A stretch of DNA of 64,000 nt from contig DS990592.1 of assembly GCA_000155695.1 (NCBI GenBank), positions 310,001 through 374,000 on the forward strand, read 5' to 3'. The first letter of the stretch is position 1. Each line of letters begins with the position of its first letter. This DNA comes from Verrucomicrobiia bacterium DG1235 (lineage in GTDB: Bacteria > Verrucomicrobiota > Verrucomicrobiia > Opitutales > Opitutaceae). Under the pieces are notes generated by a model, which saw only the letters and a program-made list of their open reading frames with translations, did not search any database and had not been told where the DNA came from. The position numbers were made by a program, and so were the translations under genes. Below are positions 1-64,000 of the stretch, piece by piece.

Positions 1-683
1 CCGATGGCCTTGAGGGGCTGAAGACTGGCGACAAGAAGGAGATCGAAGTGGAGTTTCCGGCTGATTTCACGGTTGAGGCTTTGCAAGGCAAGAAGGCTGT
101 TTACGCGGTTGAAGTGCAGGAAGTTCGGGAGCGTAAGCTGCCGGAGCTAGACGAAGAGTTCTGCAAGGCGCAGGGCGTAGAGTCCGTTGATGAATTCAAG
201 GAGCGCGTCACCGAGATGGTGAAAGGCAAGAAGTCGCAGGATCGCCGGGCGGATATCCGTCGCCAAGTCACCGAAGCAATTGCGGGCAAGATCGAGATTC
301 CTCTTCCTGAGAGTCTAGTTGATTACGAAACGGAAATGGCGATGCGCCAGGTCGTTCAGAACAATGTTCGCAAGGGCGTATCCCAGGAGAAGCTGGAGGA
401 AAGCAAGGAGCAGATCCATGCGGAAGCTCGCGGCGCTGCTGCGGAAGCAGTGAAGCTCCAGTTGATCCTTACCCAGATCGCTGAAAAGGAAGACATCAAG
501 ATTTCCGATGAAGATTTCAGCCGTTTCATCATGAATCGAGCTTACCAGTCTGGCCAGAAGCCAGACGCGATTGTAAAGGAGCTTCGGGCTGATCAGGATC
601 AGGTTCGACGGATCCAGTCCTCTCTTCTTTACGATAAGACACTTGAATTCCTAGTCGATCAGGCTAAGGTCTCCGAGGCTTAG
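1..683 (+). CDS. tig: Trigger factor, C-terminal part (partial)
   Basis: Ribosome-associated chaperone and peptidyl-prolyl isomerase that meets nascent chains. The reading frame is open from base 3, so the N-terminal ribosome-binding domain lies outside the window. What is visible is the end of the PPIase-type segment (KTGDKKEIEVEFPADF) followed by a long helical, Glu/Lys/Gln-rich C-terminal chaperone domain containing the family-typical LPELDEEFCKA stretch. The order tig-clpP-clpX is the classic bacterial arrangement and supports the call. It ends about 57 bases before clpP. Confidence 0.93.
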   Translation, partial: DGLEGLKTGDKKEIEVEFPADFTVEALQGKKAVYAVEVQEVRERKLPELDEEFCKAQGVESVDEFKERVTEMVKGKKSQDRRADIRRQVTEAIAGKIEIPLPESLVDYETEMAMRQVVQNNVRKGVSQEKLEESKEQIHAEARGAAAEAVKLQLILTQIAEKEDIKISDEDFSRFIMNRAYQSGQKPDAIVKELRADQDQVRRIQSSLLYDKTLEFLVDQAKVSEA

Positions 684-740
684 CAACTAGCCGACGCCTA
701 GTTAGTTAGGTGGACAACAGCATAATAATCTTACCACAAC

Positions 741-1343
741 GTGCCTTACTACTTACCCAACGTTATTGAGAACACCGGACGCGGCGAGCGTAGCATGGAT
801 ATCTACTCCCGTCTTTTGAAGGACCGTATCGTATTCATCGGTACGCCTATCAACGACGAGATAGCCAACGCTATTATCGCCCAGCTTCTTTTCCTTCAGA
901 TGGAGGATCCGAAGAAAGATATCAACGTATACATCAATTCGCCTGGTGGCAGTGTCACCAGTGGTATGGCGATTTATGATACAATGAATTTCCTTTCTTG
1001 CGAGGTCTCGACCTGGTGTATCGGTATGGCGGCCAGCATGGGAACGATCCTACTTGCTGGCGGCACCAAGGGTAAGCGATATGCTTTGCCGAATAGTCGT
1101 GTCATGATTCACCAGCCATCTGGTGGAGCGGGCGGGCAGGCCTCAGACATCTCGATACAGGCCAAGGAAATCATACGCTGGCGCGAAACGTTGAACAAGG
1201 TATTGGCGGAGAAAACGGGCCAGTCTGTGGAGCGCATTCAGAAAGATTCCGATCGCGACTACTGGATGACCTCCCAAGAGGCACTCGAATACGGAGTGAT
1301 TGATAAGGTGTACTCCGGCAATCAATCAAAGTCGGACAAGTAA
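741..1343 (+). CDS. clpP: ATP-dependent Clp protease proteolytic subunit ClpP
   Basis: Serine protease that forms the barrel of ClpXP and degrades unfolded and tagged proteins in the cytoplasm. The 200-residue length is normal. The catalytic triad is visible as Ser99 in GMAASMG, His124 in MIHQPSGG and Asp173 in DRDYW. I used the GTG start because the N-terminus [10 protein letters not shown] matches the usual mature ClpP beginning; no Shine-Dalgarno sequence precedes it. It sits between tig and clpX, nine bases ahead of clpX, so the two are almost certainly co-transcribed. Confidence 0.97.
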
Positions 1344-1352
1344 TCTCGAATT

Positions 1353-2660
1353 ATGGCAAAATCTTCACGCATGACCCTTTGTTCCTTCTGCGGTAAGTCG
1401 CAGTCGGAGGTTCGCAAGATGATCGCAGGCCCTGGCGTTTACATCTGTGACGCGTGCGTGTCCGTGTGTAAGACCATCATCGAGCGAGAGCTAGGTGGCG
1501 AAGAGAAGTCCACGGAGGAAAAGCCTGACTTTAATCTGGTGAAGCCAACCGAGATTAAGGCCGTGCTTGATCAACATGTCATCGGGCAGGAGCACGCTAA
1601 AAAGGTTCTCTCGGTAGCGGTTTACAATCACTACAAGCGCCTCGGCTTCGAAGTCGCGAAACCCAGTGATGGTGAGTCGAAAGAAGAAGCCGTTCTGGCT
1701 GCGCCTCCGAGCGAGTATGCGGATGTCGAGGTCGAGAAGAGCAATATATTGCTCGTCGGACCGACCGGCTCCGGAAAGACCTTCCTCGCTCGCAACCTCG
1801 CTCGCATCTTAGACGTTCCATTCGCTATCGCCGACGCGACAACGCTTACGGAAGCGGGTTACGTTGGAGATGACGTGGAGAATATTGTTCTGCGATTGCT
1901 TCAATCGGCCAACTACGACGTTAAGCGAGCGGAGTGCGGAATTATTTACGTGGACGAGATCGATAAGATCGGCCGCAAGACGGAAAACGTATCCATCACC
2001 CGTGACGTCTCCGGAGAAGGGGTGCAGCAAGCGCTTCTTAAGATTCTCGAAGGCACGACTTGTAATGTACCGCCACAAGGGGGTCGTAAGCATCCAAATC
2101 AGGAGTACATTCAAGTTGATACTTCGAAGATCCTTTTCATCTGTGGCGGGGCCTTTGTCGGGCTAGAGTCTATTATTCAGAAACGCTCTGGCGGCGGCAC
2201 TCTCGGATTTGGTTCTGATACGAAGGAGGAGCTCACTGGAGAGCAAATCATGAAGAACGTACAGCCGGAGGATCTGGTGAAGTTTGGCATGATTCCGGAG
2301 TTCATCGGTCGCCTCCCGGTTGTTTCTGTTCTCGAGATGCTGACGGTAGGGGATTTGGAAAACATTCTCTTGAGCACCAAGAATTCCATCATCAAGCAAT
2401 ACGCGAAACTTTTCTCCATTGACGGAGTGAAGCTCACACTGACTTCAGGCGCGGTCAAAGCGATCGCCGAAAAGGCTATCGAGCTTCAAACGGGCGCTCG
2501 AGCGCTTCGCTCGATTATGGAGAATCTTACGCTTGAAATGATGTACGAAGTGCCTGATCGCGATGATATCGATGAAGTTGTCATCAATCGCGATGTCGTA
2601 CTCGGCAAGAAGAAGCCTGTATTCAAAAAGTCGGAATCCAAGAAAAAGGACGCTGCGTAG
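1353..2660 (+). CDS. clpX: ATP-dependent Clp protease ATP-binding subunit ClpX
   Basis: AAA+ unfoldase that recognises substrates and threads them into ClpP. The N-terminal C4 zinc-binding domain has Cys10, Cys13, Cys32 and Cys35. The Walker A motif GPTGSGKT is at 136-143, the pore loop GYVG at 169-172 and Walker B IIYVDE at 197-202. The 435-residue length is slightly above the usual ~420, owing to a Glu/Ala-rich linker near 105-128 between the zinc domain and the AAA+ core. It is followed by a strong hairpin terminator. Confidence 0.97.
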
Positions 2661-2680
2661 TTGAAATTTAGATACTTTAC

Positions 2681-2716
2681 AAAAAGGCCGCAACCCATTG
2701 GGTTGCGGCCTTTTTT
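2681..2716. terminator. Bidirectional Rho-independent terminator
   Basis: An 11-bp GC-rich stem (2686-2696 with 2700-2710) closes a three-base ATT loop. It has five A on the left and six T on the right, so it can terminate clpX on the plus strand and the convergent CoA-transferase operon on the minus strand. Confidence 0.9.
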
Positions 2717-2734
2717 CTGGAATTGTTCTTGCGA

Positions 2735-4234
2735 TTAAGAGCTGGGTAGATCGGAGATGAGTCCTCTCATGTCGCCTCTTTCGAGGAAGCGCTCATGCAT
2801 TCGAAATGCAGTCTTTAGTATCTGTGGCGTGTGTCCGCCTTTGAAGCTTTGGAAGTACTGCAACAGCTGTTCTTTGTATTCAGGATGCACGCAATTGTTG
2901 ATGATTGCTCGGGCTCGTTCTTGTGGATCCTTCGAACGAAGATCCGCGATGCCCTGTTCGGTGATGAGGACCTGAACACTGTGTTCGCTGTGGTCAAGGT
3001 GACTTACGAATGGAACGATAGTGCTGATTGCTCCGCCCTTGGCAATGGATGGACAAGTGAAGATGGATATGAAGGCGTTGCGCGTGAAGTCGCCGGATCC
3101 TCCTATACCGTTCATCATTTCCTTACCCATGACATGGGTGCTGTTTACGTTGCCGAAGATGTCTACTTCGATAGCGGTATTGATAGAAATGATACCGAGG
3201 CGGCGAATGACTTCCGGGTTGTTCGAAATTTCCTGAGGCCTGAGAAGTAGACGTCGCTTGAAGTAGGTGAAATTGTCATACAGGTCCTTAAGAACTGCGG
3301 GACTAAGAGTGAGGGAAGTCGCGCTGGCGTAGCGGATTTTGTCCTCCTTCATGAGGGCGATAACCGAATCCTGTATCACTTCGGAGTACATCTCGAAACT
3401 TGGAATTTCTTCGTTGTTTCCAAGGGCGCTAAGCACTGCGTTCGCGATATTGCCAACACCAGACTGGATCGGCAGAAATCCTTCCGGTATGCGGCCAGAA
3501 CGAATTTCGCTGGCGAGGAAGGTGGCTACGTTTTCGCCGATCTTGTTAGTCGTATCGTCGGAATCGCGAAAGCCGCCGATTTCGTCGGGTTGGTCGGATT
3601 TGACGTAACCGATTATTTTGGCTGGGTCGATTTGAACGTATTCGGTGCCGATGCGGCCGTCGCAGCGACTCAAGTGAATCGGACGGCGGAGAGGGGGATC
3701 TAGCGGTTCGTAGATGTCGTGCAGTCCGTAGAGCGACTCTTGGTGGGAGGTATTGAGCTCGATAATGACTTTTTCGGCGACTCGGGCGAGTGTTGGCGAA
3801 GCGCCTACCGATGTGGTGAGAATGACTTTTCCGTCAGCTTGCACTTCGCTCGCCTCGATGACAGCGACGTCGACCTTCCCTAGGAATCCATAGCGCAGAT
3901 TTTGCGGTAGGACGGAAAGGTGCATGTCGAAGAATCGCGTCTTTCCGAGGTTGATATTCTTCCTCAAATATTTGTCAGACTGATACGGCGTGCGCCATGC
4001 GACTGCGTCTGCTCGGGCGAGTTCGCCGTCAAGCGAGTCTCCGGTGGACGCTCCAGTAATGACGCCGATCTTGAAATCGCGTCCGGAGGTATGCTCTTCT
4101 TTGGCGAATTTGGCTATGGCTCGCGGCACTATTTTTGCCGCGCCAGCTGGGGTGAATCCACTGAAGCCAACTGTCATGCCATTCGTGATATGGGCAGCTG
4201 CTTCCTCGGGAGTGAGTTCATTAAGCTTCTTCAT
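2735..4234 (-). CDS. Acetyl-CoA hydrolase/transferase family (succinate CoA-transferase, probably propionyl-CoA:succinate)
   Basis: Family I CoA-transferase of the AarC/ScpC/Cat1 type, 499 residues, the family's usual length. The probable catalytic glutamate is Glu285 in FEMYSEVIQDS. The glycine-rich QSGVGNIANAV just before it and the C-terminal GSGDFTRNA region are typical of the family. It is the last gene of the minus-strand methylmalonyl-CoA decarboxylase operon. Its expected role there is to move CoA from propionyl-CoA to succinate, which regenerates succinyl-CoA for the mutase and releases propionate. Acetate rather than propionate as partner cannot be excluded from sequence. Confidence 0.85.
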   Translation of the reverse strand: MKKLNELTPEEAAAHITNGMTVGFSGFTPAGAAKIVPRAIAKFAKEEHTSGRDFKIGVITGASTGDSLDGELARADAVAWRTPYQSDKYLRKNINLGKTRFFDMHLSVLPQNLRYGFLGKVDVAVIEASEVQADGKVILTTSVGASPTLARVAEKVIIELNTSHQESLYGLHDIYEPLDPPLRRPIHLSRCDGRIGTEYVQIDPAKIIGYVKSDQPDEIGGFRDSDDTTNKIGENVATFLASEIRSGRIPEGFLPIQSGVGNIANAVLSALGNNEEIPSFEMYSEVIQDSVIALMKEDKIRYASATSLTLSPAVLKDLYDNFTYFKRRLLLRPQEISNNPEVIRRLGIISINTAIEVDIFGNVNSTHVMGKEMMNGIGGSGDFTRNAFISIFTCPSIAKGGAISTIVPFVSHLDHSEHSVQVLITEQGIADLRSKDPQERARAIINNCVHPEYKEQLLQYFQSFKGGHTPQILKTAFRMHERFLERGDMRGLISDLPSS

Positions 4235-4313
4235 ATGGGTATGCGTATGATTCGAGCTGGAGCGCGGCTAGCGCTGCAGCTGTTTTCGTAAATTGAGTCT
4301 ATGGTGTTTCGGG

Positions 4314-5843
4314 TTAGTGTCCGGACGCCATTACGGTCATGAAATAGCCAGCGACGAGTGCAGTGCCGATGACGCCGGCAACGTTCGGTCCCATGGCGTG
4401 CATGAGAAGAAAATTGCTAGAATCGGCCTTTTGGCCCTCTACCTGACTCACTCGGGCCGCCATCGGTACGGCGGATACACCGGCTGAACCAATCAATGGA
4501 TTGATCTTGTTCTTCGAGAAGAGGTTCATGAGTTTCGCCATTAGAACGCCGGAGGCGGTGGCGATGCCAAAAGCTACGATGCCGAGGGCGAGAATCGCGA
4601 GGGTCTCTGCCTTGAGGAATCGGTCGCCTGTCATCGTGATGCCCACGCTGGCGCCCAGGAAAATAGTGACGACATTGATCAGTTCGTTCTGAGCAGCTTT
4701 CGAAAGTCGTTCGGTGACTCCACATTCACGAAGGAAGTTACCGAGCAGGAGCAATCCGATAAGCGGAGATGCCGCTGGCACGAGAAGTATGCAGAATACG
4801 GTTACGACCAAAGCGAAGATCAGTTTTTCGAGTCTGCTTACTTTTCGAAGACTCTTCATGCGGATCTTTCGCTCAGTTGGAGTCGTCAAGGCTCGCATGA
4901 TCGGTGGTTGGATAACCGGAACAAGGGCCATGTAACTGTAGGCTGCCACGGCGATAGGAGCCAGCAGTTCAGGCGCTAGACTGTTCGCTAGGAAGATGGA
5001 GGTCGGCCCGTCCGCCCCGCCTATGATTCCGATCGCGGCCGCCTGACTAGAGCTGAAGATTCCAGAAGCGATGGCGCCTGCATAGGTGGCAAAGACGCCG
5101 AACTGCGCTGCGGCTCCGAGGAGGAGAGTGCGTGGGTTTGCGATGAGCGGTCCGAAATCCGTAAGCGCTCCGACTCCGAGGAAGATGAGCGGGGGGAAGA
5201 TCTCGAGAAGAATACCGAGCGATATGTAGTGAAAGAAGCCACCTGTGTGGGAGCTGTGAACGGTTGCGAGTTCGGAACCCTTTACGACCCTCGCGCCTGG
5301 CTGCACATTCAATTCTGAAATGCTTCCGCTCGCGCTTGCCCAGACGAGCTTGTCGGTAGAGCGCAGGGTGAGGGGAACTTCATTCAGAACGATTTGAATC
5401 TCAGTAAAGTCAGGAATCGAGGTGAATGTCTCCGGACTGTCTGGACGAATGGCGAACAGAAGGGTCTGCTTCTTCTCCGCGGCCTTTTCGATTTGGTCGA
5501 GGAGGAGGGCCTCCGCTTCGCTTTTCGCTTTAATCTTGCCGACCGAACTCGGCATCTCGTGTGAGACGGCCGGCATTGTTACGGAATGGCCAAGCTCCAC
5601 TGTGCTGAGAATCACGGTGCCGTCGACGGGACTCATGATGGGGCCAGCGGGTGGATTGACCATGTTTTGCGTAGGCAGGTTTGCAAGAAGCGCGCCGAAA
5701 GCGATTGGAACGAGCAGTAGGGGCTCGAATTTCTTGAATACCGCGAGGTAGAGGAGAACGCCAGCGACTAGCCACATGACTACCATGCGCCATTCGAGGG
5801 CGTAGAATCCCGTTTCGTAGAAGAGCTCTTCGATTTGCTTCAT
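4314..5843 (-). CDS. mmdB: Na+-translocating decarboxylase beta subunit (methylmalonyl-CoA decarboxylase type) with an inserted domain
   Basis: Integral membrane subunit that couples decarboxylation of carboxybiotin to Na+ export. Residues 20-57 and about 205 to the C-terminus match OadB/MmdB/GcdB closely: FKKFEPLLLVPIAFGALLAN, GGADGPT with the conserved Asp278, GNFLRECGV, and NPLIGSAGVSAVPMAARV near 448-464. At 509 residues it is longer than the usual 375-435. About 138 residues (62-200) replace the loop after the N-terminal membrane segments. Both ends of that insert look like halves of a lipoyl/HlyD-type sandwich (SPVDGTVILSTVELGHSV at 71-88; SGSISELNVQPGARVVKG at 172-189), separated by a charged helix at 104-125. 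Neither half contains a biotinylation MKM. Confidence 0.9.
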   Translation of the reverse strand: MKQIEELFYETGFYALEWRMVVMWLVAGVLLYLAVFKKFEPLLLVPIAFGALLANLPTQNMVNPPAGPIMSPVDGTVILSTVELGHSVTMPAVSHEMPSSVGKIKAKSEAEALLLDQIEKAAEKKQTLLFAIRPDSPETFTSIPDFTEIQIVLNEVPLTLRSTDKLVWASASGSISELNVQPGARVVKGSELATVHSSHTGGFFHYISLGILLEIFPPLIFLGVGALTDFGPLIANPRTLLLGAAAQFGVFATYAGAIASGIFSSSQAAAIGIIGGADGPTSIFLANSLAPELLAPIAVAAYSYMALVPVIQPPIMRALTTPTERKIRMKSLRKVSRLEKLIFALVVTVFCILLVPAASPLIGLLLLGNFLRECGVTERLSKAAQNELINVVTIFLGASVGITMTGDRFLKAETLAILALGIVAFGIATASGVLMAKLMNLFSKNKINPLIGSAGVSAVPMAARVSQVEGQKADSSNFLLMHAMGPNVAGVIGTALVAGYFMTVMASGH

Positions 5844-5883
5844 AGCAGTGAACTGAAGGTGGTTGTGGGAGGTGACTTCGCTC

Positions 5884-6288
5884 TTAGGCGAGGCTTAGTA
5901 GGGGTTGTCCTTCTTCGACTGAATCTCCTGCTGCGACATGGATAGCGGAAACGGATCCTCCAGTGGGGGCGCTGACGATGGTGTTCATCTTCATCGCCTC
6001 GAGGGTGATGAGCTGGGAGCCTTCGGTTACGGCGTCGCCGACTTTGACGTCGACTGACACGACCTTGCCCGAAAGCGGGCTGGGAACATCTCCCGGAGCA
6101 GAAGCGACCGCGGCGGCAGCTGACGGAGCTGGAGCGCTTGGGGCAGCCATGGGGGCGGCGGCGCTGGCGGGGCGCGAGCGAGTCGCTCCGGATCCTGCGG
6201 GACGCTTTGCGGCTTCCATTTCTTCGCCGAGGATTTCGACGTCAACTTCGTAGGTCTTGCCTTCGATTGTTATGCGTAAGTGTTTCAT
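5884..6288 (-). CDS. mmdC: Biotin carboxyl carrier subunit of the decarboxylase
   Basis: Carries CO2 as carboxybiotin between the carboxyltransferase and the membrane beta subunit. The protein has 134 residues: a short N-terminal beta segment (MKHLRITIEGKTYEVDVEIL), a flexible Ala/Pro-rich linker at about 30-66, then a complete biotinyl domain with LEAMKMNT and biotin-accepting Lys100. I chose the ATG at 6288 because this N-terminus is typical of the family; the frame stays open upstream to 6402, but that extension overlaps the neighbouring gamma-like gene. It lies between the gamma-like and beta subunit genes. Confidence 0.93.
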   Translation of the reverse strand: MKHLRITIEGKTYEVDVEILGEEMEAAKRPAGSGATRSRPASAAAPMAAPSAPAPSAAAAVASAPGDVPSPLSGKVVSVDVKVGDAVTEGSQLITLEAMKMNTIVSAPTGGSVSAIHVAAGDSVEEGQPLLSLA

Positions 6289-6334
6289 AAAAAAGTGTTT
6301 TGTGAGGATTGAATCTGGTTGGGAACTGCGGATT

Positions 6335-6718
6335 TCAGCGCACGCGATGTGAGGAGAAGATCTGACGCCGACCTTCCTGAGCCCAGTGCTGGCTGGCTCC
6401 ACGAATGCTTACTATCTTCTGCGGCCTTCCTTTTAGAGCGATATGAGTAGCAGTCGCGATGAGCGCGACGATGTGCTCGGGGATGCCATCCTCGACCTTG
6501 GGCGAGGCGGGCGGCGCGACGGGCGCTGGCGCCAAAGCGGTCGGTTTAGCGTGTAGCTCGTGTTGAGCCATGAGTCTCTTGAACACCGTGCCGATGAGGA
6601 AGGTGACAAGAGACAGGGCTCCAAGCACGACCAGAACGAAAAGGAAGCCTACGATTATGAAGGAGACGTTTTCCGAAACGGTCGGCTGTTGCGATAGGGC
6701 TGCGATGGTAGGAGTCAT
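6335..6718 (-). CDS. mmdD: Decarboxylase gamma/delta-like small membrane subunit (OadG family)
   Basis: Small single-span subunit that anchors and assembles Na+-pump decarboxylases. One hydrophobic helix at about 18-45 (FIIVGFLFVLVVLGALSLVT) is followed by an Ala/Pro-rich linker, and the C-terminus WAQEGRRQIFSSHRVR is characteristic of OadG-like proteins in decarboxylase and glutaconyl-CoA clusters. The length (127 residues) and the position between the carboxyltransferase and biotin carrier genes fit. The mmdD symbol is positional, because OadG and MmdD are hard to separate by sequence. Confidence 0.85.
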   Translation of the reverse strand: MTPTIAALSQQPTVSENVSFIIVGFLFVLVVLGALSLVTFLIGTVFKRLMAQHELHAKPTALAPAPVAPPASPKVEDGIPEHIVALIATATHIALKGRPQKIVSIRGASQHWAQEGRRQIFSSHRVR

Positions 6719-6776
6719 ATGCGTATTGCAGAATGCATTTTCGAGATTCTGTGATAACTGTGTATCCGAATTCTAA

Positions 6777-8330
6777 TTACAGAGGAATGTTTCCGTGTTT
6801 TTTGGGTGGACGAGTGTCGCGTTTAGAAAGAGTCAAGCGAAGCGCTTGGGCAATCTTCGAGCGCGTCTCGGCGGGTTCGATAACATCTGTAATCATTGCA
6901 TTGGCTGCAGCCTGATAAGGCGATGCAAATTCCTCATGATATTCTTCAACCAGTTCGGCGGTTCGCTTTTCTGGGTCTTCGCAGCTGGAAAGCTCCTTTT
7001 TGAAGATGACGCCGACGGCTCCATTGGCGCCCATGACTGCGATTTCGGCGGTTGGCCATGCGTATGCAATGTCCGCTCCCATGTCGGTTGAACACATAGC
7101 GAGGTAGGCTCCGCCGTAGGCTTTGCGCATGATGAGCGTGATCTTGGGCACGGTGGCGGAGGCGTAGGCGAAGAGCATCTTAGCTCCGTGGCGAATGATG
7201 CCTCCGCGCTCCTGGGCCAGGCCTGGCATGAAGCCCGGCACGTCTACGAGATTTACGATGGGGATGTTGTAAATGTTACACGTGCGGATGAAACGCGCTC
7301 CCTTGTCTGAGGAGTCGATATCGAGCGTGCCTGCCTTTACCATCGGGTTGTTTCCGATGATGCCGACGATAATGCCTCCAATGCGAGCGAAGCCGGTAAT
7401 GATGTTGGCGGCAAAATCGCGCATGATTTCGAAGAAGTGACCGTCGTCCACTAGGTATTCGATTACCTTGTGGGTATCGAGCGGCATCTTGTTGGTGGCC
7501 GGTACGACGTCGTTCATGCGTTTGTCGTTTTCGATCTCCCAGTCTGCATCCATGTTGTGCGGGGGATCGGAAATATTATTACTCGGGAGGAAGGAGAGCA
7601 ATTCGGCTGAAAGTTCGAGCGCGTGTTTATCGTCGTCAGCTACTATATGTATGTTGCCTGCGACTGATGCGTGAGCGGCAGCGGTTGCGAACTGGTCGAG
7701 GGAGGCGTTTTCGCCGGTAGCTGCCTTGATCACGTCCGGCCCGCAAATGAACATGTTAGAGTTCTTCTGCGTCATGATGATGAAGTCGGCGAGAGCTGGC
7801 GAGTAAGCGGCTCCGCCGGCGCAGGGACCTGCGATGATGGCGACTTGCGGCACGACTCCGGAAAGGTACACGTTCTTGTAGAATACCTGACCGTAGCCGG
7901 ATAGTGAATCGACGCCTTCCTGGATGCGGGCGCCTCCCGAGTCGTTTACGGAAACGACTGGGATGCCGGTATCGTGGGCGTAGTCCATAAGGTCGCAGAT
8001 CTTTTTGGAGTGGATGCGTCCGAGGGCTCCGCCGCCGACTGTGAAGTCCTGGCTAAAGGCCGCTACGGGGCGTCCGTCGACAAAGCCCGCGGCGCAGACG
8101 ACGCCGTCGCCTGGCATTTTCTTATCCTTCAGACCGAAGCGGTGGCAGGAATGGGCGGCGTGCATGCCGAACTCCTGAAACTCGCCATTGTCGAACAATG
8201 CTTCGAGACGTTGGCGGGCCGAGAGGATCCCCTTGGCTTTGCGTTTGTCGAGTTTTTCCTTTCCTCCAGCGAGGGCGGCGGTTTTCCGTTTTTCGGAAAG
8301 GTCCTTCAACAGTTTTGGATCTATGCTCAT
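6777..8330 (-). CDS. mmdA: Methylmalonyl-CoA decarboxylase alpha subunit / propionyl-CoA carboxylase beta-like carboxyltransferase
   Basis: Acyl-CoA carboxyltransferase that moves the carboxyl group from (S)-methylmalonyl-CoA to the biotin carrier. The 517-residue length is standard. The N-terminal crotonase-like half has GGARIQEGVDSLSGYG and AGPCAGGAAYSPALADF. The C-terminal half has DVPGFMPGLAQE, KAYGGAYLAM and AEIAVMGANGAVGVIF. The enzyme alone could serve propionyl-CoA carboxylase, but no biotin carboxylase gene is present and a Na+-pump beta subunit is, so decarboxylation is the better reading. It follows mce in the same operon. Confidence 0.92.
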   Translation of the reverse strand: MSIDPKLLKDLSEKRKTAALAGGKEKLDKRKAKGILSARQRLEALFDNGEFQEFGMHAAHSCHRFGLKDKKMPGDGVVCAAGFVDGRPVAAFSQDFTVGGGALGRIHSKKICDLMDYAHDTGIPVVSVNDSGGARIQEGVDSLSGYGQVFYKNVYLSGVVPQVAIIAGPCAGGAAYSPALADFIIMTQKNSNMFICGPDVIKAATGENASLDQFATAAAHASVAGNIHIVADDDKHALELSAELLSFLPSNNISDPPHNMDADWEIENDKRMNDVVPATNKMPLDTHKVIEYLVDDGHFFEIMRDFAANIITGFARIGGIIVGIIGNNPMVKAGTLDIDSSDKGARFIRTCNIYNIPIVNLVDVPGFMPGLAQERGGIIRHGAKMLFAYASATVPKITLIMRKAYGGAYLAMCSTDMGADIAYAWPTAEIAVMGANGAVGVIFKKELSSCEDPEKRTAELVEEYHEEFASPYQAAANAMITDVIEPAETRSKIAQALRLTLSKRDTRPPKKHGNIPL

Positions 8331-8384
8331 TTTAGAGTATTGGTTGAAATCTTTTTCTAACGATTTACTGTCGCTCCTGTGGAA

Positions 8385-8792
8385 TCAGTCTTGTTTGGGC
8401 ATACAGAACTCAGTCAGTACGCCGTAGGTCGACTTGGGATGGAGGAAAGCAACGAGCTTTTCTCCGGCGCCTTCGATGGGGACCTCGTGGATGAGGCCTA
8501 CGCCGCTTTCCTTCGCTTTTCCGAGCTGCTCGCCAATATTGTCCGTACGGAACGCGATATGGTGGATGCCTTCGCCTTTCTTTTCAATGAACTTAGCTAT
8601 TGGGCTGTCTGGACTGGTGGCCTCAAGGAGCTCGATGTGGACTCCTCCTGCGTCGAAAAAGGCGGTCTTCACCATTTGGGAAGCGACTTCCTCTGTGCCG
8701 TGAAGCTCGAGGCCGAGCGATTCTTCGTAGTAGCGCGAAGCTTTTTCCAGGTCTTTAACCGCGATACCGATATGGTCGATTTGCTGAATCAT
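8385..8792 (-). CDS. mce: Methylmalonyl-CoA epimerase
   Basis: Interconverts (R)- and (S)-methylmalonyl-CoA, linking the mutase, which makes the R form, to the decarboxylase, which uses S. It has the two vicinal-oxygen-chelate repeats expected in 135 residues, and the metal ligands are visible as His7 in IDHIGIAV, the histidine of GIHHIAF and the glutamate of GVLTEFC. It is the first gene of the minus-strand operon and is divergent from mutA. Confidence 0.95.
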   Translation of the reverse strand: MIQQIDHIGIAVKDLEKASRYYEESLGLELHGTEEVASQMVKTAFFDAGGVHIELLEATSPDSPIAKFIEKKGEGIHHIAFRTDNIGEQLGKAKESGVGLIHEVPIEGAGEKLVAFLHPKSTYGVLTEFCMPKQD

Positions 8793-8958
8793 TTTTCTGA
8801 TAGGTTCGTGTGTCGTCGAAATTGATAATAAGATATGCTAAAGTCAAACAAGCAATTTATGAATAAACCTAATTGACAATTTTCAAATAAAAACTTCTGT
8901 TTTCGATATTAGGGCGATGAGATTTATTTATCAGTCCTATCATAAACGTCTTCTAAAA
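8793..8958. promoter_or_regulatory. AT-rich divergent promoter region between mce and mutA
   Basis: This is the only gap between the two pathway operons, and it is much more AT-rich than its surroundings. A perfect -35-like TTGACA sits at 8873-8878 on the plus strand, but the hexamer 17 bases on (8896-8901, TCTGTT) is a poor -10. On the minus strand a TATTAT-like -10 lies near 8824-8830 without a good -35. I see no cobalamin-riboswitch features, and the leader is too short to hold one. Confidence 0.45.
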
Positions 8959-11082
8959 ATGAGCAAAGAAACGGACCAGAATCTGCTTAAAAATTTCAAG
9001 CAAGCGACCTACGAGGATTGGAAAGAGGCGGCTGAGAAGCTGTTGAAGGGTGCCCCGTTCGAGAAGCGCATGCTTACGAAAACACCGGAAGGAATCGTAC
9101 TCCAGCCGATCTACCGACTGGAGGATACCGAGAATCTATCGAGTTCGACATCCTTTCCCGGAGAAGGGAATCAGGCCCGCGGTGGTGCCGCGAGCGGCTA
9201 TCTTGGCAATGCCTGGGAAATCGCCCAGGAGCAGCCCTATGGGGATCCCGTTGTATTTAATACGGCCCTGATCAAAGACCTCGACGCAGGGCAAAGCGCG
9301 GTGAACGCCTTGTTGGACTCGGCATCGCAATTGGGCTTGGATCCGGACGAAGCGTCGGACGAGCAAATCGGCGAGTGCGGGCTTTCGCTCTCCAGTCTCG
9401 ATGATTTGAGGCAGGCTTTCGATGGTTTGAAGGCCGACTACCTGCCCGTCTACTTTCAAACTGCCTGCGCGGGACTGTCTACGCAGGCTCTTTTCTTCTC
9501 CTGGCTGAAGGGTGAAAGCTTGGATGCGGCTTCGATCAAGGGCGGGCTGAATATGGACCCGCTTGCGGTGATGGCTTCGCGCGGCGAATTGCCGGCCCCG
9601 CTCGGTGAGCTTTGGGATGAGCTTGCGCTTCTCGTCGAGTACAATTCCAAGAACGCTCCGGAGTTCGTAGCTGCGGGCATAAGCACGATGCCGTACCATT
9701 GCGCGGGAGCGAGCGCGACCGAGGAATTGGCCAGCGCTCTTTCGAGCGGCGTCGCTTATTTGAGGGCTATGGGCGAGCGAGGCGTTTCGATTGACGCGGC
9801 TGCCAGCCAAGTCCGTTTCACTTTTTCCATCGGAGGCAATTTCTTCATGGAGATCGCTAAATTCAGAGCAGCTCGCATGCTTTGGAGTCGCATCGTGAAA
9901 GAGTTTGGAGGCGAGGGGGATTCCTGCCGGATGCGTTTGCACGCTCGCACGGGCATTTCCAACAAGACGCAGCTTGATCCGTACGTTAATATGCTTCGGA
10001 CCACTACGGAGGCTTTTTCGGCAGTTGTCGGTGGAGCGACGAGTGTTTGCGTTGGCTGTTTTGATGAAATCACTCGTATGCCGGATGACTTCTCGAGACG
10101 CATTGCTCGTAACTTGCAGGTAATCTTGCAGGAGGAGTGCGAGCTTACAGCTGTGATCGATCCTGCCGGAGGGTCTTGGTATGTCGATTCGCTAAGCGAT
10201 GAGCTTGCTCGCAAGGCTTGGGAAGCGTTCCAGGGTCTGGAGAAGGACGGCGGTATTGTCGCTTCCTTGAAGTCGGGCAAGTGGCAGGAAACTCTGTCCG
10301 CTACCCGCTCCGCAAAAGAGAAAATGCTAGGTCAAAGACGGGCTAGCTTGATTGGCACGAATCAGTATCCAAATCTCGAGGAAAAAGCTCTGCCTGCGGG
10401 AATTGTCACAGAGAAGAGCTTTAAGGAAAAGGTTCGGGCCGCCGCCAAAGCCGTGAGAGCGAAATCGGATGGTTCGGATTTGAGGGAGAAATACCTCGCA
10501 GTAGTTGGTCCGGAAAAAATCGAAATGCTTATCGCCGCAGCCGAAAACGGCGCGACGGTGGGAGCCCTTTCGAAGCTTGTTCGGGGCGGAGCGAAGTGCG
10601 AAACGCTGGCGACGCCACTTCCAAATTGGCGCCTAGCACAGAAATACGAAGCTCTTCGTGCAGCAGCGTCCGCTTTTAAGGAAAAGACCGGAGCGGCTCC
10701 GCAGATTTTCCTAGTGAACCTAGGTCCGCTTAAGAAGCATAAGATTCGCGCGGACTTTACTCGATCCTTCTTCGCGGCGGGTGGCTTTGAGTGTCAGTAC
10801 TCCAATGGTATTGAAGATGTTGATACGGGAGTCGCGGTCTTTAAGGCATCAGGTGCTCGAATTGCAGTGATATGCGGTACAGACGCAGCCTATGTCGAAA
10901 CGGTGCCAGCTTTGGCCAAAGCTCTCAAGGCTGCGGATCCGGAGATGAAACTGCTCCTCGCTGGTTTCCCTGGAGATCAATTGGCGACATACACGGAAGC
11001 GGGACTTGATGACTATATTTTCATAAAGTCGGACAACTATGCAGTAAATCGGACTCACCTCGAATGGTTGGGCGTCCTGTAA
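8959..11082 (+). CDS. mutA: Methylmalonyl-CoA mutase, small (beta) subunit
   Basis: Structural partner of MutB in the heterodimeric mutase that converts succinyl-CoA and (R)-methylmalonyl-CoA. The TIM-barrel region is conserved (FSIGGNFFMEIAKFRAARML) and so is the B12-fold-like C-terminus (GTDAAYVETVPALAKAL), but the DxHxxG cobalamin motif is absent, as expected for the non-catalytic chain. An in-frame ATG at 8917 would add 14 residues. I prefer 8959 because a promoter at 8873 would leave almost no leader for the earlier ATG. MutB starts 16 bases downstream. Confidence 0.92.
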   Translation: MSKETDQNLLKNFKQATYEDWKEAAEKLLKGAPFEKRMLTKTPEGIVLQPIYRLEDTENLSSSTSFPGEGNQARGGAASGYLGNAWEIAQEQPYGDPVVFNTALIKDLDAGQSAVNALLDSASQLGLDPDEASDEQIGECGLSLSSLDDLRQAFDGLKADYLPVYFQTACAGLSTQALFFSWLKGESLDAASIKGGLNMDPLAVMASRGELPAPLGELWDELALLVEYNSKNAPEFVAAGISTMPYHCAGASATEELASALSSGVAYLRAMGERGVSIDAAASQVRFTFSIGGNFFMEIAKFRAARMLWSRIVKEFGGEGDSCRMRLHARTGISNKTQLDPYVNMLRTTTEAFSAVVGGATSVCVGCFDEITRMPDDFSRRIARNLQVILQEECELTAVIDPAGGSWYVDSLSDELARKAWEAFQGLEKDGGIVASLKSGKWQETLSATRSAKEKMLGQRRASLIGTNQYPNLEEKALPAGIVTEKSFKEKVRAAAKAVRAKSDGSDLREKYLAVVGPEKIEMLIAAAENGATVGALSKLVRGGAKCETLATPLPNWRLAQKYEALRAAASAFKEKTGAAPQIFLVNLGPLKKHKIRADFTRSFFAAGGFECQYSNGIEDVDTGVAVFKASGARIAVICGTDAAYVETVPALAKALKAADPEMKLLLAGFPGDQLATYTEAGLDDYIFIKSDNYAVNRTHLEWLGVL

Positions 11083-11098
11083 TTGAAATTTTAATACG

Positions 11099-13282
11099 AT
11101 GAAAACAGTAGATTTCTCGACCCTTGCCTACAAGGCTGACGAAACTGAGGCTAAACCCGATAATTGGGAAAAGTCATTCGAATCTGAGTACGGTAAGAAG
11201 CCGAAAGAAAGCAGTCACGAGACGATGGAGCGGATTCCCGTTAAGCCACTGTATACGAAAGTGGACTACGAGGGGATGAACCATCTAGGGTTCACGGCAG
11301 GTTTGGCTCCGTTTCTTCGGGGGCCTTACGCTACCATGTATGTGTTTCGTCCGTGGACGGTTCGCCAGTATGCAGGCTTTTCGACAGCGGAAGAGTCAAA
11401 CGCCTTCTACCGCAGAAACATCGCGGCGGGTCAGCAAGGACTTTCCGTCGCCTTCGACTTAGCGACACACCGCGGTTACGATAGCGATCATCCACGTGTT
11501 TCGGGCGATGTGGGCAAGGCCGGTGTCGCGATCGACTCGGTGGAAGACATGAAGATTCTCTTCGATAGCATTCCGCTCGATCAGGTTTCGGTTTCTATGA
11601 CTATGAACGGCGCGGTTGTTCCGGTGCTGGCGTTCTACATCGCCGCAGCGCTTGAGCAGGGCTGTACGCTTGATCAGCTTAGTGGCACGATTCAGAACGA
11701 TATTCTGAAGGAGTTCATGGTTCGTAACACCTATATTTATCCGCCGGCTCCGAGTATGAAGATCATTGGCGATATCTTCGAGTTTACCTCGCAGAAGATG
11801 CCGCGTTTCAACTCCATCTCCATTTCTGGCTACCACATGCAGGAAGCAGGGGCTACGGCTGACCTCGAAATGGGCTACACGCTTGCCGACGGATTGGAGT
11901 ACTTGCGCAAGGGCGTGGATGCTGGACTCGATATCGACAGTTTTGCGCCTCGTCTTTCCTTCTTCTGGGCGATCGGCAAGAACTTCTTCATGGAAGTCGC
12001 CAAGATGCGGGCAGCTCGTCTGCTTTGGGCGAAGATCGTCAAGCAGTTCGATCCTAAGAACCCCAAGTCGCTGGCGCTGCGCACTCACTCGCAGACATCC
12101 GGCTGGTCGCTCACCGAGCAAGATCCGTTTAACAATGTCGCTCGTACCGCGATCGAGGCATTGGCGGCGGCTTGCGGGCATACCCAAAGTTTGCATACAA
12201 ATGCTTTGGATGAAGCGATTGCTTTGCCGACTGACTTCTCTGCGCGTATCGCTCGTAATACTCAGCTCTTCCTCCAAGAGGAAACGGGTATTTGCGATGT
12301 GATCGATCCATGGGGCGGCAGTTACTACGTCGAGTCCTTGACCAAGGAATTGATGGAAAAAGCCTGGGCTCACATCGAGGAAATCGAATCTCTTGGTGGC
12401 ATGACAAAGGCCATCGAGGAAGGCATTCCAAAGCTCCGTATCGAAGAGGCTGCAGCTCGTCGTCAGGCTCGTATCGATAGCGGCGCGGAGACAATTGTGG
12501 GTCTGAACAAATTCCGCCTCGAGAAGGAGGATCCTCTTGAAATCCTCGATATCGATAATTCCGCGGTACGCGATTCGCAGATAAAGCGTCTTGAGGAGCT
12601 TCGCGCCAATCGTGATGCTGATAAGTGCAAGGCAGCGCTCGACGCTCTTGCCGCTTGCGCAGCGGGTGGCGAAGGCAATTTGCTCGGACTCGCCGTTGAA
12701 GCGGCTCAAGCTCGCGCCTCTCTCGGAGAGATCTCCGACGCGATGGAAGCAACTTTCGGTCGCTACAAGGCTCAAATTCGCTCCATCTCTGGGGTGTATG
12801 CTAAGGAATTTGGAACCGGTGCTAAAATGAGTGAAGTAAACGAACTCGTTAAGAAATTCGAAAAGCTAGAAGGTCGCCGTCCCCGTATCATGGTGGCGAA
12901 GCTCGGCCAGGACGGACACGATCGCGGCGCGAAAGTGGTTTCAACCGCTTACGCGGATCTTGGTTTCGATGTGGATATCGGTCCACTCTTCCAAACTCCA
13001 GAGGAAGCGGCTCGTCAGGCTGTGGAAAACGACGTGCACATCCTGGCGATGAGCTCTTTGGCTGCAGGTCACAAGACTCTGCTTCCAATGCTGGTTGAAG
13101 CTCTCAAATCGCATGGCCGTGAAGATATCATGGTTGTATGTGGCGGAGTGATCCCTGCGCAGGACTACGACTATCTCTACGAAAATGGCGCGAGCGCGAT
13201 CTTCGGTCCGGGGACAATTATTCCGGAGTCTGCAAAGCAAATGCTGGAGACTTTGATCAAGACGCTCGAAGAGGACGCATGA
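11099..13282 (+). CDS. mutB: Methylmalonyl-CoA mutase, large (alpha) subunit
   Basis: Catalytic, adenosylcobalamin-dependent subunit. The substrate barrel shows [25 protein letters not shown] and FIEL-equivalent features, with the standard 727-residue length. The C-terminal cobalamin domain carries Asp605-Gly-His607-Asp-Arg-Gly, where His607 is the lower-axial cobalt ligand, followed by MSSLAAG and VVCGG. Its stop overlaps the meaB start as ATGA, so mutA-mutB-meaB is one transcript. Confidence 0.97.
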
Positions 13283-14382
13283 GCGATCAGGGTAAGACCC
13301 GTCCTCCAGAGTGGCATCCTAGCGACGCCGACAAATCTAAGTTCGCGGGCGAGGTGATGGCTGGAAAAGTCGAAGCCTCGCCCGCGATAAAGGTTGTGCG
13401 AAAGCCGCGGCGGCGTCCGCTCAATGTGGACGAGCTCTACGAAGGGATTCTTCGGGGAGATCGCACCGCTTTGGCTCGTGGAATCACTTGCGTGGAAAGT
13501 GAAGCGTCGCGACATAGGGTGATCGCTCGCGAGCTCTTGCGACGTTGTCTGCCGCATTCTGGCAACTCGATTCGTATCGGCATCACCGGCGTCCCAGGCG
13601 CTGGCAAGAGCCAGTTTCTCGAATGTATCGGGAAACTGCTTTGCGACGCGGATGAGCGAGTTGCGGTGTTGGCGGTCGATCCGAGTAGCTCGGTGACGGG
13701 TGGAAGTATCCTCGGCGACAAGACTCGAATGGAAAATCTCTGTCGGGATATTCGGGCGTTTATCCGTCCGTCGCCCGCGGGCAGTACGCTCGGAGGGGTT
13801 GCGGCAAAGACGCGCGAATCGATCATCCTGTGTGAAGCAGCTGGATACAAAGTGATCTTTGTCGAGACGGTGGGCGTTGGCCAAAGCGAGGTAGCGGTCC
13901 GCTCCATGGTGGACTTTTTCCTCTTGCTTCAGCTCGCCGGAGCGGGAGATGAATTGCAGGGAATCAAGAAGGGCGTGATCGAGATGGCGGACGCTATTGT
14001 GGTTAACAAGTCAGACGGAGACAACGTGCGTCGAACCCAAATCGCTCGGGGGGAGTACGCTCGCGTATTGCACCATTTGCATCCTTTTACGGAAGGCTGG
14101 GAGCCTAAGGCTCTTTGCTGCTCGGGCTTGAAAGGCACCGGCGTATGGGAGATTTGGGAGATGGTGCAAGAGTTCTGCTTGAAATTGAAAGCGGAGAATC
14201 GTTTCGAAAGTATTCGCTCCAAGCAAAATGCGAAGTGGTTCCGCACGCTGATCGAGCAACGCTTGTTGGATAGTTTTTACCGGACTCAAGGCGTTGACAG
14301 CAAATTCGCGCGTCTCGAATCAGGTGTATCCGAAGGTAGGATACCGGTAGTGGAAGCGGTCGACGAATTGTTGAGCGAGTAG
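13279..14382 (+). CDS. meaB: Methylmalonyl-CoA mutase-associated GTPase MeaB/ArgK
   Basis: G3E-family GTPase that protects methylmalonyl-CoA mutase and loads cofactor into it. P-loop GVPGAGKS is at 104-111; [30 protein letters not shown] and the NKxD-type VNKSDGD are all present. The start is the ATG overlapping the mutB stop; the upstream open frame is a shadow of mutB. The protein is 367 residues with an N-terminal arm of about 45 residues ([20 protein letters not shown]) common in relatives. A decayed copy of the last ~160 bases of this gene lies 2.3 kb downstream, next to hemH. Confidence 0.95.
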
Positions 14383-14407
14383 AGGGCTTGATTATTCTGC
14401 AGGGCCT

Positions 14408-15505
14408 TTATAGTTCGGCGATGGCTTTTGCTATTTTGCTAGAGTGGGCCAGCCAAAGGTAGCCATTGGGACCGTTGCTGTCGACGCGTAGCTCGAGGGA
14501 ATTGTATCCGCGATTCAAAGTCGCAATGCAGACACTCTCCCCGCGTTCCTTCTCGCGGAACTCGATCGCTGGAACTGGATTTTGGTTCACCCAAAGTCGG
14601 GCGTTGTCTGTGCTCCTCAGGCAGAGTACCACTTCCTGCTCTTCCGCTGCGAAGAGTTCGCTGTATAAGAAGTAGGTTTGCTGCTCTTCGTTTTTCGAAA
14701 GAGCGAGAGCTGGTCCGTCGCATATTTCGTATTCCCAATAAACATTGGCCTTTCCGCGGATTGGAAGATCTAGGTCTAAATCGAAATCTATTCTGTTTTC
14801 TGATTCTGGAGCTTGTCCTTTGGCGATGGGCCCAAGAACGTACCAGGAATTTATGTACGACCAAGCGTCTGTCTCGTTTTCGATCTCTAGAAACCGTGAG
14901 CCGGACATTGATTCGATGCGTAGCGTATCGATTAGATTCATGCCGCTTGTGCCACGTGATTGTGACTCGTTATTGACGATTTGCAGATCTCGTTTCGTTT
15001 CACGGTTCGTTTGAGAGACGGCAGTGTTGAGTGAATTCGCCGCAATTCTCGACTCTGTTGCCATCATTTCAATTTCTGAGACCAGTTTTGGGCGATCACC
15101 GTGTTGAGCGATTTTCATGATCCGATCCTGTTCTCTCGAAGCCGACCGTGCTGCGAGCGATCGCACATTGTTCGATTCACGTGACTTATAGTCTGTGAGT
15201 CGTGTAATCTCTTTTCGAAGCGTGAGAGCGCGTTTCGCGATTTCACTGTCGGGAAGCTTCGTCATTTCCTCGTAGGAAATCGCCAACTTGCGTTGATTGG
15301 CTGACTTGCCGGAAAGCAATTGCTCTGCTTTCGCCATAGAGTTTAGGGCAACCGCTAGTTTGATTGTCTCTCTTCGAATTGTATTTGAATTTTCGTTACG
15401 ACTTTGTTTGAACTCTATATCGCCGAAGAAGAAGGGAGTACACATCCAAATACCTAGGAGATGGACGAGAAATGAAAGCGCTAGATACTTGCCTCGCTTA
15501 CTCAT
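14408..15505 (-). CDS. TonB-like membrane-anchored periplasmic protein with a jelly-roll-type C-terminus
   Basis: No named family recognised. One N-terminal membrane segment (about 7-28) contains Ser11-x3-His15, the same spacing as the proton-coupling SxxxH of TonB/TolA. A charged, probably helical stretch at about 35-195 replaces the Pro-rich TonB spacer. Residues about 215-360 resemble the beta-sandwich modules of planctomycete and verrucomicrobial surface proteins: SWYVLGPIAKG (220-230), a long acidic strand region, STDNARLWVNQNPV (298-311) and LNRGYNSLELRVDSNG. It overlaps the exbD stop by 4 bases in an exbB-exbD-this operon, so it occupies the TonB position without a TonB C-terminal domain. 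Confidence 0.75.
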   Translation of the reverse strand: MSKRGKYLALSFLVHLLGIWMCTPFFFGDIEFKQSRNENSNTIRRETIKLAVALNSMAKAEQLLSGKSANQRKLAISYEEMTKLPDSEIAKRALTLRKEITRLTDYKSRESNNVRSLAARSASREQDRIMKIAQHGDRPKLVSEIEMMATESRIAANSLNTAVSQTNRETKRDLQIVNNESQSRGTSGMNLIDTLRIESMSGSRFLEIENETDAWSYINSWYVLGPIAKGQAPESENRIDFDLDLDLPIRGKANVYWEYEICDGPALALSKNEEQQTYFLYSELFAAEEQEVVLCLRSTDNARLWVNQNPVPAIEFREKERGESVCIATLNRGYNSLELRVDSNGPNGYLWLAHSSKIAKAIAEL

Positions 15506-15927
15506 TCGCCTCGCTCAACTTTGACTGATACATTTGTAAGGCCAAGCAGGTGGCATAGATTCATCACTTCGGCTATTTGTTCGAATGCCGCTAGTCGGTC
15601 TCCGGCCAGTACTATTTTCCGCTCTGGATTCACCGCTGCGTCCTTTCGTAATATGCGGTGCAGGTCCACGAGGCCGCATTCTATCTTGTTGAGAAAATAC
15701 TGTCCGCGTCGATCGACCGAAATGGTGAGTGCCTTTGTTTGCTGTTCTTGTGACGATTGTTCGTAGCCAGCGACTCGCGGCACATTCAATGGAATATCTA
15801 GGTGTTCCGTTCGATCCAATTTAAAGGTCGTCGTGACCATGAAGAATATCAGCAATAGGAAAATGCAATCGAGTAGCGGCGCTAGGTCGATAGATCGTTC
15901 CTCACTATCGTCAGTATTGATCTGCAT
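15502..15927 (-). CDS. exbD: ExbD/TolR family biopolymer transport protein
   Basis: Inner-membrane partner of ExbB in a proton-motive-force-driven motor. The protein has 141 residues with one membrane helix at about 15-36. The essential aspartate is Asp19 in APLLDCIFLLLIFFMVTTTF. The periplasmic part (ALTISVDRRGQYFLN; RKIVLAGDRLA; VSVKVE) is a normal ExbD domain. It follows exbB by five bases and overlaps the TonB-like gene. Confidence 0.93.
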   Translation of the reverse strand: MQINTDDSEERSIDLAPLLDCIFLLLIFFMVTTTFKLDRTEHLDIPLNVPRVAGYEQSSQEQQTKALTISVDRRGQYFLNKIECGLVDLHRILRKDAAVNPERKIVLAGDRLAAFEQIAEVMNLCHLLGLTNVSVKVERGE

Positions 15928-15932
15928 CGGAC

Positions 15933-16577
15933 CTAATGTTTGTCGGATTCGTTAATTGGCGTATCGAGTAGCCAATCGTAAAGTACAGTATTCGAATTGT
16001 CTTCGATTACGCTGCTAAAACGACTGAGTCTGTTCTTAAAATAGTGATAGAACGCGAGAGTTGGAATGCCAACGATGAGACCTGCTGCTGTAGTTACCAA
16101 AGCTTGCGAGATTCCGTCCGCTACAATTGTCGCATCCCCGGAAACGCCAGTTATCACGATCATTCGAAACGAAGTAATCATTCCGGCCACGGTTCCGAAT
16201 AGGCCTATGAGTGGACTGAGCGTAGCGATTATATTAAGTGGGTATATGCGTTGTAGCTCTCGCTTCATCGCTGAGCTCGCCGTATTTGAAGCGATCATGG
16301 AAACTCGATCGAAGGGCTTGCTTCTGTGTTTTATTATCGAGGAAAGTACGCGACTCATCACGCAGTTTCGACCTTCTGCAAGTTTCGCCAGCTCCTCGAA
16401 TTGGGCCGCTTCCCATAGGTTTTTTGAGCGTTCCATTAGGTTGCTTGAAACCAGTCGTTCACTCCTCAAGCATTTGATTCTCTCGAAGGCGATAGCTAGG
16501 CCGACTAAGGATAGGGCAGCGAGGGTATACATTATAAAGCCTCCCGCATGGAAGGCGTTTAGGAATGAACTAAACAT
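15933..16577 (-). CDS. exbB: ExbB/TolQ/MotA family proton channel protein
   Basis: Forms the proton-conducting pentamer with ExbD. It has 214 residues: one membrane segment near the N-terminus (13-30), a cytoplasmic helical region, and two more helices in the conserved block LNIIATLSPLIGLFGTVAGM ... ISQALVTTAAGLIVGIPTLAFY. It is the first gene of a three-gene minus-strand operon. Directly upstream are a -35-like TTGACT and a 16-bp palindrome, so the operon looks regulated. Confidence 0.93.
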   Translation of the reverse strand: MFSSFLNAFHAGGFIMYTLAALSLVGLAIAFERIKCLRSERLVSSNLMERSKNLWEAAQFEELAKLAEGRNCVMSRVLSSIIKHRSKPFDRVSMIASNTASSAMKRELQRIYPLNIIATLSPLIGLFGTVAGMITSFRMIVITGVSGDATIVADGISQALVTTAAGLIVGIPTLAFYHYFKNRLSRFSSVIEDNSNTVLYDWLLDTPINESDKH

Positions 16578-16634
16578 AGAGTTTGGGGATTGGATTCCGA
16601 GGTTGGAGAAAGTAGAGTCGGTGCGGATAACTAA

Positions 16635-16650
16635 TCTTACATATGTAAGA
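16635..16650. promoter_or_regulatory. Perfect 16-bp palindrome in the exbB promoter region
   Basis: TCTTACATATGTAAGA is identical to its reverse complement. It lies 58 bases upstream of the exbB start. On the minus strand a TTGACT hexamer about 17-19 bases upstream would place this site over the -10 region, a position expected for a repressor operator. The binding protein is unknown. Confidence 0.5.
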
Positions 16651-16730
16651 CTATGAGTATTGAGTCAACCTTTTAACTTAGGCAGATTTTCTACGGCTCC
16701 GTCTGGGAAAAGTCGATCGCTTGCCATTCC

Positions 16731-16893
16731 AGACGAAACGCGAAGTGGTTCCGCATGCTAGCCAAGCAAGGCATGTTAGATGGCCCTGCCGGAATTGCTC
16801 TGCCAGTAGTAGAATGCGAGACGTACGAAAAAACGGTATTCGTAATAAGAATACCGTTTCGTGGAAGCGTTGGCTAACAGTTGAGCGAGTAGG
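16731..16893 (+). pseudogene. Decayed second copy of the meaB 3' end
   Basis: From 16739 the sequence repeats meaB from about 14229: GCGAAGTGGTTCCGCA is identical, and roughly 35 of 44 bases match. In frame it reads N-A-K-W-F-R-M-L-A-K-Q-G-M-L-D-G against mea[17 protein letters not shown]. After an internal deletion the PVVE segment reappears (16808-16820). GTGGAAGCG and TTGAGCGAGTAG, the very end of meaB, recur at 16861-16869 and 16881-16892. The copy has no start, is interrupted by a hairpin and ends against the hemH stop. Confidence 0.8.
16825..16860 (-). terminator. Rho-independent terminator of hemH
   Basis: A perfect 11-bp stem (16831-16841 with 16849-16859) with a seven-base loop. Read on the minus strand it is followed by six T in total. 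It lies 37 bases past the hemH stop and sits inside the meaB remnant. Confidence 0.75.
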
Positions 16894-16896
16894 GCG

Positions 16897-17919
16897 CTAT
16901 TTCGTATTTACCCAGTCGTTGGTTTTATCGACGAGGTACTGAATCCAGGCCGGGTGTTCATTCATGCAGGGGACGGCGCTAAACTTTTCGCCGCCGGCTT
17001 CGAGAAACTCTTCTTTTCCTTCCATGGCGATTTCTTCGAGGGTTTCGAGACAGTCGGAGACGAAGGCCGGAGTCATGACGACGAGGCGGTTCTTGCCTTG
17101 TTGTGGTAACTCTTCGAGAACTTTGTCCGTATAGGGCATGAGCCAGGGTTCGCGTCCGAGTCGCGACTGGAAAGAGATTGACCACTTGTCGTCTGGGATG
17201 CCGGCGCGTTTTACGAAGAGCTCGGTGGTTTTGGTGACTTGGTGACGGTAGCAGGTGGCGTGGGCGGGGCTGCAGGTCGTGCAGCAATCTTTCACGACGT
17301 TGCAGTGGCCCTTAGAGGAATCGGCTTTGTTGAGATGGCGGTTTGGAATGCCGTGGTAGGAGAAGAGAAGGTGATCGTATTCATCTTCCAAGTACGGTTT
17401 GGCGCTTTGATAAAGGGCTTCGATGTAGGCTTCCTCGCTATAGAAGGGTTGCAGGGTAGTGACCTTCATCTCTGGAGCTCGCTCGGCGACTTCCTCCATG
17501 ACCTTGACGACGACTGTCTCGTAGCTAGACATGGCGTAGTGCGGGTAGAGCGGCACGAGGTAGACATTTGTGATCCCGTTTCCCTTCATTCGCTCGATGG
17601 CGTCTGGAATAGAGGGCGATCCGTAGCGCATGGCGAGCTCGACGGTCGGCTCGACTTTGGCCTGTACGAGCTTTTGGAGATTCTTGCTAGTGACGATGAG
17701 TGGGGAGCCTTCGTCGGTCCAAACCTTCTCGTATGCTTCGCCCGAGCGTTTCGGGCGAGTGGGTAGGATGAAGCAGTTCAGGACGAATTGCTGGAGCGGT
17801 TTCCAGGTGTCGAGGACGCGGTCGTCCGAAAGAAACTCCCTGAGATAACGGCGAACGTCCGGAGTGGAGGTCGAGTCTGGCGATCCAAGGTTTACGAGAA
17901 GTACTGCGTTTTCACTCAT
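16897..17919 (-). CDS. hemH: Ferrochelatase, probably iron-sulfur type
   Basis: Inserts Fe2+ into protoporphyrin IX (or coproporphyrin) in haem synthesis. It has 340 residues with VLLVNLGSPDS at the N-terminus, catalytic His189 in FSYHGIPNRH and Glu292 in SDCLETLEEI. Between the catalytic histidine and the next conserved helix there are five cysteines (206, 212, 213, 216, 223) in a segment about 12-15 residues longer than in E. coli HemH, suggesting a [2Fe-2S] cluster as reported for some bacterial ferrochelatases. The gene is convergent with the meaB remnant and followed by its own terminator. Confidence 0.95.
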   Translation of the reverse strand: MSENAVLLVNLGSPDSTSTPDVRRYLREFLSDDRVLDTWKPLQQFVLNCFILPTRPKRSGEAYEKVWTDEGSPLIVTSKNLQKLVQAKVEPTVELAMRYGSPSIPDAIERMKGNGITNVYLVPLYPHYAMSSYETVVVKVMEEVAERAPEMKVTTLQPFYSEEAYIEALYQSAKPYLEDEYDHLLFSYHGIPNRHLNKADSSKGHCNVVKDCCTTCSPAHATCYRHQVTKTTELFVKRAGIPDDKWSISFQSRLGREPWLMPYTDKVLEELPQQGKNRLVVMTPAFVSDCLETLEEIAMEGKEEFLEAGGEKFSAVPCMNEHPAWIQYLVDKTNDWVNTK

Positions 17920-18033
17920 AGTCTGTGGCTTATAAATCCGGTGACGCGCAAGGCATCAAGAAAGTTGCGGAGAAATCGGGCTTTTTGGCTTAAATGTTTG
18001 TTATCGGATTTTTCGATGGCTTGGCTAGGTCGA

Positions 18034-18849
18034 TCAAAATTCTCGGTTTTCGCGAAGTGATTCAGGGAGGTATCCGATTCGTTTTTGAAAGAGCTCGTGG
18101 AAGAAGGCGATGTCGTTGTAGCCGAGGTTGATCGCGATCTCCTCGATGGGGAGGCTGGATTGCTGGATCTGGCGTTTCGCTTCTTCCATGCGGCGACGGA
18201 TGACGTAGTGAATGGGTGGCTCGTTCATCATGCGGCGGAAGGCGCGGGCGAAACTGCTGGCGGACATTTCGGCTTCCTTGGCTAGGTCTTGCACAGTCCA
18301 CTTGCGAGCGAGGTCGTTTTCGATGGCGTGTAGGGCTTCGTAAGCGTTGGAGTTGAAGTCGCCCGCGTGGTGAGTGGCTTCCTCCACGAGCAGGCGCACG
18401 AGCATGTTTAAGGCGTCTGTAAGCAGCGGGTCTCCGTATTTGAGGGTACTGCTGCGAGAGACGATCAGTTCCGAGAGGGCTTCTAGGTTTCGTACGCTTC
18501 TGATGAATACCCTGCGGGGCGCGTCGGAGAGAGTGTCGGGTAGAATGGTGTCTCCGTCTGTATCCAGAATGTCAAAACGAGCTAGGAAGAGAAAGAGCGG
18601 GTAGGAGGGATTTTGCTGGGCTTCGATTCGCGAGCCAGGCTTGAGGAAAAAGCAGAGTCCTTGTCGGAGGGCGAAGTCTTCGTCGTTTATGCGAAGATGG
18701 CCGCGTCCGTCGAGAATGAGGATGAGGGCGTAGTCTGGTAGGGCGTCCATCCTCCAGCTCCAGATGGGTTCGCAGTGGTAGAGGAGAGGGGTGCTGGTAA
18801 GTCTGAGCTTTCCGTGGCTGATTATCCACTGAAGATTTTGAGTGGGCAT
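18034..18849 (-). CDS. AraC family transcriptional regulator
   Basis: The 271-residue protein has an N-terminal cupin-like sensor domain (about 1-150) and a C-terminal double helix-turn-helix AraC domain (about 175-265). Typical signals are WTVQDLAKEAEMSASSFARAF, FRRMMNEPPIHYVIRRRM and EIAINLGYNDIAFFHELFQK. It is transcribed in the same direction as hemH, upstream by 114 bases, and lies between hemH and eno. The ligand and target genes cannot be inferred; no sugar operon adjoins it. Confidence 0.9.
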   Translation of the reverse strand: MPTQNLQWIISHGKLRLTSTPLLYHCEPIWSWRMDALPDYALILILDGRGHLRINDEDFALRQGLCFFLKPGSRIEAQQNPSYPLFLFLARFDILDTDGDTILPDTLSDAPRRVFIRSVRNLEALSELIVSRSSTLKYGDPLLTDALNMLVRLLVEEATHHAGDFNSNAYEALHAIENDLARKWTVQDLAKEAEMSASSFARAFRRMMNEPPIHYVIRRRMEEAKRQIQQSSLPIEEIAINLGYNDIAFFHELFQKRIGYLPESLRENREF

Positions 18850-18934
18850 CTAGGGGGCGATTGTAGGGTGGAGCTAGGGGAAGTCTATGCGGAAAACCGG
18901 TTTGGAGGCTGGCGGAACGAATGAGTTTGGCCGC

Positions 18935-18966
18935 AAAAAAGCCCGACGCGCGTGGGCGTCGGGCTT
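18935..18966 (-). terminator. Rho-independent terminator of eno
   Basis: A ten-base GC-rich stem (18940-18949 with 18956-18965) and a six-base loop, followed on the minus strand by a T run (complement of six A at 18935-18940). It lies 37 bases beyond the eno stop. Confidence 0.88.
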
Positions 18967-19002
18967 GTTGGAAAACCGTTTGTTACGATTAATCGCTAGG
19001 AA

Positions 19003-20307
<1,305 letters not shown>

Positions 20308-20464
20308 TTAACGATTTTTCCGTCGAGCTGCTCCCGACGAAGGGCTGGAACTTATGACTGAGGTTTAGGGAAAAGCAAGCGTTGGAAGCATAACAATCGC
20401 GTGCCGGAACGATTTGGCAATTTGCGGGTTTGTCAGACGGGACTGGAGGCGTTTTTTTGAAGAA

Positions 20465-21163
20465 ATGAAGATGGGAATCATTAGCGGGACGAGCATTGCC
20501 CGCTCAGAACTGTTCGCCGATTGGGAAGCGCGGGAGGTCGCGACGCAATTTGGAGAGGTGCAGGTCAGGGAGAAGGGGGATTTGGTCGTGCTGAATCGTC
20601 ATGGTTTCGAGCGTCCGCTGCCTCCGCACGCGGTTAATTATCGAGCGAACATTGAGGCGCTGTGCCAGCTCGGTATTCGTTCCGTGGTTACCTTGAGCTC
20701 GGTCGGATCGGCCGATCCGGATTTGCCGCCTGGGAGTCTGGTATCGTGCTCTGACTATATGAGCTTTGCGCCGAAGACCTTTATCGACGATCGGACGAGC
20801 GCTTTTGCTCCGGTGCTGAGCAATCCGCACCTCGCTGGAATCGCTTCGCGCTCGAGCGTCGAAATCGTGCGGGATAAGGTCTACATGCAGACGCGCGGAC
20901 CGCGATTCGAGACGAAGGCGGAGGTACGGGCGATTCGGACGCTAGGGGCGGACGTGGTCGGAATGACCTTTGGCAATGAGGCTGACTTGCTGCTTGAGCG
21001 CGGGATAGAGGTGACGGCGTTTTGCATGGTGGACAATTTCGCTCATGGGGTAAATTCGGCCGAGTTGTCGATGGAGGCTTTCGAGGCCTTGGTGGCCAGC
21101 AATCAGGTGAGGATCAACCAATTCCTTTCCGACTTGGTGGACTATTTGTCCAATTGCTCCTAG
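20465..21163 (+). CDS. Purine nucleoside phosphorylase / methylthioadenosine phosphorylase family
   Basis: Phosphorolysis of a purine (or 5'-methylthio) nucleoside. The N-terminal IISGTSI phosphate loop, TLSSVGSADPDLPPGSLV, TRGPRFETKAEVRAIRTLGADVVGMTFGNEADL and CMVDNFAHGV place it in the MTAP/PNP-II group. I chose the ATG at 20465 because GGAGG precedes it (20445-20449) and the upstream 17 codons are not family-like; this gives 232 residues, somewhat short. The motif near the C-terminus is not the usual TDYDCW of MTAP, so substrate (adenosine-type or inosine-type) is unresolved. Confidence 0.82.
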   Translation: MKMGIISGTSIARSELFADWEAREVATQFGEVQVREKGDLVVLNRHGFERPLPPHAVNYRANIEALCQLGIRSVVTLSSVGSADPDLPPGSLVSCSDYMSFAPKTFIDDRTSAFAPVLSNPHLAGIASRSSVEIVRDKVYMQTRGPRFETKAEVRAIRTLGADVVGMTFGNEADLLLERGIEVTAFCMVDNFAHGVNSAELSMEAFEALVASNQVRINQFLSDLVDYLSNCS

Positions 21164-21333
21164 TTGCATCAGGATGAATTAGTAGGGTGACGCGATGCGG
21201 CTTGGTGATTTCCCGGAACCCGTAGAGAATTGTCGGTCGATTTGCGGCCATATTGCAGTAAATTAGGAGCGTTGATGGTCGATAAAGAGGTGGACTGTCA
21301 CACTTTAGCTAAATTGTTACTCCCTAAGATCTT

Positions 21334-22308
21334 ATGATGAGCGAATTTCTTCCCGCAGACGCCTTAAGCGAGTCACGCAACACCCTGAACCGTCTCAGGG
21401 AAGCGATGAGCGCTCGCATCAAGGGCAAAGAAGACGTTATCGATCAGGCGCTTATCTGCCTAGCGGCAGGTGGTCATGTGCTTATCGAAGATTTGCCCGG
21501 CGTTGGAAAAACGACTTTGGCGTACTGTTTGGCCAAGGCGATGCAGACGGAGTTTAAGCGAATCCAGTTCACCAGCGATTTGCTGCCAACGGATGTGACG
21601 GGCGTGTCGATTTACGACGAGCGCGATCGCGATTTCCATTTCAAGCCGGGACCGATTTTTTCCAACGTCGTGCTTGCCGATGAGATTAACCGCGCGACTC
21701 CAAAAACGCAGTCGAGCCTGCTCGAGGTGATGGATCATGGGAAAGTCACGATTGATGGGGAGACCCATCAGGTCGGATCGCCCTTCATGGTGATCGCCAC
21801 TCAAAATCCGGTAGATTACGAGGGGACTTTTCCGCTGCCGGAGAGTCAGATGGACCGGTTTTTGATGCGACTGCAGATGGGGTACCCGAACCCGGAAAGC
21901 GAGCTCGACATTCTGTCGAATGGCAACGCGAGCTATGACGACTTGGTGGTGGAAGATGCAGTCGAGCCAGCGGCCATAAAGGTGATGCAGGAGACGGTTC
22001 CTAAGGTTTTCATCGAGCGCTCTATCCTAGAGTATATGCTCAAGCTCATCACCGCGACCCGTACGGAAAGCGAATTCAAGGCTGGCATTAGCGTGCGCGG
22101 CGGAATCGCTCTCAAGACTGCTTCGCAAGCTCGGGCGCTTTACCTCGGGAGAGATTTCGTGATTCCCGAAGATGTGATGCAGGTTGCTCAGCCCGTAATG
22201 GGGCATCGCATCAATCTGCGTCGTCCGTCCTCAGATGCCTTGGAAGAGCGTCGCATGGTCAAGGGTATTCTTACCCGATTGCTCGCGGCGATTCCGCAAC
22301 CCAAGTAA
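21334..22308 (+). CDS. MoxR family AAA+ ATPase
   Basis: Chaperone-like AAA+ ATPase of the MoxR group. Walker A LPGVGKTT, Walker B VVLADEINRATPKTQSSLLEVM and the sensor block ATQNPVDYEGTFPLPESQMDRF are all intact; 324 residues is normal. It is the first gene of a moxR-DUF58-transglutaminase operon, with DUF58 starting eight bases downstream. This arrangement is widespread, but its biological role is not settled. Confidence 0.94.
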   Translation: MMSEFLPADALSESRNTLNRLREAMSARIKGKEDVIDQALICLAAGGHVLIEDLPGVGKTTLAYCLAKAMQTEFKRIQFTSDLLPTDVTGVSIYDERDRDFHFKPGPIFSNVVLADEINRATPKTQSSLLEVMDHGKVTIDGETHQVGSPFMVIATQNPVDYEGTFPLPESQMDRFLMRLQMGYPNPESELDILSNGNASYDDLVVEDAVEPAAIKVMQETVPKVFIERSILEYMLKLITATRTESEFKAGISVRGGIALKTASQARALYLGRDFVIPEDVMQVAQPVMGHRINLRRPSSDALEERRMVKGILTRLLAAIPQPK

Positions 22309-22316
22309 TTCGGGCC

Positions 22317-23447
22317 ATGTCGGCTCCTGTCGCAGAAGAGCGGTTTGATTGGAAAGGCCCGGCGGTAACGAACCGTCGCGGTTCGCTGTTTCGTAAGTTG
22401 AGCGAGCAGATCATTCCCCCCAAGGGTCACAAGGTCATTCCGACGGGCTCGGGGATGCTATTGATATTTATCGGGCTAACAATTGGCCTCGCTGCTTACA
22501 ACACGGTTAATAACATTCTCTTTGCGGCGCTTGCCTTGCTCATTTCCGCTTTGATTTTAAGCGGTGTTATTTGCTGGGGAAATTTGCTTTGCGCGCGCTG
22601 GCGCCTCGAGACGAGCTCGACCTTTCGCGTAGGTGAAGAGGGAATGGCGGCAATTGTATTGGAAAATGCGCGACAACGATTTCCGCTGTTTTGCGTTTCA
22701 TTTGGCGTGGAGACGGACGCTGCGGAAAGCAAGAAGCAACTTTACATGAAGGAGCGTCTTGATCCAGGCGAAGAGACTTCGCTGGTATGGCGTTTCAAAC
22801 CGAAGCGTCGTATGAAGACGACTGTTCGAGTGAAGAACGCCGTATCCAGTTTTCCATTCGGATTTCTCTCGAAGCACTTGCCGGGCGAGTGCGAAAAGGA
22901 AATTCGCGTTTGGCCAAAGCGGATTGCCTATACTCGTTATCGGAGTCCGGAGGTCGTTGGATCTCTGCAAGGTCGCAGCAGCAAAAAGCAAGGGGTGTCG
23001 GGCGAGCTTATTGGGCTTCGCCAGTACGAGAAAGGAGATGCTCTTCGTTCGATACATTGGAAAGTATCCGCGCGGCAAGGACGCTTGATCGTGAAGCAGA
23101 ACGCGATCGAAACGCAGTCTCTGTATGACTTGGTTGTGGACCCGGCATCGTTTCTCTGGAAAAACGAGGAGCTCTTCGAGAATATGTGCGCCTTTGCAGC
23201 AAGTCTGGCGGAGGATCTTTTCCTGGAGAGCAAATTGGATAACTGCTTTATTATAGGAGGTCCGAGTATTCGTATTCAACGTGTCACGGATCTCGAAGCG
23301 TTTTTTGATGCCTTGTCGGAATTGGAGCCGACGGGTTCGGAATTGGAAACTCAACCAGTGGGCGGAGCGAATCGAATTCGCTTTCAACCCATGCAGGGCG
23401 GCGGCGTAGGAGCGTTTTTGAATGAAATCCAAATCGGACAGGCATAG
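22317..23447 (+). CDS. DUF58 domain-containing membrane protein
   Basis: The 376-residue protein has two adjacent N-terminal membrane helices at about 42-82 (MLLIFIGLTIGLAAYNTV; ILFAALALLISALILSGVI) and a cytoplasmic DUF58/VWA-like part with the signature LRQYEKGDALRSIHWKVSAR. It sits between moxR and the transglutaminase gene, overlapping the latter by 26 bases, so translation is probably coupled. The function is unknown; by association it works with the MoxR ATPase. Confidence 0.88.
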   Translation: MSAPVAEERFDWKGPAVTNRRGSLFRKLSEQIIPPKGHKVIPTGSGMLLIFIGLTIGLAAYNTVNNILFAALALLISALILSGVICWGNLLCARWRLETSSTFRVGEEGMAAIVLENARQRFPLFCVSFGVETDAAESKKQLYMKERLDPGEETSLVWRFKPKRRMKTTVRVKNAVSSFPFGFLSKHLPGECEKEIRVWPKRIAYTRYRSPEVVGSLQGRSSKKQGVSGELIGLRQYEKGDALRSIHWKVSARQGRLIVKQNAIETQSLYDLVVDPASFLWKNEELFENMCAFAASLAEDLFLESKLDNCFIIGGPSIRIQRVTDLEAFFDALSELEPTGSELETQPVGGANRIRFQPMQGGGVGAFLNEIQIGQA

Positions 23448-25626
23448 TCTCGAGGATCTACTCGCTCTGAAGTGGATGCTGGGCGCCTTGATGGGGCTCA
23501 TCTGTATTACCACGTTGTTCAATATAAGCGGACATAACAAAGTGCCTGCGATCGTTGCGACTTCAGTGGTTGTGCTGGCTCTTTTGAAGCCGTCTTGGAT
23601 CGCCCGCGTGCCGCAAATCGTGTGGAAGGGCTATGCGATAGCCATCATACCATTGGTGCTAGCGGATGTTCTTGCCAAGGATACGATTCCAGCGCTGCTC
23701 GACCTGAACACCTGGCTGATTCTATTTCGCTGCCTGAACCACAGTAAACGTCGTGAGGAGATGCAGCTCGCTTTGCTCTGCTTGTTTTTGATTATCATGA
23801 CGGGCATTTTGACGGCTACGCTTGTATTCGGTTTTCAGTTACTCGCCTTTGCGGGAGTGGCGGTGGCGTACCTTGTCATTAACACATCGATTGAATCGAA
23901 GGCAGAAGGAGACTACGAGTATCTCGAATCGCTTCGCAAAAGTCATACGCCAAAGATCTTTCCAGCCTTAAAATCGATAGCCTCTACTCGGTTTGCCTTT
24001 CTTGGGGTGGCAATGTTTGCATCAATGATCTGTCTCGCGTCTATTGTATTCATAGCGATTCCCAGAATTGATATAGAGGACAAGGTCAGTCTCTTTAACA
24101 TGAAGTCCAAGCAATCCCTGTCGGGATTTAGCGATACGATACAGTTAGGCGAGGTAACGAACATCAAAAATGACGAGAGTGTCGCTTTACGTGTGGATGT
24201 GCCGGAAAATGCGATTGTGCCGCTGACACCGTATTGGCGAATGCTTGCTTTGGATGAATATGATAGTGGTTCGTTCAAGTTGTCTAAGAATCTGAGTGAT
24301 TTGCAGAATAGTCCGCTCGCGTCGCCGTATCATTCTGTTCGATACTGGCCAGATAGGCGTTTTGCTCAGGCTCCTTCTGATCTCGATCGTGACCGGTGGA
24401 CCTTTTTTCTCGAACCGGAGGTGAGTCGTTATCTACCGATTTTGGGCACTTTTAAGCATATGACGGTCGCGAGTCTTACGGATTTGTCTATTGGCCCTCA
24501 CATGCATTCTATTGCGATGAAGGAGGTCAATACGAAGATGATTTCCTATCAGGTGGAGGCTGTTAACCTAGGAGGTACGGTTCCTGACGTGTCCGCAAAT
24601 TCGTATCCAAAGTTTTTGACTGAGTCCTTCAGTGAGAGTCAGCGAGGCAACAGCGTGAGCTATCCAGAGTCTTTGTTGTCGCTTCCGAGTGAAAAGGGAG
24701 CGGCCAATGTTTTTCGGAGAGTCGCGCTGCAAATTATGGCTGACCGAGAGCTCTCTCCCTTGGAATTCTCTAGAGACGCGATGCGCTATCTTTGGAAGGA
24801 CCATAGCTATTCGATGTCGGTTGGCTTGCCTAAGATTGAGGACGTAAGGGATCCGGTCGCTCGTTGGATAGAATCCGATCTGCCTGGGCATTGCGAATTT
24901 TTCGCGTCTTCTTTTGTACTTACGGCGCGAGCTGCTGGTTATCCCGCGCGCGTGGTAGTCGGGTTTAAGGGAGGGGTTTGGAATCCTTATGAAAACTACT
25001 TTATGGTGCGCAACGCGGACGCCCATGCGTGGGCGGAAATATACGATGGAGTGGGAAATTGGATACGTGTTGATCCTACTCCGGGCTCGGAGGTTCCGTT
25101 GGTCACTCCTCCTACGGAGCTTGTCAGCGATCGCTATGGCGAAGCCAGTTCGTCCGCCTTTCTCGATAGTCTGCGTCTGCTTTGGTATCGGCGTATCGTA
25201 AATTTCGACGAAACGGCGCAGAAGGAGGCAGCGATACAACTCAAGGATTTTTTCCTGGCCTACATTTCGGTCGCGGAACGCTGGGCGAAGAATACAGGCG
25301 AATACTTTTATATGTGGGCAACGGCTCCGTGGAGTGTCTGGCGAATACTGTACATGGTTTTCCTTGCCCTGATTCTGGTAGCGGCGTTCATGATACAAAG
25401 GAACATGACCTTGAATGTGAGGGAGTTGCTCCTTGCCCCATTTCGTCGCGGTGACCCAATCCGTCGAAAGGCGAGCAAGCTGTTGGCTCGTATTGGCGAG
25501 AGGGAATTTCGAAACCTTGAACTAAGGAAGCGAGTGGTTGAAGACTTGCAGCGTCTGCGTTTCGGCTCGAAGGCAAGCTGGCCAAACGCGCGCCTTGTAT
25601 TCAAGGAAGCGCGACGCTTGCGGTAG
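23422..25626 (+). CDS. TgpA-like membrane protein with transglutaminase domain
   Basis: The 734-residue protein has several N-terminal membrane helices within 15-215, a soluble transglutaminase-like domain at about 430-560 and one C-terminal membrane helix near 640-662 followed by a cytoplasmic tail. The catalytic triad is Cys491 in PGHCEFFASS, His535 in NADAHAWAEI and Asp551 in RVDPTPG. It is the third gene of the moxR operon. Its 3' end overlaps the convergent mrdA by 26 bases. Confidence 0.92.
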   Translation: MKSKSDRHSLEDLLALKWMLGALMGLICITTLFNISGHNKVPAIVATSVVVLALLKPSWIARVPQIVWKGYAIAIIPLVLADVLAKDTIPALLDLNTWLILFRCLNHSKRREEMQLALLCLFLIIMTGILTATLVFGFQLLAFAGVAVAYLVINTSIESKAEGDYEYLESLRKSHTPKIFPALKSIASTRFAFLGVAMFASMICLASIVFIAIPRIDIEDKVSLFNMKSKQSLSGFSDTIQLGEVTNIKNDESVALRVDVPENAIVPLTPYWRMLALDEYDSGSFKLSKNLSDLQNSPLASPYHSVRYWPDRRFAQAPSDLDRDRWTFFLEPEVSRYLPILGTFKHMTVASLTDLSIGPHMHSIAMKEVNTKMISYQVEAVNLGGTVPDVSANSYPKFLTESFSESQRGNSVSYPESLLSLPSEKGAANVFRRVALQIMADRELSPLEFSRDAMRYLWKDHSYSMSVGLPKIEDVRDPVARWIESDLPGHCEFFASSFVLTARAAGYPARVVVGFKGGVWNPYENYFMVRNADAHAWAEIYDGVGNWIRVDPTPGSEVPLVTPPTELVSDRYGEASSSAFLDSLRLLWYRRIVNFDETAQKEAAIQLKDFFLAYISVAERWAKNTGEYFYMWATAPWSVWRILYMVFLALILVAAFMIQRNMTLNVRELLLAPFRRGDPIRRKASKLLARIGEREFRNLELRKRVVEDLQRLRFGSKASWPNARLVFKEARRLR

Positions 25627-27553
25627 GGCTTTGCTCGACGAGTTCCGGGTGCTTCTGGAAGTATGCGTCGAGAGTGGCTCTTGCGATTGGGGCGGCGTGG
25701 GCGCCTCCGAAGAAGTTTTGATTGAGCTCTTGTCCTTCGATAATGACTGCGATCGCTACTCTCGGGTCCTCGACGGGAGCGAAGGCGACCATCCATGCGA
25801 GCTCGATCTTGCCGCCGTCCTTGGCGACCTCGGCCGTGCCTGTTTTCGCGGCGATGGATACGCCAGGGATTTGCACGCGCTTGCTGCTGCCTAATTGCAC
25901 GGAACCTATCATGCCGTCGATAAGGACCTGGTGTTGTTCGTCGGTGAGGCCAATTGATTTGGACGGGGGGCGATTTTTGACGGCGCTAGGCGTTAGTTTC
26001 AGAATGCTCGGTTTGGTCGTGATTTCGTTGCGAGCGATATTTGCGGTGAACAAGGCCATCTGAAGGGGAGTAACGCGTGTGAAGCCTTGTCCGATCGAGA
26101 GATTGGTAGTGTCTCCCGGGTACCAGGACCGGTCGAATCTGCGTTTTTTCCAATCGCGCGTTGGAATGATCATATGACCCGTTTCGTGTGGAAGATTTAT
26201 GCCGGTTCGGTCCGCAAGCCCCATGTAGATGGCTTCGCGGCTAATGATATCTACGCCGGTTTCGAGTCCGGTTAGATAAAAGTATACGTTGCAGCTATCT
26301 CGTATGCCTTCCCATAGAATGTGTTCCTCGTGTCCGCTTCGCTTCCAGCAATATTGTATTCGCCCTGTCGGGTGGCGGTAGTAGCCCGGACAGTAGTGCA
26401 TGGTTTCCGGGGTGATGGTTTGGGCCTTTAGCGCGGCGATGGAGGTAAGTAGTTTGAAAGGCGAGCCTGGCGGATAGAGCCCTTGGATGGCTCGATTTTG
26501 CCAGCCTCCCGCTTCCTCGATCTGCTGGAACGTTTTATTGCTGATGAAAGGGGTGGTGTCGTTGAGGTTGTAGTCAGGCTTGCTGACCATTGCCAGAACC
26601 TCGAGGGTGTTGACATCTAGCATCACGGCGGCTCCCACGTGCTCGATCTTTTTTTGCTCCTTGTCGTTCCACACCCAGAATGCGTCTTCGGCGGCGGTTT
26701 GCAGGTCGATGTCGAGAGAGAGTTGAATATCTGAGCCTTTAGTCGGATAGCGTCGCTCGATGCTCTCGACTTGGAAGCCGTAGGGATCGACGACCCAGAT
26801 TTCCATGCCCATTTCTCCTTGGAGAATTTCGTCGAACTGGCGCTCGACGCCGGAGCGGCCGAAGGTGCCTTTCTCGGCGAAGGTCGTGAGGTCTTCGCCG
26901 GGCAGGTTTTCGTCCGGTGTGAGGAAGGTTGAGGAAACGTAGCCCAGGGTGTGCGAAGCGGTGGATTCGTAGGGGTAGTTTCGTTGGTTGGAGACGTAGA
27001 CTTGAACGGGAGATTCGACGGGTAATGACTCGAGCAGGACGGCGAATTCTTCACGAGTCAGATCGGCGATGATGGGAAAGGGAAGCAAGGGGTTGTAGTT
27101 GAGGTGGCTGGAGACTTTTTCCACATCGACCTTTTCCTCGAGCCCGAGCATGCGGTTTACGTCGTCGAGATAGGTTTGGATGACGTTTGCTCGAGCCAGT
27201 TTTTGCAGCCTGCCAGTATTGTATTTTTCTCCGCGCTCGCGGTAGTCGCGCACGAGAATGCGGTATTCGTTTCGAAAGGCGGAGCGTACGCCGGAGTCGG
27301 AGAGGTAGACGACAGCGGAGAATTTCGGCTTATTGCCGACGAGAAGTCGGCCTTCGCGATCGTAGATGTTTCCTCGTGGAGCGGGCGTGACGATGCGGCG
27401 GTGGTTCTGGACTTTGACGCGCTCGGAAAACTGGTCTGTTTCGATAAGTTGACGGTAGCCGACGCCAGCGAGAAGGGTTGCGATCATCAGACCCAGCAAT
27501 CCGTAGAATAGGAGCAGTCGCCCCTGATATTTCATTTTTTCTTCCGGCTTCAT
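25601..27553 (-). CDS. mrdA: Penicillin-binding protein 2 (peptidoglycan transpeptidase)
   Basis: Elongasome transpeptidase anchored by one N-terminal helix (about 11-33). Dimerisation-domain signature APRGNIYDREGRLL is at 58-71. The active site has Ser364-x-x-Lys367 (PPGSPFKLL), Ser420-Cys-Asn422 and Lys570-Thr-Gly-Thr. The 650-residue length is normal. It is the last gene of mreB-mreC-mreD-mrdA and overlaps mreD by four bases. Confidence 0.96.
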   Translation of the reverse strand: MKPEEKMKYQGRLLLFYGLLGLMIATLLAGVGYRQLIETDQFSERVKVQNHRRIVTPAPRGNIYDREGRLLVGNKPKFSAVVYLSDSGVRSAFRNEYRILVRDYRERGEKYNTGRLQKLARANVIQTYLDDVNRMLGLEEKVDVEKVSSHLNYNPLLPFPIIADLTREEFAVLLESLPVESPVQVYVSNQRNYPYESTASHTLGYVSSTFLTPDENLPGEDLTTFAEKGTFGRSGVERQFDEILQGEMGMEIWVVDPYGFQVESIERRYPTKGSDIQLSLDIDLQTAAEDAFWVWNDKEQKKIEHVGAAVMLDVNTLEVLAMVSKPDYNLNDTTPFISNKTFQQIEEAGGWQNRAIQGLYPPGSPFKLLTSIAALKAQTITPETMHYCPGYYRHPTGRIQYCWKRSGHEEHILWEGIRDSCNVYFYLTGLETGVDIISREAIYMGLADRTGINLPHETGHMIIPTRDWKKRRFDRSWYPGDTTNLSIGQGFTRVTPLQMALFTANIARNEITTKPSILKLTPSAVKNRPPSKSIGLTDEQHQVLIDGMIGSVQLGSSKRVQIPGVSIAAKTGTAEVAKDGGKIELAWMVAFAPVEDPRVAIAVIIEGQELNQNFFGGAHAAPIARATLDAYFQKHPELVEQSPTASVALP

Positions 27554-28086
27554 CGCGCTTCTCTTTGCTCTTCAGCCAAATTGATTCCGAAGACGAGTAG
27601 GATTCCCTGTTGCGTGTCGAAAAAGATTCGGTTGAAAAGCGCTACGACAGCGATGTTCGTCAGAAGGTTCAGAGCGATCGGGCCAAAGTGTATGGATTCG
27701 GATCCGAAAAAGTGAATGGCGCCGAAGGTGAAGGCGACGAATGCTGCCAGATTGAGCATTATGGAGGATGCGAGAGAGGAGGCGGTGATTTCTCTTCGTA
27801 CCCTCGATCGCAGGACGTGCGCGATGGTAAAGAGGGTGATGCAAGTCAGCAGTGAGAATCCGAAGGGGAGGGGCGATTTGCTGTCGATGTAGAGGGAAAC
27901 GGGGATCAGCGAGAGGATGCCCTGTTTGTAGTTTAGTTCCATGGCGCTGAATGATATCAGCATTCCAACTACAAAAATTTGAAATCCGAGGGGGGCGAGG
28001 TAGTAGTTGGCTTGGGCGAAAAAGAAGAGCGCCACGTAGTGCCCGATGGTAACGAGAAGCCAGCGGTTGTGCGAAAAGCTGATCAT
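27550..28086 (-). CDS. mreD: Rod shape-determining protein MreD
   Basis: A hydrophobic 178-residue protein with about five membrane helices (LLVTIGHYVALFFFAQANYY; LGFQIFVVGMLISFSAMEL; FGFSLLTCITLFTIAHVL; IMLNLAAFVAFTFGAIHFFG and one near the C-terminus). MreD sequences are poorly conserved. The call rests on topology, size and the gene's place between mreC and mrdA, with four-base overlaps on both sides. Confidence 0.85.
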   Translation of the reverse strand: MISFSHNRWLLVTIGHYVALFFFAQANYYLAPLGFQIFVVGMLISFSAMELNYKQGILSLIPVSLYIDSKSPLPFGFSLLTCITLFTIAHVLRSRVRREITASSLASSIMLNLAAFVAFTFGAIHFFGSESIHFGPIALNLLTNIAVVALFNRIFFDTQQGILLVFGINLAEEQREAR

Positions 28087-28919
28087 TGCTCCGGGGGGAT
28101 TTGGATCATGACTGCGACTTCTGTGAGCGAGGCGAGGCGAGGATCGAGCTCAACCTCGCCGTCGTAGAACATGCCGCCCGCTCCCTGGCGGAGGCGACGA
28201 ATTTCGCCGACGCGCAGTCCCGCGGGATAGACGCCGCCCATTCCGGAGGTTATTAGGGTTGGAAGATCTTGCGTATCGGAAATTTGGATATCTACGGGGA
28301 CGAATTCGGCGATTCCAAGTGGTTTGGCAAAACTTGCAGAGCCGCCGCCTCGGTAGCTTAGCGGCCGGTTGTCGCCTTCGATCACGACTGCGAGTCGCAG
28401 GTGGTTGTTGCTGATGATATCAACAACGGATGTGTAGGCGTACACTTCTCGAACGCGGCCAACTACGCCGCCGACGAAAACGACGGGAGCTCCGACTGGA
28501 ATACCGTAGTCGTTTCCTTTGCGAATGGTGATGCGTTGCCACCAGGCGTTGAAATCCCGTTCTACGACACGGGCGATTTCGTATTGGAAATCTGGTCGCG
28601 AGGGGAGCTGGAGGAGGCTTTCTAGTCGGCTGATTTCTTCCTCAAGCGTTTGGTTCTGGAGGGCGGTGAGTTCGTAGGAGGCGTTGAGGCGGGCGAGGCT
28701 TTGTCCCGCTTCGTAGAGTTCGTTTTTCGACTTAGTGCGCGCGGCCCAGAAATCTTGAAGATCGCGAACGTAGGAGCTGGTGATGGAGACGGGCGCTTGG
28801 AACTCGTAGAAGCTTGTCTTGGCGATTGCCTTAAAGACGACCGGCAGCATCAGCCAAGCCAAGGTAGCGACGGCAAGGACAATTAGGGGTTTGAATTGGA
28901 CGAGTCGCTTTTTGTACAA
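28083..28919 (-). CDS. mreC: Rod shape-determining protein MreC
   Basis: Periplasmic scaffold of the elongasome, 278 residues. It has an N-terminal membrane helix (about 10-30), a coiled-coil stretch (about 60-95, LTALQNQTLEEEISRLESLL) and the MreC beta domain (ITIRKGNDYGIPVGAPVVFVGGVVGRV). The start is a TTG, with AAGGA about 12 bases upstream and no nearby ATG. It follows mreB by 46 bases. Confidence 0.93.
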   Translation of the reverse strand: MYKKRLVQFKPLIVLAVATLAWLMLPVVFKAIAKTSFYEFQAPVSITSSYVRDLQDFWAARTKSKNELYEAGQSLARLNASYELTALQNQTLEEEISRLESLLQLPSRPDFQYEIARVVERDFNAWWQRITIRKGNDYGIPVGAPVVFVGGVVGRVREVYAYTSVVDIISNNHLRLAVVIEGDNRPLSYRGGGSASFAKPLGIAEFVPVDIQISDTQDLPTLITSGMGGVYPAGLRVGEIRRLRQGAGGMFYDGEVELDPRLASLTEVAVMIQIPPEQ

Positions 28920-28965
28920 GGCTCAATCCTTATGGGTTTTGGGGTATTGGTCTAGGATGCCGGTC

Positions 28966-29997
28966 CTAGTCTTTTGCATTGCTCGTGACGTAGGGAAGCA
29001 GGTCGTTGAGTTCGGCGAGCACGGCGCCGGTGCCGTTTGCAACGGCGGAAAGTGGATCGTCGGCGATGGTGACGGGGAGGCCGGTACGTTCGCAGAGTAG
29101 GCGGTCGATGCCGCGCAGGAGCGCTCCGCCGCCGGCGAGCACGAAGCCGCGATCGACCAAGTCGGCTGAAAGCTCAGGCGGGCAGCGTTCGAGGGCGCTA
29201 CGGACAGCTTCGACGATGGCGCTTACGGTATCCGCCAGCGCTTCGCGAATCTCCTGTGAGGAGATGATGATGGTTTTCGGGAGACCGGCGACGGAGTCGC
29301 GTCCCTTTACCTCTATGGTCATTTCCTCGTCCAGTACGTAGGCCGATCCGAGGCGAAGCTTAATTTCTTCTCCGGTACGCTCTCCGATGAGGAGATTGTA
29401 GGCCCGCTTCATGTAATTGATGATGGCCGCGTCGAGTTCGTCGCCTCCTACGCGAATGCTCTTGGCGTAAACGACGCCGGCGAGGGAGATGATAGCCACC
29501 TCGGTGGTGCCGCCGCCGATGTCCACGATCATATTGGCAGCCGGTTCTTCGACGGGGAGTCCGACGCCGATGGCTGCGGCCATGGGCTCTTCGAGGAGCA
29601 TTACTTCGCGAGCGCCTGCATGGGTGGCTGATTCCTTGACCGCGCGCTTTTCGACTTCCGTGATGCCTGAGGGAATGGCGATGACCACGCGGGGCGGAAT
29701 GATCTTTGCAGTCTGCACTTTCTTGATGAAGTAGCGCAGCATAGCTTCGGTGATATCGAAGTCGGCGATGACGCCATCCTTCATGGGGCGGATCGCGGTG
29801 ATGTTTCCGGGGGTGCGCCCGAGCATCTTCTTTGCTTCGTTACCGACTGCGAGGACGCGTCGAGTGGCGGAGTGGATCGCGACCACGCTCGGCTCTCGGA
29901 GAACGATGCCCTTGTCTTTGGAGTAGACTAGGGTGTTCGCCGTTCCTAAGTCGATGCCGATGTCGTTGGAGAAGAGACCGAGAAGATTACGCCACAT
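28966..29997 (-). CDS. mreB: Rod shape-determining protein MreB (actin-like)
   Basis: Actin-like filament protein that organises lateral wall synthesis. Nucleotide-binding signatures are present: [60 protein letters not shown] and [14 protein letters not shown]. The 343-residue length is typical. It is the first gene of the mreBCD-mrdA operon, which implies a rod-like or elongating cell. Confidence 0.97.
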
Positions 29998-30167
29998 GGA
30001 TAGCTAAGATGCTCAATAAAAGGACCTTTCGAAGCAAGCGTTTAAACGGTCGCCTAGGCAAATGCAAATTTAAGGCGAGGCTCTGTTTTATTGGGCATTT
30101 CGGCTATTTGTGATGGGTGGCTTATGGATTGGATACAAAATTCTCTGATCGCGCGATTTAGCGCCGT

Positions 30168-30204
30168 GAAAAAGCCGGTGCTTCGCATTTGGAAACACCG
30201 GCTT
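30168..30204 (-). terminator. Rho-independent terminator downstream of tatA
   Basis: A nine-base stem (30172-30180 with 30196-30204) and a 15-base loop, followed on the minus strand by a short T run. It lies 31 bases past the tatA stop and would end the dnaG-rpoD-tatA direction of transcription. Confidence 0.7.
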
Positions 30205-30234
30205 GAAATTCTGTAATTGGGATTCGGAGACAGC

Positions 30235-30495
30235 TTACTTCTCAGCAGGCGTTTTCTCTTTGGCCACTTCTGGCTTGGGTGCGCTCGGCTTTTGAGGTTC
30301 TTCCTCGATGGCGCTGCGTACCTCGTCCTCGATGTTGCTTGTCGCCTTTTTGAATTCCTTGATCGACTTGCCAACGCCGCGAGCGAGCTCGGGGAGCTTT
30401 TTCGCGCCGAATAGGAGGATGAAGATCACAACTACGATTGTGATTTCCGGCCAACCCATGTTCATGAATCCGAGAACTGCGTTACTTGCTTGCAT
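30235..30495 (-). CDS. tatA: Twin-arginine translocase subunit TatA/TatE
   Basis: Pore-forming component for export of folded proteins. It has a short N-terminal membrane helix (PEITIVVVIFILLFGAKKLP), the hinge FGAKKLPEL, an amphipathic helix LARGVGKSIKEFKKATS and an acidic/Lys-Pro tail. I took the ATG at 30495 (86 residues). The upstream 14 codons are open but not family-like, and MNMGWPEI at 30465 is another possible start. No tatC is in the window. Confidence 0.9.
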   Translation of the reverse strand: MQASNAVLGFMNMGWPEITIVVVIFILLFGAKKLPELARGVGKSIKEFKKATSNIEDEVRSAIEEEPQKPSAPKPEVAKEKTPAEK

Positions 30496-30566
30496 CTGAT
30501 GTGTTTGAATCGTTTTGGCTGATCCGTGTAAAGCCAATTAGCTTGGCTGCCACGGTAGGGTGGAGC

Positions 30567-32297
30567 CTAGGCTTTCTCGTCCTTGCCCCCTTCTTCGGCT
30601 CCGGATAGGAAGGTGTTTGGACCGTCGAACTGCTCGTTTTCGAAGAAGCCGTGCAGCTGGCGGATACGGGTCGGGTGGCGCATCTTGCGCAGGGCTTTTG
30701 CCTCGATTTGGCGGATGCGTTCGCGGGTCACCTTAAACTGCTTGCCGACTTCCTCGAGGGTGCGGCTGTAGCCGTCAACAAGGCCGAAACGCAGGGAAAG
30801 AACGCGGCGTTCGCGTTCGGTGAGCGAGTCGAGTACGTCGATGATTTTCTCGCGGAGGAGGCTGAAGGCCGTCTGGTCGTAAGGGTTTTCGGCGGACTTG
30901 TCCTCGATGAAATCTCCGAAGTTCGTGTCGTCGCCGTCGCCGACTGGGCTTTGCAGGCTGATCGGTTGCTGGGCCATCTTCATGATGGTCTGGACGCGCT
31001 CGACTGGAAGAGCCATTTCTTCGGCTACTTCTTCCGGAGTTGGCTCGTGGCCGTACTCTTGGAGAAGCTGCTTTTGCACCTGCATGACCTTGTTGAGGGT
31101 CTCGATCATGTGGACCGGGATGCGGATGGTGCGGGCCTGGTCAGCGATGGAGCGAGTGATGGCCTGGCGAATCCACCAAGTGGCGTAGGTGGAGAACTTA
31201 TAGCCGCGGCGATACTCGAATTTTTCGACCGCCTTCATGAGGCCCATGTTGCCTTCCTGAATGAGGTCGAGGAAGGAGAGGCCGCGGTTGGTGTACTTCT
31301 TGGCGATGGATATGACGAGACGAAGGTTGGCCTCGACCATTTCCGTCTTTGCCTTGTGGGCAGCCTTGAGGTGCCTGCGAACTTCGGCGATGAGCGAAAG
31401 CAGTTTTTCCGGCTCGAGGCGGTAGGTGTTGTGCATGATTTCGAGCTCTTCGCGGAGAGGCTCGACTTTGATATGCGTGTCGGCTGCGGTCTTGGGTCTC
31501 TTGGCGCGATCGAGCTTGCGGTAGATCGCGTTGATGCGAGTGAGATCCTTGCTCAGGGTCTCGTCCATGTACTCTTCGAAAACCTTCAGTTTGAAGAAGA
31601 ATTTCGGGAAATAGGCGCGAAGAGTATTCTCCTGCTTGCGGAAGCGGGAGCGGATTTTCTTCTTCTTTTCCGGGTCGGACTCCTCTTGGAGTTCTTCCCA
31701 AGAGTTCATCATGCGAGCGTAAGTTTTTTGGCTCTTTTCGACGTAGACGGGGAGTTCTTGGAAGAAGGTTTCACGGTTTTCGATTTTCTTGTCGATGACG
31801 ATCCGGTCGAAGCGTTCTTCGCGGTTGAGCAGCTTTTCGGCGAGATCGATGGTGAATTCCGCCATGATGCCGACGGAGAAGAGCTCCTCTTGAGCTTTTT
31901 GCTCGGCGTTTTCGATTCGCTTGGAGATCTCGACTTCCTGTTCGCGGGTCAGCAAGGGGACTTGTCCCATTTGCTTAAGGTACATGCGAACGGGATCGTC
32001 CAGAATGTCGTGCTGGTTTGCCTTGGTCTGTTCTTCCTCGGCTTCTTCCTGCTTCGCCTTGAAATTGTCGACTTCCTCTGGGTCGAGAATGTCGATCTCG
32101 AGGTTTTGCAGTATAGAAATTACATTATCGATATCGTCCTGACTATCGATTCCCTCCGGCAGGGCTTCATTGATGTCGCCGTGCGTGAGGTAGCCTTGTT
32201 CCTTTGATTGGCGGATCAGGTAGCGGATTCGCTCGTTAACCTGATGCTTGCTAAGGCTAGGCTTTTTCTCTTCTTCGCTTTTCTTCTTGCGTGGCAT
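30567..32297 (-). CDS. rpoD: RNA polymerase primary sigma factor
   Basis: Housekeeping sigma-70, 576 residues. Region 1.1-like N-terminus ([24 protein letters not shown] split over regions 1.1/1.2), region 1.2 [20 protein letters not shown], a charged non-conserved insert at about 140-290, region 2 [19 protein letters not shown] with RTIRIPVHM, region 3, and region 4.2 [20 protein letters not shown] are all in order. It follows dnaG by 21 bases, the macromolecular-synthesis operon order without rpsU. Confidence 0.97.
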
Positions 32298-32318
32298 ATT
32301 GCTGAGTCTGGTGCTGTC

Positions 32319-34214
32319 TTATGAAAATAAAGAACCAACCTGAGGCGGTTTGTGCTTCAGTTGGCTTAGCGCTGATAGTTCTCCGAGGAGGGAAAGGGCG
32401 TCAGCGTCATTGGTTGCCTGTTTTCTTCCGATTTCAAGTTTTAATTCTTTGGTCTTTCGTTCTACGAATTTGGCGAGCAATCGCTTGAGCGCTTCATTGC
32501 AGAGTCTTTCCGGGTTTTCCGGTTCTTTCGCGTCGAAATAGATGTCTGAGGCGAGTGTTCTTAATTCGGCGCTTTCGAGGTGTTCGTTTAGGGATTCGGG
32601 GCCATTCCACATGTCGTGGAGGAATTCATTCAACACGAAGTTGAGCAGTTCTCCTTCCGGTAGAGTGGTGTCAATCCACTCGTGATCCACGATTTGAGCC
32701 ACTTGGTTCCCTAAATCCCCATCGAGCATGCATAGCGCTAGCAAGTCACGCTCGACCGAGTAGACAGCCCTTCTAGGGCTTGGTTCGCCGGAGTTGGCAT
32801 TTTGCGTTTTTTGCGAGGGGGAAGGCGCGGGCGTTTGCTGGGATTGAGAGGGGGAAGGGCCAGCGGAGTAGTTTGATTGTCCGCCGGCGAATCTACGAAA
32901 ATCCGAAAGAGTCGCCTGCTCGTCGAGCTCGAGCGCTGCGGCAGCTTGTCGCACGAATTCGACTTTGGCGGCTTCCGAGTCAGATTTTTGGATGATGGCG
33001 AATACTTCGCGGGCTGCCTTGGCTTTTCCTTGCGGAGTAAGCCGCTCGCCTTTTGGGGCGATGGAGCGACAGGCGAAGGGAATTGGCTGGAGCTTGCGTT
33101 CGAGTAGTTGCTCGAGGGCTTCACCGCCGCCTTCGCGGAAAATGTCGTCGGGATCCTCTTTGTCGGTGAGAGGAATGAACACGGACTCGACGCCTTGGGC
33201 GAGGGTGAGTGGGAGCATTCGGAGGGCCGCTTTTTGTCCGGCGGAGTCGCCGTCGAGCAGGACGATGAGCTGCGGCTCGTAACGCTTGAGCAGGCGAAGC
33301 TGAGCTTCGGTGATGCCGGTTCCTTGAGGAGCGACTGCGGTGGTGAGTCCTACGCTCCAGCAGCGGATGGCGTCGAGCTGGCCTTCGACCATGACGAAGG
33401 GTTTGTCCGGCTTGGCTTCGAGGCGGGCTCGGTCGAGATTGAAAAGCAGGTTTCCTTTGTGAAAAATCGGCGTTTCCGGGGAATTGATATATTTCGCCTC
33501 GTGACTGGGATCGTCCTTCGGGGTGACTTCCAACTGGCGAGCGGTGAAGGCGGTGACGCGGCCTTGGTGATCGCGAATTGGAATCATGAGGCGTCCTCGG
33601 AAGCGGTAGCCCATGCGGTGCGGGTCGATGCCCCGCTTGGCGTAGAAGAGTCCGCTGGCTTCGATGGCTTCCTTTGAAAAGCCGCGCTTTACGACAATTT
33701 CGCCCAAAGCGACGCTATTTATAGGAGCGAAGCCGATTTTGAACTCGCTGGCGATATCGAGGGAGAATTTTCGTCCTTCGAGCCAATAGTTGCGGATCCA
33801 GTCGCCCGCTTTGTTGGTAGCGAGAAACTGCTCGTGGTAGAAGTCGGTGGCGATTTCGTGAAGATCGAAAAGCTCCTGGCGGAGGCTGCGTTCTTCGCGC
33901 GCGTGGCTGCTGCCCTGTTCGTACTCGAGCTCGAAGTTGAATCGTTTGGCGAGTGTTTCGACCGCTTCAACAAAGGTGAGGCGCTCGGTTTCCATGACGA
34001 AGGAGATGGCGTCGCCTGCATTTCCGGAGCTAAAGCATTTGTAGAATCCCTTGTCCGGCGAGACGTAGAAGGAGGGGGTCTTCTCGTTGTTGAAGGGACT
34101 GAGGCCTTTGTAGTCCGACCCCGCTTTTTTCAGCGCGACTTCGCGTGATACGACGTCGTATATATTGATGCGGTCTTTTAGGTCGCGAATGCTACTAGGT
34201 TTGATTGCTGGCAT
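32319..34214 (-). CDS. dnaG: DNA primase with degenerate zinc-binding domain
   Basis: Makes RNA primers at the replication fork. The 631-residue protein has an N-terminal CHC2-type domain, a catalytic TOPRIM core (MVEGQLDAIRCW; LLDGDSAGQKAALR) and a Ser/Pro/Gln-rich linker before the C-terminal helicase-interaction region. The CHC2 ligands are mostly replaced: the usual C-P-F-H is Ser39-Pro-Phe-Asn42 and the usual C-F-G-C is Cys60-Phe-Ser-Ser63, read directly from the bases. The rest of the domain (EKTPSFYVSPDKGFYKCF) is well kept. It is the only primase visible here and lies directly upstream of rpoD. Confidence 0.95.
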   Translation of the reverse strand: MPAIKPSSIRDLKDRINIYDVVSREVALKKAGSDYKGLSPFNNEKTPSFYVSPDKGFYKCFSSGNAGDAISFVMETERLTFVEAVETLAKRFNFELEYEQGSSHAREERSLRQELFDLHEIATDFYHEQFLATNKAGDWIRNYWLEGRKFSLDIASEFKIGFAPINSVALGEIVVKRGFSKEAIEASGLFYAKRGIDPHRMGYRFRGRLMIPIRDHQGRVTAFTARQLEVTPKDDPSHEAKYINSPETPIFHKGNLLFNLDRARLEAKPDKPFVMVEGQLDAIRCWSVGLTTAVAPQGTGITEAQLRLLKRYEPQLIVLLDGDSAGQKAALRMLPLTLAQGVESVFIPLTDKEDPDDIFREGGGEALEQLLERKLQPIPFACRSIAPKGERLTPQGKAKAAREVFAIIQKSDSEAAKVEFVRQAAAALELDEQATLSDFRRFAGGQSNYSAGPSPSQSQQTPAPSPSQKTQNANSGEPSPRRAVYSVERDLLALCMLDGDLGNQVAQIVDHEWIDTTLPEGELLNFVLNEFLHDMWNGPESLNEHLESAELRTLASDIYFDAKEPENPERLCNEALKRLLAKFVERKTKELKLEIGRKQATNDADALSLLGELSALSQLKHKPPQVGSLFS

Positions 34215-34247
34215 GAATCGCCTGAGAAGGCTGGGGGAGGATCGAGA

Positions 34248-35768
34248 TCAATTGCCGTTTTGCAAGTACTGAATCGCCTCGTCGTAGCCGGGGGCTCCGC
34301 GTTGTGACAGGGAAATGAAATCACGATAGGCCGCCGTCACGATGGAGCGAGGGGCGTTGGCGTTGCGTAGCGTTTGGGCGAGTGTGAGGGCGATGGCTGG
34401 GCTGCGTGGGAAAAGGAGGCGGAGCGCCTTGATCTCCTCAAGTACGCTGGTGATGTTCTGCGTATTGCGAATGGTGAGCAGATATTGGTGGGCGATGACT
34501 TCGGAGCGGGGAGCGCGCCGCTTTGCCTCGAGGATGGTGGATTCCGCGTCGTACCAGTTGTTCTGCATGTAATAGGCTTGAGAGAGGCGGAACCAGGCCT
34601 GTGCGTCGTTGGAGTTTTCGCCGAGGAGTTCCCAGAAGAGGGGTATCGCTTCGTCGTAGTTGCCGGCTTCATACGCGGCGACTGCGGAATCGTAGAGTGA
34701 GAGTTCCAGCTCGTCGCCAGTTGTCTCGGCGGTAGTGGAGCTATCGGCTGCGGAAGTTGTTTCTTCGTCGTCGAAGAGCGCGAGCGGCGCTTTTTCGCCT
34801 GAAGGGTCGGGGGCTTCTTCGCTTTGGTCGGAGGGGTCACCTTCGACGGTGGCGGGTTCCTGAGCAGCGAGGGATTCGGCGAGTTCGGCGGCTTGTCTCT
34901 CGGCTTCGGCGCGTTCGTCGGCGAGGCGTTTGGCTTCGAGCTCGTTTCGCTCTCTTTCGAGGGCTGCTGCGGCTTCGACTATTTCGCGGCGGGCTCGCTC
35001 CCAATTGTCGAGTACCGTCTTTGATTCCTGAATACGAGGATCGCGCAGTTCGTTTGGGTAACGCTGGGTGTATTGGTTCATCCAGATCGTTGCCTGCTGG
35101 AATTGCTTGAGGCTGGTTTCCAGTTTGATGAGTTCGGCGAGGGCGTCTTTGGCTGCAAAATTGTCGGCGTAGGCAGCCGCCTGGCTGAACCATGAGCGGG
35201 CTTGGGGGATGTTTCGGCTGGCGAGGTAGAGCTCGCCGAGCTTAAGGGCTGGCTGGGAGGAGGGGGTGATTTCGTTCCATTTGGACGCGGCCTTGATCGC
35301 GTCGGTCAACTTGCCGAGTTTTTCGTTTTCTTGAGCGACTGCTTTCCAGGCCAGAAAGTCGCCTCCATGGTTTTTGAGAAAGGACTCGAACGCGCGGATG
35401 GCGGCTTCGCTTTGGCCGAGGCTGGCTCTGAGTTCTCCGACCTTCACCCAGAGTTGATCTGCGTCTGGATCCTGTTCGATGGCTTGTTCTAGGAGAGAGG
35501 CGGCCTCTTCCAGTTCACCCGTGTTTTGCACCGCGCGGCTGAGGGCGACGCGCAGCTCGTTCGAGTCTGGGTACTTCGCCAAGCCTTCGCGAAGGGCGTC
35601 GATGGCTGTCGCGGTATCGTTGACGAAAAGGGCGGCGTTCGCTTCGGCTTGCACTTCTTTGATGCGTTCCTCGCGGCTGGCGCAGCCGCTTATGTACGCG
35701 GCGAATAGGGCGATCGCGAGAAGTGTGGAAGCTCTTTTAAGCGACGAAAGGGCGGATGACATTAGCAA
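34248..35768 (-). CDS. TPR-repeat lipoprotein
   Basis: The signal sequence ends in a lipobox (YISGC-AS, cysteine at about 29). Residues about 40-250 form TPR-like helical repeats (SNELRVALSRAVQNTGELEEAASLLEQAI and similar). A coiled-coil Glu/Ala/Arg-rich segment (about 255-300) and an acidic low-complexity linker follow. A second TPR block begins near 350 (AVAAYEAGNYDEAIPLFWELL). It precedes dnaG by 33 bases on the same strand. Probably an envelope scaffold; specific role unknown. Confidence 0.8.
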   Translation of the reverse strand: MLMSSALSSLKRASTLLAIALFAAYISGCASREERIKEVQAEANAALFVNDTATAIDALREGLAKYPDSNELRVALSRAVQNTGELEEAASLLEQAIEQDPDADQLWVKVGELRASLGQSEAAIRAFESFLKNHGGDFLAWKAVAQENEKLGKLTDAIKAASKWNEITPSSQPALKLGELYLASRNIPQARSWFSQAAAYADNFAAKDALAELIKLETSLKQFQQATIWMNQYTQRYPNELRDPRIQESKTVLDNWERARREIVEAAAALERERNELEAKRLADERAEAERQAAELAESLAAQEPATVEGDPSDQSEEAPDPSGEKAPLALFDDEETTSAADSSTTAETTGDELELSLYDSAVAAYEAGNYDEAIPLFWELLGENSNDAQAWFRLSQAYYMQNNWYDAESTILEAKRRAPRSEVIAHQYLLTIRNTQNITSVLEEIKALRLLFPRSPAIALTLAQTLRNANAPRSIVTAAYRDFISLSQRGAPGYDEAIQYLQNGN

Positions 35769-35984
35769 GGATGACAGTCTGGGAAGCGGACGCGGGTAGG
35801 CGTAGTTTACGGTTGCCGGAGGTTGTAACGACCGAGGGTGATTTTTGACAACTTTTATTTGTTCCTGATGTCATCGGATCGTGTCTTAGATTAGAGCGGC
35901 TTTCGAATTCGCTTTCGCGAGGCTTGATCCTAAGAGGAATCAATAGCACTCTCCCTTCGTTTGACTAAATAAGCTCAAGTATTC

Positions 35985-37088
35985 GTGTCACACCCCTTTA
36001 CATTACCAATTTCCCTAAAGCTAAATCGCTACTTTCGTAAGGAGTGCCTGTTTGGCCTGATGATCCTCGCGGTCGCGTCTCTGGGCTCGTTGAGAGCCCA
36101 GGAGCAACTGGACATGTTCTCGAATCAGCCAGCGCCGCCATCGAATCGAGTTTTCGAGTATCGGGTAGGCGGGTTTGAGGTTCAGCATTACGCCGACGCG
36201 GTCGAGGACATGATTCTGCTTTTTGAGCAAGCGAATCGGAAGGAGGTGCGCAAGGGGGAGCGTGGACGTGTCGGGTTGAAGGTGTACAGCGATTCCGGTC
36301 CGGGATTGAGCACTCCGGAGGCATTGGTCGAGGCGGTGGTGCGGGCCTTGGAGAAGCGGGGCTACGCGCGCAACGAGGTTTTTATTATGGGGATGAGCGC
36401 GAACAGCCTGCGCGATTCCGGTTTTCTTCCGCCACTTAGCAAGCGAGCCTACGACTTTCACCAAGTATTCGTGCGCTCGCTCGACTCCGGTAGCTATTAT
36501 CACGAAAAGTGGTTTTACGATAGTCCGCTGCCGGCGAAGTCGGCTAAGTACTGGATCAATGTAGCGGAGGAAAATCCGTTTCCGGCGAAAAACGAGGAGG
36601 AGCTCGCTCGCAAGAGCTATTTGCCGGTGCCGTTGCTACACGAGGTAGATTTCTGGATAAACCTGCCCTGCTACTCCGATCATCCGGTTCTGGGGGTGAA
36701 CGGGGCCTTGATGAACGCAACCCTTTGGAATGCCAGCAATACGACTCGTTTTCTCAATAGTCCGGCTACGGCTCCGGTCGCTGTGGCGGAGATGGGAGCG
36801 ATTCCCGAGCTGCGAGAGACGTGGACGCTGAACATCGTGAGTCTTGAGCGCTACCAGTATGTTGGCGGTCCGATTTTCAATTCTCTTTATACTGTATCCG
36901 AACCTTATGTGCTGCTGAGCGACAATCCTGTGATGCTTGATTCGCTGATGACAGAGCGTATTAACGAGCACCGCGCGAAAAATGGGTTTGCTCCTTTGCC
37001 GCAACAGATGAAGATTCTCGAGTTTTCCGAACAGCTCGGATTGGGCGATAGAGACATAGCGTTGATGGACCTGATTCGGGCTAACTAG
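35985..37088 (+). CDS. Secreted DUF362-like protein
   Basis: The 367-residue protein has an N-terminal signal sequence (CLFGLMILAVASLGSLRA-QE). The body matches the DUF362 pattern: GLKVYSDSGPGLSTPEALVEAVVRAL, a GYARNEVFIMG strand, LLHEVDFWINLPCYSDHPVLG and a conserved Asn/Gly region, without ferredoxin cysteines. The start is a GTG; an internal ATG at residue 26 would cut into the signal peptide. Divergent from the TPR lipoprotein and just ahead of aroB. DUF362 has no firm biochemical function. Confidence 0.65.
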   Translation: MSHPFTLPISLKLNRYFRKECLFGLMILAVASLGSLRAQEQLDMFSNQPAPPSNRVFEYRVGGFEVQHYADAVEDMILLFEQANRKEVRKGERGRVGLKVYSDSGPGLSTPEALVEAVVRALEKRGYARNEVFIMGMSANSLRDSGFLPPLSKRAYDFHQVFVRSLDSGSYYHEKWFYDSPLPAKSAKYWINVAEENPFPAKNEEELARKSYLPVPLLHEVDFWINLPCYSDHPVLGVNGALMNATLWNASNTTRFLNSPATAPVAVAEMGAIPELRETWTLNIVSLERYQYVGGPIFNSLYTVSEPYVLLSDNPVMLDSLMTERINEHRAKNGFAPLPQQMKILEFSEQLGLGDRDIALMDLIRAN

Positions 37089-37103
37089 CCTCTTATCAGA
37101 TTT

Positions 37104-38210
37104 TTGAATACACGCGTGTCCTCCTCGAAACAAGTATTAGTAGAAACGTCTCGATCCACTTATCCGATACATGTCGGACGCAGCCTTGGCGGTCAGCTTG
37201 CGGAAACGCTCAAGGGGCTTTTGGAAAAGGGCTCTCGGATAGCGGCAATTACCGATAGCAATGTCCGGGCGGCCCAGTCGGCTTGGTTTGACGAGCTAGA
37301 TGAAAACGTGGCGGTGCTCACTGTGCCGGCGGGCGAGACCAGCAAAAACTTGTCTTGCTTGGGCGAGGTTCTCGATTTTCTTGCGGCCAACAAACTTGAT
37401 CGTGGCGGGGTAGTGCTGGCAATTGGCGGTGGAGTCGTGGGGGACCTTGCGGGATTCGCGGCTGCCTCCTATCTGCGCGGGGTGCGTTTTATCCAGATTC
37501 CCACTACGCTTCTGGCGATGGTTGACAGCTCGGTTGGCGGGAAGACGGGAATCAATATTTCTGCGGGGAAGAACTTGGTAGGGGCGTTTCATCAGCCGAT
37601 CGCTGTGTTTTCGGATATAGAGATGTTGAAGACGATGCCGCCGCGCGAGTTTGCGTCGGGGATGGCGGAGATCATCAAGCACGGGATGCTGCAGGACGCG
37701 GCTCTTTTTGATTTGCTCGAAGCGAATTCGATTCTCGGACCGGAAGATTCGCGGCTCGAGGAGGTGGTCGAGAGAAACTGTGATATCAAGGCCGGCGTAG
37801 TAAACGCGGACGAGAAGGAGACAGCTGCCACCGGAGGTCGAGCTTTGCTCAATCTGGGCCATACCTTTGGCCATGCGGTAGAGAATGTGGCCGGCTATGG
37901 CGAATACTTGCATGGGGAGGCAATTGGAATTGGCCTGGTAGCGGCGGCAATCTTGAGTGAGCGGCTTGGCTTTATTTCGGTTGGTGATGTCGAGCGTATC
38001 CGTAAAGTGGTGTCGGCTCATCGTTTGCCGACCCGCCTGAACGAGCCCTTGTCTGTCGAGGCCCTGCTGAAGGCGATGAGTTTGGACAAGAAGGTTAAGG
38101 CAGGCGTTATTCGCTTTGTGATTATGAAGCGTATTGGGCGGGCTGAGACAATCGAGTCCGCGGATATGGATTTGATTCGTGAGATCTGGCGAGAATGCGG
38201 CGCGAGTTGA
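37104..38210 (+). CDS. aroB: 3-dehydroquinate synthase
   Basis: Second step of the shikimate pathway, NAD- and metal-dependent. NAD-binding GGGVVGDLAGFAAASYLRG and IPTTLLAMVDSSVGGKTGIN are present, and the metal ligands are in LNLGHTFGHAVE and LHGEAIGIGL; 368 residues. The start is uncertain: TTG at 37104 or GTG at 37116, neither with a Shine-Dalgarno. It begins 15 bases after the DUF362-like gene, so the two may share a transcript. Confidence 0.96.
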   Translation: MNTRVSSSKQVLVETSRSTYPIHVGRSLGGQLAETLKGLLEKGSRIAAITDSNVRAAQSAWFDELDENVAVLTVPAGETSKNLSCLGEVLDFLAANKLDRGGVVLAIGGGVVGDLAGFAAASYLRGVRFIQIPTTLLAMVDSSVGGKTGINISAGKNLVGAFHQPIAVFSDIEMLKTMPPREFASGMAEIIKHGMLQDAALFDLLEANSILGPEDSRLEEVVERNCDIKAGVVNADEKETAATGGRALLNLGHTFGHAVENVAGYGEYLHGEAIGIGLVAAAILSERLGFISVGDVERIRKVVSAHRLPTRLNEPLSVEALLKAMSLDKKVKAGVIRFVIMKRIGRAETIESADMDLIREIWRECGAS

Positions 38211-38257
38211 GCGAGTTTTGTTGAGTGTTTGCCTAAAACAAAATTGATATAAGAGCC

Positions 38258-38860
38258 ATGCAGCGCGTCGAAGAAGTCATAGTCCGGGAGTACCTCGAGC
38301 AGAATGGTTTTTTGGTTCGTCCGCTGCGCAAAGCCCGCCCGCAGGCGAAAAAGACTTTGGATGAAGGGCTGGACCTTTACGTTCGCAATATGGTGTTTCG
38401 TGAAGGGAGCCGCGATCCGAATTTTTTGTTGTTCTCAAGCGAGCTCCGTTATCTCGAGAGCGGGCTCATCTGCGCGCGCGGCTGGTATGGCGATAAGGCC
38501 TTTTTGGCGAGTATGACGGGCGGAGCTGAGATACTGAAGTTTCTGGAGGCGAATGTATTCAAAAAAGTCCAGAAATGGTTTGAGGTGGATGCAGACGTGA
38601 CTTTTGGAACGAAGGTTCCGCCGAAGAAAATCCTCGTCGCCCCTGTCTTTCCGACTCAGGAGCCGTATCGCTCCCAGTGTGTTGATTTGCTCAAGGAAAA
38701 GGGGGTTGACGGGATTCTTTCTTTCAAGTCGATGGCGCTAGACCTGATCGATCGTGTGGATACGAAACAAGTTTACGAGAAGTCCGACTTGCTGCAGTTG
38801 TTGCGCGTGTTGAAGACCTTCGATCTGGTGAAGGATTCTCAGATGAATCTTTTAGGTTAG
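38258..38860 (+). CDS. Conserved-looking protein of unknown function
   Basis: I do not recognise a family. The 200-residue soluble protein has no signal or membrane segment. It opens with an amphipathic helix (MQRVEEVIVREYLEQNGFLV) and a basic stretch (RPLRKARPQAKKT), has a mixed alpha/beta middle (FLLFSSELRYLESGLICARGW) and a strand KKILVAPVFPTQEPYR before a helical end. It follows aroB by 47 bases on the same strand, with good coding character. The N-terminus loosely recalls nuclease-fold proteins, but no catalytic motif can be pointed to. Confidence 0.7.
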   Translation: MQRVEEVIVREYLEQNGFLVRPLRKARPQAKKTLDEGLDLYVRNMVFREGSRDPNFLLFSSELRYLESGLICARGWYGDKAFLASMTGGAEILKFLEANVFKKVQKWFEVDADVTFGTKVPPKKILVAPVFPTQEPYRSQCVDLLKEKGVDGILSFKSMALDLIDRVDTKQVYEKSDLLQLLRVLKTFDLVKDSQMNLLG

Positions 38861-38866
38861 GCTCAC

Positions 38867-40075
38867 CTAGACGCCCCAGAGCAAGTCGCTTTCCCCTCGG
38901 GAGGAGAGCCATTGGTCGTTTGAGGGAATGGGCGCTGAGCCTTGTCTGTAAATGGAGAGCTTAAGGTCTTCGATGCTCGGTTTATTGGCCTTTTGCCAGC
39001 GTTTGGCGGTCCGGCGAAGGGTGATGAGGCAGTCTTCGTTTCCGTAGAGTTGGATGCGGTCTTCGTTGAAGATGACGAGGCTGTTGGCGGATTCGTCACG
39101 GATCCCCCAGAACTCCTCGTCGAAGGTGGCTCCGTGGGTTTCGAGCAAGTAGGGCTGCTGGCAGTCGAAAACGAGTTTGGCGAATTCTAGAAAATCTGAA
39201 ATCGCTGTATCCGGAATCTTGATATCCGCCCAATCGAGTTCGCTTGAAAGCTTGATGTTCTCAAGCGAGTTGACGGATATTGGATTGTATTCCGGAATAG
39301 GGCTAGATCCGGTAACGGGCACGAAGCTGCAGGTGAGAAGGAACTCGCTCTTGAATGTATGGGAATCGGTTTTTCTGAGAAGGCAGAGCAAATCGTAGTT
39401 TGCTTGGGCTTTCAGCACGAAGAGGAGGAGTCCGTCTTGTTTGATTTGATCAAAGAAGACGCTTGGCACGTTCCAGGCGCTCGCGGTGAAGACGCCTTTG
39501 TCGAAGGAAGCGATATTTTTGCCGCCGGAGCTAGCATCGCCTGGTATGAATTCGACTTGGGTGAGCTTGAGATTCGCTAGGGCAGCCTTCGCGCCGGATG
39601 CGAGGCTTTCGATAATCTCGATGCTTGTGACTCGTCCGGTGCTGCCGACGAGTCGGCCCATGAGCGCGGCGTTCCAAGCGCTACCGCCGCCGAGTTCGAA
39701 TACGCTGTCTCCGGGCTGTAGTTCGAGGAGGTCCAGCATATAGAGAACGAGCGAAGGCTGGGAAATGGTGGATAGGGACCGGCCGTTTTCGTCTTGGTAG
39801 ATGCAAAGGGGGTGGTCCGCGTAGAGCTCGGCGAGGTGTTCTTTTAGCGCCTCTTTAGACAGGTCTATCCATTGGCGTTTTTGCGAGGAGTAGAATCGAG
39901 GCGCGAACAGGTGGCGAGGAGTATCCAGAAAGGCCTGACGAATCCGTTTTGGCATGGCGTCTCGCCCGAAAAATCGTTCGGCGGAAACAAGAAGGGTGTT
40001 TTGATACTCGGATACGAGCTGACTTTCTTGGGAACTGTGCTTGGTCACGGGATGCGAATTTACTTTGTCGGACAT
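38867..40075 (-). CDS. PCMT-like (protein-L-isoaspartate O-methyltransferase family) protein with long C-terminal region
   Basis: The N-terminal ~210 residues carry the isoaspartyl methyltransferase pattern: MPKRIRQAFLDTPRHLFAP, STISQPSLVLYMLDLLELQPG, the SAM motif VFELGGGSAWNAALMGRLVG and VTSIEI. The rest (about 230-402) is not part of the usual ~210-residue enzyme and is unrecognised; it contains a Trp/Phe-rich FDEEFWGIRDES segment. I chose the ATG at 40075, because the longer frame starts inside the hairpin at 40092-40130. It is convergent with the unknown gene after aroB, six bases away. Confidence 0.8.
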   Translation of the reverse strand: MSDKVNSHPVTKHSSQESQLVSEYQNTLLVSAERFFGRDAMPKRIRQAFLDTPRHLFAPRFYSSQKRQWIDLSKEALKEHLAELYADHPLCIYQDENGRSLSTISQPSLVLYMLDLLELQPGDSVFELGGGSAWNAALMGRLVGSTGRVTSIEIIESLASGAKAALANLKLTQVEFIPGDASSGGKNIASFDKGVFTASAWNVPSVFFDQIKQDGLLLFVLKAQANYDLLCLLRKTDSHTFKSEFLLTCSFVPVTGSSPIPEYNPISVNSLENIKLSSELDWADIKIPDTAISDFLEFAKLVFDCQQPYLLETHGATFDEEFWGIRDESANSLVIFNEDRIQLYGNEDCLITLRRTAKRWQKANKPSIEDLKLSIYRQGSAPIPSNDQWLSSRGESDLLWGV

Positions 40076-40091
40076 CCGTGGCGACAATAAA

Positions 40092-40130
40092 GGCACGGTC
40101 ACAGGAACGAGCTGTGGGTGTGACCGTGCC
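40092..40130 (-). terminator. Hairpin terminator of the FAD monooxygenase gene
   Basis: A perfect 12-bp stem (40092-40103 with 40119-40130), loop of 15 bases, followed on the minus strand by TTTATT. It begins 18 bases past the monooxygenase stop and makes any PCMT start upstream of 40090 unlikely. Confidence 0.75.
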
Positions 40131-40148
40131 GTGGGGTAGGATCAATTC

Positions 40149-41432
40149 CTAGATTTGCGAGAATTCTTGGGTGTTGATGTGGATGAACGCTTGGTTCGCC
40201 AGCCGCTCTAGCGTGTCGCCGGTCGCCGGCAGGGCTCGGAGAATTTTTCCTCTGTTTTTCGAGATCCAGGGTTCAGCCATTTCGCCAGGTACCGCGAATT
40301 CGTCTAGATTCGCGAGCTGCTTCCATGTATCCACCATTTTCTGACAGATCTGGTCGAAGCGTTCGTCTCGATATTGCGGTTCGTCTGCCGTTTCGAGAAT
40401 TGTTTTGGCGAGCTGTTCGGCTTCCTGGATTCCCAGGTTTAGGCTAAGGCTGCCGAGGGGGCCGAAGCTTCGAGCGGAATCTCCCAAAAATAGGACGTTA
40501 CCGCTGCGGGGCTTTTTCAGATAGCGTTTGACGAAGGGAATGGCGGCTCGGTAGCGAAGTCGATTGATGTACCCAGTCCGCCAGGGTACGCGGCTTTTCA
40601 GGAGCTCGTTGAAGTGTTTTTCGTCGAGATAGTCCGGCAGGCTAGATTTATCCTGCAGGAAGGAGCGGTCCTTCTCACGATTGCTTGATGGGAGCGTGAG
40701 TCCGGAGAATTGGAATTGGAGTCGCGCGATTCCGCCTTCCATCGGGTGTTGGGCGGTGGCTAAGTCGTCCTTGAAGGACAAGAGGTAGGTGTGCTTTGGG
40801 TCGCGATCCGTTTCGAATTCGAAAGAGACAAAGTACTGGTTGTCTCCCAGTGGAGTGGGCTCGACTCCGGCGATGCGGCGAAGGATGGAGTTGTATCCAT
40901 CCGCGGCGATCATGGTTTTTGCCTTAAAGTGTAGTGATTTTACGATGACGCGTTCGGTGTGAGAAACGGCGTAACCCGTGTCGCGTTCGGAATAGCGGTC
41001 GACGGTGACGTTCAGCTCTCCCTCTTCTTCTTGGTACTCGGAGACGCGATGGTTCCAGAGGACGCGAATTCCGGCTTGCTCGAGTTCGTCTTCTAGGAAG
41101 AGCTCAAGCTCGGATTGGGGAATACTGAGGGCGTAGGGAAAAGCGATTGGGAGTTCGCTCAGGTTTAGCGTGTCTCGATGGCTAATTCCGTCGTAGATAT
41201 CAATTTTTTCGATACGGTAGCCAGCTTCTATCAAACGCTCAACCATGCCCATTCTTTCGAGCACTTTAAGAGTACTTGGATGTAGGATGGCTGAGTTGCT
41301 GCTTGTGCAGGCTCGAGGAGCGGAGTCGACGATAGCGACATCGTTTCCGGCGTCAGCTAGCGTGAGCGCTGCTAGCATACCGCATGGTCCTGCTCCTACA
41401 ACAAGTGTTTCGACGCTTTTTTTGCCAAACAT
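40149..41432 (-). CDS. FAD-dependent monooxygenase (UbiH/aromatic hydroxylase type)
   Basis: Flavoprotein hydroxylase fold. The N-terminal Rossmann motif VVGAGPCGMLAALTLADAG, the middle motif AADGYNSILRRIAG and the FAD ribityl motif NVLFLGDSARSFGPLGSLSLNLGIQEA are all present. The ATG at 41432 is preceded by GGGGG at seven bases, one of the few strong ribosome sites here; the frame runs open to 41522. About 427 residues. The substrate is unknown, and no pathway genes adjoin it. Confidence 0.85.
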   Translation of the reverse strand: MFGKKSVETLVVGAGPCGMLAALTLADAGNDVAIVDSAPRACTSSNSAILHPSTLKVLERMGMVERLIEAGYRIEKIDIYDGISHRDTLNLSELPIAFPYALSIPQSELELFLEDELEQAGIRVLWNHRVSEYQEEEGELNVTVDRYSERDTGYAVSHTERVIVKSLHFKAKTMIAADGYNSILRRIAGVEPTPLGDNQYFVSFEFETDRDPKHTYLLSFKDDLATAQHPMEGGIARLQFQFSGLTLPSSNREKDRSFLQDKSSLPDYLDEKHFNELLKSRVPWRTGYINRLRYRAAIPFVKRYLKKPRSGNVLFLGDSARSFGPLGSLSLNLGIQEAEQLAKTILETADEPQYRDERFDQICQKMVDTWKQLANLDEFAVPGEMAEPWISKNRGKILRALPATGDTLERLANQAFIHINTQEFSQI

Positions 41433-41692
41433 AAATGCCCCCATTTCTGAATCGTGAGTTATAGAATTTCGTGATTTCAGGGTGGCCAAGGAATCGCCAA
41501 GGCGGCCTGTTTCCCTGCTCATGACTTGCTTGCCTTGTGTTTTGATAATGTAGTGAAATTTGAGGAAAGAGCAAGCAGCGAGTGACTGTCGAAGCTGTCT
41601 AATGCCGGAATTCTCATTCCCTAATGTTGGGGATTAGGGGACTGCAATTAGGGTGGAATCTTTCATTGTCGAAAGAGAGGAAAGCGTTTTGC

Positions 41693-42535
41693 ATGGCGGT
41701 CATGCTTGAATCAGAGGAAGATCCCATCAACGGGTCGAAATTCCGCGAACGCTGCCGCCGCATCATTTTTCATTCGTCGCGTTTCGAGGAGAAGCTATTC
41801 GACGTGGTATTGATTTTAGCGATCATCACCAGCGTAGTGATCGTCATGCTGGAGAGCGTGAAGGGGATCCGAGCGGAGTATGGGCAGCTTCTGTATACGC
41901 TCGAATGGGCGTTTACTATTCTTTTCACTTTAGAGTATGTGGTAAGAATCTATGTATCGAGAAAAGCGCTACGCTATGTATTCAGCTTTTTTGGAATTGT
42001 GGATCTGCTTTCGATTTTGCCGACTTATCTCGATCTGCTTTTTCCGGGAATTCACTATCTCATGCTTTTCAGGGCTTTGCGGGTACTGAGAATTTTCAGG
42101 GTCTTGAAGATGGTGAACTATGTTGGGGAGGCGCATCTCCTGTACCGTGCCGTTTGGGCGAGCGGGCGTAAGATCGTGGTCTTCATGACGGCGGTGGTGA
42201 CCTTGGTGCTGATTTTGGGCTCCATCATGTATTTGATCGAGGGTCCGGAGCATGGTTTCACGAGCATTCCGAAAAGCGTGTATTGGGCGATCGTTACCCT
42301 GACGACGGTGGGCTATGGAGATATTTCCCCGCAGACACCTCTGGGGCAGATGTTTGCATCGGTTATTATGATACTCGGCTATGGAGTTATTGCGGTGCCG
42401 ACGGGAATCGTGACTGCGGAGATCACCCTGGCGAGCCGGGGAGAGGGTGTTGCTCGAAAGTGCGGGCATTGTGGCGAGGCTGACCACAAGTTGAATGCGA
42501 GATTCTGCCGAGCGTGCGGCAAGCCTTTGGAATAG
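41693..42535 (+). CDS. Voltage-gated K+ channel with C-terminal zinc ribbon
   Basis: Six-helix channel of 280 residues. The S4 sensor has positive charges every third residue (Arg127, 130, 133, 136, Lys139). The selectivity filter TTVGYGD is at 204-210, followed by S6. The cytoplasmic tail ends in a rubredoxin/zinc-ribbon-like CGHC...CRAC motif (Cys257, 260, 272, 275). I chose the ATG at 41693 with GAGAGG 12 bases upstream; the frame is open 23 codons further. Divergent from the monooxygenase. Confidence 0.92.
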
Positions 42536-42541
42536 CCGACG

Positions 42542-43486
42542 TTATTTGGCGGTCCAGATGCGCAGGGCGCGAAGTAGGTAGGATTCCAATACAGTCTCGG
42601 TCTTCATGTTAAGACGGAGAAGGTTGGTAGCGTTTTCGAGGTTGTCTACCGTTTCGACCAATTTTTGGGGTACTGTCGCGTCGTCGAAGAGTTTCTTGCG
42701 GGCCAAGGTTTCGGTCGCGTTTTCCATGGCGGCGAGAAATTCCTGGCGTATGGAAATACTGATACGCGACTCGAGGGCGATGCGTTCGTCGTCCTTCATA
42801 TCTTCGGGAAGGTGCTTGGACTGGGCTTTCCATGCTTCCTTGCCGAGAGTTCCGATGATGGAGCTGAAGCGTTCGACGAGGGCGTAGGCCCCGATGATGA
42901 AGTGTGGGATGCTTTGCTTGCCTCCGGGACCCCCGCTGAGAAGGTCTTCGAGCCACTGCATGTAGCTGTCTAGCCAGGATTGGGCGGAGGGGTCGTCGAA
43001 GGTGTTGGCGGCAGTTGGGAGGCGAAAGAGTTGGCAGCGGCTGCGAATCGTTGGAAGGAGCGAGTGCGGCCGCGTGGTGAGGAGGAGGATGGTAGTATTG
43101 AGGGGCGGTTCCTCGAGGGTTTTGAGGAAGGCGTTGGCGGCGCTCGTGTTGAAGCGGTCGACCTCGAAGACCATGGCGACTTTGCGATCTCCGGCTTGTG
43201 GGGAGTGTTGAATCTTGCGAATGGCCTCGCGGGTATCGTCGACGGAGATGATGCGGGACTTCTTGGACGGCCGCAGGGTGAAGACGTCGGGATGGCGGAA
43301 GAGCTTTTCTTCGATCTCGTCGCCGTAAGCTTGAATACCCAGCAGGCGAGCGGAGAGCTTGATGGCGAAGTCTTCGACCATGCTTAGGTTTTGCCCGTGG
43401 ATAAGAAGTGCATGGGCGAGTCGATTCTCTGCCATCGCCCTGTCGATGAGGGCTTGGGGATCTGTAGGCGCGGTCGCTTCTGTCAC
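42542..43486 (-). CDS. holB: DNA polymerase III delta' subunit
   Basis: Clamp-loader subunit. The 314-residue protein has the AAA+ delta' pattern: LAHALLIHGQNL, HPDVFTLRPSKKSRIISVDDTREAI, KVAMVFEVDRFNTSAANAFLKTLEEPP and LLLTTRPHSLLPTIRSRCQ, with the sensor arginine SRC. No proper P-loop or zinc module is visible, which is acceptable for delta'. GTG start. It is the last gene of PfkB-tmk-holB; tmk next to holB is a common bacterial pairing. Confidence 0.92.
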   Translation of the reverse strand: MTEATAPTDPQALIDRAMAENRLAHALLIHGQNLSMVEDFAIKLSARLLGIQAYGDEIEEKLFRHPDVFTLRPSKKSRIISVDDTREAIRKIQHSPQAGDRKVAMVFEVDRFNTSAANAFLKTLEEPPLNTTILLLTTRPHSLLPTIRSRCQLFRLPTAANTFDDPSAQSWLDSYMQWLEDLLSGGPGGKQSIPHFIIGAYALVERFSSIIGTLGKEAWKAQSKHLPEDMKDDERIALESRISISIRQEFLAAMENATETLARKKLFDDATVPQKLVETVDNLENATNLLRLNMKTETVLESYLLRALRIWTAK

Positions 43487-43527
43487 TATGAGCTTTAGGG
43501 ATTCCGCTTGGATGGCGGAAGCTGCCG

Positions 43528-44172
43528 TTAGAGGTTGTCCAGAACGGTTTTGAGGATTTCCTCGCGATTCACGGCGAGCGATCGGGTGCCGTCGACGACG
43601 TGGAATCGTTCGGGCATCGACTTGGCCAATAGCAGGTAGCCGTCGCGCACTTTCTTATAGAAGTCGTTGTTCTCTTGCTCCATGCGGTCCGGCAAGTCGC
43701 TCACGCGGCGCTTGACGCGCCGGATAGATTCCTCGGCTGGCACGTCGAGGATGAAGGTGAGAGTTGGCGATAGGGGACCGACGGCGAACTGATTGATATA
43801 GGAAACGGGATCGCTGGCGATGCTTCGAGCGGCGCCTTGGTAGACGGTGGTCGAATCGAGGAAACGGTCGCACAGGACGATGGAACCCTTCTCAAGCTCC
43901 GGAAGAATGAGCTCGCGCACGAGCTGGGCGCGAGCTGCGGCGAAGAGCAGGAGCTCTGCCTCGGGGGTCATATCCTTACCGGCAGAGCTGTGGATGAGGA
44001 GGTGGCGAATTTCTTCGCCGATGGAGGTGCCACCCGGTTCGCGGGTGACTACGACTTCGTGTCCCATACCGGCGAGCTCTTCGGCGAGGAGCTCGATTTG
44101 GGTAGATTTTCCGCTGCCTTCCGAACCTTCGAAGGTGAAGAATTTTCCTGTAACGGCGTTCGCTTGGGTCAT
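43528..44172 (-). CDS. tmk: Thymidylate kinase
   Basis: Phosphorylates dTMP to dTDP. P-loop EGSEGSGKST is at 15-24, the DR motif in LCDRFLDSTTVYQGAAR, and a lid region RRVKRRVSDLPDRME; 214 residues. Placed between the PfkB kinase gene (16 bases upstream) and holB (41 bases downstream) on the minus strand. Confidence 0.96.
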   Translation of the reverse strand: MTQANAVTGKFFTFEGSEGSGKSTQIELLAEELAGMGHEVVVTREPGGTSIGEEIRHLLIHSSAGKDMTPEAELLLFAAARAQLVRELILPELEKGSIVLCDRFLDSTTVYQGAARSIASDPVSYINQFAVGPLSPTLTFILDVPAEESIRRVKRRVSDLPDRMEQENNDFYKKVRDGYLLLAKSMPERFHVVDGTRSLAVNREEILKTVLDNL

Positions 44173-44188
44173 ATCGGGAGTAGACGGC

Positions 44189-45301
44189 CTACCAGCCGCG
44201 GAGGAAGCTGTCGATATCGTTCAAGTTCGGGCTCTTGGCGGTACGCACGTAGAAGCCGGAGAAGCAGACGCCAACTGTGAGGCAAGACTCTGGCGAGAGG
44301 CCGAGCTGCTGTCCGGTCATGAAGCCCGCGTTAAAATGGTCGCCCGCTCCGGTGGTGATTTTTGGGTTCGGCTCGTAGGGGCCTTCGACGCACCATTCGC
44401 CGTCCTTGGTGGCGCAGGCGGCGCGTTCCTTGGGGTGAATGACGACCATCTTGAGGTCGAGCTCGCGGCGGATCTTGGCAGCCATTGCCTTGAGGGAAGT
44501 GGCGTCTTCGCCGGTCTCGTCGATGCCGAAGGCTTCGCTGACCTGTTGGCCTTCCGCGAGGTTGAGGCCGATGACCGCGTTGCCGTGATTTTGGAATTTC
44601 GAAATGACGCGTAGGGCTGCGACGAGGTCGGAAGTGGAGCGTTTTTCGGGGTCGGCGAGGTCGAAAAAGAAGGAGCGTCCGCCGTCCATTGGAGGAAGAG
44701 TGGGGAGGGCTCGGATTAGCAGGTCCTCGAAGATCTGGGTCATGTTTGGAATCATGGTCCAGTTGACGAGGGCGACTAGGGAGGAGCGGGAGAGCTCGTC
44801 GAGTAAGGCGCCTTCGCTCATGGCTTCCACGATGGCATCGTAGGTGATGTCTTCGAGATACTTGGTGATGCCCATCATGATCTTGCCGTCGGTGAATTCG
44901 ATGGCGTTGGTCAAGCCGGGATCGGAGATGGAAATCGCGTTGGTTTTGTCAGCGAATTCTTGGAAGACCGGGTGGATGTTTGGCTTGCCGAGCGAGCCGA
45001 TGTAGTGGAGCGGGAAGCCGGCGGCTACGAGGGCGTTGGCCATGATGGGACCGTTTCCGCCGAGCTTTTCCATCTTGGGAAACATTTCGATGTTCGCGCT
45101 TTTTCCGGCGGCGGCCGAGACGCGCGAGCCAAATTCGGTGATGGTCTCGAGGCGAGAGAAGTTTTCGCCTTTGCCTGAGCGTTTGTCGACGAGATGGAGG
45201 ATCGTATCCACAAATCCATCTAGTCCGACCACGACGCGTTTGCCCGCCTGGTTACTGCGTTTTTCCGATAGTTCCTGAAGAGCTCTTTGACGATAGTCCA
45301 T
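44189..45301 (-). CDS. PfkB family carbohydrate kinase
   Basis: Ribokinase/PfkB fold kinase of 370 residues. The substrate-binding region LGGNGPIMANALVAAGFPLHYIG and the C-terminal catalytic signature ITTGAGDHFNAGF, with the catalytic Asp in GAGD, are clear. The substrate cannot be named from sequence. It heads the tmk-holB transcript, which is unusual for a sugar kinase and is probably just a chance neighbourhood. Confidence 0.85.
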   Translation of the reverse strand: MDYRQRALQELSEKRSNQAGKRVVVGLDGFVDTILHLVDKRSGKGENFSRLETITEFGSRVSAAAGKSANIEMFPKMEKLGGNGPIMANALVAAGFPLHYIGSLGKPNIHPVFQEFADKTNAISISDPGLTNAIEFTDGKIMMGITKYLEDITYDAIVEAMSEGALLDELSRSSLVALVNWTMIPNMTQIFEDLLIRALPTLPPMDGGRSFFFDLADPEKRSTSDLVAALRVISKFQNHGNAVIGLNLAEGQQVSEAFGIDETGEDATSLKAMAAKIRRELDLKMVVIHPKERAACATKDGEWCVEGPYEPNPKITTGAGDHFNAGFMTGQQLGLSPESCLTVGVCFSGFYVRTAKSPNLNDIDSFLRGW

Positions 45302-45511
45302 AATGCGAGGTTGAAGAAAGGCCTGAAATAATCGTCGGCCAGCCTATAGCGCAATAGAATTTGTGTCTGGAAAGTCGCGTCGAAGATCTTGAGGGCTAGC
45401 TATTTTCGCGTGGGCTCGAAAATTTGTTGAACGGATTGCCTTGCTCGCGTTCAAACAGGTGTCGGAACAGCTACGTTCCATCCACCATCACCCGTTTCTT
45501 AACTTTCTGCC

Positions 45512-46195
45512 GTGCTTCTAGCCCAATCTGCGAGCCTCTTCACATACTTTAGCCAGAGCAATCTGGCCGGAAAATTCATCATCATGGCGCTGGCCTTTTT
45601 CAGCGTGTGCGCCTGGGCCGTGATGATTGGCAAATACTGGGAGCTCAAAAAGCTGCGGCTTCTCAATCTCGGCTTCGAGCACAACCTGCATCGACAGCCG
45701 TCTGTGCTGGTGCCGCCCAGCACCTTCAAGGCCCCGAGGCAGGTGCCGTACGCCTCGCTCTACATTGACGCGGTGGACGCCTATCATCGTATCAAGGCGA
45801 AGGATGGCGAATCCGACGAGCAATTGAGATCGGCTCGGGTGGAGCACGTGGAAAACGCGCTGCAGCGCGCGCTAGCGAATAAGACTCTTAACTATGAGTC
45901 CAGCATGGTCTTTCTGGCGACAATCGTTTCAGGCGCTCCGTTTTTCGGTCTGCTCGGTACGGTGTGGGGTGTGATGGACGCTTTTGGCTCGATGGGGCTG
46001 CAGGCGAATGCGACTTTGCAGAATCTCGCTCCGGGCGTATCTGGAGCTCTGCTCACGACGGTGGCGGGCCTTTGCGTGGCGATTCCTTCTGTGTTTGGCT
46101 ATAACTATCTGCTGTCCCGTACCAAGATTCTGGTTACGGAGCTGGAGAATTTCGCCAGCGCTTTGGCGGACGTGATCGAGCTTGAAAGCCGCTAG
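45512..46195 (+). CDS. tolQ: TolQ/ExbB/MotA family proton channel protein
   Basis: The 227-residue protein has an N-terminal helix (FIIMALAFFSVCAWAVMIG) and the conserved pair of helices FLATIVSGAPFFGLLGTVWGVM and LAPGVSGALLTTVAGLCVAIPSVFGYNYL. GTG start. First of a three-gene operon tolQ-tolR-tonB; the TolQ naming reflects the operon context, since ExbB and TolQ cannot be separated by sequence alone. Divergent from the PfkB gene. Confidence 0.9.
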   Translation: MLLAQSASLFTYFSQSNLAGKFIIMALAFFSVCAWAVMIGKYWELKKLRLLNLGFEHNLHRQPSVLVPPSTFKAPRQVPYASLYIDAVDAYHRIKAKDGESDEQLRSARVEHVENALQRALANKTLNYESSMVFLATIVSGAPFFGLLGTVWGVMDAFGSMGLQANATLQNLAPGVSGALLTTVAGLCVAIPSVFGYNYLLSRTKILVTELENFASALADVIELESR

Positions 46196-46217
46196 TGGTA
46201 GCGAGTGGTGAATTCTG

Positions 46218-46634
46218 ATGGCCCGTTCATTTCATAGAAAGCGCTCGCTGGAGCCGAACTCCGAGCTGAATGTCACGGCTTTGATCGACCTTGGCTTCGC
46301 GCTTTTGATCATCTTCATGATCAGCACGCCGCTTATCGAGAAGGAGCAGGTGATGGAGGTGGATTTGCCGGTGGCGGCGGAAAGTTCGAAGCAAGCGCCG
46401 CCGAGATCGGTGGACATTACTGTATTGAGCAGTGGATACAGGGTGGATGGCTCGTTGCTTAGCGAGCTTGAGCTCGAGGACGAGTTGGCTCGATTTGCGA
46501 CTATGGCAAAAGCTCCGGTGCTGAGCATTCGAGCCGATGCGGACACCCGCTACCAGAATGTTGTTCGCTTGCTCGACTTGCTCAAGGAGTACAAGCTCAG
46601 CAAGATCAACCTCGTGACCAAGCCCGAGGAGTAG
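46218..46634 (+). CDS. tolR: TolR/ExbD family protein
   Basis: A 138-residue, single-span protein. The helix contains the motor aspartate in VTALIDLGFALLIIFMIST, and the periplasmic half has VLSIRADADTRYQNVVRLLDLL. It starts 22 bases after tolQ and is followed 22 bases on by tonB. Confidence 0.92.
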   Translation: MARSFHRKRSLEPNSELNVTALIDLGFALLIIFMISTPLIEKEQVMEVDLPVAAESSKQAPPRSVDITVLSSGYRVDGSLLSELELEDELARFATMAKAPVLSIRADADTRYQNVVRLLDLLKEYKLSKINLVTKPEE

Positions 46635-46656
46635 GTCGAAAAGGAGAGAGATCGGA

Positions 46657-47487
46657 GTGGAGGACGTCAGGCTAGCAAACATGTTCTACGAGCAGCGGGG
46701 ACCGTTGGTCTTCTCTGCGAGCGTGCATCTTGTGCTTCTGGTCGTGGCGGCAATATGGGTTTTGGTTTCGCCGGAGAAGGAGCCGGAGGAATTTAACTTC
46801 GAGCTCGTTCCGCCTCCAGCCAGTGGATTTGCGCAGACTCCGGTGGATCAGCCATTGAGCGAGATCACTTACGAGAGCGAGCCGATGGAGCTGCCTACGG
46901 AGGAGGATTTCGTGGTGCCTGATCGTCCGCCTATCGTAGTCGAAGTGCAAATGCCCGCGCCGGAGCCGGTGGTGAAAGAGCAGCCGGTGGTGGAGATCGA
47001 GAGTGCGCCACCGAAGCCAAAGCCGATGAGTCTGGAGGAGTTCATGCGACAGAATCCGGACGCGAATGAGATCAAGAATGTCCGTAAGACTCCAGCCCCC
47101 GCAAAGCAGCCGCGTATCGATTTGAGCAAGGACGTGGCCGCTATGCAGCGAAGCTTAAGTCAGATAACGATTGGGAATCTGCCATCGGCCACCATCGAAT
47201 CCTACAGTCTAGCGGATCAAAGCGCCTTGAATGAGTTTATCTCCTCTTTCCACTCGGCCTTGAAGGCTGCGGTTGGCAACTACGAGCGGCGTAGCGTGAA
47301 ACTTTCGGCGCTTGTCAGTTGCGATATCTCTGCGAGTGGTCGAGTGAGCAATGCGAGACTGATTCGCGGCAGCGGGGATCCCGAGTTTGATCGCAGGGTT
47401 TTGGCGGGGTACGAGCGTTTGCGGCAATTCAATACTCCGCCGAAGGGTATGCCGCTGATTGGTCTGGAAATCGAGTTCGTTCAGTAG
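46657..47487 (+). CDS. tonB: TonB/TolA-like energy transducer
   Basis: The 276-residue protein starts at a GTG with AAGGAG ten bases upstream. The membrane anchor holds Ser20-x3-His24 (FSASVHLVLLVV), the motif that couples to the ExbB/TolQ motor. A Pro/Glu-rich periplasmic spacer (about 45-150) leads to a TolA/TonB-like C-terminal domain (ALVSCDISASGRVSNARLIRGSG; FDRRVLAGYERLRQF). It is the third gene of tolQ-tolR-tonB. No TolB, Pal or receptor gene adjoins. Confidence 0.85.
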   Translation: MEDVRLANMFYEQRGPLVFSASVHLVLLVVAAIWVLVSPEKEPEEFNFELVPPPASGFAQTPVDQPLSEITYESEPMELPTEEDFVVPDRPPIVVEVQMPAPEPVVKEQPVVEIESAPPKPKPMSLEEFMRQNPDANEIKNVRKTPAPAKQPRIDLSKDVAAMQRSLSQITIGNLPSATIESYSLADQSALNEFISSFHSALKAAVGNYERRSVKLSALVSCDISASGRVSNARLIRGSGDPEFDRRVLAGYERLRQFNTPPKGMPLIGLEIEFVQ

Positions 47488-47507
47488 CTCGTAGGTGTCC
47501 GCGAGGC

Positions 47508-48140
47508 TTAGTCTTTCTTCCGATAGATGCAGAGTTCGCCGTCGCCGAAGTAGCAAATGAGATAGGCCCCTTCCGTCGCGACCGTGTCGAATAGCTTGAG
47601 GGTTGATTCTTGTTCTTCAGGCCATGGGTAGGCGTAGAAGAGGTCGATATCTGATAATTCCCAATCTGTGTCAGGATAGTGGATACTGTCATGTCTGGAG
47701 CGTGGAGGGGTGGCGAGCTCTTGCCCGCCTTGGGTAGCGAGGAAGTCGAATCCTTCCGGAAGAAAGCTGCCTTCGATGAAGCTTGCCGATAGGTCGAAGT
47801 CCTTTGCGAGCTTTCGTGAGCGATTGACGAGCTCGGGCTGGATTTCGATTCCGCAGGCGTCCAGACCCGCGAAGGAGGCGAGGCAAGTGGCGGTGCCCAG
47901 TCCGCTGCCCCATTCGCAGAAGCGATTTCCGAGTAGCTCGTAGTTTTTCTGGAGCGTGCGTATGGCTCGATAAACGAGGGTATAGTCGGCCGGGAGGAAG
48001 CGTGGCATTTTCTTATGCAGAGCCGTATCGAAAAACTCATCACAACGTCGGTCGGCTTCGAGGAGGAAGACATCAATGGCGTCAGGTATCTTCTCGTTTT
48101 CTGGATCTACTTGTAGTTCTTCGAGTGCCATGGAGCCCAT
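47508..48140 (-). CDS. SAM-dependent methyltransferase
   Basis: Class I methyltransferase fold. Motif I is FCEWGSGLGTATCLASFAG, followed by the acidic GIEIQPELV. The 210-residue protein has no signal peptide. An in-frame ATG three codons in (48131) is also possible. It is convergent with tonB, 20 bases away. The substrate is unknown. Confidence 0.75.
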   Translation of the reverse strand: MGSMALEELQVDPENEKIPDAIDVFLLEADRRCDEFFDTALHKKMPRFLPADYTLVYRAIRTLQKNYELLGNRFCEWGSGLGTATCLASFAGLDACGIEIQPELVNRSRKLAKDFDLSASFIEGSFLPEGFDFLATQGGQELATPPRSRHDSIHYPDTDWELSDIDLFYAYPWPEEQESTLKLFDTVATEGAYLICYFGDGELCIYRKKD

Positions 48141-48286
48141 AAAGAAGAACTTGTGTTCGCTGTCGAAAGATTAAGACAGAGCGTGTTCTCTCTGTTGGGG
48201 GCGGTGGGTGCTGGGGCGGGGTTTTAAAGGGTTCGCGAAGATTTCGGATCGTAAGTTTCCGAAGCGTTGTTTAGGAGCGGGTGAAG

Positions 48287-49189
48287 ATGATTCCCGCATT
48301 TCTCACGACGATCCTGTTTTCGCTCTCGGCCATCTCTGCGAACCGTTCGATCAGCCAGCTAGGAAGCAACGTAGCCAACGCGAGCCGCTTGTTGCTTGCC
48401 GCTTTTTTGCTGGGTGTGATCGCTTTGATCGCCGGGGAGTTTCCAGGCGGGACGGTGTTTTGGATCTTTTTTCTAAGCGGGGTGATCGGTTTCGGCTTCG
48501 GAGATATCGGTGTGTTCTACGCTCTGCCGCGTTTGGGGTCCCGACTCTGCATATTGTTTGCCCAGTGCTTAGCAGCTCCTATCGCCGGAGTGATAGAGTG
48601 GGCTTGGCTCGGCAGTGAATTGTCTGGAACTCAGGTTTGGTGGGCGGTGGCGACGCTGCTTGGCGTGTGCGTGGCTTTGGACCCATTGAAGGCGAAGGGA
48701 GTTCGCAAGGATATGTGGAGGAGCGGAGCGCTCTTCGGATTGCTGGCTGCGGTTGGGCAGGGCGCGGGGGCGGTTGTCAGTCGATATGGATACGATATCG
48801 TATCGGAAGAGGCTTTGGTGCTGCCTCCGATGACGGCAGCGTTTTTTCGGGTTCTGGGTGGATTGCTGGTGGCCGCTTTGGCCTTGAGGCTGTTGCGGCC
48901 GCGGTCGGTGCCCGGCGAGTTCAAGAAAAGGGGGCGATGGAATCGTAAGACGGTGGTTTTCATCGTCGCGAACGCATTGGCGGGGCCGGTGCTTGGCGTG
49001 AGCTGTTACCAATGGGCCTTGGCGGTTCGGCCCAGTTTCGTGGTCTTGCCAATAGTGGCTTTGACTCCCGTGGTGGTGATGCCAATGAGCATGATCTGGG
49101 AGGGAGATCGTCCAAGCGTGGTCTCGGTGGTCGGTTCGGTTTTCGCGGTGCTCTCGGCAGTGATGTTGACCTTGGCGACGCTCGGTTAG
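48287..49189 (+). CDS. EamA-type (DMT superfamily) transporter
   Basis: About ten membrane helices in 300 residues, in two EamA repeats (MIPAFLTTILFSLSAISANR; FWIFFLSGVIGFGFGDIGVF; and in the second half VVFIVANALAGPVLGVSCYQ). AGGAG at 48273-48277 is nine bases before the ATG at 48287, so I reject the GTG six bases upstream. Substrate unknown. A likely metabolite exporter by family. Confidence 0.85.
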   Translation: MIPAFLTTILFSLSAISANRSISQLGSNVANASRLLLAAFLLGVIALIAGEFPGGTVFWIFFLSGVIGFGFGDIGVFYALPRLGSRLCILFAQCLAAPIAGVIEWAWLGSELSGTQVWWAVATLLGVCVALDPLKAKGVRKDMWRSGALFGLLAAVGQGAGAVVSRYGYDIVSEEALVLPPMTAAFFRVLGGLLVAALALRLLRPRSVPGEFKKRGRWNRKTVVFIVANALAGPVLGVSCYQWALAVRPSFVVLPIVALTPVVVMPMSMIWEGDRPSVVSVVGSVFAVLSAVMLTLATLG

Positions 49190-49250
49190 GCGGTTGCCCT
49201 CATTTTTGCTTTGACGTTAAATCACTTAAGCCGCTTCGATCTACGTTACG

Positions 49251-52019
49251 ATGAAGAAAGCGATACTTGGGATTTGCGTGTTTGCGGCGATAGTGGCGGG
49301 TGGAAGCCTGCAGCTCGAGGGAGCGGGACGCGAGCGTACGCAGATCAACGATGGGTGGCGCTTTGCCCTCGGTCATGCGACTGACAAGCAGGCGGACTGG
49401 GGACATGGGCTTGGTTATTTTTCGTATTTGGCGAAGACTGGGTTTGGCGACGGGCCGGCTCATCCGGCTTTTGACGATCGCGGCTGGCGCAAGATCGACC
49501 TGCCTCATGATTGGGCGGTTGAGCAGGGCTTTAGCGAAGAGGCGAGCTATAGCCATGGTTTTAAGACGGTTGGGCCAGGTTTTCCGGAAAACAGCGTGGG
49601 CTGGTATCGTCGCAGTTTTTCGATTCCTGAGTCGGACTTGGGGAAGCGGATCCGCATCGAATTCGATGGAATTTACCGTGATGCGGCGGTGTTTGTGAAT
49701 GGCTTTTTTGTGGGGCAGGAGCCAAGCGGTTTCGTGTCCCAGAGTTACGACGTGTCGGAATATCTCAACTACGGAGGAGATAACGTAGTCGTGGTGCGCG
49801 CGGATGCTTTCATGGAAGAAGGCTGGTATTACGAGGGGGCTGGGATTTATCGGCATGCGTATCTTTTGAAGACGGATCCTTTGCATGTTGATCGCTATGG
49901 GGTCTTTGTATCTACGAAGAAAAACAAGAAGGGAGCTCTTGTCTCGGTGAAGACAAAGATGGTGAATGAGGGTCGTGCCTCGAAGCGTTTTCAACTGAGC
50001 CAGAGCATTGTCGATGCGGATGGACAGGTTGTGGCGAAAGGTGCCCCAGTGTCTGTGGAGTTGGAAGCGGGCGAATCGACCAAACGAAATGAAGGCATTC
50101 AGCTTCGAAATCCAAGTGTTTGGGATTTGGATACGCCGTATCTTTATACTCTGGTGACGAGTCTAGAAGGCGAGAATGGCGTGGAACTAGATCGCTACGA
50201 GACGCGTTTTGGAGTTCGGGAGATTCGGTTTGATCCGGACGAGGGCTTCTTTCTCAATGGACGTTCCGTTAAGCTAAAGGGAACGAATAATCATCACGAT
50301 CACGCGGGCATAGGAGCTGCGTTGCCGGATGCGATGCAGGAGTATCGAATTCGTCTGCTCAAGGAAATGGGCTCCAATGCGTATCGCGTGTCGCATCACC
50401 ATGCGTCACCAGCCTTGCTAGATGCCTGTGATCGCTTGGGCATGCTGGTGATCGACGAGAATCGATTGATGGGGATCAACGACTATCACCTCGGGCAGCT
50501 TGAGCATCTGATTTTGCGTGGTCGCAATCATCCAAGCGTGATTCTTTGGTCGGTCGGAAACGAAGAGTGGGGAATCGAGGGTAATGTGAAGGGAGCTCGT
50601 ATCGCGACCTATATGCAGGACTTCGCCAAGCGACTCGATCCGACTCGTATGGTGACGGCGGCAATAAGCGGGGGCTGGGGAGGCATCTCCAAAACGATCG
50701 AGGTAATGGGGGTGAACTATATCAAGCATGGGGACACGGATCGCCAGCATGCTGACTACCCCGATCAGATTATTGTTGGTACTGAAGAAACAACTACCCA
50801 GCAGACGCGTGGAATCTATTTTGAAGATGCTTCGTTGGCTCATCAGCCTCCTATGGAAAATGGCTCGTCTGGAGGCAATGCGGAGTCCGGTTGGCGCCAC
50901 TATGCGGAGCGTGACTACGCGGCTGGTATTTTTTACTGGACTGGCTTCGATTATCGTGGCGAGCCGACACCCTACGGCTGGCCTGCAGTCGTATCCCAGT
51001 TTGGAATACTCGATATTTGCGGATTTCCAAAGGATGGCTATTATTACTTGAAGTCCTGGTGGACCGACGAACCCGTTTTGCATATCTTTCCGCATTGGAA
51101 TTGGTCAGGCAAGGAAGGCGAGACGATCGAGGTACGGGCTCATAGCAATTGCGAAGAGGTGGAGCTCTTTCTTAATGGAGTTTCGCAAGGGCGAAAAACG
51201 ATGCGCAAGAACGACCATCTCGCTTGGGATGTGGTGTACGAGCCCGGCGAACTTGAGGCTCGAGGCTATAAGGGCGGAAAGCAGACGTTATCTAAGGTGG
51301 TCGTGACGACAGGGGCTTCGTCTTCGGTTGAGCTCGTCGCAAATCGCCAAAGCATTGCGGCGGACGGACAAGATGTCGCTGTCATAGAAATGCGGATACT
51401 TGATGCCGACGGGTCGATTGTCCCGACCGCGAACGATCAAGCGCATTTCTCGATAACCGGTCCGGGGAAGATTATTGGAGTGGGTAACGGAAACCCAAGC
51501 TCGCACGAGCCTGACCAGTATCATGCGAAGGTTGCGACGGTAAAGCTGGGAGAATGGTCAGCTCCACCGGCTGCTGATACGGAATCGCTGGTGGTTTTCG
51601 AAGCGCGTTTTGATCGTCCGGATATTTCGGAGGAAGATTCGGCTCAACTATTACTCGGAGCGCTTGGCCGAGAACAGAGACTTATCCTCAACGGAAAAAT
51701 TCTCTACGAAGGAGCTGACAGGAAGGCGGCTGCGGCTGCGATCGACTATGAGACGCTTACGATCAAGGATACGGATAACGTGCTGCGAATCGAGGCTAAG
51801 CCGTTTGTCGATTGGGGGGAGCGCGAAGCGATTGCCCAGAACCACCCCGCCTTGCTTGGCGTGCATAGTTCAGGTGCGGCCTACAAGCGGAAAGCCTTCA
51901 GCGGGCTGGCTCAGGTCATCGTGCAGAGCACTGGGGAGGCGGGAGATATCGTTTTGAAGGCAGAGGCAGAGGGGCTGGAGGGCGGCTCGGTTTCGATCGA
52001 GGCTCGCGAGTCGAAATAA
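49251..52019 (+). CDS. Secreted GH2 glycoside hydrolase (beta-galactosidase type)
   Basis: The 922-residue protein starts with a signal peptide (MKKAILGICVFAAIVAGGSL). The jelly-roll sugar-binding domain contains DLPHDWAVEQGFS and GWYRRSFSIP. The TIM barrel carries the acid/base Glu438 in WSVGNEEWG and the probable nucleophile Glu512 in IIVGTEETT. C-terminal Ig-like beta domains and a second galactose-binding-like region follow (about 750-920, ALGREQRLILNGKILYEG). It stands alone with no transporter or regulator nearby; exact sugar specificity is unresolved. Confidence 0.9.
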   Translation: MKKAILGICVFAAIVAGGSLQLEGAGRERTQINDGWRFALGHATDKQADWGHGLGYFSYLAKTGFGDGPAHPAFDDRGWRKIDLPHDWAVEQGFSEEASYSHGFKTVGPGFPENSVGWYRRSFSIPESDLGKRIRIEFDGIYRDAAVFVNGFFVGQEPSGFVSQSYDVSEYLNYGGDNVVVVRADAFMEEGWYYEGAGIYRHAYLLKTDPLHVDRYGVFVSTKKNKKGALVSVKTKMVNEGRASKRFQLSQSIVDADGQVVAKGAPVSVELEAGESTKRNEGIQLRNPSVWDLDTPYLYTLVTSLEGENGVELDRYETRFGVREIRFDPDEGFFLNGRSVKLKGTNNHHDHAGIGAALPDAMQEYRIRLLKEMGSNAYRVSHHHASPALLDACDRLGMLVIDENRLMGINDYHLGQLEHLILRGRNHPSVILWSVGNEEWGIEGNVKGARIATYMQDFAKRLDPTRMVTAAISGGWGGISKTIEVMGVNYIKHGDTDRQHADYPDQIIVGTEETTTQQTRGIYFEDASLAHQPPMENGSSGGNAESGWRHYAERDYAAGIFYWTGFDYRGEPTPYGWPAVVSQFGILDICGFPKDGYYYLKSWWTDEPVLHIFPHWNWSGKEGETIEVRAHSNCEEVELFLNGVSQGRKTMRKNDHLAWDVVYEPGELEARGYKGGKQTLSKVVVTTGASSSVELVANRQSIAADGQDVAVIEMRILDADGSIVPTANDQAHFSITGPGKIIGVGNGNPSSHEPDQYHAKVATVKLGEWSAPPAADTESLVVFEARFDRPDISEEDSAQLLLGALGREQRLILNGKILYEGADRKAAAAAIDYETLTIKDTDNVLRIEAKPFVDWGEREAIAQNHPALLGVHSSGAAYKRKAFSGLAQVIVQSTGEAGDIVLKAEAEGLEGGSVSIEARESK

Positions 52020-52075
52020 CGCTTGTCTGGTGGGCTGATCTTTTAGGGATCGCCTGACGGGAAAGGTTTGCTGGA

Positions 52076-52098
52076 TCGATTCCCGACTCGGGAATCGA
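52076..52098. terminator. Hairpin downstream of the GH2 gene
   Basis: A perfect ten-base stem (52076-52085 with 52089-52098) and a three-base loop, 57 bases past the GH2 stop. There is no T run, so it is either a Rho-aided terminator or a different structure. Confidence 0.4.
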
Positions 52099-52286
52099 CG
52101 GGCGACAGTGGGTCGATCATCTCGATCCATCTGCTGAGGCGGTGAGTCGTATTTAGCTTCCCTGCTTTCTTTGGAATGAATTTCTGTAACTCATGTCTTA
52201 CTATCGGAGTATTTGTTAGACGAAGAACATGACCGGTGGCGTTTCACCGACACCAGCTTGAAATTTGAACCTCTGACAAAGTCCCG

Positions 52287-53339
52287 ATGAAGCGAGCAAG
52301 GAGTTTTGGCGTAACATTATTTTCTCTACTATTTATTTGTAGCCAGGTGGTTGGGGGAACTGCCCAGCCGCGAAACTCGAAACTGGCTGATCCGAGTCTC
52401 GAGCTGACGCCGCCTATGAGATCGTTTTTGGCGGAGAATCGCATCACTGAGAACCTGAGGCCTTTAGACAAGATGCAGCGAATCTTGGATGGTCTTTATG
52501 GTGGAGAAGAAGCGTTTTCGTATGTTGCTCAGGAGACCCTTTCTGCGAGTGAAGCCTTTGAGAAGAGAAGGGGAAACTGCGTTTCCTTTGCCATGCTTTT
52601 CGTGTCGCTTGCACGTGAGGTGGGGCTGGATGCCCGGTTTAATCAAATCGACTATTCACCGGTTTGGGAGGAGATAGGCGGTATTCTCGTGGAAACGACT
52701 CATATAAACGTGATCGTCTATTCCGCGGGTAGTCAATACGTGGTCGAAAGCCTGCCCGAGTATGCGGAGGTCGCTTCTCGCAGTCGCAATCCTATCCCTG
52801 ACGAGCGTGTCTTTTCGCACTACTTCAACAACTCCGGTTTGCTGGCGCTCGCCGAAGGCGAGATGTCTCGAGCCTTGGAGCTAATCAAATCCGCCATTGA
52901 AACAGATCCTACCAATGGATCAGCGTGGCAGAATCTGGGCCTCTATCGCTTTCGTGAAGGTGATAATCTAGCAGGCGAAGAAGCATTGCTTGAAGCGAGC
53001 AAGCAAAACAGTCGCTCGTCGTCGGTTTGTTTTTTGCTGTCCCAGTATTATGAAAAAACGGGAGAAGTCGCCAAGGCAGAAACCTTTGCTCGGCTTGGAG
53101 CAAAGCGGTCCAAAAAGAATCCATTTTTTCACTATTATAAATCTCGAGAAGCGCTTGAGGAGGGTGATTTGAAGAAGGCCATAAAGCGGCTCGAAAAAGC
53201 CCAGCGGCTTCTTCCCCAGTACGCGAAGTTTCAAGCTGAGCTCGTCAGTCTTCGCCAATTGCTCGATAGTGGAAGGGGGATTGCTCAGACACACCAAGGC
53301 GAGACCTCGACGGCAGAGCGTTCTTTGCGGAAGCATTAA
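52287..53339 (+). CDS. Secreted transglutaminase-like protein with TPR repeats
   Basis: The 350-residue protein has a signal peptide (about 1-27). A transglutaminase-like core follows: Cys98 in RRGNCVSFAMLFVSLAREVG and a histidine in VETTHINVIVY. The C-terminal half (about 195-320) is a TPR stretch (SAWQNLGLYRFREGDNLAGEEALLEAS; FHYYKSREALEEGDLKKAIKRLEKA). Similar proteins exist in Gammaproteobacteria and Verrucomicrobia; function unknown. Confidence 0.8.
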   Translation: MKRARSFGVTLFSLLFICSQVVGGTAQPRNSKLADPSLELTPPMRSFLAENRITENLRPLDKMQRILDGLYGGEEAFSYVAQETLSASEAFEKRRGNCVSFAMLFVSLAREVGLDARFNQIDYSPVWEEIGGILVETTHINVIVYSAGSQYVVESLPEYAEVASRSRNPIPDERVFSHYFNNSGLLALAEGEMSRALELIKSAIETDPTNGSAWQNLGLYRFREGDNLAGEEALLEASKQNSRSSSVCFLLSQYYEKTGEVAKAETFARLGAKRSKKNPFFHYYKSREALEEGDLKKAIKRLEKAQRLLPQYAKFQAELVSLRQLLDSGRGIAQTHQGETSTAERSLRKH

Positions 53340-53542
53340 GTAGGGACCGTTTGATAAACCAAACCGGGAACGAAGAGCTGGACAAATGGATGCTTAACTG
53401 GAAAGCTAAATGATCTCCGAAGGCGGCCTGATGATTCTATTTATAAAGTGATATGTTTTTTGTCTTCCACGATTCCTTACGTTTACCATATGCAAATGAA
53501 TAGGGAATTTTTCGATTTAGATCTGATAGAGTTTTGTGGTTA

Positions 53543-54325
53543 TCACATAGCCGATCGATTTCTGACTGAAGTTGGCTTCTGATTGTATTGCATAATCAGA
53601 TAATCTTCTTCATCCCACTTGCATCTGTGCGAGATGCCGCCTTTAGGGGTAGCGATATAGCTTCCGCCCATGTTCCCAGGTCTGTTAGAGTTTCTATCTA
53701 AAAAGTTGGCCCAATTGGAGCCAACAACGTAAATGCCGTTCTTTTTAGCGAATCCGCAAATATTTTCCTCAGTCAGGTTGTCGATCGAGTCTTCACCTGT
53801 GTTGTGTCGAATGCAACCAGGCCAGAAAACGATGTCAGTCTCCTCGGAAATAAGCGCGACAGCTTCATGATAATTTCGAAATTCCCTGCAAATGACGAAG
53901 TCGAATTTGACATCTCTGTATTGGAAACCTTGGCGTCTTTTACCCTTGGCGAAAAACTTTTCCTCGTTTCCCTCTTTAGCGTGAATCTTATCGTCTATAA
54001 ACGTTGTACCATCAGGAAAGACGGTGAGCATAGAGTTGAGTGGCTTTAGGGATTCATCCTTCGGGAACACCGCTGAACCAAAGGAAATCACGATCCCGGT
54101 CGATTTGCTCCATTCCCTTAAGCGATCAGTTGTCTCGTCAATGTGCGCGACGACAAGGGACCTTTCTACTTTCGCAATCCTTCCCGTAAAACCGGTTGTC
54201 GCCAATTCTGGTAGCAGAATAATATCTGCTCCGTCTTTGGCAACTGCCTCCATGAGTTGAAACTGTCCGCTGACAGTGTCCGAAAATTCATCTGCGATCT
54301 TTGGCTGAATGGACGCTATTTTCAT
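53543..54325 (-). CDS. Carbon-nitrogen hydrolase (nitrilase/amidase superfamily)
   Basis: The catalytic triad Glu40 (LLPELATTGF), Lys113 (DDKIH) and Cys146 (VICREF) is complete. About 260 residues from the ATG at 54325; the frame is open to a TTG at 54358. The replacement of the usual ICYD by ICRE is notable. First in coordinate order of a co-oriented AT-richer set of genes, 42 bases from the esterase. Confidence 0.85.
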   Translation of the reverse strand: MKIASIQPKIADEFSDTVSGQFQLMEAVAKDGADIILLPELATTGFTGRIAKVERSLVVAHIDETTDRLREWSKSTGIVISFGSAVFPKDESLKPLNSMLTVFPDGTTFIDDKIHAKEGNEEKFFAKGKRRQGFQYRDVKFDFVICREFRNYHEAVALISEETDIVFWPGCIRHNTGEDSIDNLTEENICGFAKKNGIYVVGSNWANFLDRNSNRPGNMGGSYIATPKGGISHRCKWDEEDYLIMQYNQKPTSVRNRSAM

Positions 54326-54367
54326 TCTAGGTATGCGGGTTTTATTGTGTTCACTCAATTCAAATGA

Positions 54368-55288
54368 TTAGTGGGCTATATCAGTTGATGGGTTCGGGAC
54401 TTTCATCGTATTTTTGTCGATAAAGGCTCCGATCTCCCTAAGTGCTTCAGCAGCTTCTGGGAGTGTGGAATACATGGGCCAAACATGCCACATCGATTCC
54501 CAGACACTTAGCTTCGCATATCCCTTTGACCCATCGATTTTCTTCTTAAACCTTAAGGAATCATCGAGCCACACTTCATGGTCTCCCACTTGAAGTAGAA
54601 TAGGGGGAAGGTCTTGAAGCGCGGCAAAGAGCGGGGAAATGTGTTCGTCTGAGAGATCTTGGTCTGCGAAATGTTTGGTCCATGCTATCAACGCTTCGTG
54701 GGAAAGACATGGATCAAGGTCATTCCGGCTTTCCATTGAATTGCCCGATAAAGTCATGTCGAAAACTCCAGAAATCGTGAAAGCGCATCTAGGCAGTTTC
54801 TTGTTTTCCTTTCTCAGTCGCACCATTGCTGAGATAACGAGACCTCCTCCAGAAGTGTCGCCTCCAAGTATCAACTGACTTTCCCCTGATTTCTCTGTAG
54901 TGGAGAGTGATTCAAAGACACGTACCACATCATCGAGCGCGGCGGGGAACTTGTGTTCGGGGGCGAGTCGATACTCGATCATTAGAGCTCGGTAGCCGGT
55001 CTCTGCGACAAGTCTTGAGACAAATTCACGGTGGGTGATTATTGCGCCATCAACGAGGCCTCCACCGTGAATGTACAAAATGGTCGAATCTTTGGATCGG
55101 ACGGATGGAGTCAGCCAGAGGCAAGGGATGCCATCAATTATTTCTGACAGAAGCTCCACATTTGGATGAGTTGATTGAGACTTCGCGTAGTCGATCCAAG
55201 CCCTTCGTTCTTCTCCCAGCGACGTGTCGCTTTCGCCAGTCTCCTTGTGAATGTGTTGACGGATCGATTTGCTTTCCTCGCTTGGCAT
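54368..55288 (-). CDS. Alpha/beta hydrolase (hormone-sensitive-lipase family)
   Basis: The oxyanion-hole HGGG motif is at 74-77 and the nucleophile Ser146 lies in GGDTSGGG (usual form GDSAGG). YRLAPEHKFPAALDD is the family hallmark. The 306-residue protein has no signal peptide, so it is likely a cytoplasmic esterase of unknown substrate. It belongs to the AT-rich minus-strand run. Confidence 0.88.
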   Translation of the reverse strand: MPSEESKSIRQHIHKETGESDTSLGEERRAWIDYAKSQSTHPNVELLSEIIDGIPCLWLTPSVRSKDSTILYIHGGGLVDGAIITHREFVSRLVAETGYRALMIEYRLAPEHKFPAALDDVVRVFESLSTTEKSGESQLILGGDTSGGGLVISAMVRLRKENKKLPRCAFTISGVFDMTLSGNSMESRNDLDPCLSHEALIAWTKHFADQDLSDEHISPLFAALQDLPPILLQVGDHEVWLDDSLRFKKKIDGSKGYAKLSVWESMWHVWPMYSTLPEAAEALREIGAFIDKNTMKVPNPSTDIAH

Positions 55289-55383
55289 TGTTCTTCTTTA
55301 GATACTAGGTTTGAGTTTGGATCAGCGGGCAATTTTAAATTATTCGAAAAGGAATGTTTATCTATCTACTCAAGTCGAAGGTT

Positions 55384-55551
55384 TCATTCCGCGTATTTGA
55401 ATATAGTTTCTACAAAGGCCGTGCACAAACCTTCGTTTTCCATGATCTTTGCAAAGGTTTTCGGGTTTCGATCTGAGCGAGCTTCAGCTTTTCGTACTAT
55501 TTGCTTTGGGTCTAGTGCTTCGAAGCTCGCTTCGATTTTAGTATTGCAGGA
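55384..55551 (-). pseudogene. Possible gene remnant
   Basis: A frame without a start codon ends at 55384-55386. It has clear coding character: EALDPKQIVRKAEARSDRN and KTFAKIMENEGLCTAFVE. Just upstream, in another frame, an ATG at 55631 opens a short frame (IPLGELRGTGEKVILYQ) ending near 55515. Together they may be one gene broken by a frameshift. No family recognised. It is the only apparent content of 55289-55665. Confidence 0.3.
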
Positions 55552-55665
55552 TTAAGGCGATGGTTGGGTTGGTAGAGGATAACCTTCTCTCCAGTGCCTC
55601 GGAGCTCGCCTAGGGGAATCTTTGCTTTCATGTATTATCCATGCCGGTGAAAGGTGAGGTCATCG

Positions 55666-56178
55666 TTACGTTTGGCTGGTTTGTTGCGAAGTGTTTTGGG
55701 GTCTTAGTATCCATATTGGGCCGGCCCAGTCTCCAATACCGTTTTCGATTCTTTCGTTTTGAATTTGCGGAAATTCAGAAATGACTGAATCCCAAAACCG
55801 AATGGCTCTTGAGTTGTTTTTAAGCGCCCGAATTTCCCATGAGCCTGCAAATCGAGCAAGGATTTCGATGGCGACTTTTCGGCCAATTCCTTTTCGTCGG
55901 TATTTTCTGAGGATGAAGAAATCGGCAATCGAGTGATCAATATTCGTTGAATAGACGAATTTGTTTACGAAGACGAAACCAGCGAATTTTCCGTTTACGC
56001 GAACGAGAAACGGATGTCTGCCAGTCTCTGTCCAATACTGATCGAGGTAATTGTATCCAAATTCTCCAGCTTCGTTGAGATCGGAGTCCTCGTATTCGCT
56101 GAAATCATAGGCATAAAGCTCCAGCATGTTTCTAAGTATGGATTTTTGTTCAAATTGCGCTGGTTGTATTTCGATCAT
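55666..56178 (-). CDS. GNAT family N-acetyltransferase
   Basis: The 170-residue protein has the acetyl-CoA loop RKYRRKGIGRKVA and the GNAT core strand order (HPFLVRVNGKFAGFVFVN; ADFFILRKYRRKGIG; ALKNNSRAIRFWDSV). 14 bases ahead of the kinase-like gene on the same strand. Substrate unknown. Confidence 0.85.
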   Translation of the reverse strand: MIEIQPAQFEQKSILRNMLELYAYDFSEYEDSDLNEAGEFGYNYLDQYWTETGRHPFLVRVNGKFAGFVFVNKFVYSTNIDHSIADFFILRKYRRKGIGRKVAIEILARFAGSWEIRALKNNSRAIRFWDSVISEFPQIQNERIENGIGDWAGPIWILRPQNTSQQTSQT

Positions 56179-56192
56179 ATTCTTAAGGGCGC

Positions 56193-56786
56193 TTATTTGG
56201 ACTTATCGATCTCTAGCCATTCGAGTATTTTTTGAATGCTTGGCTGGTAGTCGTTCTCGGTGTCGATTTCGAGAGTTGGACATGAGAAATCCGGTTTTTG
56301 GTAATCAATTGTTAGGGTAGCTTTTCCAGTTTCTTGGTTGTCTCCGTGGAAACGTTCTTTCGAAAGATCAGATAAGGCGCGTTTGAGGTGTCGCGTGGCA
56401 CACACTTCAGGCTTGGGATCGCTAACAAGTAGTCGGAGATGACTGATTTGTATCCATTCAGGTATGACTATGTTCCATACTTTGTGTTGAAAGGCAGCTT
56501 CTGCGACTACTGAAACTCCTGAGTCGAGGAGGAGGCGCACTGATTTGAAGAACGCTTCTGTCGCGATCCAGTTCGAGTCGTCCGGCAGGGCATTGTGGCT
56601 TAGTCCTGTGGAGACGACGTATCCTTCCTTTATGGAATCGCGGGAAACAACAGGAAGATGAAGTAGCTCGCCGAGTTTTTGGGAAAGGGTTGTTTTTCCG
56701 GATCCGGGTCGTCCGGTAATGATGATGCAATAGGGTTTTTCGTGAGATGAACGTGCCTGACACGATGCTAGGTTTTGTTGGTTCAT
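56193..56786 (-). CDS. AAA/zeta-toxin or nucleotide kinase-like P-loop protein
   Basis: P-loop GRPGSGKTTLSQKLGELL, followed by SRDSIKEGYVV and LRLLVSDPKPEVCATRHLKR, the pattern of small P-loop kinases (AAA_33 type). About 197 residues from the ATG at 56786; a TTG 15 bases upstream is the alternative. It could phosphorylate a small molecule. It lies between the GNAT gene and a small membrane protein gene. Confidence 0.75.
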   Translation of the reverse strand: MNQQNLASCQARSSHEKPYCIIITGRPGSGKTTLSQKLGELLHLPVVSRDSIKEGYVVSTGLSHNALPDDSNWIATEAFFKSVRLLLDSGVSVVAEAAFQHKVWNIVIPEWIQISHLRLLVSDPKPEVCATRHLKRALSDLSKERFHGDNQETGKATLTIDYQKPDFSCPTLEIDTENDYQPSIQKILEWLEIDKSK

Positions 56787-56910
56787 TCCGTTTTGGACCA
56801 AGGAGATGATCTTAGAGCTTAAGCCACTACTTTCGTCGAGTGTTTTGGTGGTTCGGTTTCGTAGTAAAGGGGAGTCAACTGAAAGGGTGGCTGTTGGTTG
56901 AGGCGAACGA

Positions 56911-57264
56911 TTACCCCATTATTTTAATTACCCCACTTGAAATGCTAATCACTTGCGCTTGCTGGGCCGCCGTCAAAACGTCTTGCATTTCGTGATAGGA
57001 CAATTCCCAGTCCAATGCTCTTTTTTTCATTTTTTCGTTTAGCTCGGAAATGGAGATTTCGTCTTTGTCGTGGTTTGCTAGTTCGAAGAGCAATGCTGAC
57101 TCATGCGGATGGATCGATCTTCGTTCCTTCATTAATGCTGCGGCGATGAATGATGTGGCTGACACAAGAGCTACTGCTAGTGAGCCGATCTCCATTCTGT
57201 TAAGTGCGAGTATCACCGTTAGCACTAGCCCTACGGTTCCGATAGTTGATAGATAGGTTTTCAT
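56911..57264 (-). CDS. Small membrane protein of unknown function
   Basis: The 117-residue protein has two closely spaced N-terminal membrane helices (TIGTVGLVLTVILALNRM and SLAVALVSATSFIAAALM), then a soluble helical tail (HESALLFELANHDKDEISIS; MKKRALDWELSYHEMQDVL) that resembles a winged-helix-like domain. No family recognised. AT-rich like its neighbours. Confidence 0.65.
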   Translation of the reverse strand: MKTYLSTIGTVGLVLTVILALNRMEIGSLAVALVSATSFIAAALMKERRSIHPHESALLFELANHDKDEISISELNEKMKKRALDWELSYHEMQDVLTAAQQAQVISISSGVIKIMG

Positions 57265-57431
57265 TTTAGTTTGAGAAAACGTGCAGTAGCTTCATGGATT
57301 TGCAGTTTTTTTGGAGTAGAAGTTCGGTTGCTTTGTTGTGATTATGACTGGATGGGTTTTTCGAAATTTCGTAGAATGCAGGGCTAAGGGTCTGCTATCA
57401 AGCGATTGTGGTAATAAAAGAGTCAATTGGT

Positions 57432-58013
57432 TTAAGGTATCAATCTGAACTCCACTCTATGACTGACTTGGACTGGAATCGATTTCCCATCCACTTTTGG
57501 CATCTCGAACTCCCATTTTCGATAGGCTCTGAGGACTGAACGTTCGAAAAAGTATCCACGTGGTTTGGAGTCTGTGACCTTGAGGTCCTCTACCGTTCCT
57601 GTTTGATCTATCGAAACGTTTATAATAACATAGCCCTCGATGCCACTGCTTAGAGCTTTTGAGGGGTACTCTGGATCGATCAGTTTAGTGGGTTTCGGTA
57701 ATCCCGTGAATTTTATAGTGAATGACGATATTTGATCCCCTTCGATCTCGATAGTGTAGACAACTCTCAGAGGGCCTTCCCATAAGATTCCCCCATGGAG
57801 CTCGATGATATCTGAGGGATTTCTGTTTCGAATTCGATCTGGCAAATAGCTGTTTAATGAATCTATTTCGAACGGTGCTTGATCGTAAAATTCAGCGGAA
57901 AGGATTCCGTGCTTATCAGCAGTAGCTTTTACGAATGTGTAGTCTTCGACTGTTCTGCCAAAGATTGGTAGGCATATAAAACAGAGTATGGTTATGGAAA
58001 TCGAGATTTTCAT
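57432..58013 (-). CDS. TonB C-terminal domain protein (secreted)
   Basis: The 193-residue protein has a signal peptide (about 1-20), so it is periplasmic rather than membrane-anchored. The C-terminal ~80 residues are a TonB domain: PTKLIDPEYPSKALSSGIEG, VIINVSIDQTGTVEDLKV, FERSVLRAYRKWEFEMPK. No SxxxH membrane motif is present, so it is not a standard energy transducer. Confidence 0.85.
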   Translation of the reverse strand: MKISISITILCFICLPIFGRTVEDYTFVKATADKHGILSAEFYDQAPFEIDSLNSYLPDRIRNRNPSDIIELHGGILWEGPLRVVYTIEIEGDQISSFTIKFTGLPKPTKLIDPEYPSKALSSGIEGYVIINVSIDQTGTVEDLKVTDSKPRGYFFERSVLRAYRKWEFEMPKVDGKSIPVQVSHRVEFRLIP

Positions 58014-58056
58014 ATTCTATCTATTTCCAAGGCCGAGTTGTTTGCGAACTCCACTG

Positions 58057-58827
58057 TTAAGTGCTGATCGGAGTTGGGTTGGAGGAATGAGGTGATGATT
58101 CGTTTCTTTCTGGAGCCTTTGCTTCGTAAATATATATTCTGATTAGATTTCTCGACACGCTTTTCATCAAAATCTCGGTTTCCTTGCAGAAATGTTCGTA
58201 GAACTCCAGTTCTCCTTCTTTTTTGAATTCTTCTTCTAGTTCGCGAATGGCTCTGTGAGCGCGTTTCCAATAGTTACGTTCCTCTGTCGTGTAATTATGG
58301 TGTGAATACTTCATTCCGCCTTTCTTGAATGCAATGGCGAGCTGAGTTTTATCTGGTAACAACGAAGTTCTCTCTTCCTCTGAATCGACTGTTTGAGTCC
58401 AAAAGACAACTAAGGTACCGTTGGGTTTGAGTAGAGGGTGTAACTTCGTTATCAAAGCATCTAAATCTTTACTGAAGTATAGAGTATCCACCGAGTAGAT
58501 GATATCGAACATTGAAAGATCGTTTGGTGCTTTGTCGAAATCCGCGATTGATGCGGAGATTTTATCTCCGAATGCATATTTGGCTTGTTCAATGAATTCT
58601 GGAGAAGCGTCAATTCCAGTTACCTCTGCTTCGGTTTCTTTAGATAGTGTATGTGCTATTTTTCCAACACCGCACCCTAGGTCTAGAATGGTAGGATTAT
58701 TTTTTTCTTTGATCAATCGCCTCAAGTGTTCGAATTGATTCCCAGTGATCATGCTAAGCTGACCAAGATCAATTCCGTTCGCTCTCTCTTTGAGGAGCCT
58801 ATGCGCTTTGCTTTTTAATAGTTTCAT
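58057..58827 (-). CDS. SAM-dependent methyltransferase
   Basis: The 256-residue protein has motif I ILDLGCGVGKIAHTLSK, then VTGIDASPEFI and the TLYFSKDLDALITKLHPLLKPNG region, a class I methyltransferase of the ubiquinone/small-molecule type. The C-terminus is basic and unordered. Starts 29 bases downstream of the NUDIX gene. Confidence 0.82.
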   Translation of the reverse strand: MKLLKSKAHRLLKERANGIDLGQLSMITGNQFEHLRRLIKEKNNPTILDLGCGVGKIAHTLSKETEAEVTGIDASPEFIEQAKYAFGDKISASIADFDKAPNDLSMFDIIYSVDTLYFSKDLDALITKLHPLLKPNGTLVVFWTQTVDSEEERTSLLPDKTQLAIAFKKGGMKYSHHNYTTEERNYWKRAHRAIRELEEEFKKEGELEFYEHFCKETEILMKSVSRNLIRIYIYEAKAPERNESSPHSSNPTPIST

Positions 58828-58856
58828 ACTTGATCGAATATCAACGGTTGACGATA

Positions 58857-59315
58857 TCAGGCATCGGGGATTGGCGAGTTCGAAAATAGAATCTCTTTGG
58901 GGAAGCTTACTGCCAAATCTGGCATAGAATCTTCATCGAAATATTCTAGTCGTACTGTTTCAGAATCCAATAGGGAGCTTGCGATTCTTGTTTCACCACA
59001 TCGAAAGAGAAAAACACAATATTCTACCTTGTCGCCGTTAGGGTAAGTGTGTCTGAACCTCGAACCGCCGAAGGAACTCGCGAGTGTGAGAGTCGCTGCT
59101 TCTAGTCCGGTTTCTTCCTTTAGTTCCCTCCTTGCTGCCTTCTCAGGAGATTCGCCTAGTTCGATGGCGCCAGCTGGAAGACTCCATGTTCCGTCTTGCT
59201 TCCTTTGCAAAAGAAGGCGTCCATCCGAATCATGAACTACGCAAGCAACCGCTGGAATCAGTAGTAAACTATTTCCTATAGATTTCCGCAGGTTTTTGTA
59301 GTAGTCCGAGATCAT
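58857..59315 (-). CDS. NUDIX hydrolase
   Basis: The Nudix box GAIELGESPEKAARRELK continuing EETGL fits the G-x5-E-x7-REUxEE consensus exactly. 152 residues, with the expected leading strand VACVVHDSDGRLLLQRKQDG. Substrate unknown. It is the most upstream gene of the AT-rich minus-strand set. Confidence 0.9.
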   Translation of the reverse strand: MISDYYKNLRKSIGNSLLLIPAVACVVHDSDGRLLLQRKQDGTWSLPAGAIELGESPEKAARRELKEETGLEAATLTLASSFGGSRFRHTYPNGDKVEYCVFLFRCGETRIASSLLDSETVRLEYFDEDSMPDLAVSFPKEILFSNSPIPDA

Positions 59316-59813
59316 TGTTTCTTGTTGTACGTCAAAGACTCAAGCGTGGGTAGATCTCGAATTCTGACCCATTTTTGTAAGGAACGTTTGCTCATGAATC
59401 ATTGTCTTTAATCCAGAATTTTTTCTCTCCATCATCGTTTTCGCTTTGTGTATCGATTTGTTGGAAGCGTCTTTGTAGTTGATGAACTCGACCCGTTTCA
59501 CTATCTATGGAATTTGAGGTTAGGTTGTAGCGCCTGGACCGCTGTTTTGAATCGCGGCTGATCTCCTATCGATGAACAAAGCCTCGTCCGTAAATAGAGT
59601 AGTCGTATATGTTGTTAGATTCTGTAGATCCTTAATTTCGAAATGGGAAAACCGTTTTCTAACGCGCTTTTTGCCGCCCTAAGGTTGGTACAATATTGGG
59701 ATAATTCACGTGGGCGTTTATTTCGCTTGGCGGATTTGGGATCCGTAGAAGCTGCAGATTTGTGTAAGAGTTTGCAAGTAGCAACTTGAGGGCTTTGGCG
59801 GTAGCTGAGTACG
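59316..59813. other. Long non-coding gap
   Basis: About 500 bases with no convincing reading frame, RNA gene or repeat. It separates the AT-rich gene set from the very GC-rich block that follows. A weak -10-like GATAAT occurs near 59698 without a matching -35. Confidence 0.5.
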
Positions 59814-59845
59814 AAAAAGCGCTAGGCGGGGGTCGCCTAGCGCTT
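59814..59845 (-). terminator. Rho-independent terminator of the nitronate monooxygenase gene
   Basis: A perfect 12-bp stem (59817-59828 with 59834-59845) and a five-base loop, followed on the minus strand by five T (overlapping the stem edge). It lies 33 bases past the stop of the gene. Confidence 0.88.
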
Positions 59846-59877
59846 GATGAACGAGACTTTACTTCGCTGTCGTTTTA

Positions 59878-61329
59878 TTAAACAGCGGTATGAAGTAAAT
59901 TGGGTGTAGTGGTTGTTTGGCTACAGAGGTGGTCGATAATGTCGTTCGCGTTGTAGTCGTCCTTGCCGTTGAGGAAGCGGGGGAGGTCGCGGATCATGCC
60001 GGAGGTGATGAGGGGGAGTTCGAGTCCGCCTCCGAGACGCATGGCGTGCGGGTAGCCGGCCGTGGCGAGGAGTCCGTTGCAGAGGCAGCGTCTGCCTTCG
60101 CAGTCGGCGGGGTCGCCGCCTTTGCGGACGTAGTCGGCTTCGGGCTCGGCGGCGCAGCGCCAGCCGACTTGTCCGTCTTCTTTTTGGTAGGCGGTGCGGA
60201 GGTAGCCGTGGGCGCAGGCTTGGCGTTGGCGGATGGCGGGGTCGCGTCCGCCTTCGGTGCCGGGGAGGTCGAGGGTTTTGAAGGGATAGCCGGTGGGCGA
60301 GCCGCGGCCTTCGGTGCGGGTTTCGACTTCGCCTGCGATTGCGTAGGCGATGGCGCGGCGGCGTATGCTGTCGTTCATGCCGGAGTCTGAGCAGAAGGCG
60401 AAGGCGGTGCCGACTTGGATGCCGACGGCGCCGAGTTCTTGGGCTTGGGCGAGGGAATCGGGGTCGTCTTTGCCTCCGGCGAGCCAGAAAGGCAGCCCGA
60501 GAGATTTGACGCGGTCGAGGTCGACTTGGTCTTTGGGGCCGTAGACGGGGTCTTGGTGAGACTCGTATTTCCAGCCGCGGGGGCCGGCGTTGTGTCCGCC
60601 GGCGATGGGACCTTCGACGATGAAGCCGTCGACTCCGCCGGAACGGGCGAGGGACATGGCGAGGACGTGGGAGCTGATGATGGCGAGGAATTGGGGGCGG
60701 TTGAGGGCGGGGAGGTCGGCCTCGACGACGGAGGGGTCGAAGGGAATATCGGCTGCGGGGCCGTCTTCGACAGTGAGGCGCAGGGAGCAGGTCTCGTGTT
60801 GGCAGAGCTGGTCCATGAGACCGGGGATGTCGCGGGGGATGCCGGCGCCCATGAGGACAGTGTCGACGCCTGCAAGGAGGGCTCCGTAGAGGATGGGTAG
60901 AGTGGGCGCCTGGATTTTTTCGAGCAGGTTGATGCCGATGGGGCCTTTGGCTTTTTGCTTGGCGAGCCAGACTTCGCAGAAGGAAGAGAAGGTGGCGAGT
61001 TCGAGGAGGGCCTTGGGCGGGCTGATGCTGAACATGGGGACTGGCTTGTAGGAGCCGGGGTTTTTGAGGCCGTCGGGCTTGAACCAGCGCTGGAGGACTC
61101 GGGTGGCGAGGCTTTGGTCGGGGAAGGCTTCGGCGGCTTCGCGGATGGAGCCGTCGGCATCGCCTTCTTGGAGGCGGCAGGCTACGACGCGGTCTATGGC
61201 GGTGCCGGAGACGACTCCGAGGTGCCCGCGGCTGGCGACTGCTCGGGCGAGGCGCCAGCTGGAAATTGCGATCCCCATGCCGCCTTGAATGAGGCGTGGC
61301 AGCGGGGTTTGGGACAGATCTGTTACCAT
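59878..61329 (-). CDS. Nitronate monooxygenase family protein
   Basis: FMN-dependent TIM-barrel enzyme of the 2-nitropropane dioxygenase family. Signals: PLPRLIQGGMGIAISSWRLA, the EGPIAGGHNAGPRG loop, GLPFWLAGG and GAVGIQVGTAFAF. At 483 residues it is longer than the ~330-360 usual. The extra C-terminal part has six cysteines in the region CAHGYLR ... WRCAAEP ... DCEGRRCLCNGLLAT. The coding sequence is much more GC-rich than its neighbours upstream. Confidence 0.85.
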   Translation of the reverse strand: MVTDLSQTPLPRLIQGGMGIAISSWRLARAVASRGHLGVVSGTAIDRVVACRLQEGDADGSIREAAEAFPDQSLATRVLQRWFKPDGLKNPGSYKPVPMFSISPPKALLELATFSSFCEVWLAKQKAKGPIGINLLEKIQAPTLPILYGALLAGVDTVLMGAGIPRDIPGLMDQLCQHETCSLRLTVEDGPAADIPFDPSVVEADLPALNRPQFLAIISSHVLAMSLARSGGVDGFIVEGPIAGGHNAGPRGWKYESHQDPVYGPKDQVDLDRVKSLGLPFWLAGGKDDPDSLAQAQELGAVGIQVGTAFAFCSDSGMNDSIRRRAIAYAIAGEVETRTEGRGSPTGYPFKTLDLPGTEGGRDPAIRQRQACAHGYLRTAYQKEDGQVGWRCAAEPEADYVRKGGDPADCEGRRCLCNGLLATAGYPHAMRLGGGLELPLITSGMIRDLPRFLNGKDDYNANDIIDHLCSQTTTTPNLLHTAV

Positions 61330-61410
61330 GGGGCAGAGACTGTAGGTCGGGGCACGCTAATACAGTGAATAAAAGACAAACGGGTAATTATTAGCGGGAG
61401 GAATGGGGGT

Positions 61411-61428
61411 GAGTAGTGAGTGGTGAGT
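61411..61428 (+). repeat. Seven-base-period short repeat, copy 1
   Basis: GAGTAGTGAGTGGTGAGT, a run of GAGTRGT units, continuing less regularly to about 61446. The identical 18 bases occur at 62557-62574. It lies in the gap between the nitronate monooxygenase and DUF4405-like genes. Confidence 0.7.
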
Positions 61429-61524
61429 GGGAGTAGGAGTGGGGAGGTGGAGGGAAAGCGTTGATCGAGCTGAGCTGGTTCGCATAGGCGGTTGGGTTCA
61501 ATTAGGTAATAGTTTTCGGGTCGT

Positions 61525-61878
61525 TTACTTTTGGGTAATGGGTAGGATGAGCGGGATGAGGAAGATGATGAGACCGATGGCGAGGCCAACGTAGCCTAGC
61601 TTGGCGGTGGCGGACTTGAGGGCGTTTTTGAGCCAGCCCCAGTGGAGGGCGAGGTGGAGGAGGACGAGGGCGGCCATGGCGAGTCCGACGTAGAAGTGGA
61701 GTTCGCCCCATTCGTGGCGGGTCATCCCGAGCATGCTGAGGCCGTGGCCTCCGCGGCTGCCTGGAGGGAGTCGTGTTTCGAGGGCAAGGCCGCTGCCGAG
61801 CAGGAAGGCGCCTCCGCAGAAGAGGAGGTAGTTTATGAGGCGGGGCAGGGCGAGGCGAAGCGTTTTGTTGCGTTTCAT
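61525..61878 (-). CDS. DUF4405-like small membrane protein
   Basis: The 117-residue protein has three membrane helices (INYLLFCGGAFLLGSGLALE; LHFYVGLAMAALVLLHLALH; LGYVGLAIGLIIFLIPLIL). Conserved histidines in MTRHEWGELHFYVG and LLHLALHWGW match the DUF4405 pattern, possibly a haem-binding cytochrome-b-like fold. No partner reductase is nearby. Confidence 0.75.
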   Translation of the reverse strand: MKRNKTLRLALPRLINYLLFCGGAFLLGSGLALETRLPPGSRGGHGLSMLGMTRHEWGELHFYVGLAMAALVLLHLALHWGWLKNALKSATAKLGYVGLAIGLIIFLIPLILPITQK

Positions 61879-62133
61879 ACAGACTGATACGTTGCGGGGG
61901 CGGCGATCGATGAGTCTGTTTTGTTTGGGGCTTTATTTAGCAATAGGTCGAATTGGCTTGTTAACGCGCCCTAATTTGAGGGTGGCTGAATTCGTGAATT
62001 ACTGGGGGAAAACCTGAAGCTGAGCTTTGGGCTAGGCAATTTGCCTCAGGACTGTTTTACTCGTTTTTAGCGTTTCGGCTTTTCCTTTCGAAGCGCTGTT
62101 CTTTCTGCCTAATCCTTATCCTCGCTGCCGATT

Positions 62134-62562
62134 ATGAGACTGCTCGATTCTGTCCGTGCCCCGTTGCTTTGTGTTGTTTTAGCTTTGTTCGCGTCTTCAG
62201 CTCGGGCGGATTTCGAGACGTTTGCGATTGGGAGCGCGATCGATACGCTGGACCACTTTATGCAGGCGGGGGTGGATCGGAATCCGAGTCGCGGGGCGAT
62301 TTTGATGGAGTCTTTCGAGGTCGACGAGCGGCGGACGGAGTACGAGACGCGACGGCTGTATCGGAGGGAGCGGGATTTACTGGCGGGCTATGTGTCGATC
62401 TCGAGCGACATTTATGGATATGAGATCGAGAAGAGTTTGTTTGGGACGAGCGTCGAGGTGGAGGGCGGTATCGAGACGGAGGAGGGGCTGACGGCGGAGT
62501 TTAGGGCTAGGGTGGTTTACCGGGGGAATCGCTGGTTGATCGCGCATCTGGAGATTGAGTAG
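62134..62562 (+). CDS. Small secreted protein of unknown function
   Basis: The 142-residue protein has a signal peptide (RAPLLCVVLALFASSARA-DF) followed by a compact Glu/Arg-rich domain with a beta-strand-rich end (VEVEGGIETEEGLTAEFRA; YRGNRWLIAHLEIE) that is reminiscent of NTF2/SnoaL-like folds. No family recognised. A period-7 repeat begins at its stop codon. Confidence 0.6.
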   Translation: MRLLDSVRAPLLCVVLALFASSARADFETFAIGSAIDTLDHFMQAGVDRNPSRGAILMESFEVDERRTEYETRRLYRRERDLLAGYVSISSDIYGYEIEKSLFGTSVEVEGGIETEEGLTAEFRARVVYRGNRWLIAHLEIE

Positions 62563-62574
62563 TGAGTGGTGAGT
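62557..62574 (+). repeat. Seven-base-period short repeat, copy 2
   Basis: Exact copy of the 18-base GAGTRGT run at 61411-61428. It overlaps the final codon and stop of the upstream gene, so part of the coding end is made of repeat. Confidence 0.7.
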
Positions 62575-62710
62575 TTGGGGAAATGGGGGATTTCGGGGAG
62601 TGGGCTTGCTTTATAAATTGAAAAGCTAGCTTGGGTGAATTGTGATGGGGACGTATCTGGTGAATTGCCGCGTTTTGGCAGTTGCCATCGTTTAACTCCT
62701 GTACCCTAAA

Positions 62711-63175
62711 ATGAATACATCGCTTATTACGATCGCTGGCATCGGCCCTTCTGCGGCTGCCATCCTCGCGAAAAATGGATACGCTTGCGTTGAGGACATT
62801 GCGAAGAGCGATGTCGAGACGCTTTGCGAAGTGCCGGGTTTCGGTCCGGTACGGGCTGAAAATGTGATCGCCGCGGCGCGGGCGATTGCGCCGCTTGCCA
62901 AGGCCAATAAGGCCAATAAGGCCAAGGGCGGACCGAGCAAGCCTAAGAAGGCAAAGGTGGAGAAGGCCTCAAAGTCGAAGAAGGCAAAGGTGGAGAAGGC
63001 CTCAAAGTCGAAGAAGGCAAAGGTGGAGAAGGCCTCAAAGTCGAAGAAGGAGAAGGCTCCGAAATCGAAGAAGGGGAAGTCAGACAAAAAGAAGAAAAAG
63101 GGGAAGAAAGGCGGAAAGTCCGCCAAGTCTTCCAAGCAAAAGAAGAAGTCGAAGAAAAAGTCCGTTAAGAAATAG
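62711..63175 (+). CDS. Helix-hairpin-helix protein with histone-H1-like lysine-rich tail
   Basis: The 154-residue protein has an N-terminal HhH pair (IAGIGPSAAAILAKNG; EVPGFGPVRAENVIAAARAI; about 8-60), which is a DNA-binding fold. From about 64 on it is almost only Lys, Ala, Ser and Glu, including three exact repeats of AKVEKASKSKK, ending in KKKSVKK. The combination suggests a nucleoid-associated DNA-compacting protein. The tail resembles bacterial H1-like proteins such as those of chlamydiae; the HhH front end is unusual. Convergent with the secreted gene at the right edge. Confidence 0.75.
   Translation: MNTSLITIAGIGPSAAAILAKNGYACVEDIAKSDVETLCEVPGFGPVRAENVIAAARAIAPLAKANKANKAKGGPSKPKKAKVEKASKSKKAKVEKASKSKKAKVEKASKSKKEKAPKSKKGKSDKKKKKGKKGGKSAKSSKQKKKSKKKSVKK
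62951..63049 (+). repeat. Three tandem 33-base repeats
   Basis: Three identical 33-base units (62951-62983, 62984-63016, 63017-63049), each coding AKVEKASKSKK, inside the HhH protein gene. Exact identity at the DNA level suggests recent expansion; a degenerate fourth unit follows. Confidence 0.95.
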
Positions 63176-63193
63176 GGACGAGTTCTGGGGCGG

Positions 63194-63970
63194 CTACTTC
63201 ACTTTTCCGGCTTCGTTTTCGAGAAGGACGTTTGAGACGACTGCGGTGTCGGAGGTGACTGGCAGGTGTGAGGTGAAGGCGATGCCGACGTAGAATGGGC
63301 CGTCGAGGCTGAGCTCAGCGGGTTTGCCGACTTGTTTGAGGGGACCGCCATTTTCGGTTGCCCAAAGAGTGAATTGATCGCCTTTTTTCTGGATGCCGAG
63401 GCGGACTGGCTTGCCTTTGGCGGGGACGTTGCTGGCGGAGGCTTCGACGCGGAGGTTTTCGTAGATGTCGGCTCCTTTGTCGGGGCGGGTGGCGAGGTGG
63501 ACGAGGCCGACGCCGTGGAGGGCTACCATGATTTCCTTGGCATCGTCATCGAGTTCCTGGCGGAAGATGAGCACGACTTTGCGGTCGCCGTAGCCGTCGG
63601 GATTTGGAAATTCGATGTCGGCTGCTAGGGAGACGTCGCCTTCCATGCGTTTCCAGAGGTAGCGAAACTCGTCGCGGAAGTACCAGATGTTATATCCGGC
63701 GGAGTCGATGGTGTAGGATCCGGTTTCGGCGTCGTAGCTAGCGGAGCCGGGGACGAGCGGGCCGCCGACGTCGGACTGGCCTTGGAAGATGCCGATGGGT
63801 TCGTCGAAGTTGACGGTGGGGCGGTGGAAGCCGGCGGGAGGCGGGACTTGCTGGTGGGTGGCTGAGCCTGGCTGAGCCCAGTCGGGGGCTTGGGGAGTGG
63901 CGGCATGGAGCAGCATTGCGGCGGCTAAAGCTGAGAAGGAAAGGAGCGGGGTACGGAGGGTATTTCGCAT
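63194..63970 (-). CDS. Secreted DUF1349/concanavalin-like protein
   Basis: The 258-residue protein has a signal peptide (LLSFSALAAAMLLHAATPQA). The body looks like a laminin-G/concanavalin-type beta sandwich (NIWYFRDEFRYLWKRMEGDV; MVALHGVGLVHLATRPDKG; VRLGIQKKGDQFTLWATENG; FYVGIAFTSHLPV), as in DUF1349. Such domains occur in secreted or TolB-associated proteins in this phylum. The gene reaches to within 30 bases of the window edge. Confidence 0.75.
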   Translation of the reverse strand: MRNTLRTPLLSFSALAAAMLLHAATPQAPDWAQPGSATHQQVPPPAGFHRPTVNFDEPIGIFQGQSDVGGPLVPGSASYDAETGSYTIDSAGYNIWYFRDEFRYLWKRMEGDVSLAADIEFPNPDGYGDRKVVLIFRQELDDDAKEIMVALHGVGLVHLATRPDKGADIYENLRVEASASNVPAKGKPVRLGIQKKGDQFTLWATENGGPLKQVGKPAELSLDGPFYVGIAFTSHLPVTSDTAVVSNVLLENEAGKVK

Positions 63971-64000
63971 AGGGGGCCGAATTTGGCAGGTAGTAGCCTC

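Follow-up and report, generated by a model that had tools for sequence, protein, structure and literature searches.

Motors of the ExbBD type drive TonB and TolA. The anchors of both proteins carry a Ser-x3-His motif that docks on the motor rim, and the accessible part of the source gives the SHLS motif as Ser-3X-His-6X-Leu-3X-Ser (PMC12905483). Motor-driven transducers with TonB/TolA-like arms that end in a vWA domain were published in 2025; in the available excerpts of that paper, the cases from PVC bacteria often have a TPR gene upstream (PMC12204202).

Here we analyse an operon in a stretch of 64,000 nucleotides from Verrucomicrobiia bacterium DG1235 (hereafter the window). We read it, with a probability of roughly 0.6, as encoding a proton-driven ExbB–ExbD motor with a non-TonB arm and a PA14/CBM-like tip, a recurrent and mainly PVC module that was acquired laterally in this genome.

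The operon and the predicted structure of its third protein

On the minus strand of the window, exbB, exbD and a third gene follow one another from 16577 to 14408 with all three frames open, and 4 bp are shared by the end of exbD and the start of the third gene (Table 1). The product of exbB matches PF01618 (MotA_ExbB) at E 9.6e-25 (87.2 bits, cut-off 22.9) and that of exbD matches PF02472 (ExbD) at E 6.9e-25 (88 bits, cut-off 25.4), which gives Pfam support to both motor genes of the three-gene operon proposed in a first-pass annotation. With the NCBIfam models, the window ExbB scored higher against tolQ (80 bits, cut-off 221) than against exbB (60 bits, cut-off 206), both values lying far under their cut-offs. 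The ExbB motifs GLFGT (residues 125–129) and LVTTAAGL (residues 160–167) are intact, and ExbD has PLLD20 within its membrane helix; we take the Thr-bearing ExbB motifs and the membrane Asp of ExbD to be the key motor motifs. The same genome has 19 MotA_ExbB places. Five of its loci (L218–L222) hold MotA_ExbB pairs, in which an ExbB of 450–470 aa is followed by a second, short one. TonB_C is found elsewhere in the genome at 29 places (28 above cut-off) and the Plug domain at 45; with this conventional equipment present, the jelly-roll motor is an addition rather than a replacement.

Table 1. Positions of the operon, the parts of its third protein and the neighbouring decayed repeat in the window
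Feature	Position	Strand	Remarks
exbB/tolQ-like gene	15933..16577	minus	214 aa; ORF list and Pfam
exbD/tolR-like gene	15502..15927	minus	141 aa; ORF list and Pfam
Third gene	14408..15505	minus	365 aa; membrane anchor, helical stalk and jelly-roll tip
Predicted membrane helix, residues 8–26, with Ser11-x3-His15	15428..15484	minus	
Predicted helical stalk, residues 27–183	14957..15427	minus	AlphaFold2
Beta-sandwich (jelly-roll) domain, residues 203–354	14444..14899	minus	AlphaFold2 and fold searches
Residues 299–300 of the tip, Thr-Asp in the window copy	14606..14611	minus	Family alignment
Decayed copy of the 3' end of gene 13138–14382	16700..16898	plus	Flanks the insert; other copy 14200–14388

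Searches with the third protein gave no match in Pfam (E ≤ 10) or NCBIfam (E ≤ 1). Its residues 11 and 15 are the Ser and His of a TonB-type anchor, as annotated; Cys22 and Phe26 stand at the Leu and Ser places of the SHLS motif, so the protein keeps half of that motif and not the whole. The AlphaFold2 model (42 sequences, mean pLDDT 74.4, pTM 0.47) has helices at residues 4–65, 78–83, 86–134 and 140–183, a low-confidence link at 181–201 and eleven strands of at least three residues each from 203 to 354, followed by a closing helix; pLDDT per 10-residue block of the tip ranges from 56 to 94. The first-pass annotation had described a coiled stretch and a jelly-roll-type C terminus without a TonB domain: the prediction agrees, with helices through residue 183 and then a sandwich, and it gave no TonB-type fold. 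The membrane anchor implies that the rest of the protein is periplasmic.

Compared with the PDB by Foldseek, the model matched 26 chains at E ≤ 0.001. The top match for the tip is the GH3 beta-glucosidase 3abz (E 1.3e-5), in the region that is presumably its PA14 domain; PA14-type adhesins, CBM35, CBM6 and an anti-sigma-factor domain come next, and the toxin component that gave the PA14 domain its name is also found, having only the fold in common. VIA-align likewise placed 3abz_B first (Z 9.7, rmsd 2.9, 118 aligned), with sugar-binding-type domains of GH2 enzymes at Z of about 9; these matches span residues 207–362, and identity across the listed VIA-align matches is 6–18%. The best 50 matches of each method are almost all PA14, CBM, GH2/GH31 and other sugar-related jelly-rolls. 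No TonB-type chain is among these 50 Foldseek and 50 VIA-align matches, although the absence of a fold family from the VIA-align list carries no evidential weight. The same PA14/CBM/GH2-type folds were matched by the model of a 723-aa relative (L070), in which a membrane helix (7–30) and a small hairpin (39–59) are followed by helices to 259, a disordered link, further helices (340–478) and a sandwich (570–717). We therefore describe the tip as a predicted jelly-roll, or galactose-binding-type, sandwich, a fold match between models and structures rather than proof of homology. In GH2 enzymes a domain with this fold may play a structural part, and the sugar binding that the fold suggests for the tip is not proved by a common fold.

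Pfam families of the PA14/CBM kind were absent from the window protein and, above cut-off, from the proteins of ten relatives (eight with the tip); one relative (L045) has a weak match to BetaGal_gal-bd (E 0.08, 13.5 bits, cut-off 27.3). A PDB search with a tip profile gave no solid relative: its best rows are designed propellers and a quinoprotein, with E from 3.1e-8 and no single stretch that passes alone, and a sialic acid 9-O-acetylesterase appears at E 0.091. A full-length profile brought up coiled coils of many kinds, TolA included at E 0.014, and the helical stalk of one separately encoded tip protein (L057) reached 21.6 bits against the full TolA model (cut-off 59.45). We read both results as composition; kinship of the stalk with TolA is possible.

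An Asp-Asp pair is a motif of PA14 lectins. In the family alignment, tip residue 300 is Asp in 42 of 42 members, and residue 299 is Asp in the other 41 of the 42 and Thr in the window; an Asn conserved in all 41 others is likewise replaced in the window, by Ser343, with Asn344 adjoining. Given these two changes, other members represent the family better than the window copy does.

Linkage to exbB and exbD across genomes

A search with the window protein in 387 genomes of the phylum, with up to five candidates scored per genome, found matches in 25 genomes (its own included), at no fewer than 34 places outside the window. The surroundings of 30 places (28 loci) were read more widely and those of the other four from 1.5-kb flanks; exbB and/or exbD adjoin 32 of the 34, the exceptions being L059, which is cut by a contig end, and L065. 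Scanning genome contigs with the single protein gave no relative, and a tip profile gave 291. In the best 80 of these 291, read with flanks of up to 7 kb, exbB and exbD are both present in 71 loci; three further loci have exbD on a contig that ends before exbB could be read, five start at a contig end, and one (L142) has a readable upstream region with a TonB-like anchor gene and no motor genes. The two counts overlap partly in their genomes and are thus not independent. As a rough yardstick, the ExbB density of the DG1235 genome predicts an ExbB by chance in about 5% of 14.5-kb stretches, and the linkage (71 of the best 80; 32 of 34) rules out a chance neighbour. The gene order of the window is therefore one that recurs in other genomes.

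By their titles, 59 of the best 80 records belong to PVC bacteria (21 Verrucomicrobiota, 19 Lentisphaerae, 5 Kiritimatiellae and 14 Planctomycetes), 13 name no phylum and 8 name other phyla. All eight of the last are metagenome-assembled, so misbinning is possible.

The linkage belongs to a subfamily. When the 387 genomes were searched with the tip profile (E ≤ 1e-15, up to ten candidates scored per genome), at least 43 places in 29 genomes scored 120 bits or more, at least 13 scored 85 bits or less, and none fell between. Six of the nine newly found high-scoring places were checked: four (L225–L228) have exbB and exbD, one (L230) has exbD at a contig end, and one (L224) has neither. The one low-scoring place of this search that was checked (L229) has neither gene, nor does any of 14 low-scoring tip places in 57 near relatives, read with flanks of about 1.5 kb or less. 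The fold is thus common, and the motor-linked subfamily is separate within it, with single exceptions (L142, L224 and L065 have the tip and no motor genes within the stretch read). The earlier expectation that homologues would be tied to exbB/exbD holds for the close subfamily and fails for the fold at large. Proteins of about 390–400 aa at L152, L154 and L229 form a separate group, with a repeat-like N-terminal part, the same sandwich and no motor genes in the stretch.

Most often the genes are arranged as exbB-exbD-exbD-arm or exbB-exbD-arm, and rumen Lentisphaerae have exbD-arm-exbB-exbD. In the loci with this last order (L093, L095 and L099–L106, from Lentisphaerae and other rumen records), the arm measures about 950 aa. 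Several loci (L057, L061, L064, L135, L139 and L142) encode anchor and tip in two genes. There, the anchor protein (300–443 aa) has a membrane helix, and the tip protein (502–629 aa) has a start that by eye resembles a signal peptide, a stalk and the sandwich, with no other hydrophobic stretch above threshold. A separate tip protein with such a start argues for a periplasmic tip. The output at the cell surface that had been proposed for the arm finds no support in the anchor and split-tip sequences.

A clear membrane helix is present in 68 of the 74 arms or anchors that are uncut by a contig end, and S-x3-H lies within the helix in 26 of them (in 6 of the 74, a separate or frame-split gene upstream was taken as the anchor). 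The motif is unevenly distributed: 18 of 24 loci with one exbD have it, versus 5 of 46 with two (Fisher p 1e-7, which is not a true probability because the sequences are related). This comparison covers those 70 of the 80 loci in which both motor genes are present and the arm could be read. The window operon is of the kind with one exbD and S-x3-H.

A quick maximum-likelihood tree was built from 94 ExbBs. In it, the window ExbB groups with those of other jelly-roll operons (23 sequences, support 84), of which 20 come from one-exbD and one from two-exbD operons; the remaining two are the window ExbB itself and that of a same-genus relative, G003. Fifteen of the 16 other ExbBs used from the DG1235 genome fall in another group (17 sequences, support 99), where long branches meet among the own-genome sequences and which also contains two one-exbD jelly-roll sequences from Armatimonadota bins. 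Two of the 18 other own-genome places are not in the tree and, the window and G003 loci aside, all but four of L040–L068 were dropped as duplicates. The grouping suggests that motor and tip travel together.

When 447 neighbouring genes were clustered by sequence, the widest clusters spanned 11, 9 and 5 loci, with 7 of 15, 0 of 10 and 5 of 5 genes, respectively, on the operon strand; the 9- and 5-locus clusters come from rumen loci only. A constant further partner gene was not found by this clustering, which fast-evolving partners could escape.

Origin of the window copy

Of seven same-genus relatives, G003 alone has the third gene or an exbB close to that of the window (66%). That copy is wrecked: its exbB continues through the initial residues of exbD and passes from there into the third gene's stalk, the anchor is missing and exbD almost entirely so, and an in-frame stop comes after. 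It lies (L010/L060) in a different genomic place from that of the window operon. Both flanking genes could be located in four same-genus genomes (G001, G002, G003 and G007; the second flanking gene of G002 is 37% identical), and in all four they are adjacent, with no operon between them. By their look, we take them to be a meaB-type GTPase and hemH. In the window they are about 2.5 kb apart, and the GC content of the interval is 0.476 versus 0.543 and 0.549 in its flanks. The insert is bordered by a direct repeat (14200–14388 versus 16700–16898; score 117, maximum of 61 in 300 shuffles), 54 nt of which align at 78%. The decayed copy contains an inverted repeat (16831–16859; 14-nt arms, 93% complementary, 1 nt apart), which sits immediately beyond the end of gene 16897–17919 on the minus strand. 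From the empty sites, the lower GC content and the copied gene end, the window operon looks like a laterally acquired insert.

These observations would also fit a decaying passenger, acquired laterally and without present function in this genome, in a family that at large works as we propose. The empty site in four of four relatives, the decayed gene end beside an insert of deviating GC content, and above all the wrecked state of the only same-genus copy together with the change of Asp299 to Thr in the tip mean that the window copy may be decaying. Against this stand three open frames, the last two overlapping, intact motor motifs and the divergence of exbB from that of G003, with pN 0.22 versus pS 0.82 over 198 codons (synonymous sites being saturated), which indicates constraint on exbB during a large part of that divergence. 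We consider a functionless passenger unlikely, though it retains some weight.

Proposed mechanism and comparison with known systems

Most likely, the third protein is a force transducer of the TonB/TolA kind, its jelly-roll tip lying in the periplasm, an assignment in which the coupling to the motor and the target are inferred. Its Ser-His membrane helix would dock beside the ExbB ring, as the motif suggests; the predicted helical stalk would cross the periplasm and end in the predicted PA14/CBM-like jelly-roll; proton flow would pull or twist the arm; and the tip would grip a periplasmic partner, likeliest a glycan (peptidoglycan, for example) or an outer-membrane partner that bears sugar. 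A ligand in the wall or outer membrane is possible.

The arm might instead be a fixed anchor, whose jelly-roll grips the wall and holds the motor while some other part performs the work. MotB uses its wall-binding domain in this way to keep the flagellar stator in place, and the tip resembles carbohydrate-binding modules; S-x3-H of the TonB type, moreover, is absent from most two-exbD operons, which hints at a different coupling in these. The window operon, however, has S-x3-H, which docks on the rim in TonB and TolA according to the accessible text of PMC12905483, and beside the operons no further gene is constant, barring fast-evolving ones that escape clustering. We doubt that the arm is a fixed anchor. 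Somewhat less credible still is a sensor, in which the tip, on binding a periplasmic glycan, would gate the motor or send a signal into the cell. Polysaccharide sensing is a proposed role of PA14 domains in clostridial anti-sigma factors, and the domain from Clostridium clariflavum (6qdi) is among the Foldseek matches (E 1.0e-4); yet only 7 residues precede the membrane helix of the window anchor, too few for a signalling domain in the cytoplasm, although a linked regulator among the neighbouring genes is conceivable. An ordinary TonB with a C-terminal domain too divergent to be recognised, as the gene order and Ser-His anchor of a TonB operon might suggest, is ruled out by the fold and family searches, given the predicted eleven-strand sandwich with its PA14/CBM/GH2 matches, the lack of a TonB_C match in the window protein and in the ten relatives searched with Pfam, and the 29 TonB_C places that the genome has elsewhere.

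If the force-transducing arm is the right reading, a bolder version of it, which we offer as a speculation with rather poor odds, is that a lectin-like tip hauls glycan strands, either to pull on the wall or to draw imported polysaccharide across the periplasm, and that the whole is a distinct envelope machine of PVC bacteria. A hauling arm of this kind would supply the motor for loading polysaccharide into the periplasm ('selfish' uptake) in Verrucomicrobiota. For mucin-utilisation loci of Akkermansia, the key paper is reportedly that of Davey et al. (2023). Selfish polysaccharide uptake in Verrucomicrobiota is reported in the available part of PMC13174399; pili, periplasmic complexes and a Sus-like locus are named there and in the available part of PMC12418764, and the words ExbB and TonB are absent from these texts. 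That the Akkermansia mucin-utilisation loci are the same system as the jelly-roll motor is unproved.

Accompanied by a motor of its own in 71 of the best 80 loci, this further type of arm, whose tip resembles sugar-binding modules, suggests that the output end is a swappable part of such machines. The difference in anchor-motif frequency between one- and two-exbD operons bears on how arm and motor are coupled, and the module offers a testable envelope machine in Verrucomicrobia, Lentisphaerae, Kiritimatiellae and Planctomycetes.

By analogy, the module would work like TolA or TonB, yet it is a member of neither family. With TonB–ExbB–ExbD it shares the gene order and the Ser-His anchor, and it differs in that the third protein of the window has no TonB_C domain. 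With TolA it shares a single N-terminal membrane helix with S-x3-H, a long helical middle and a globular tip, the predicted helices to residue 183 resembling TolA domain II; the tip is a jelly-roll rather than the TolA C-terminal domain, and the window protein matches no TolA model in Pfam or NCBIfam. PA14, CBM35, CBM6 and GH2 domains are alike in fold, and the family has the Asp-Asp pair of PA14 lectins, the window copy departing from it at the first Asp. In open-licence papers, preprints aside, we found no description of a jelly-roll-tipped motor arm. The closest relatives in design are the vWA-tipped transducers, with which the comparison extends over the available part of PMC12204202. There, as here, an anchor (in many cases with SHLS) stands beside tolQ/tolR-like genes and bears a tip that is neither TonB nor TolA, and the two unlike tolR genes often seen in PVC bacteria recall our two-exbD operons. 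What had been proposed as a new output for the motor is therefore new in its jelly-roll tip and not in departing from TonB, since the vWA-tipped arms have the same kind of anchor. The tip is a vWA fold there, a domain that neither Pfam nor the predicted sandwich gives for the window protein, versus a PA14/CBM-like jelly-roll here, and the linker is proline-rich or disordered there versus largely helical in our predictions. The family is a real, recurrent and uncharacterised one, which follows the ExbBD arm logic of the vWA system with another tip.
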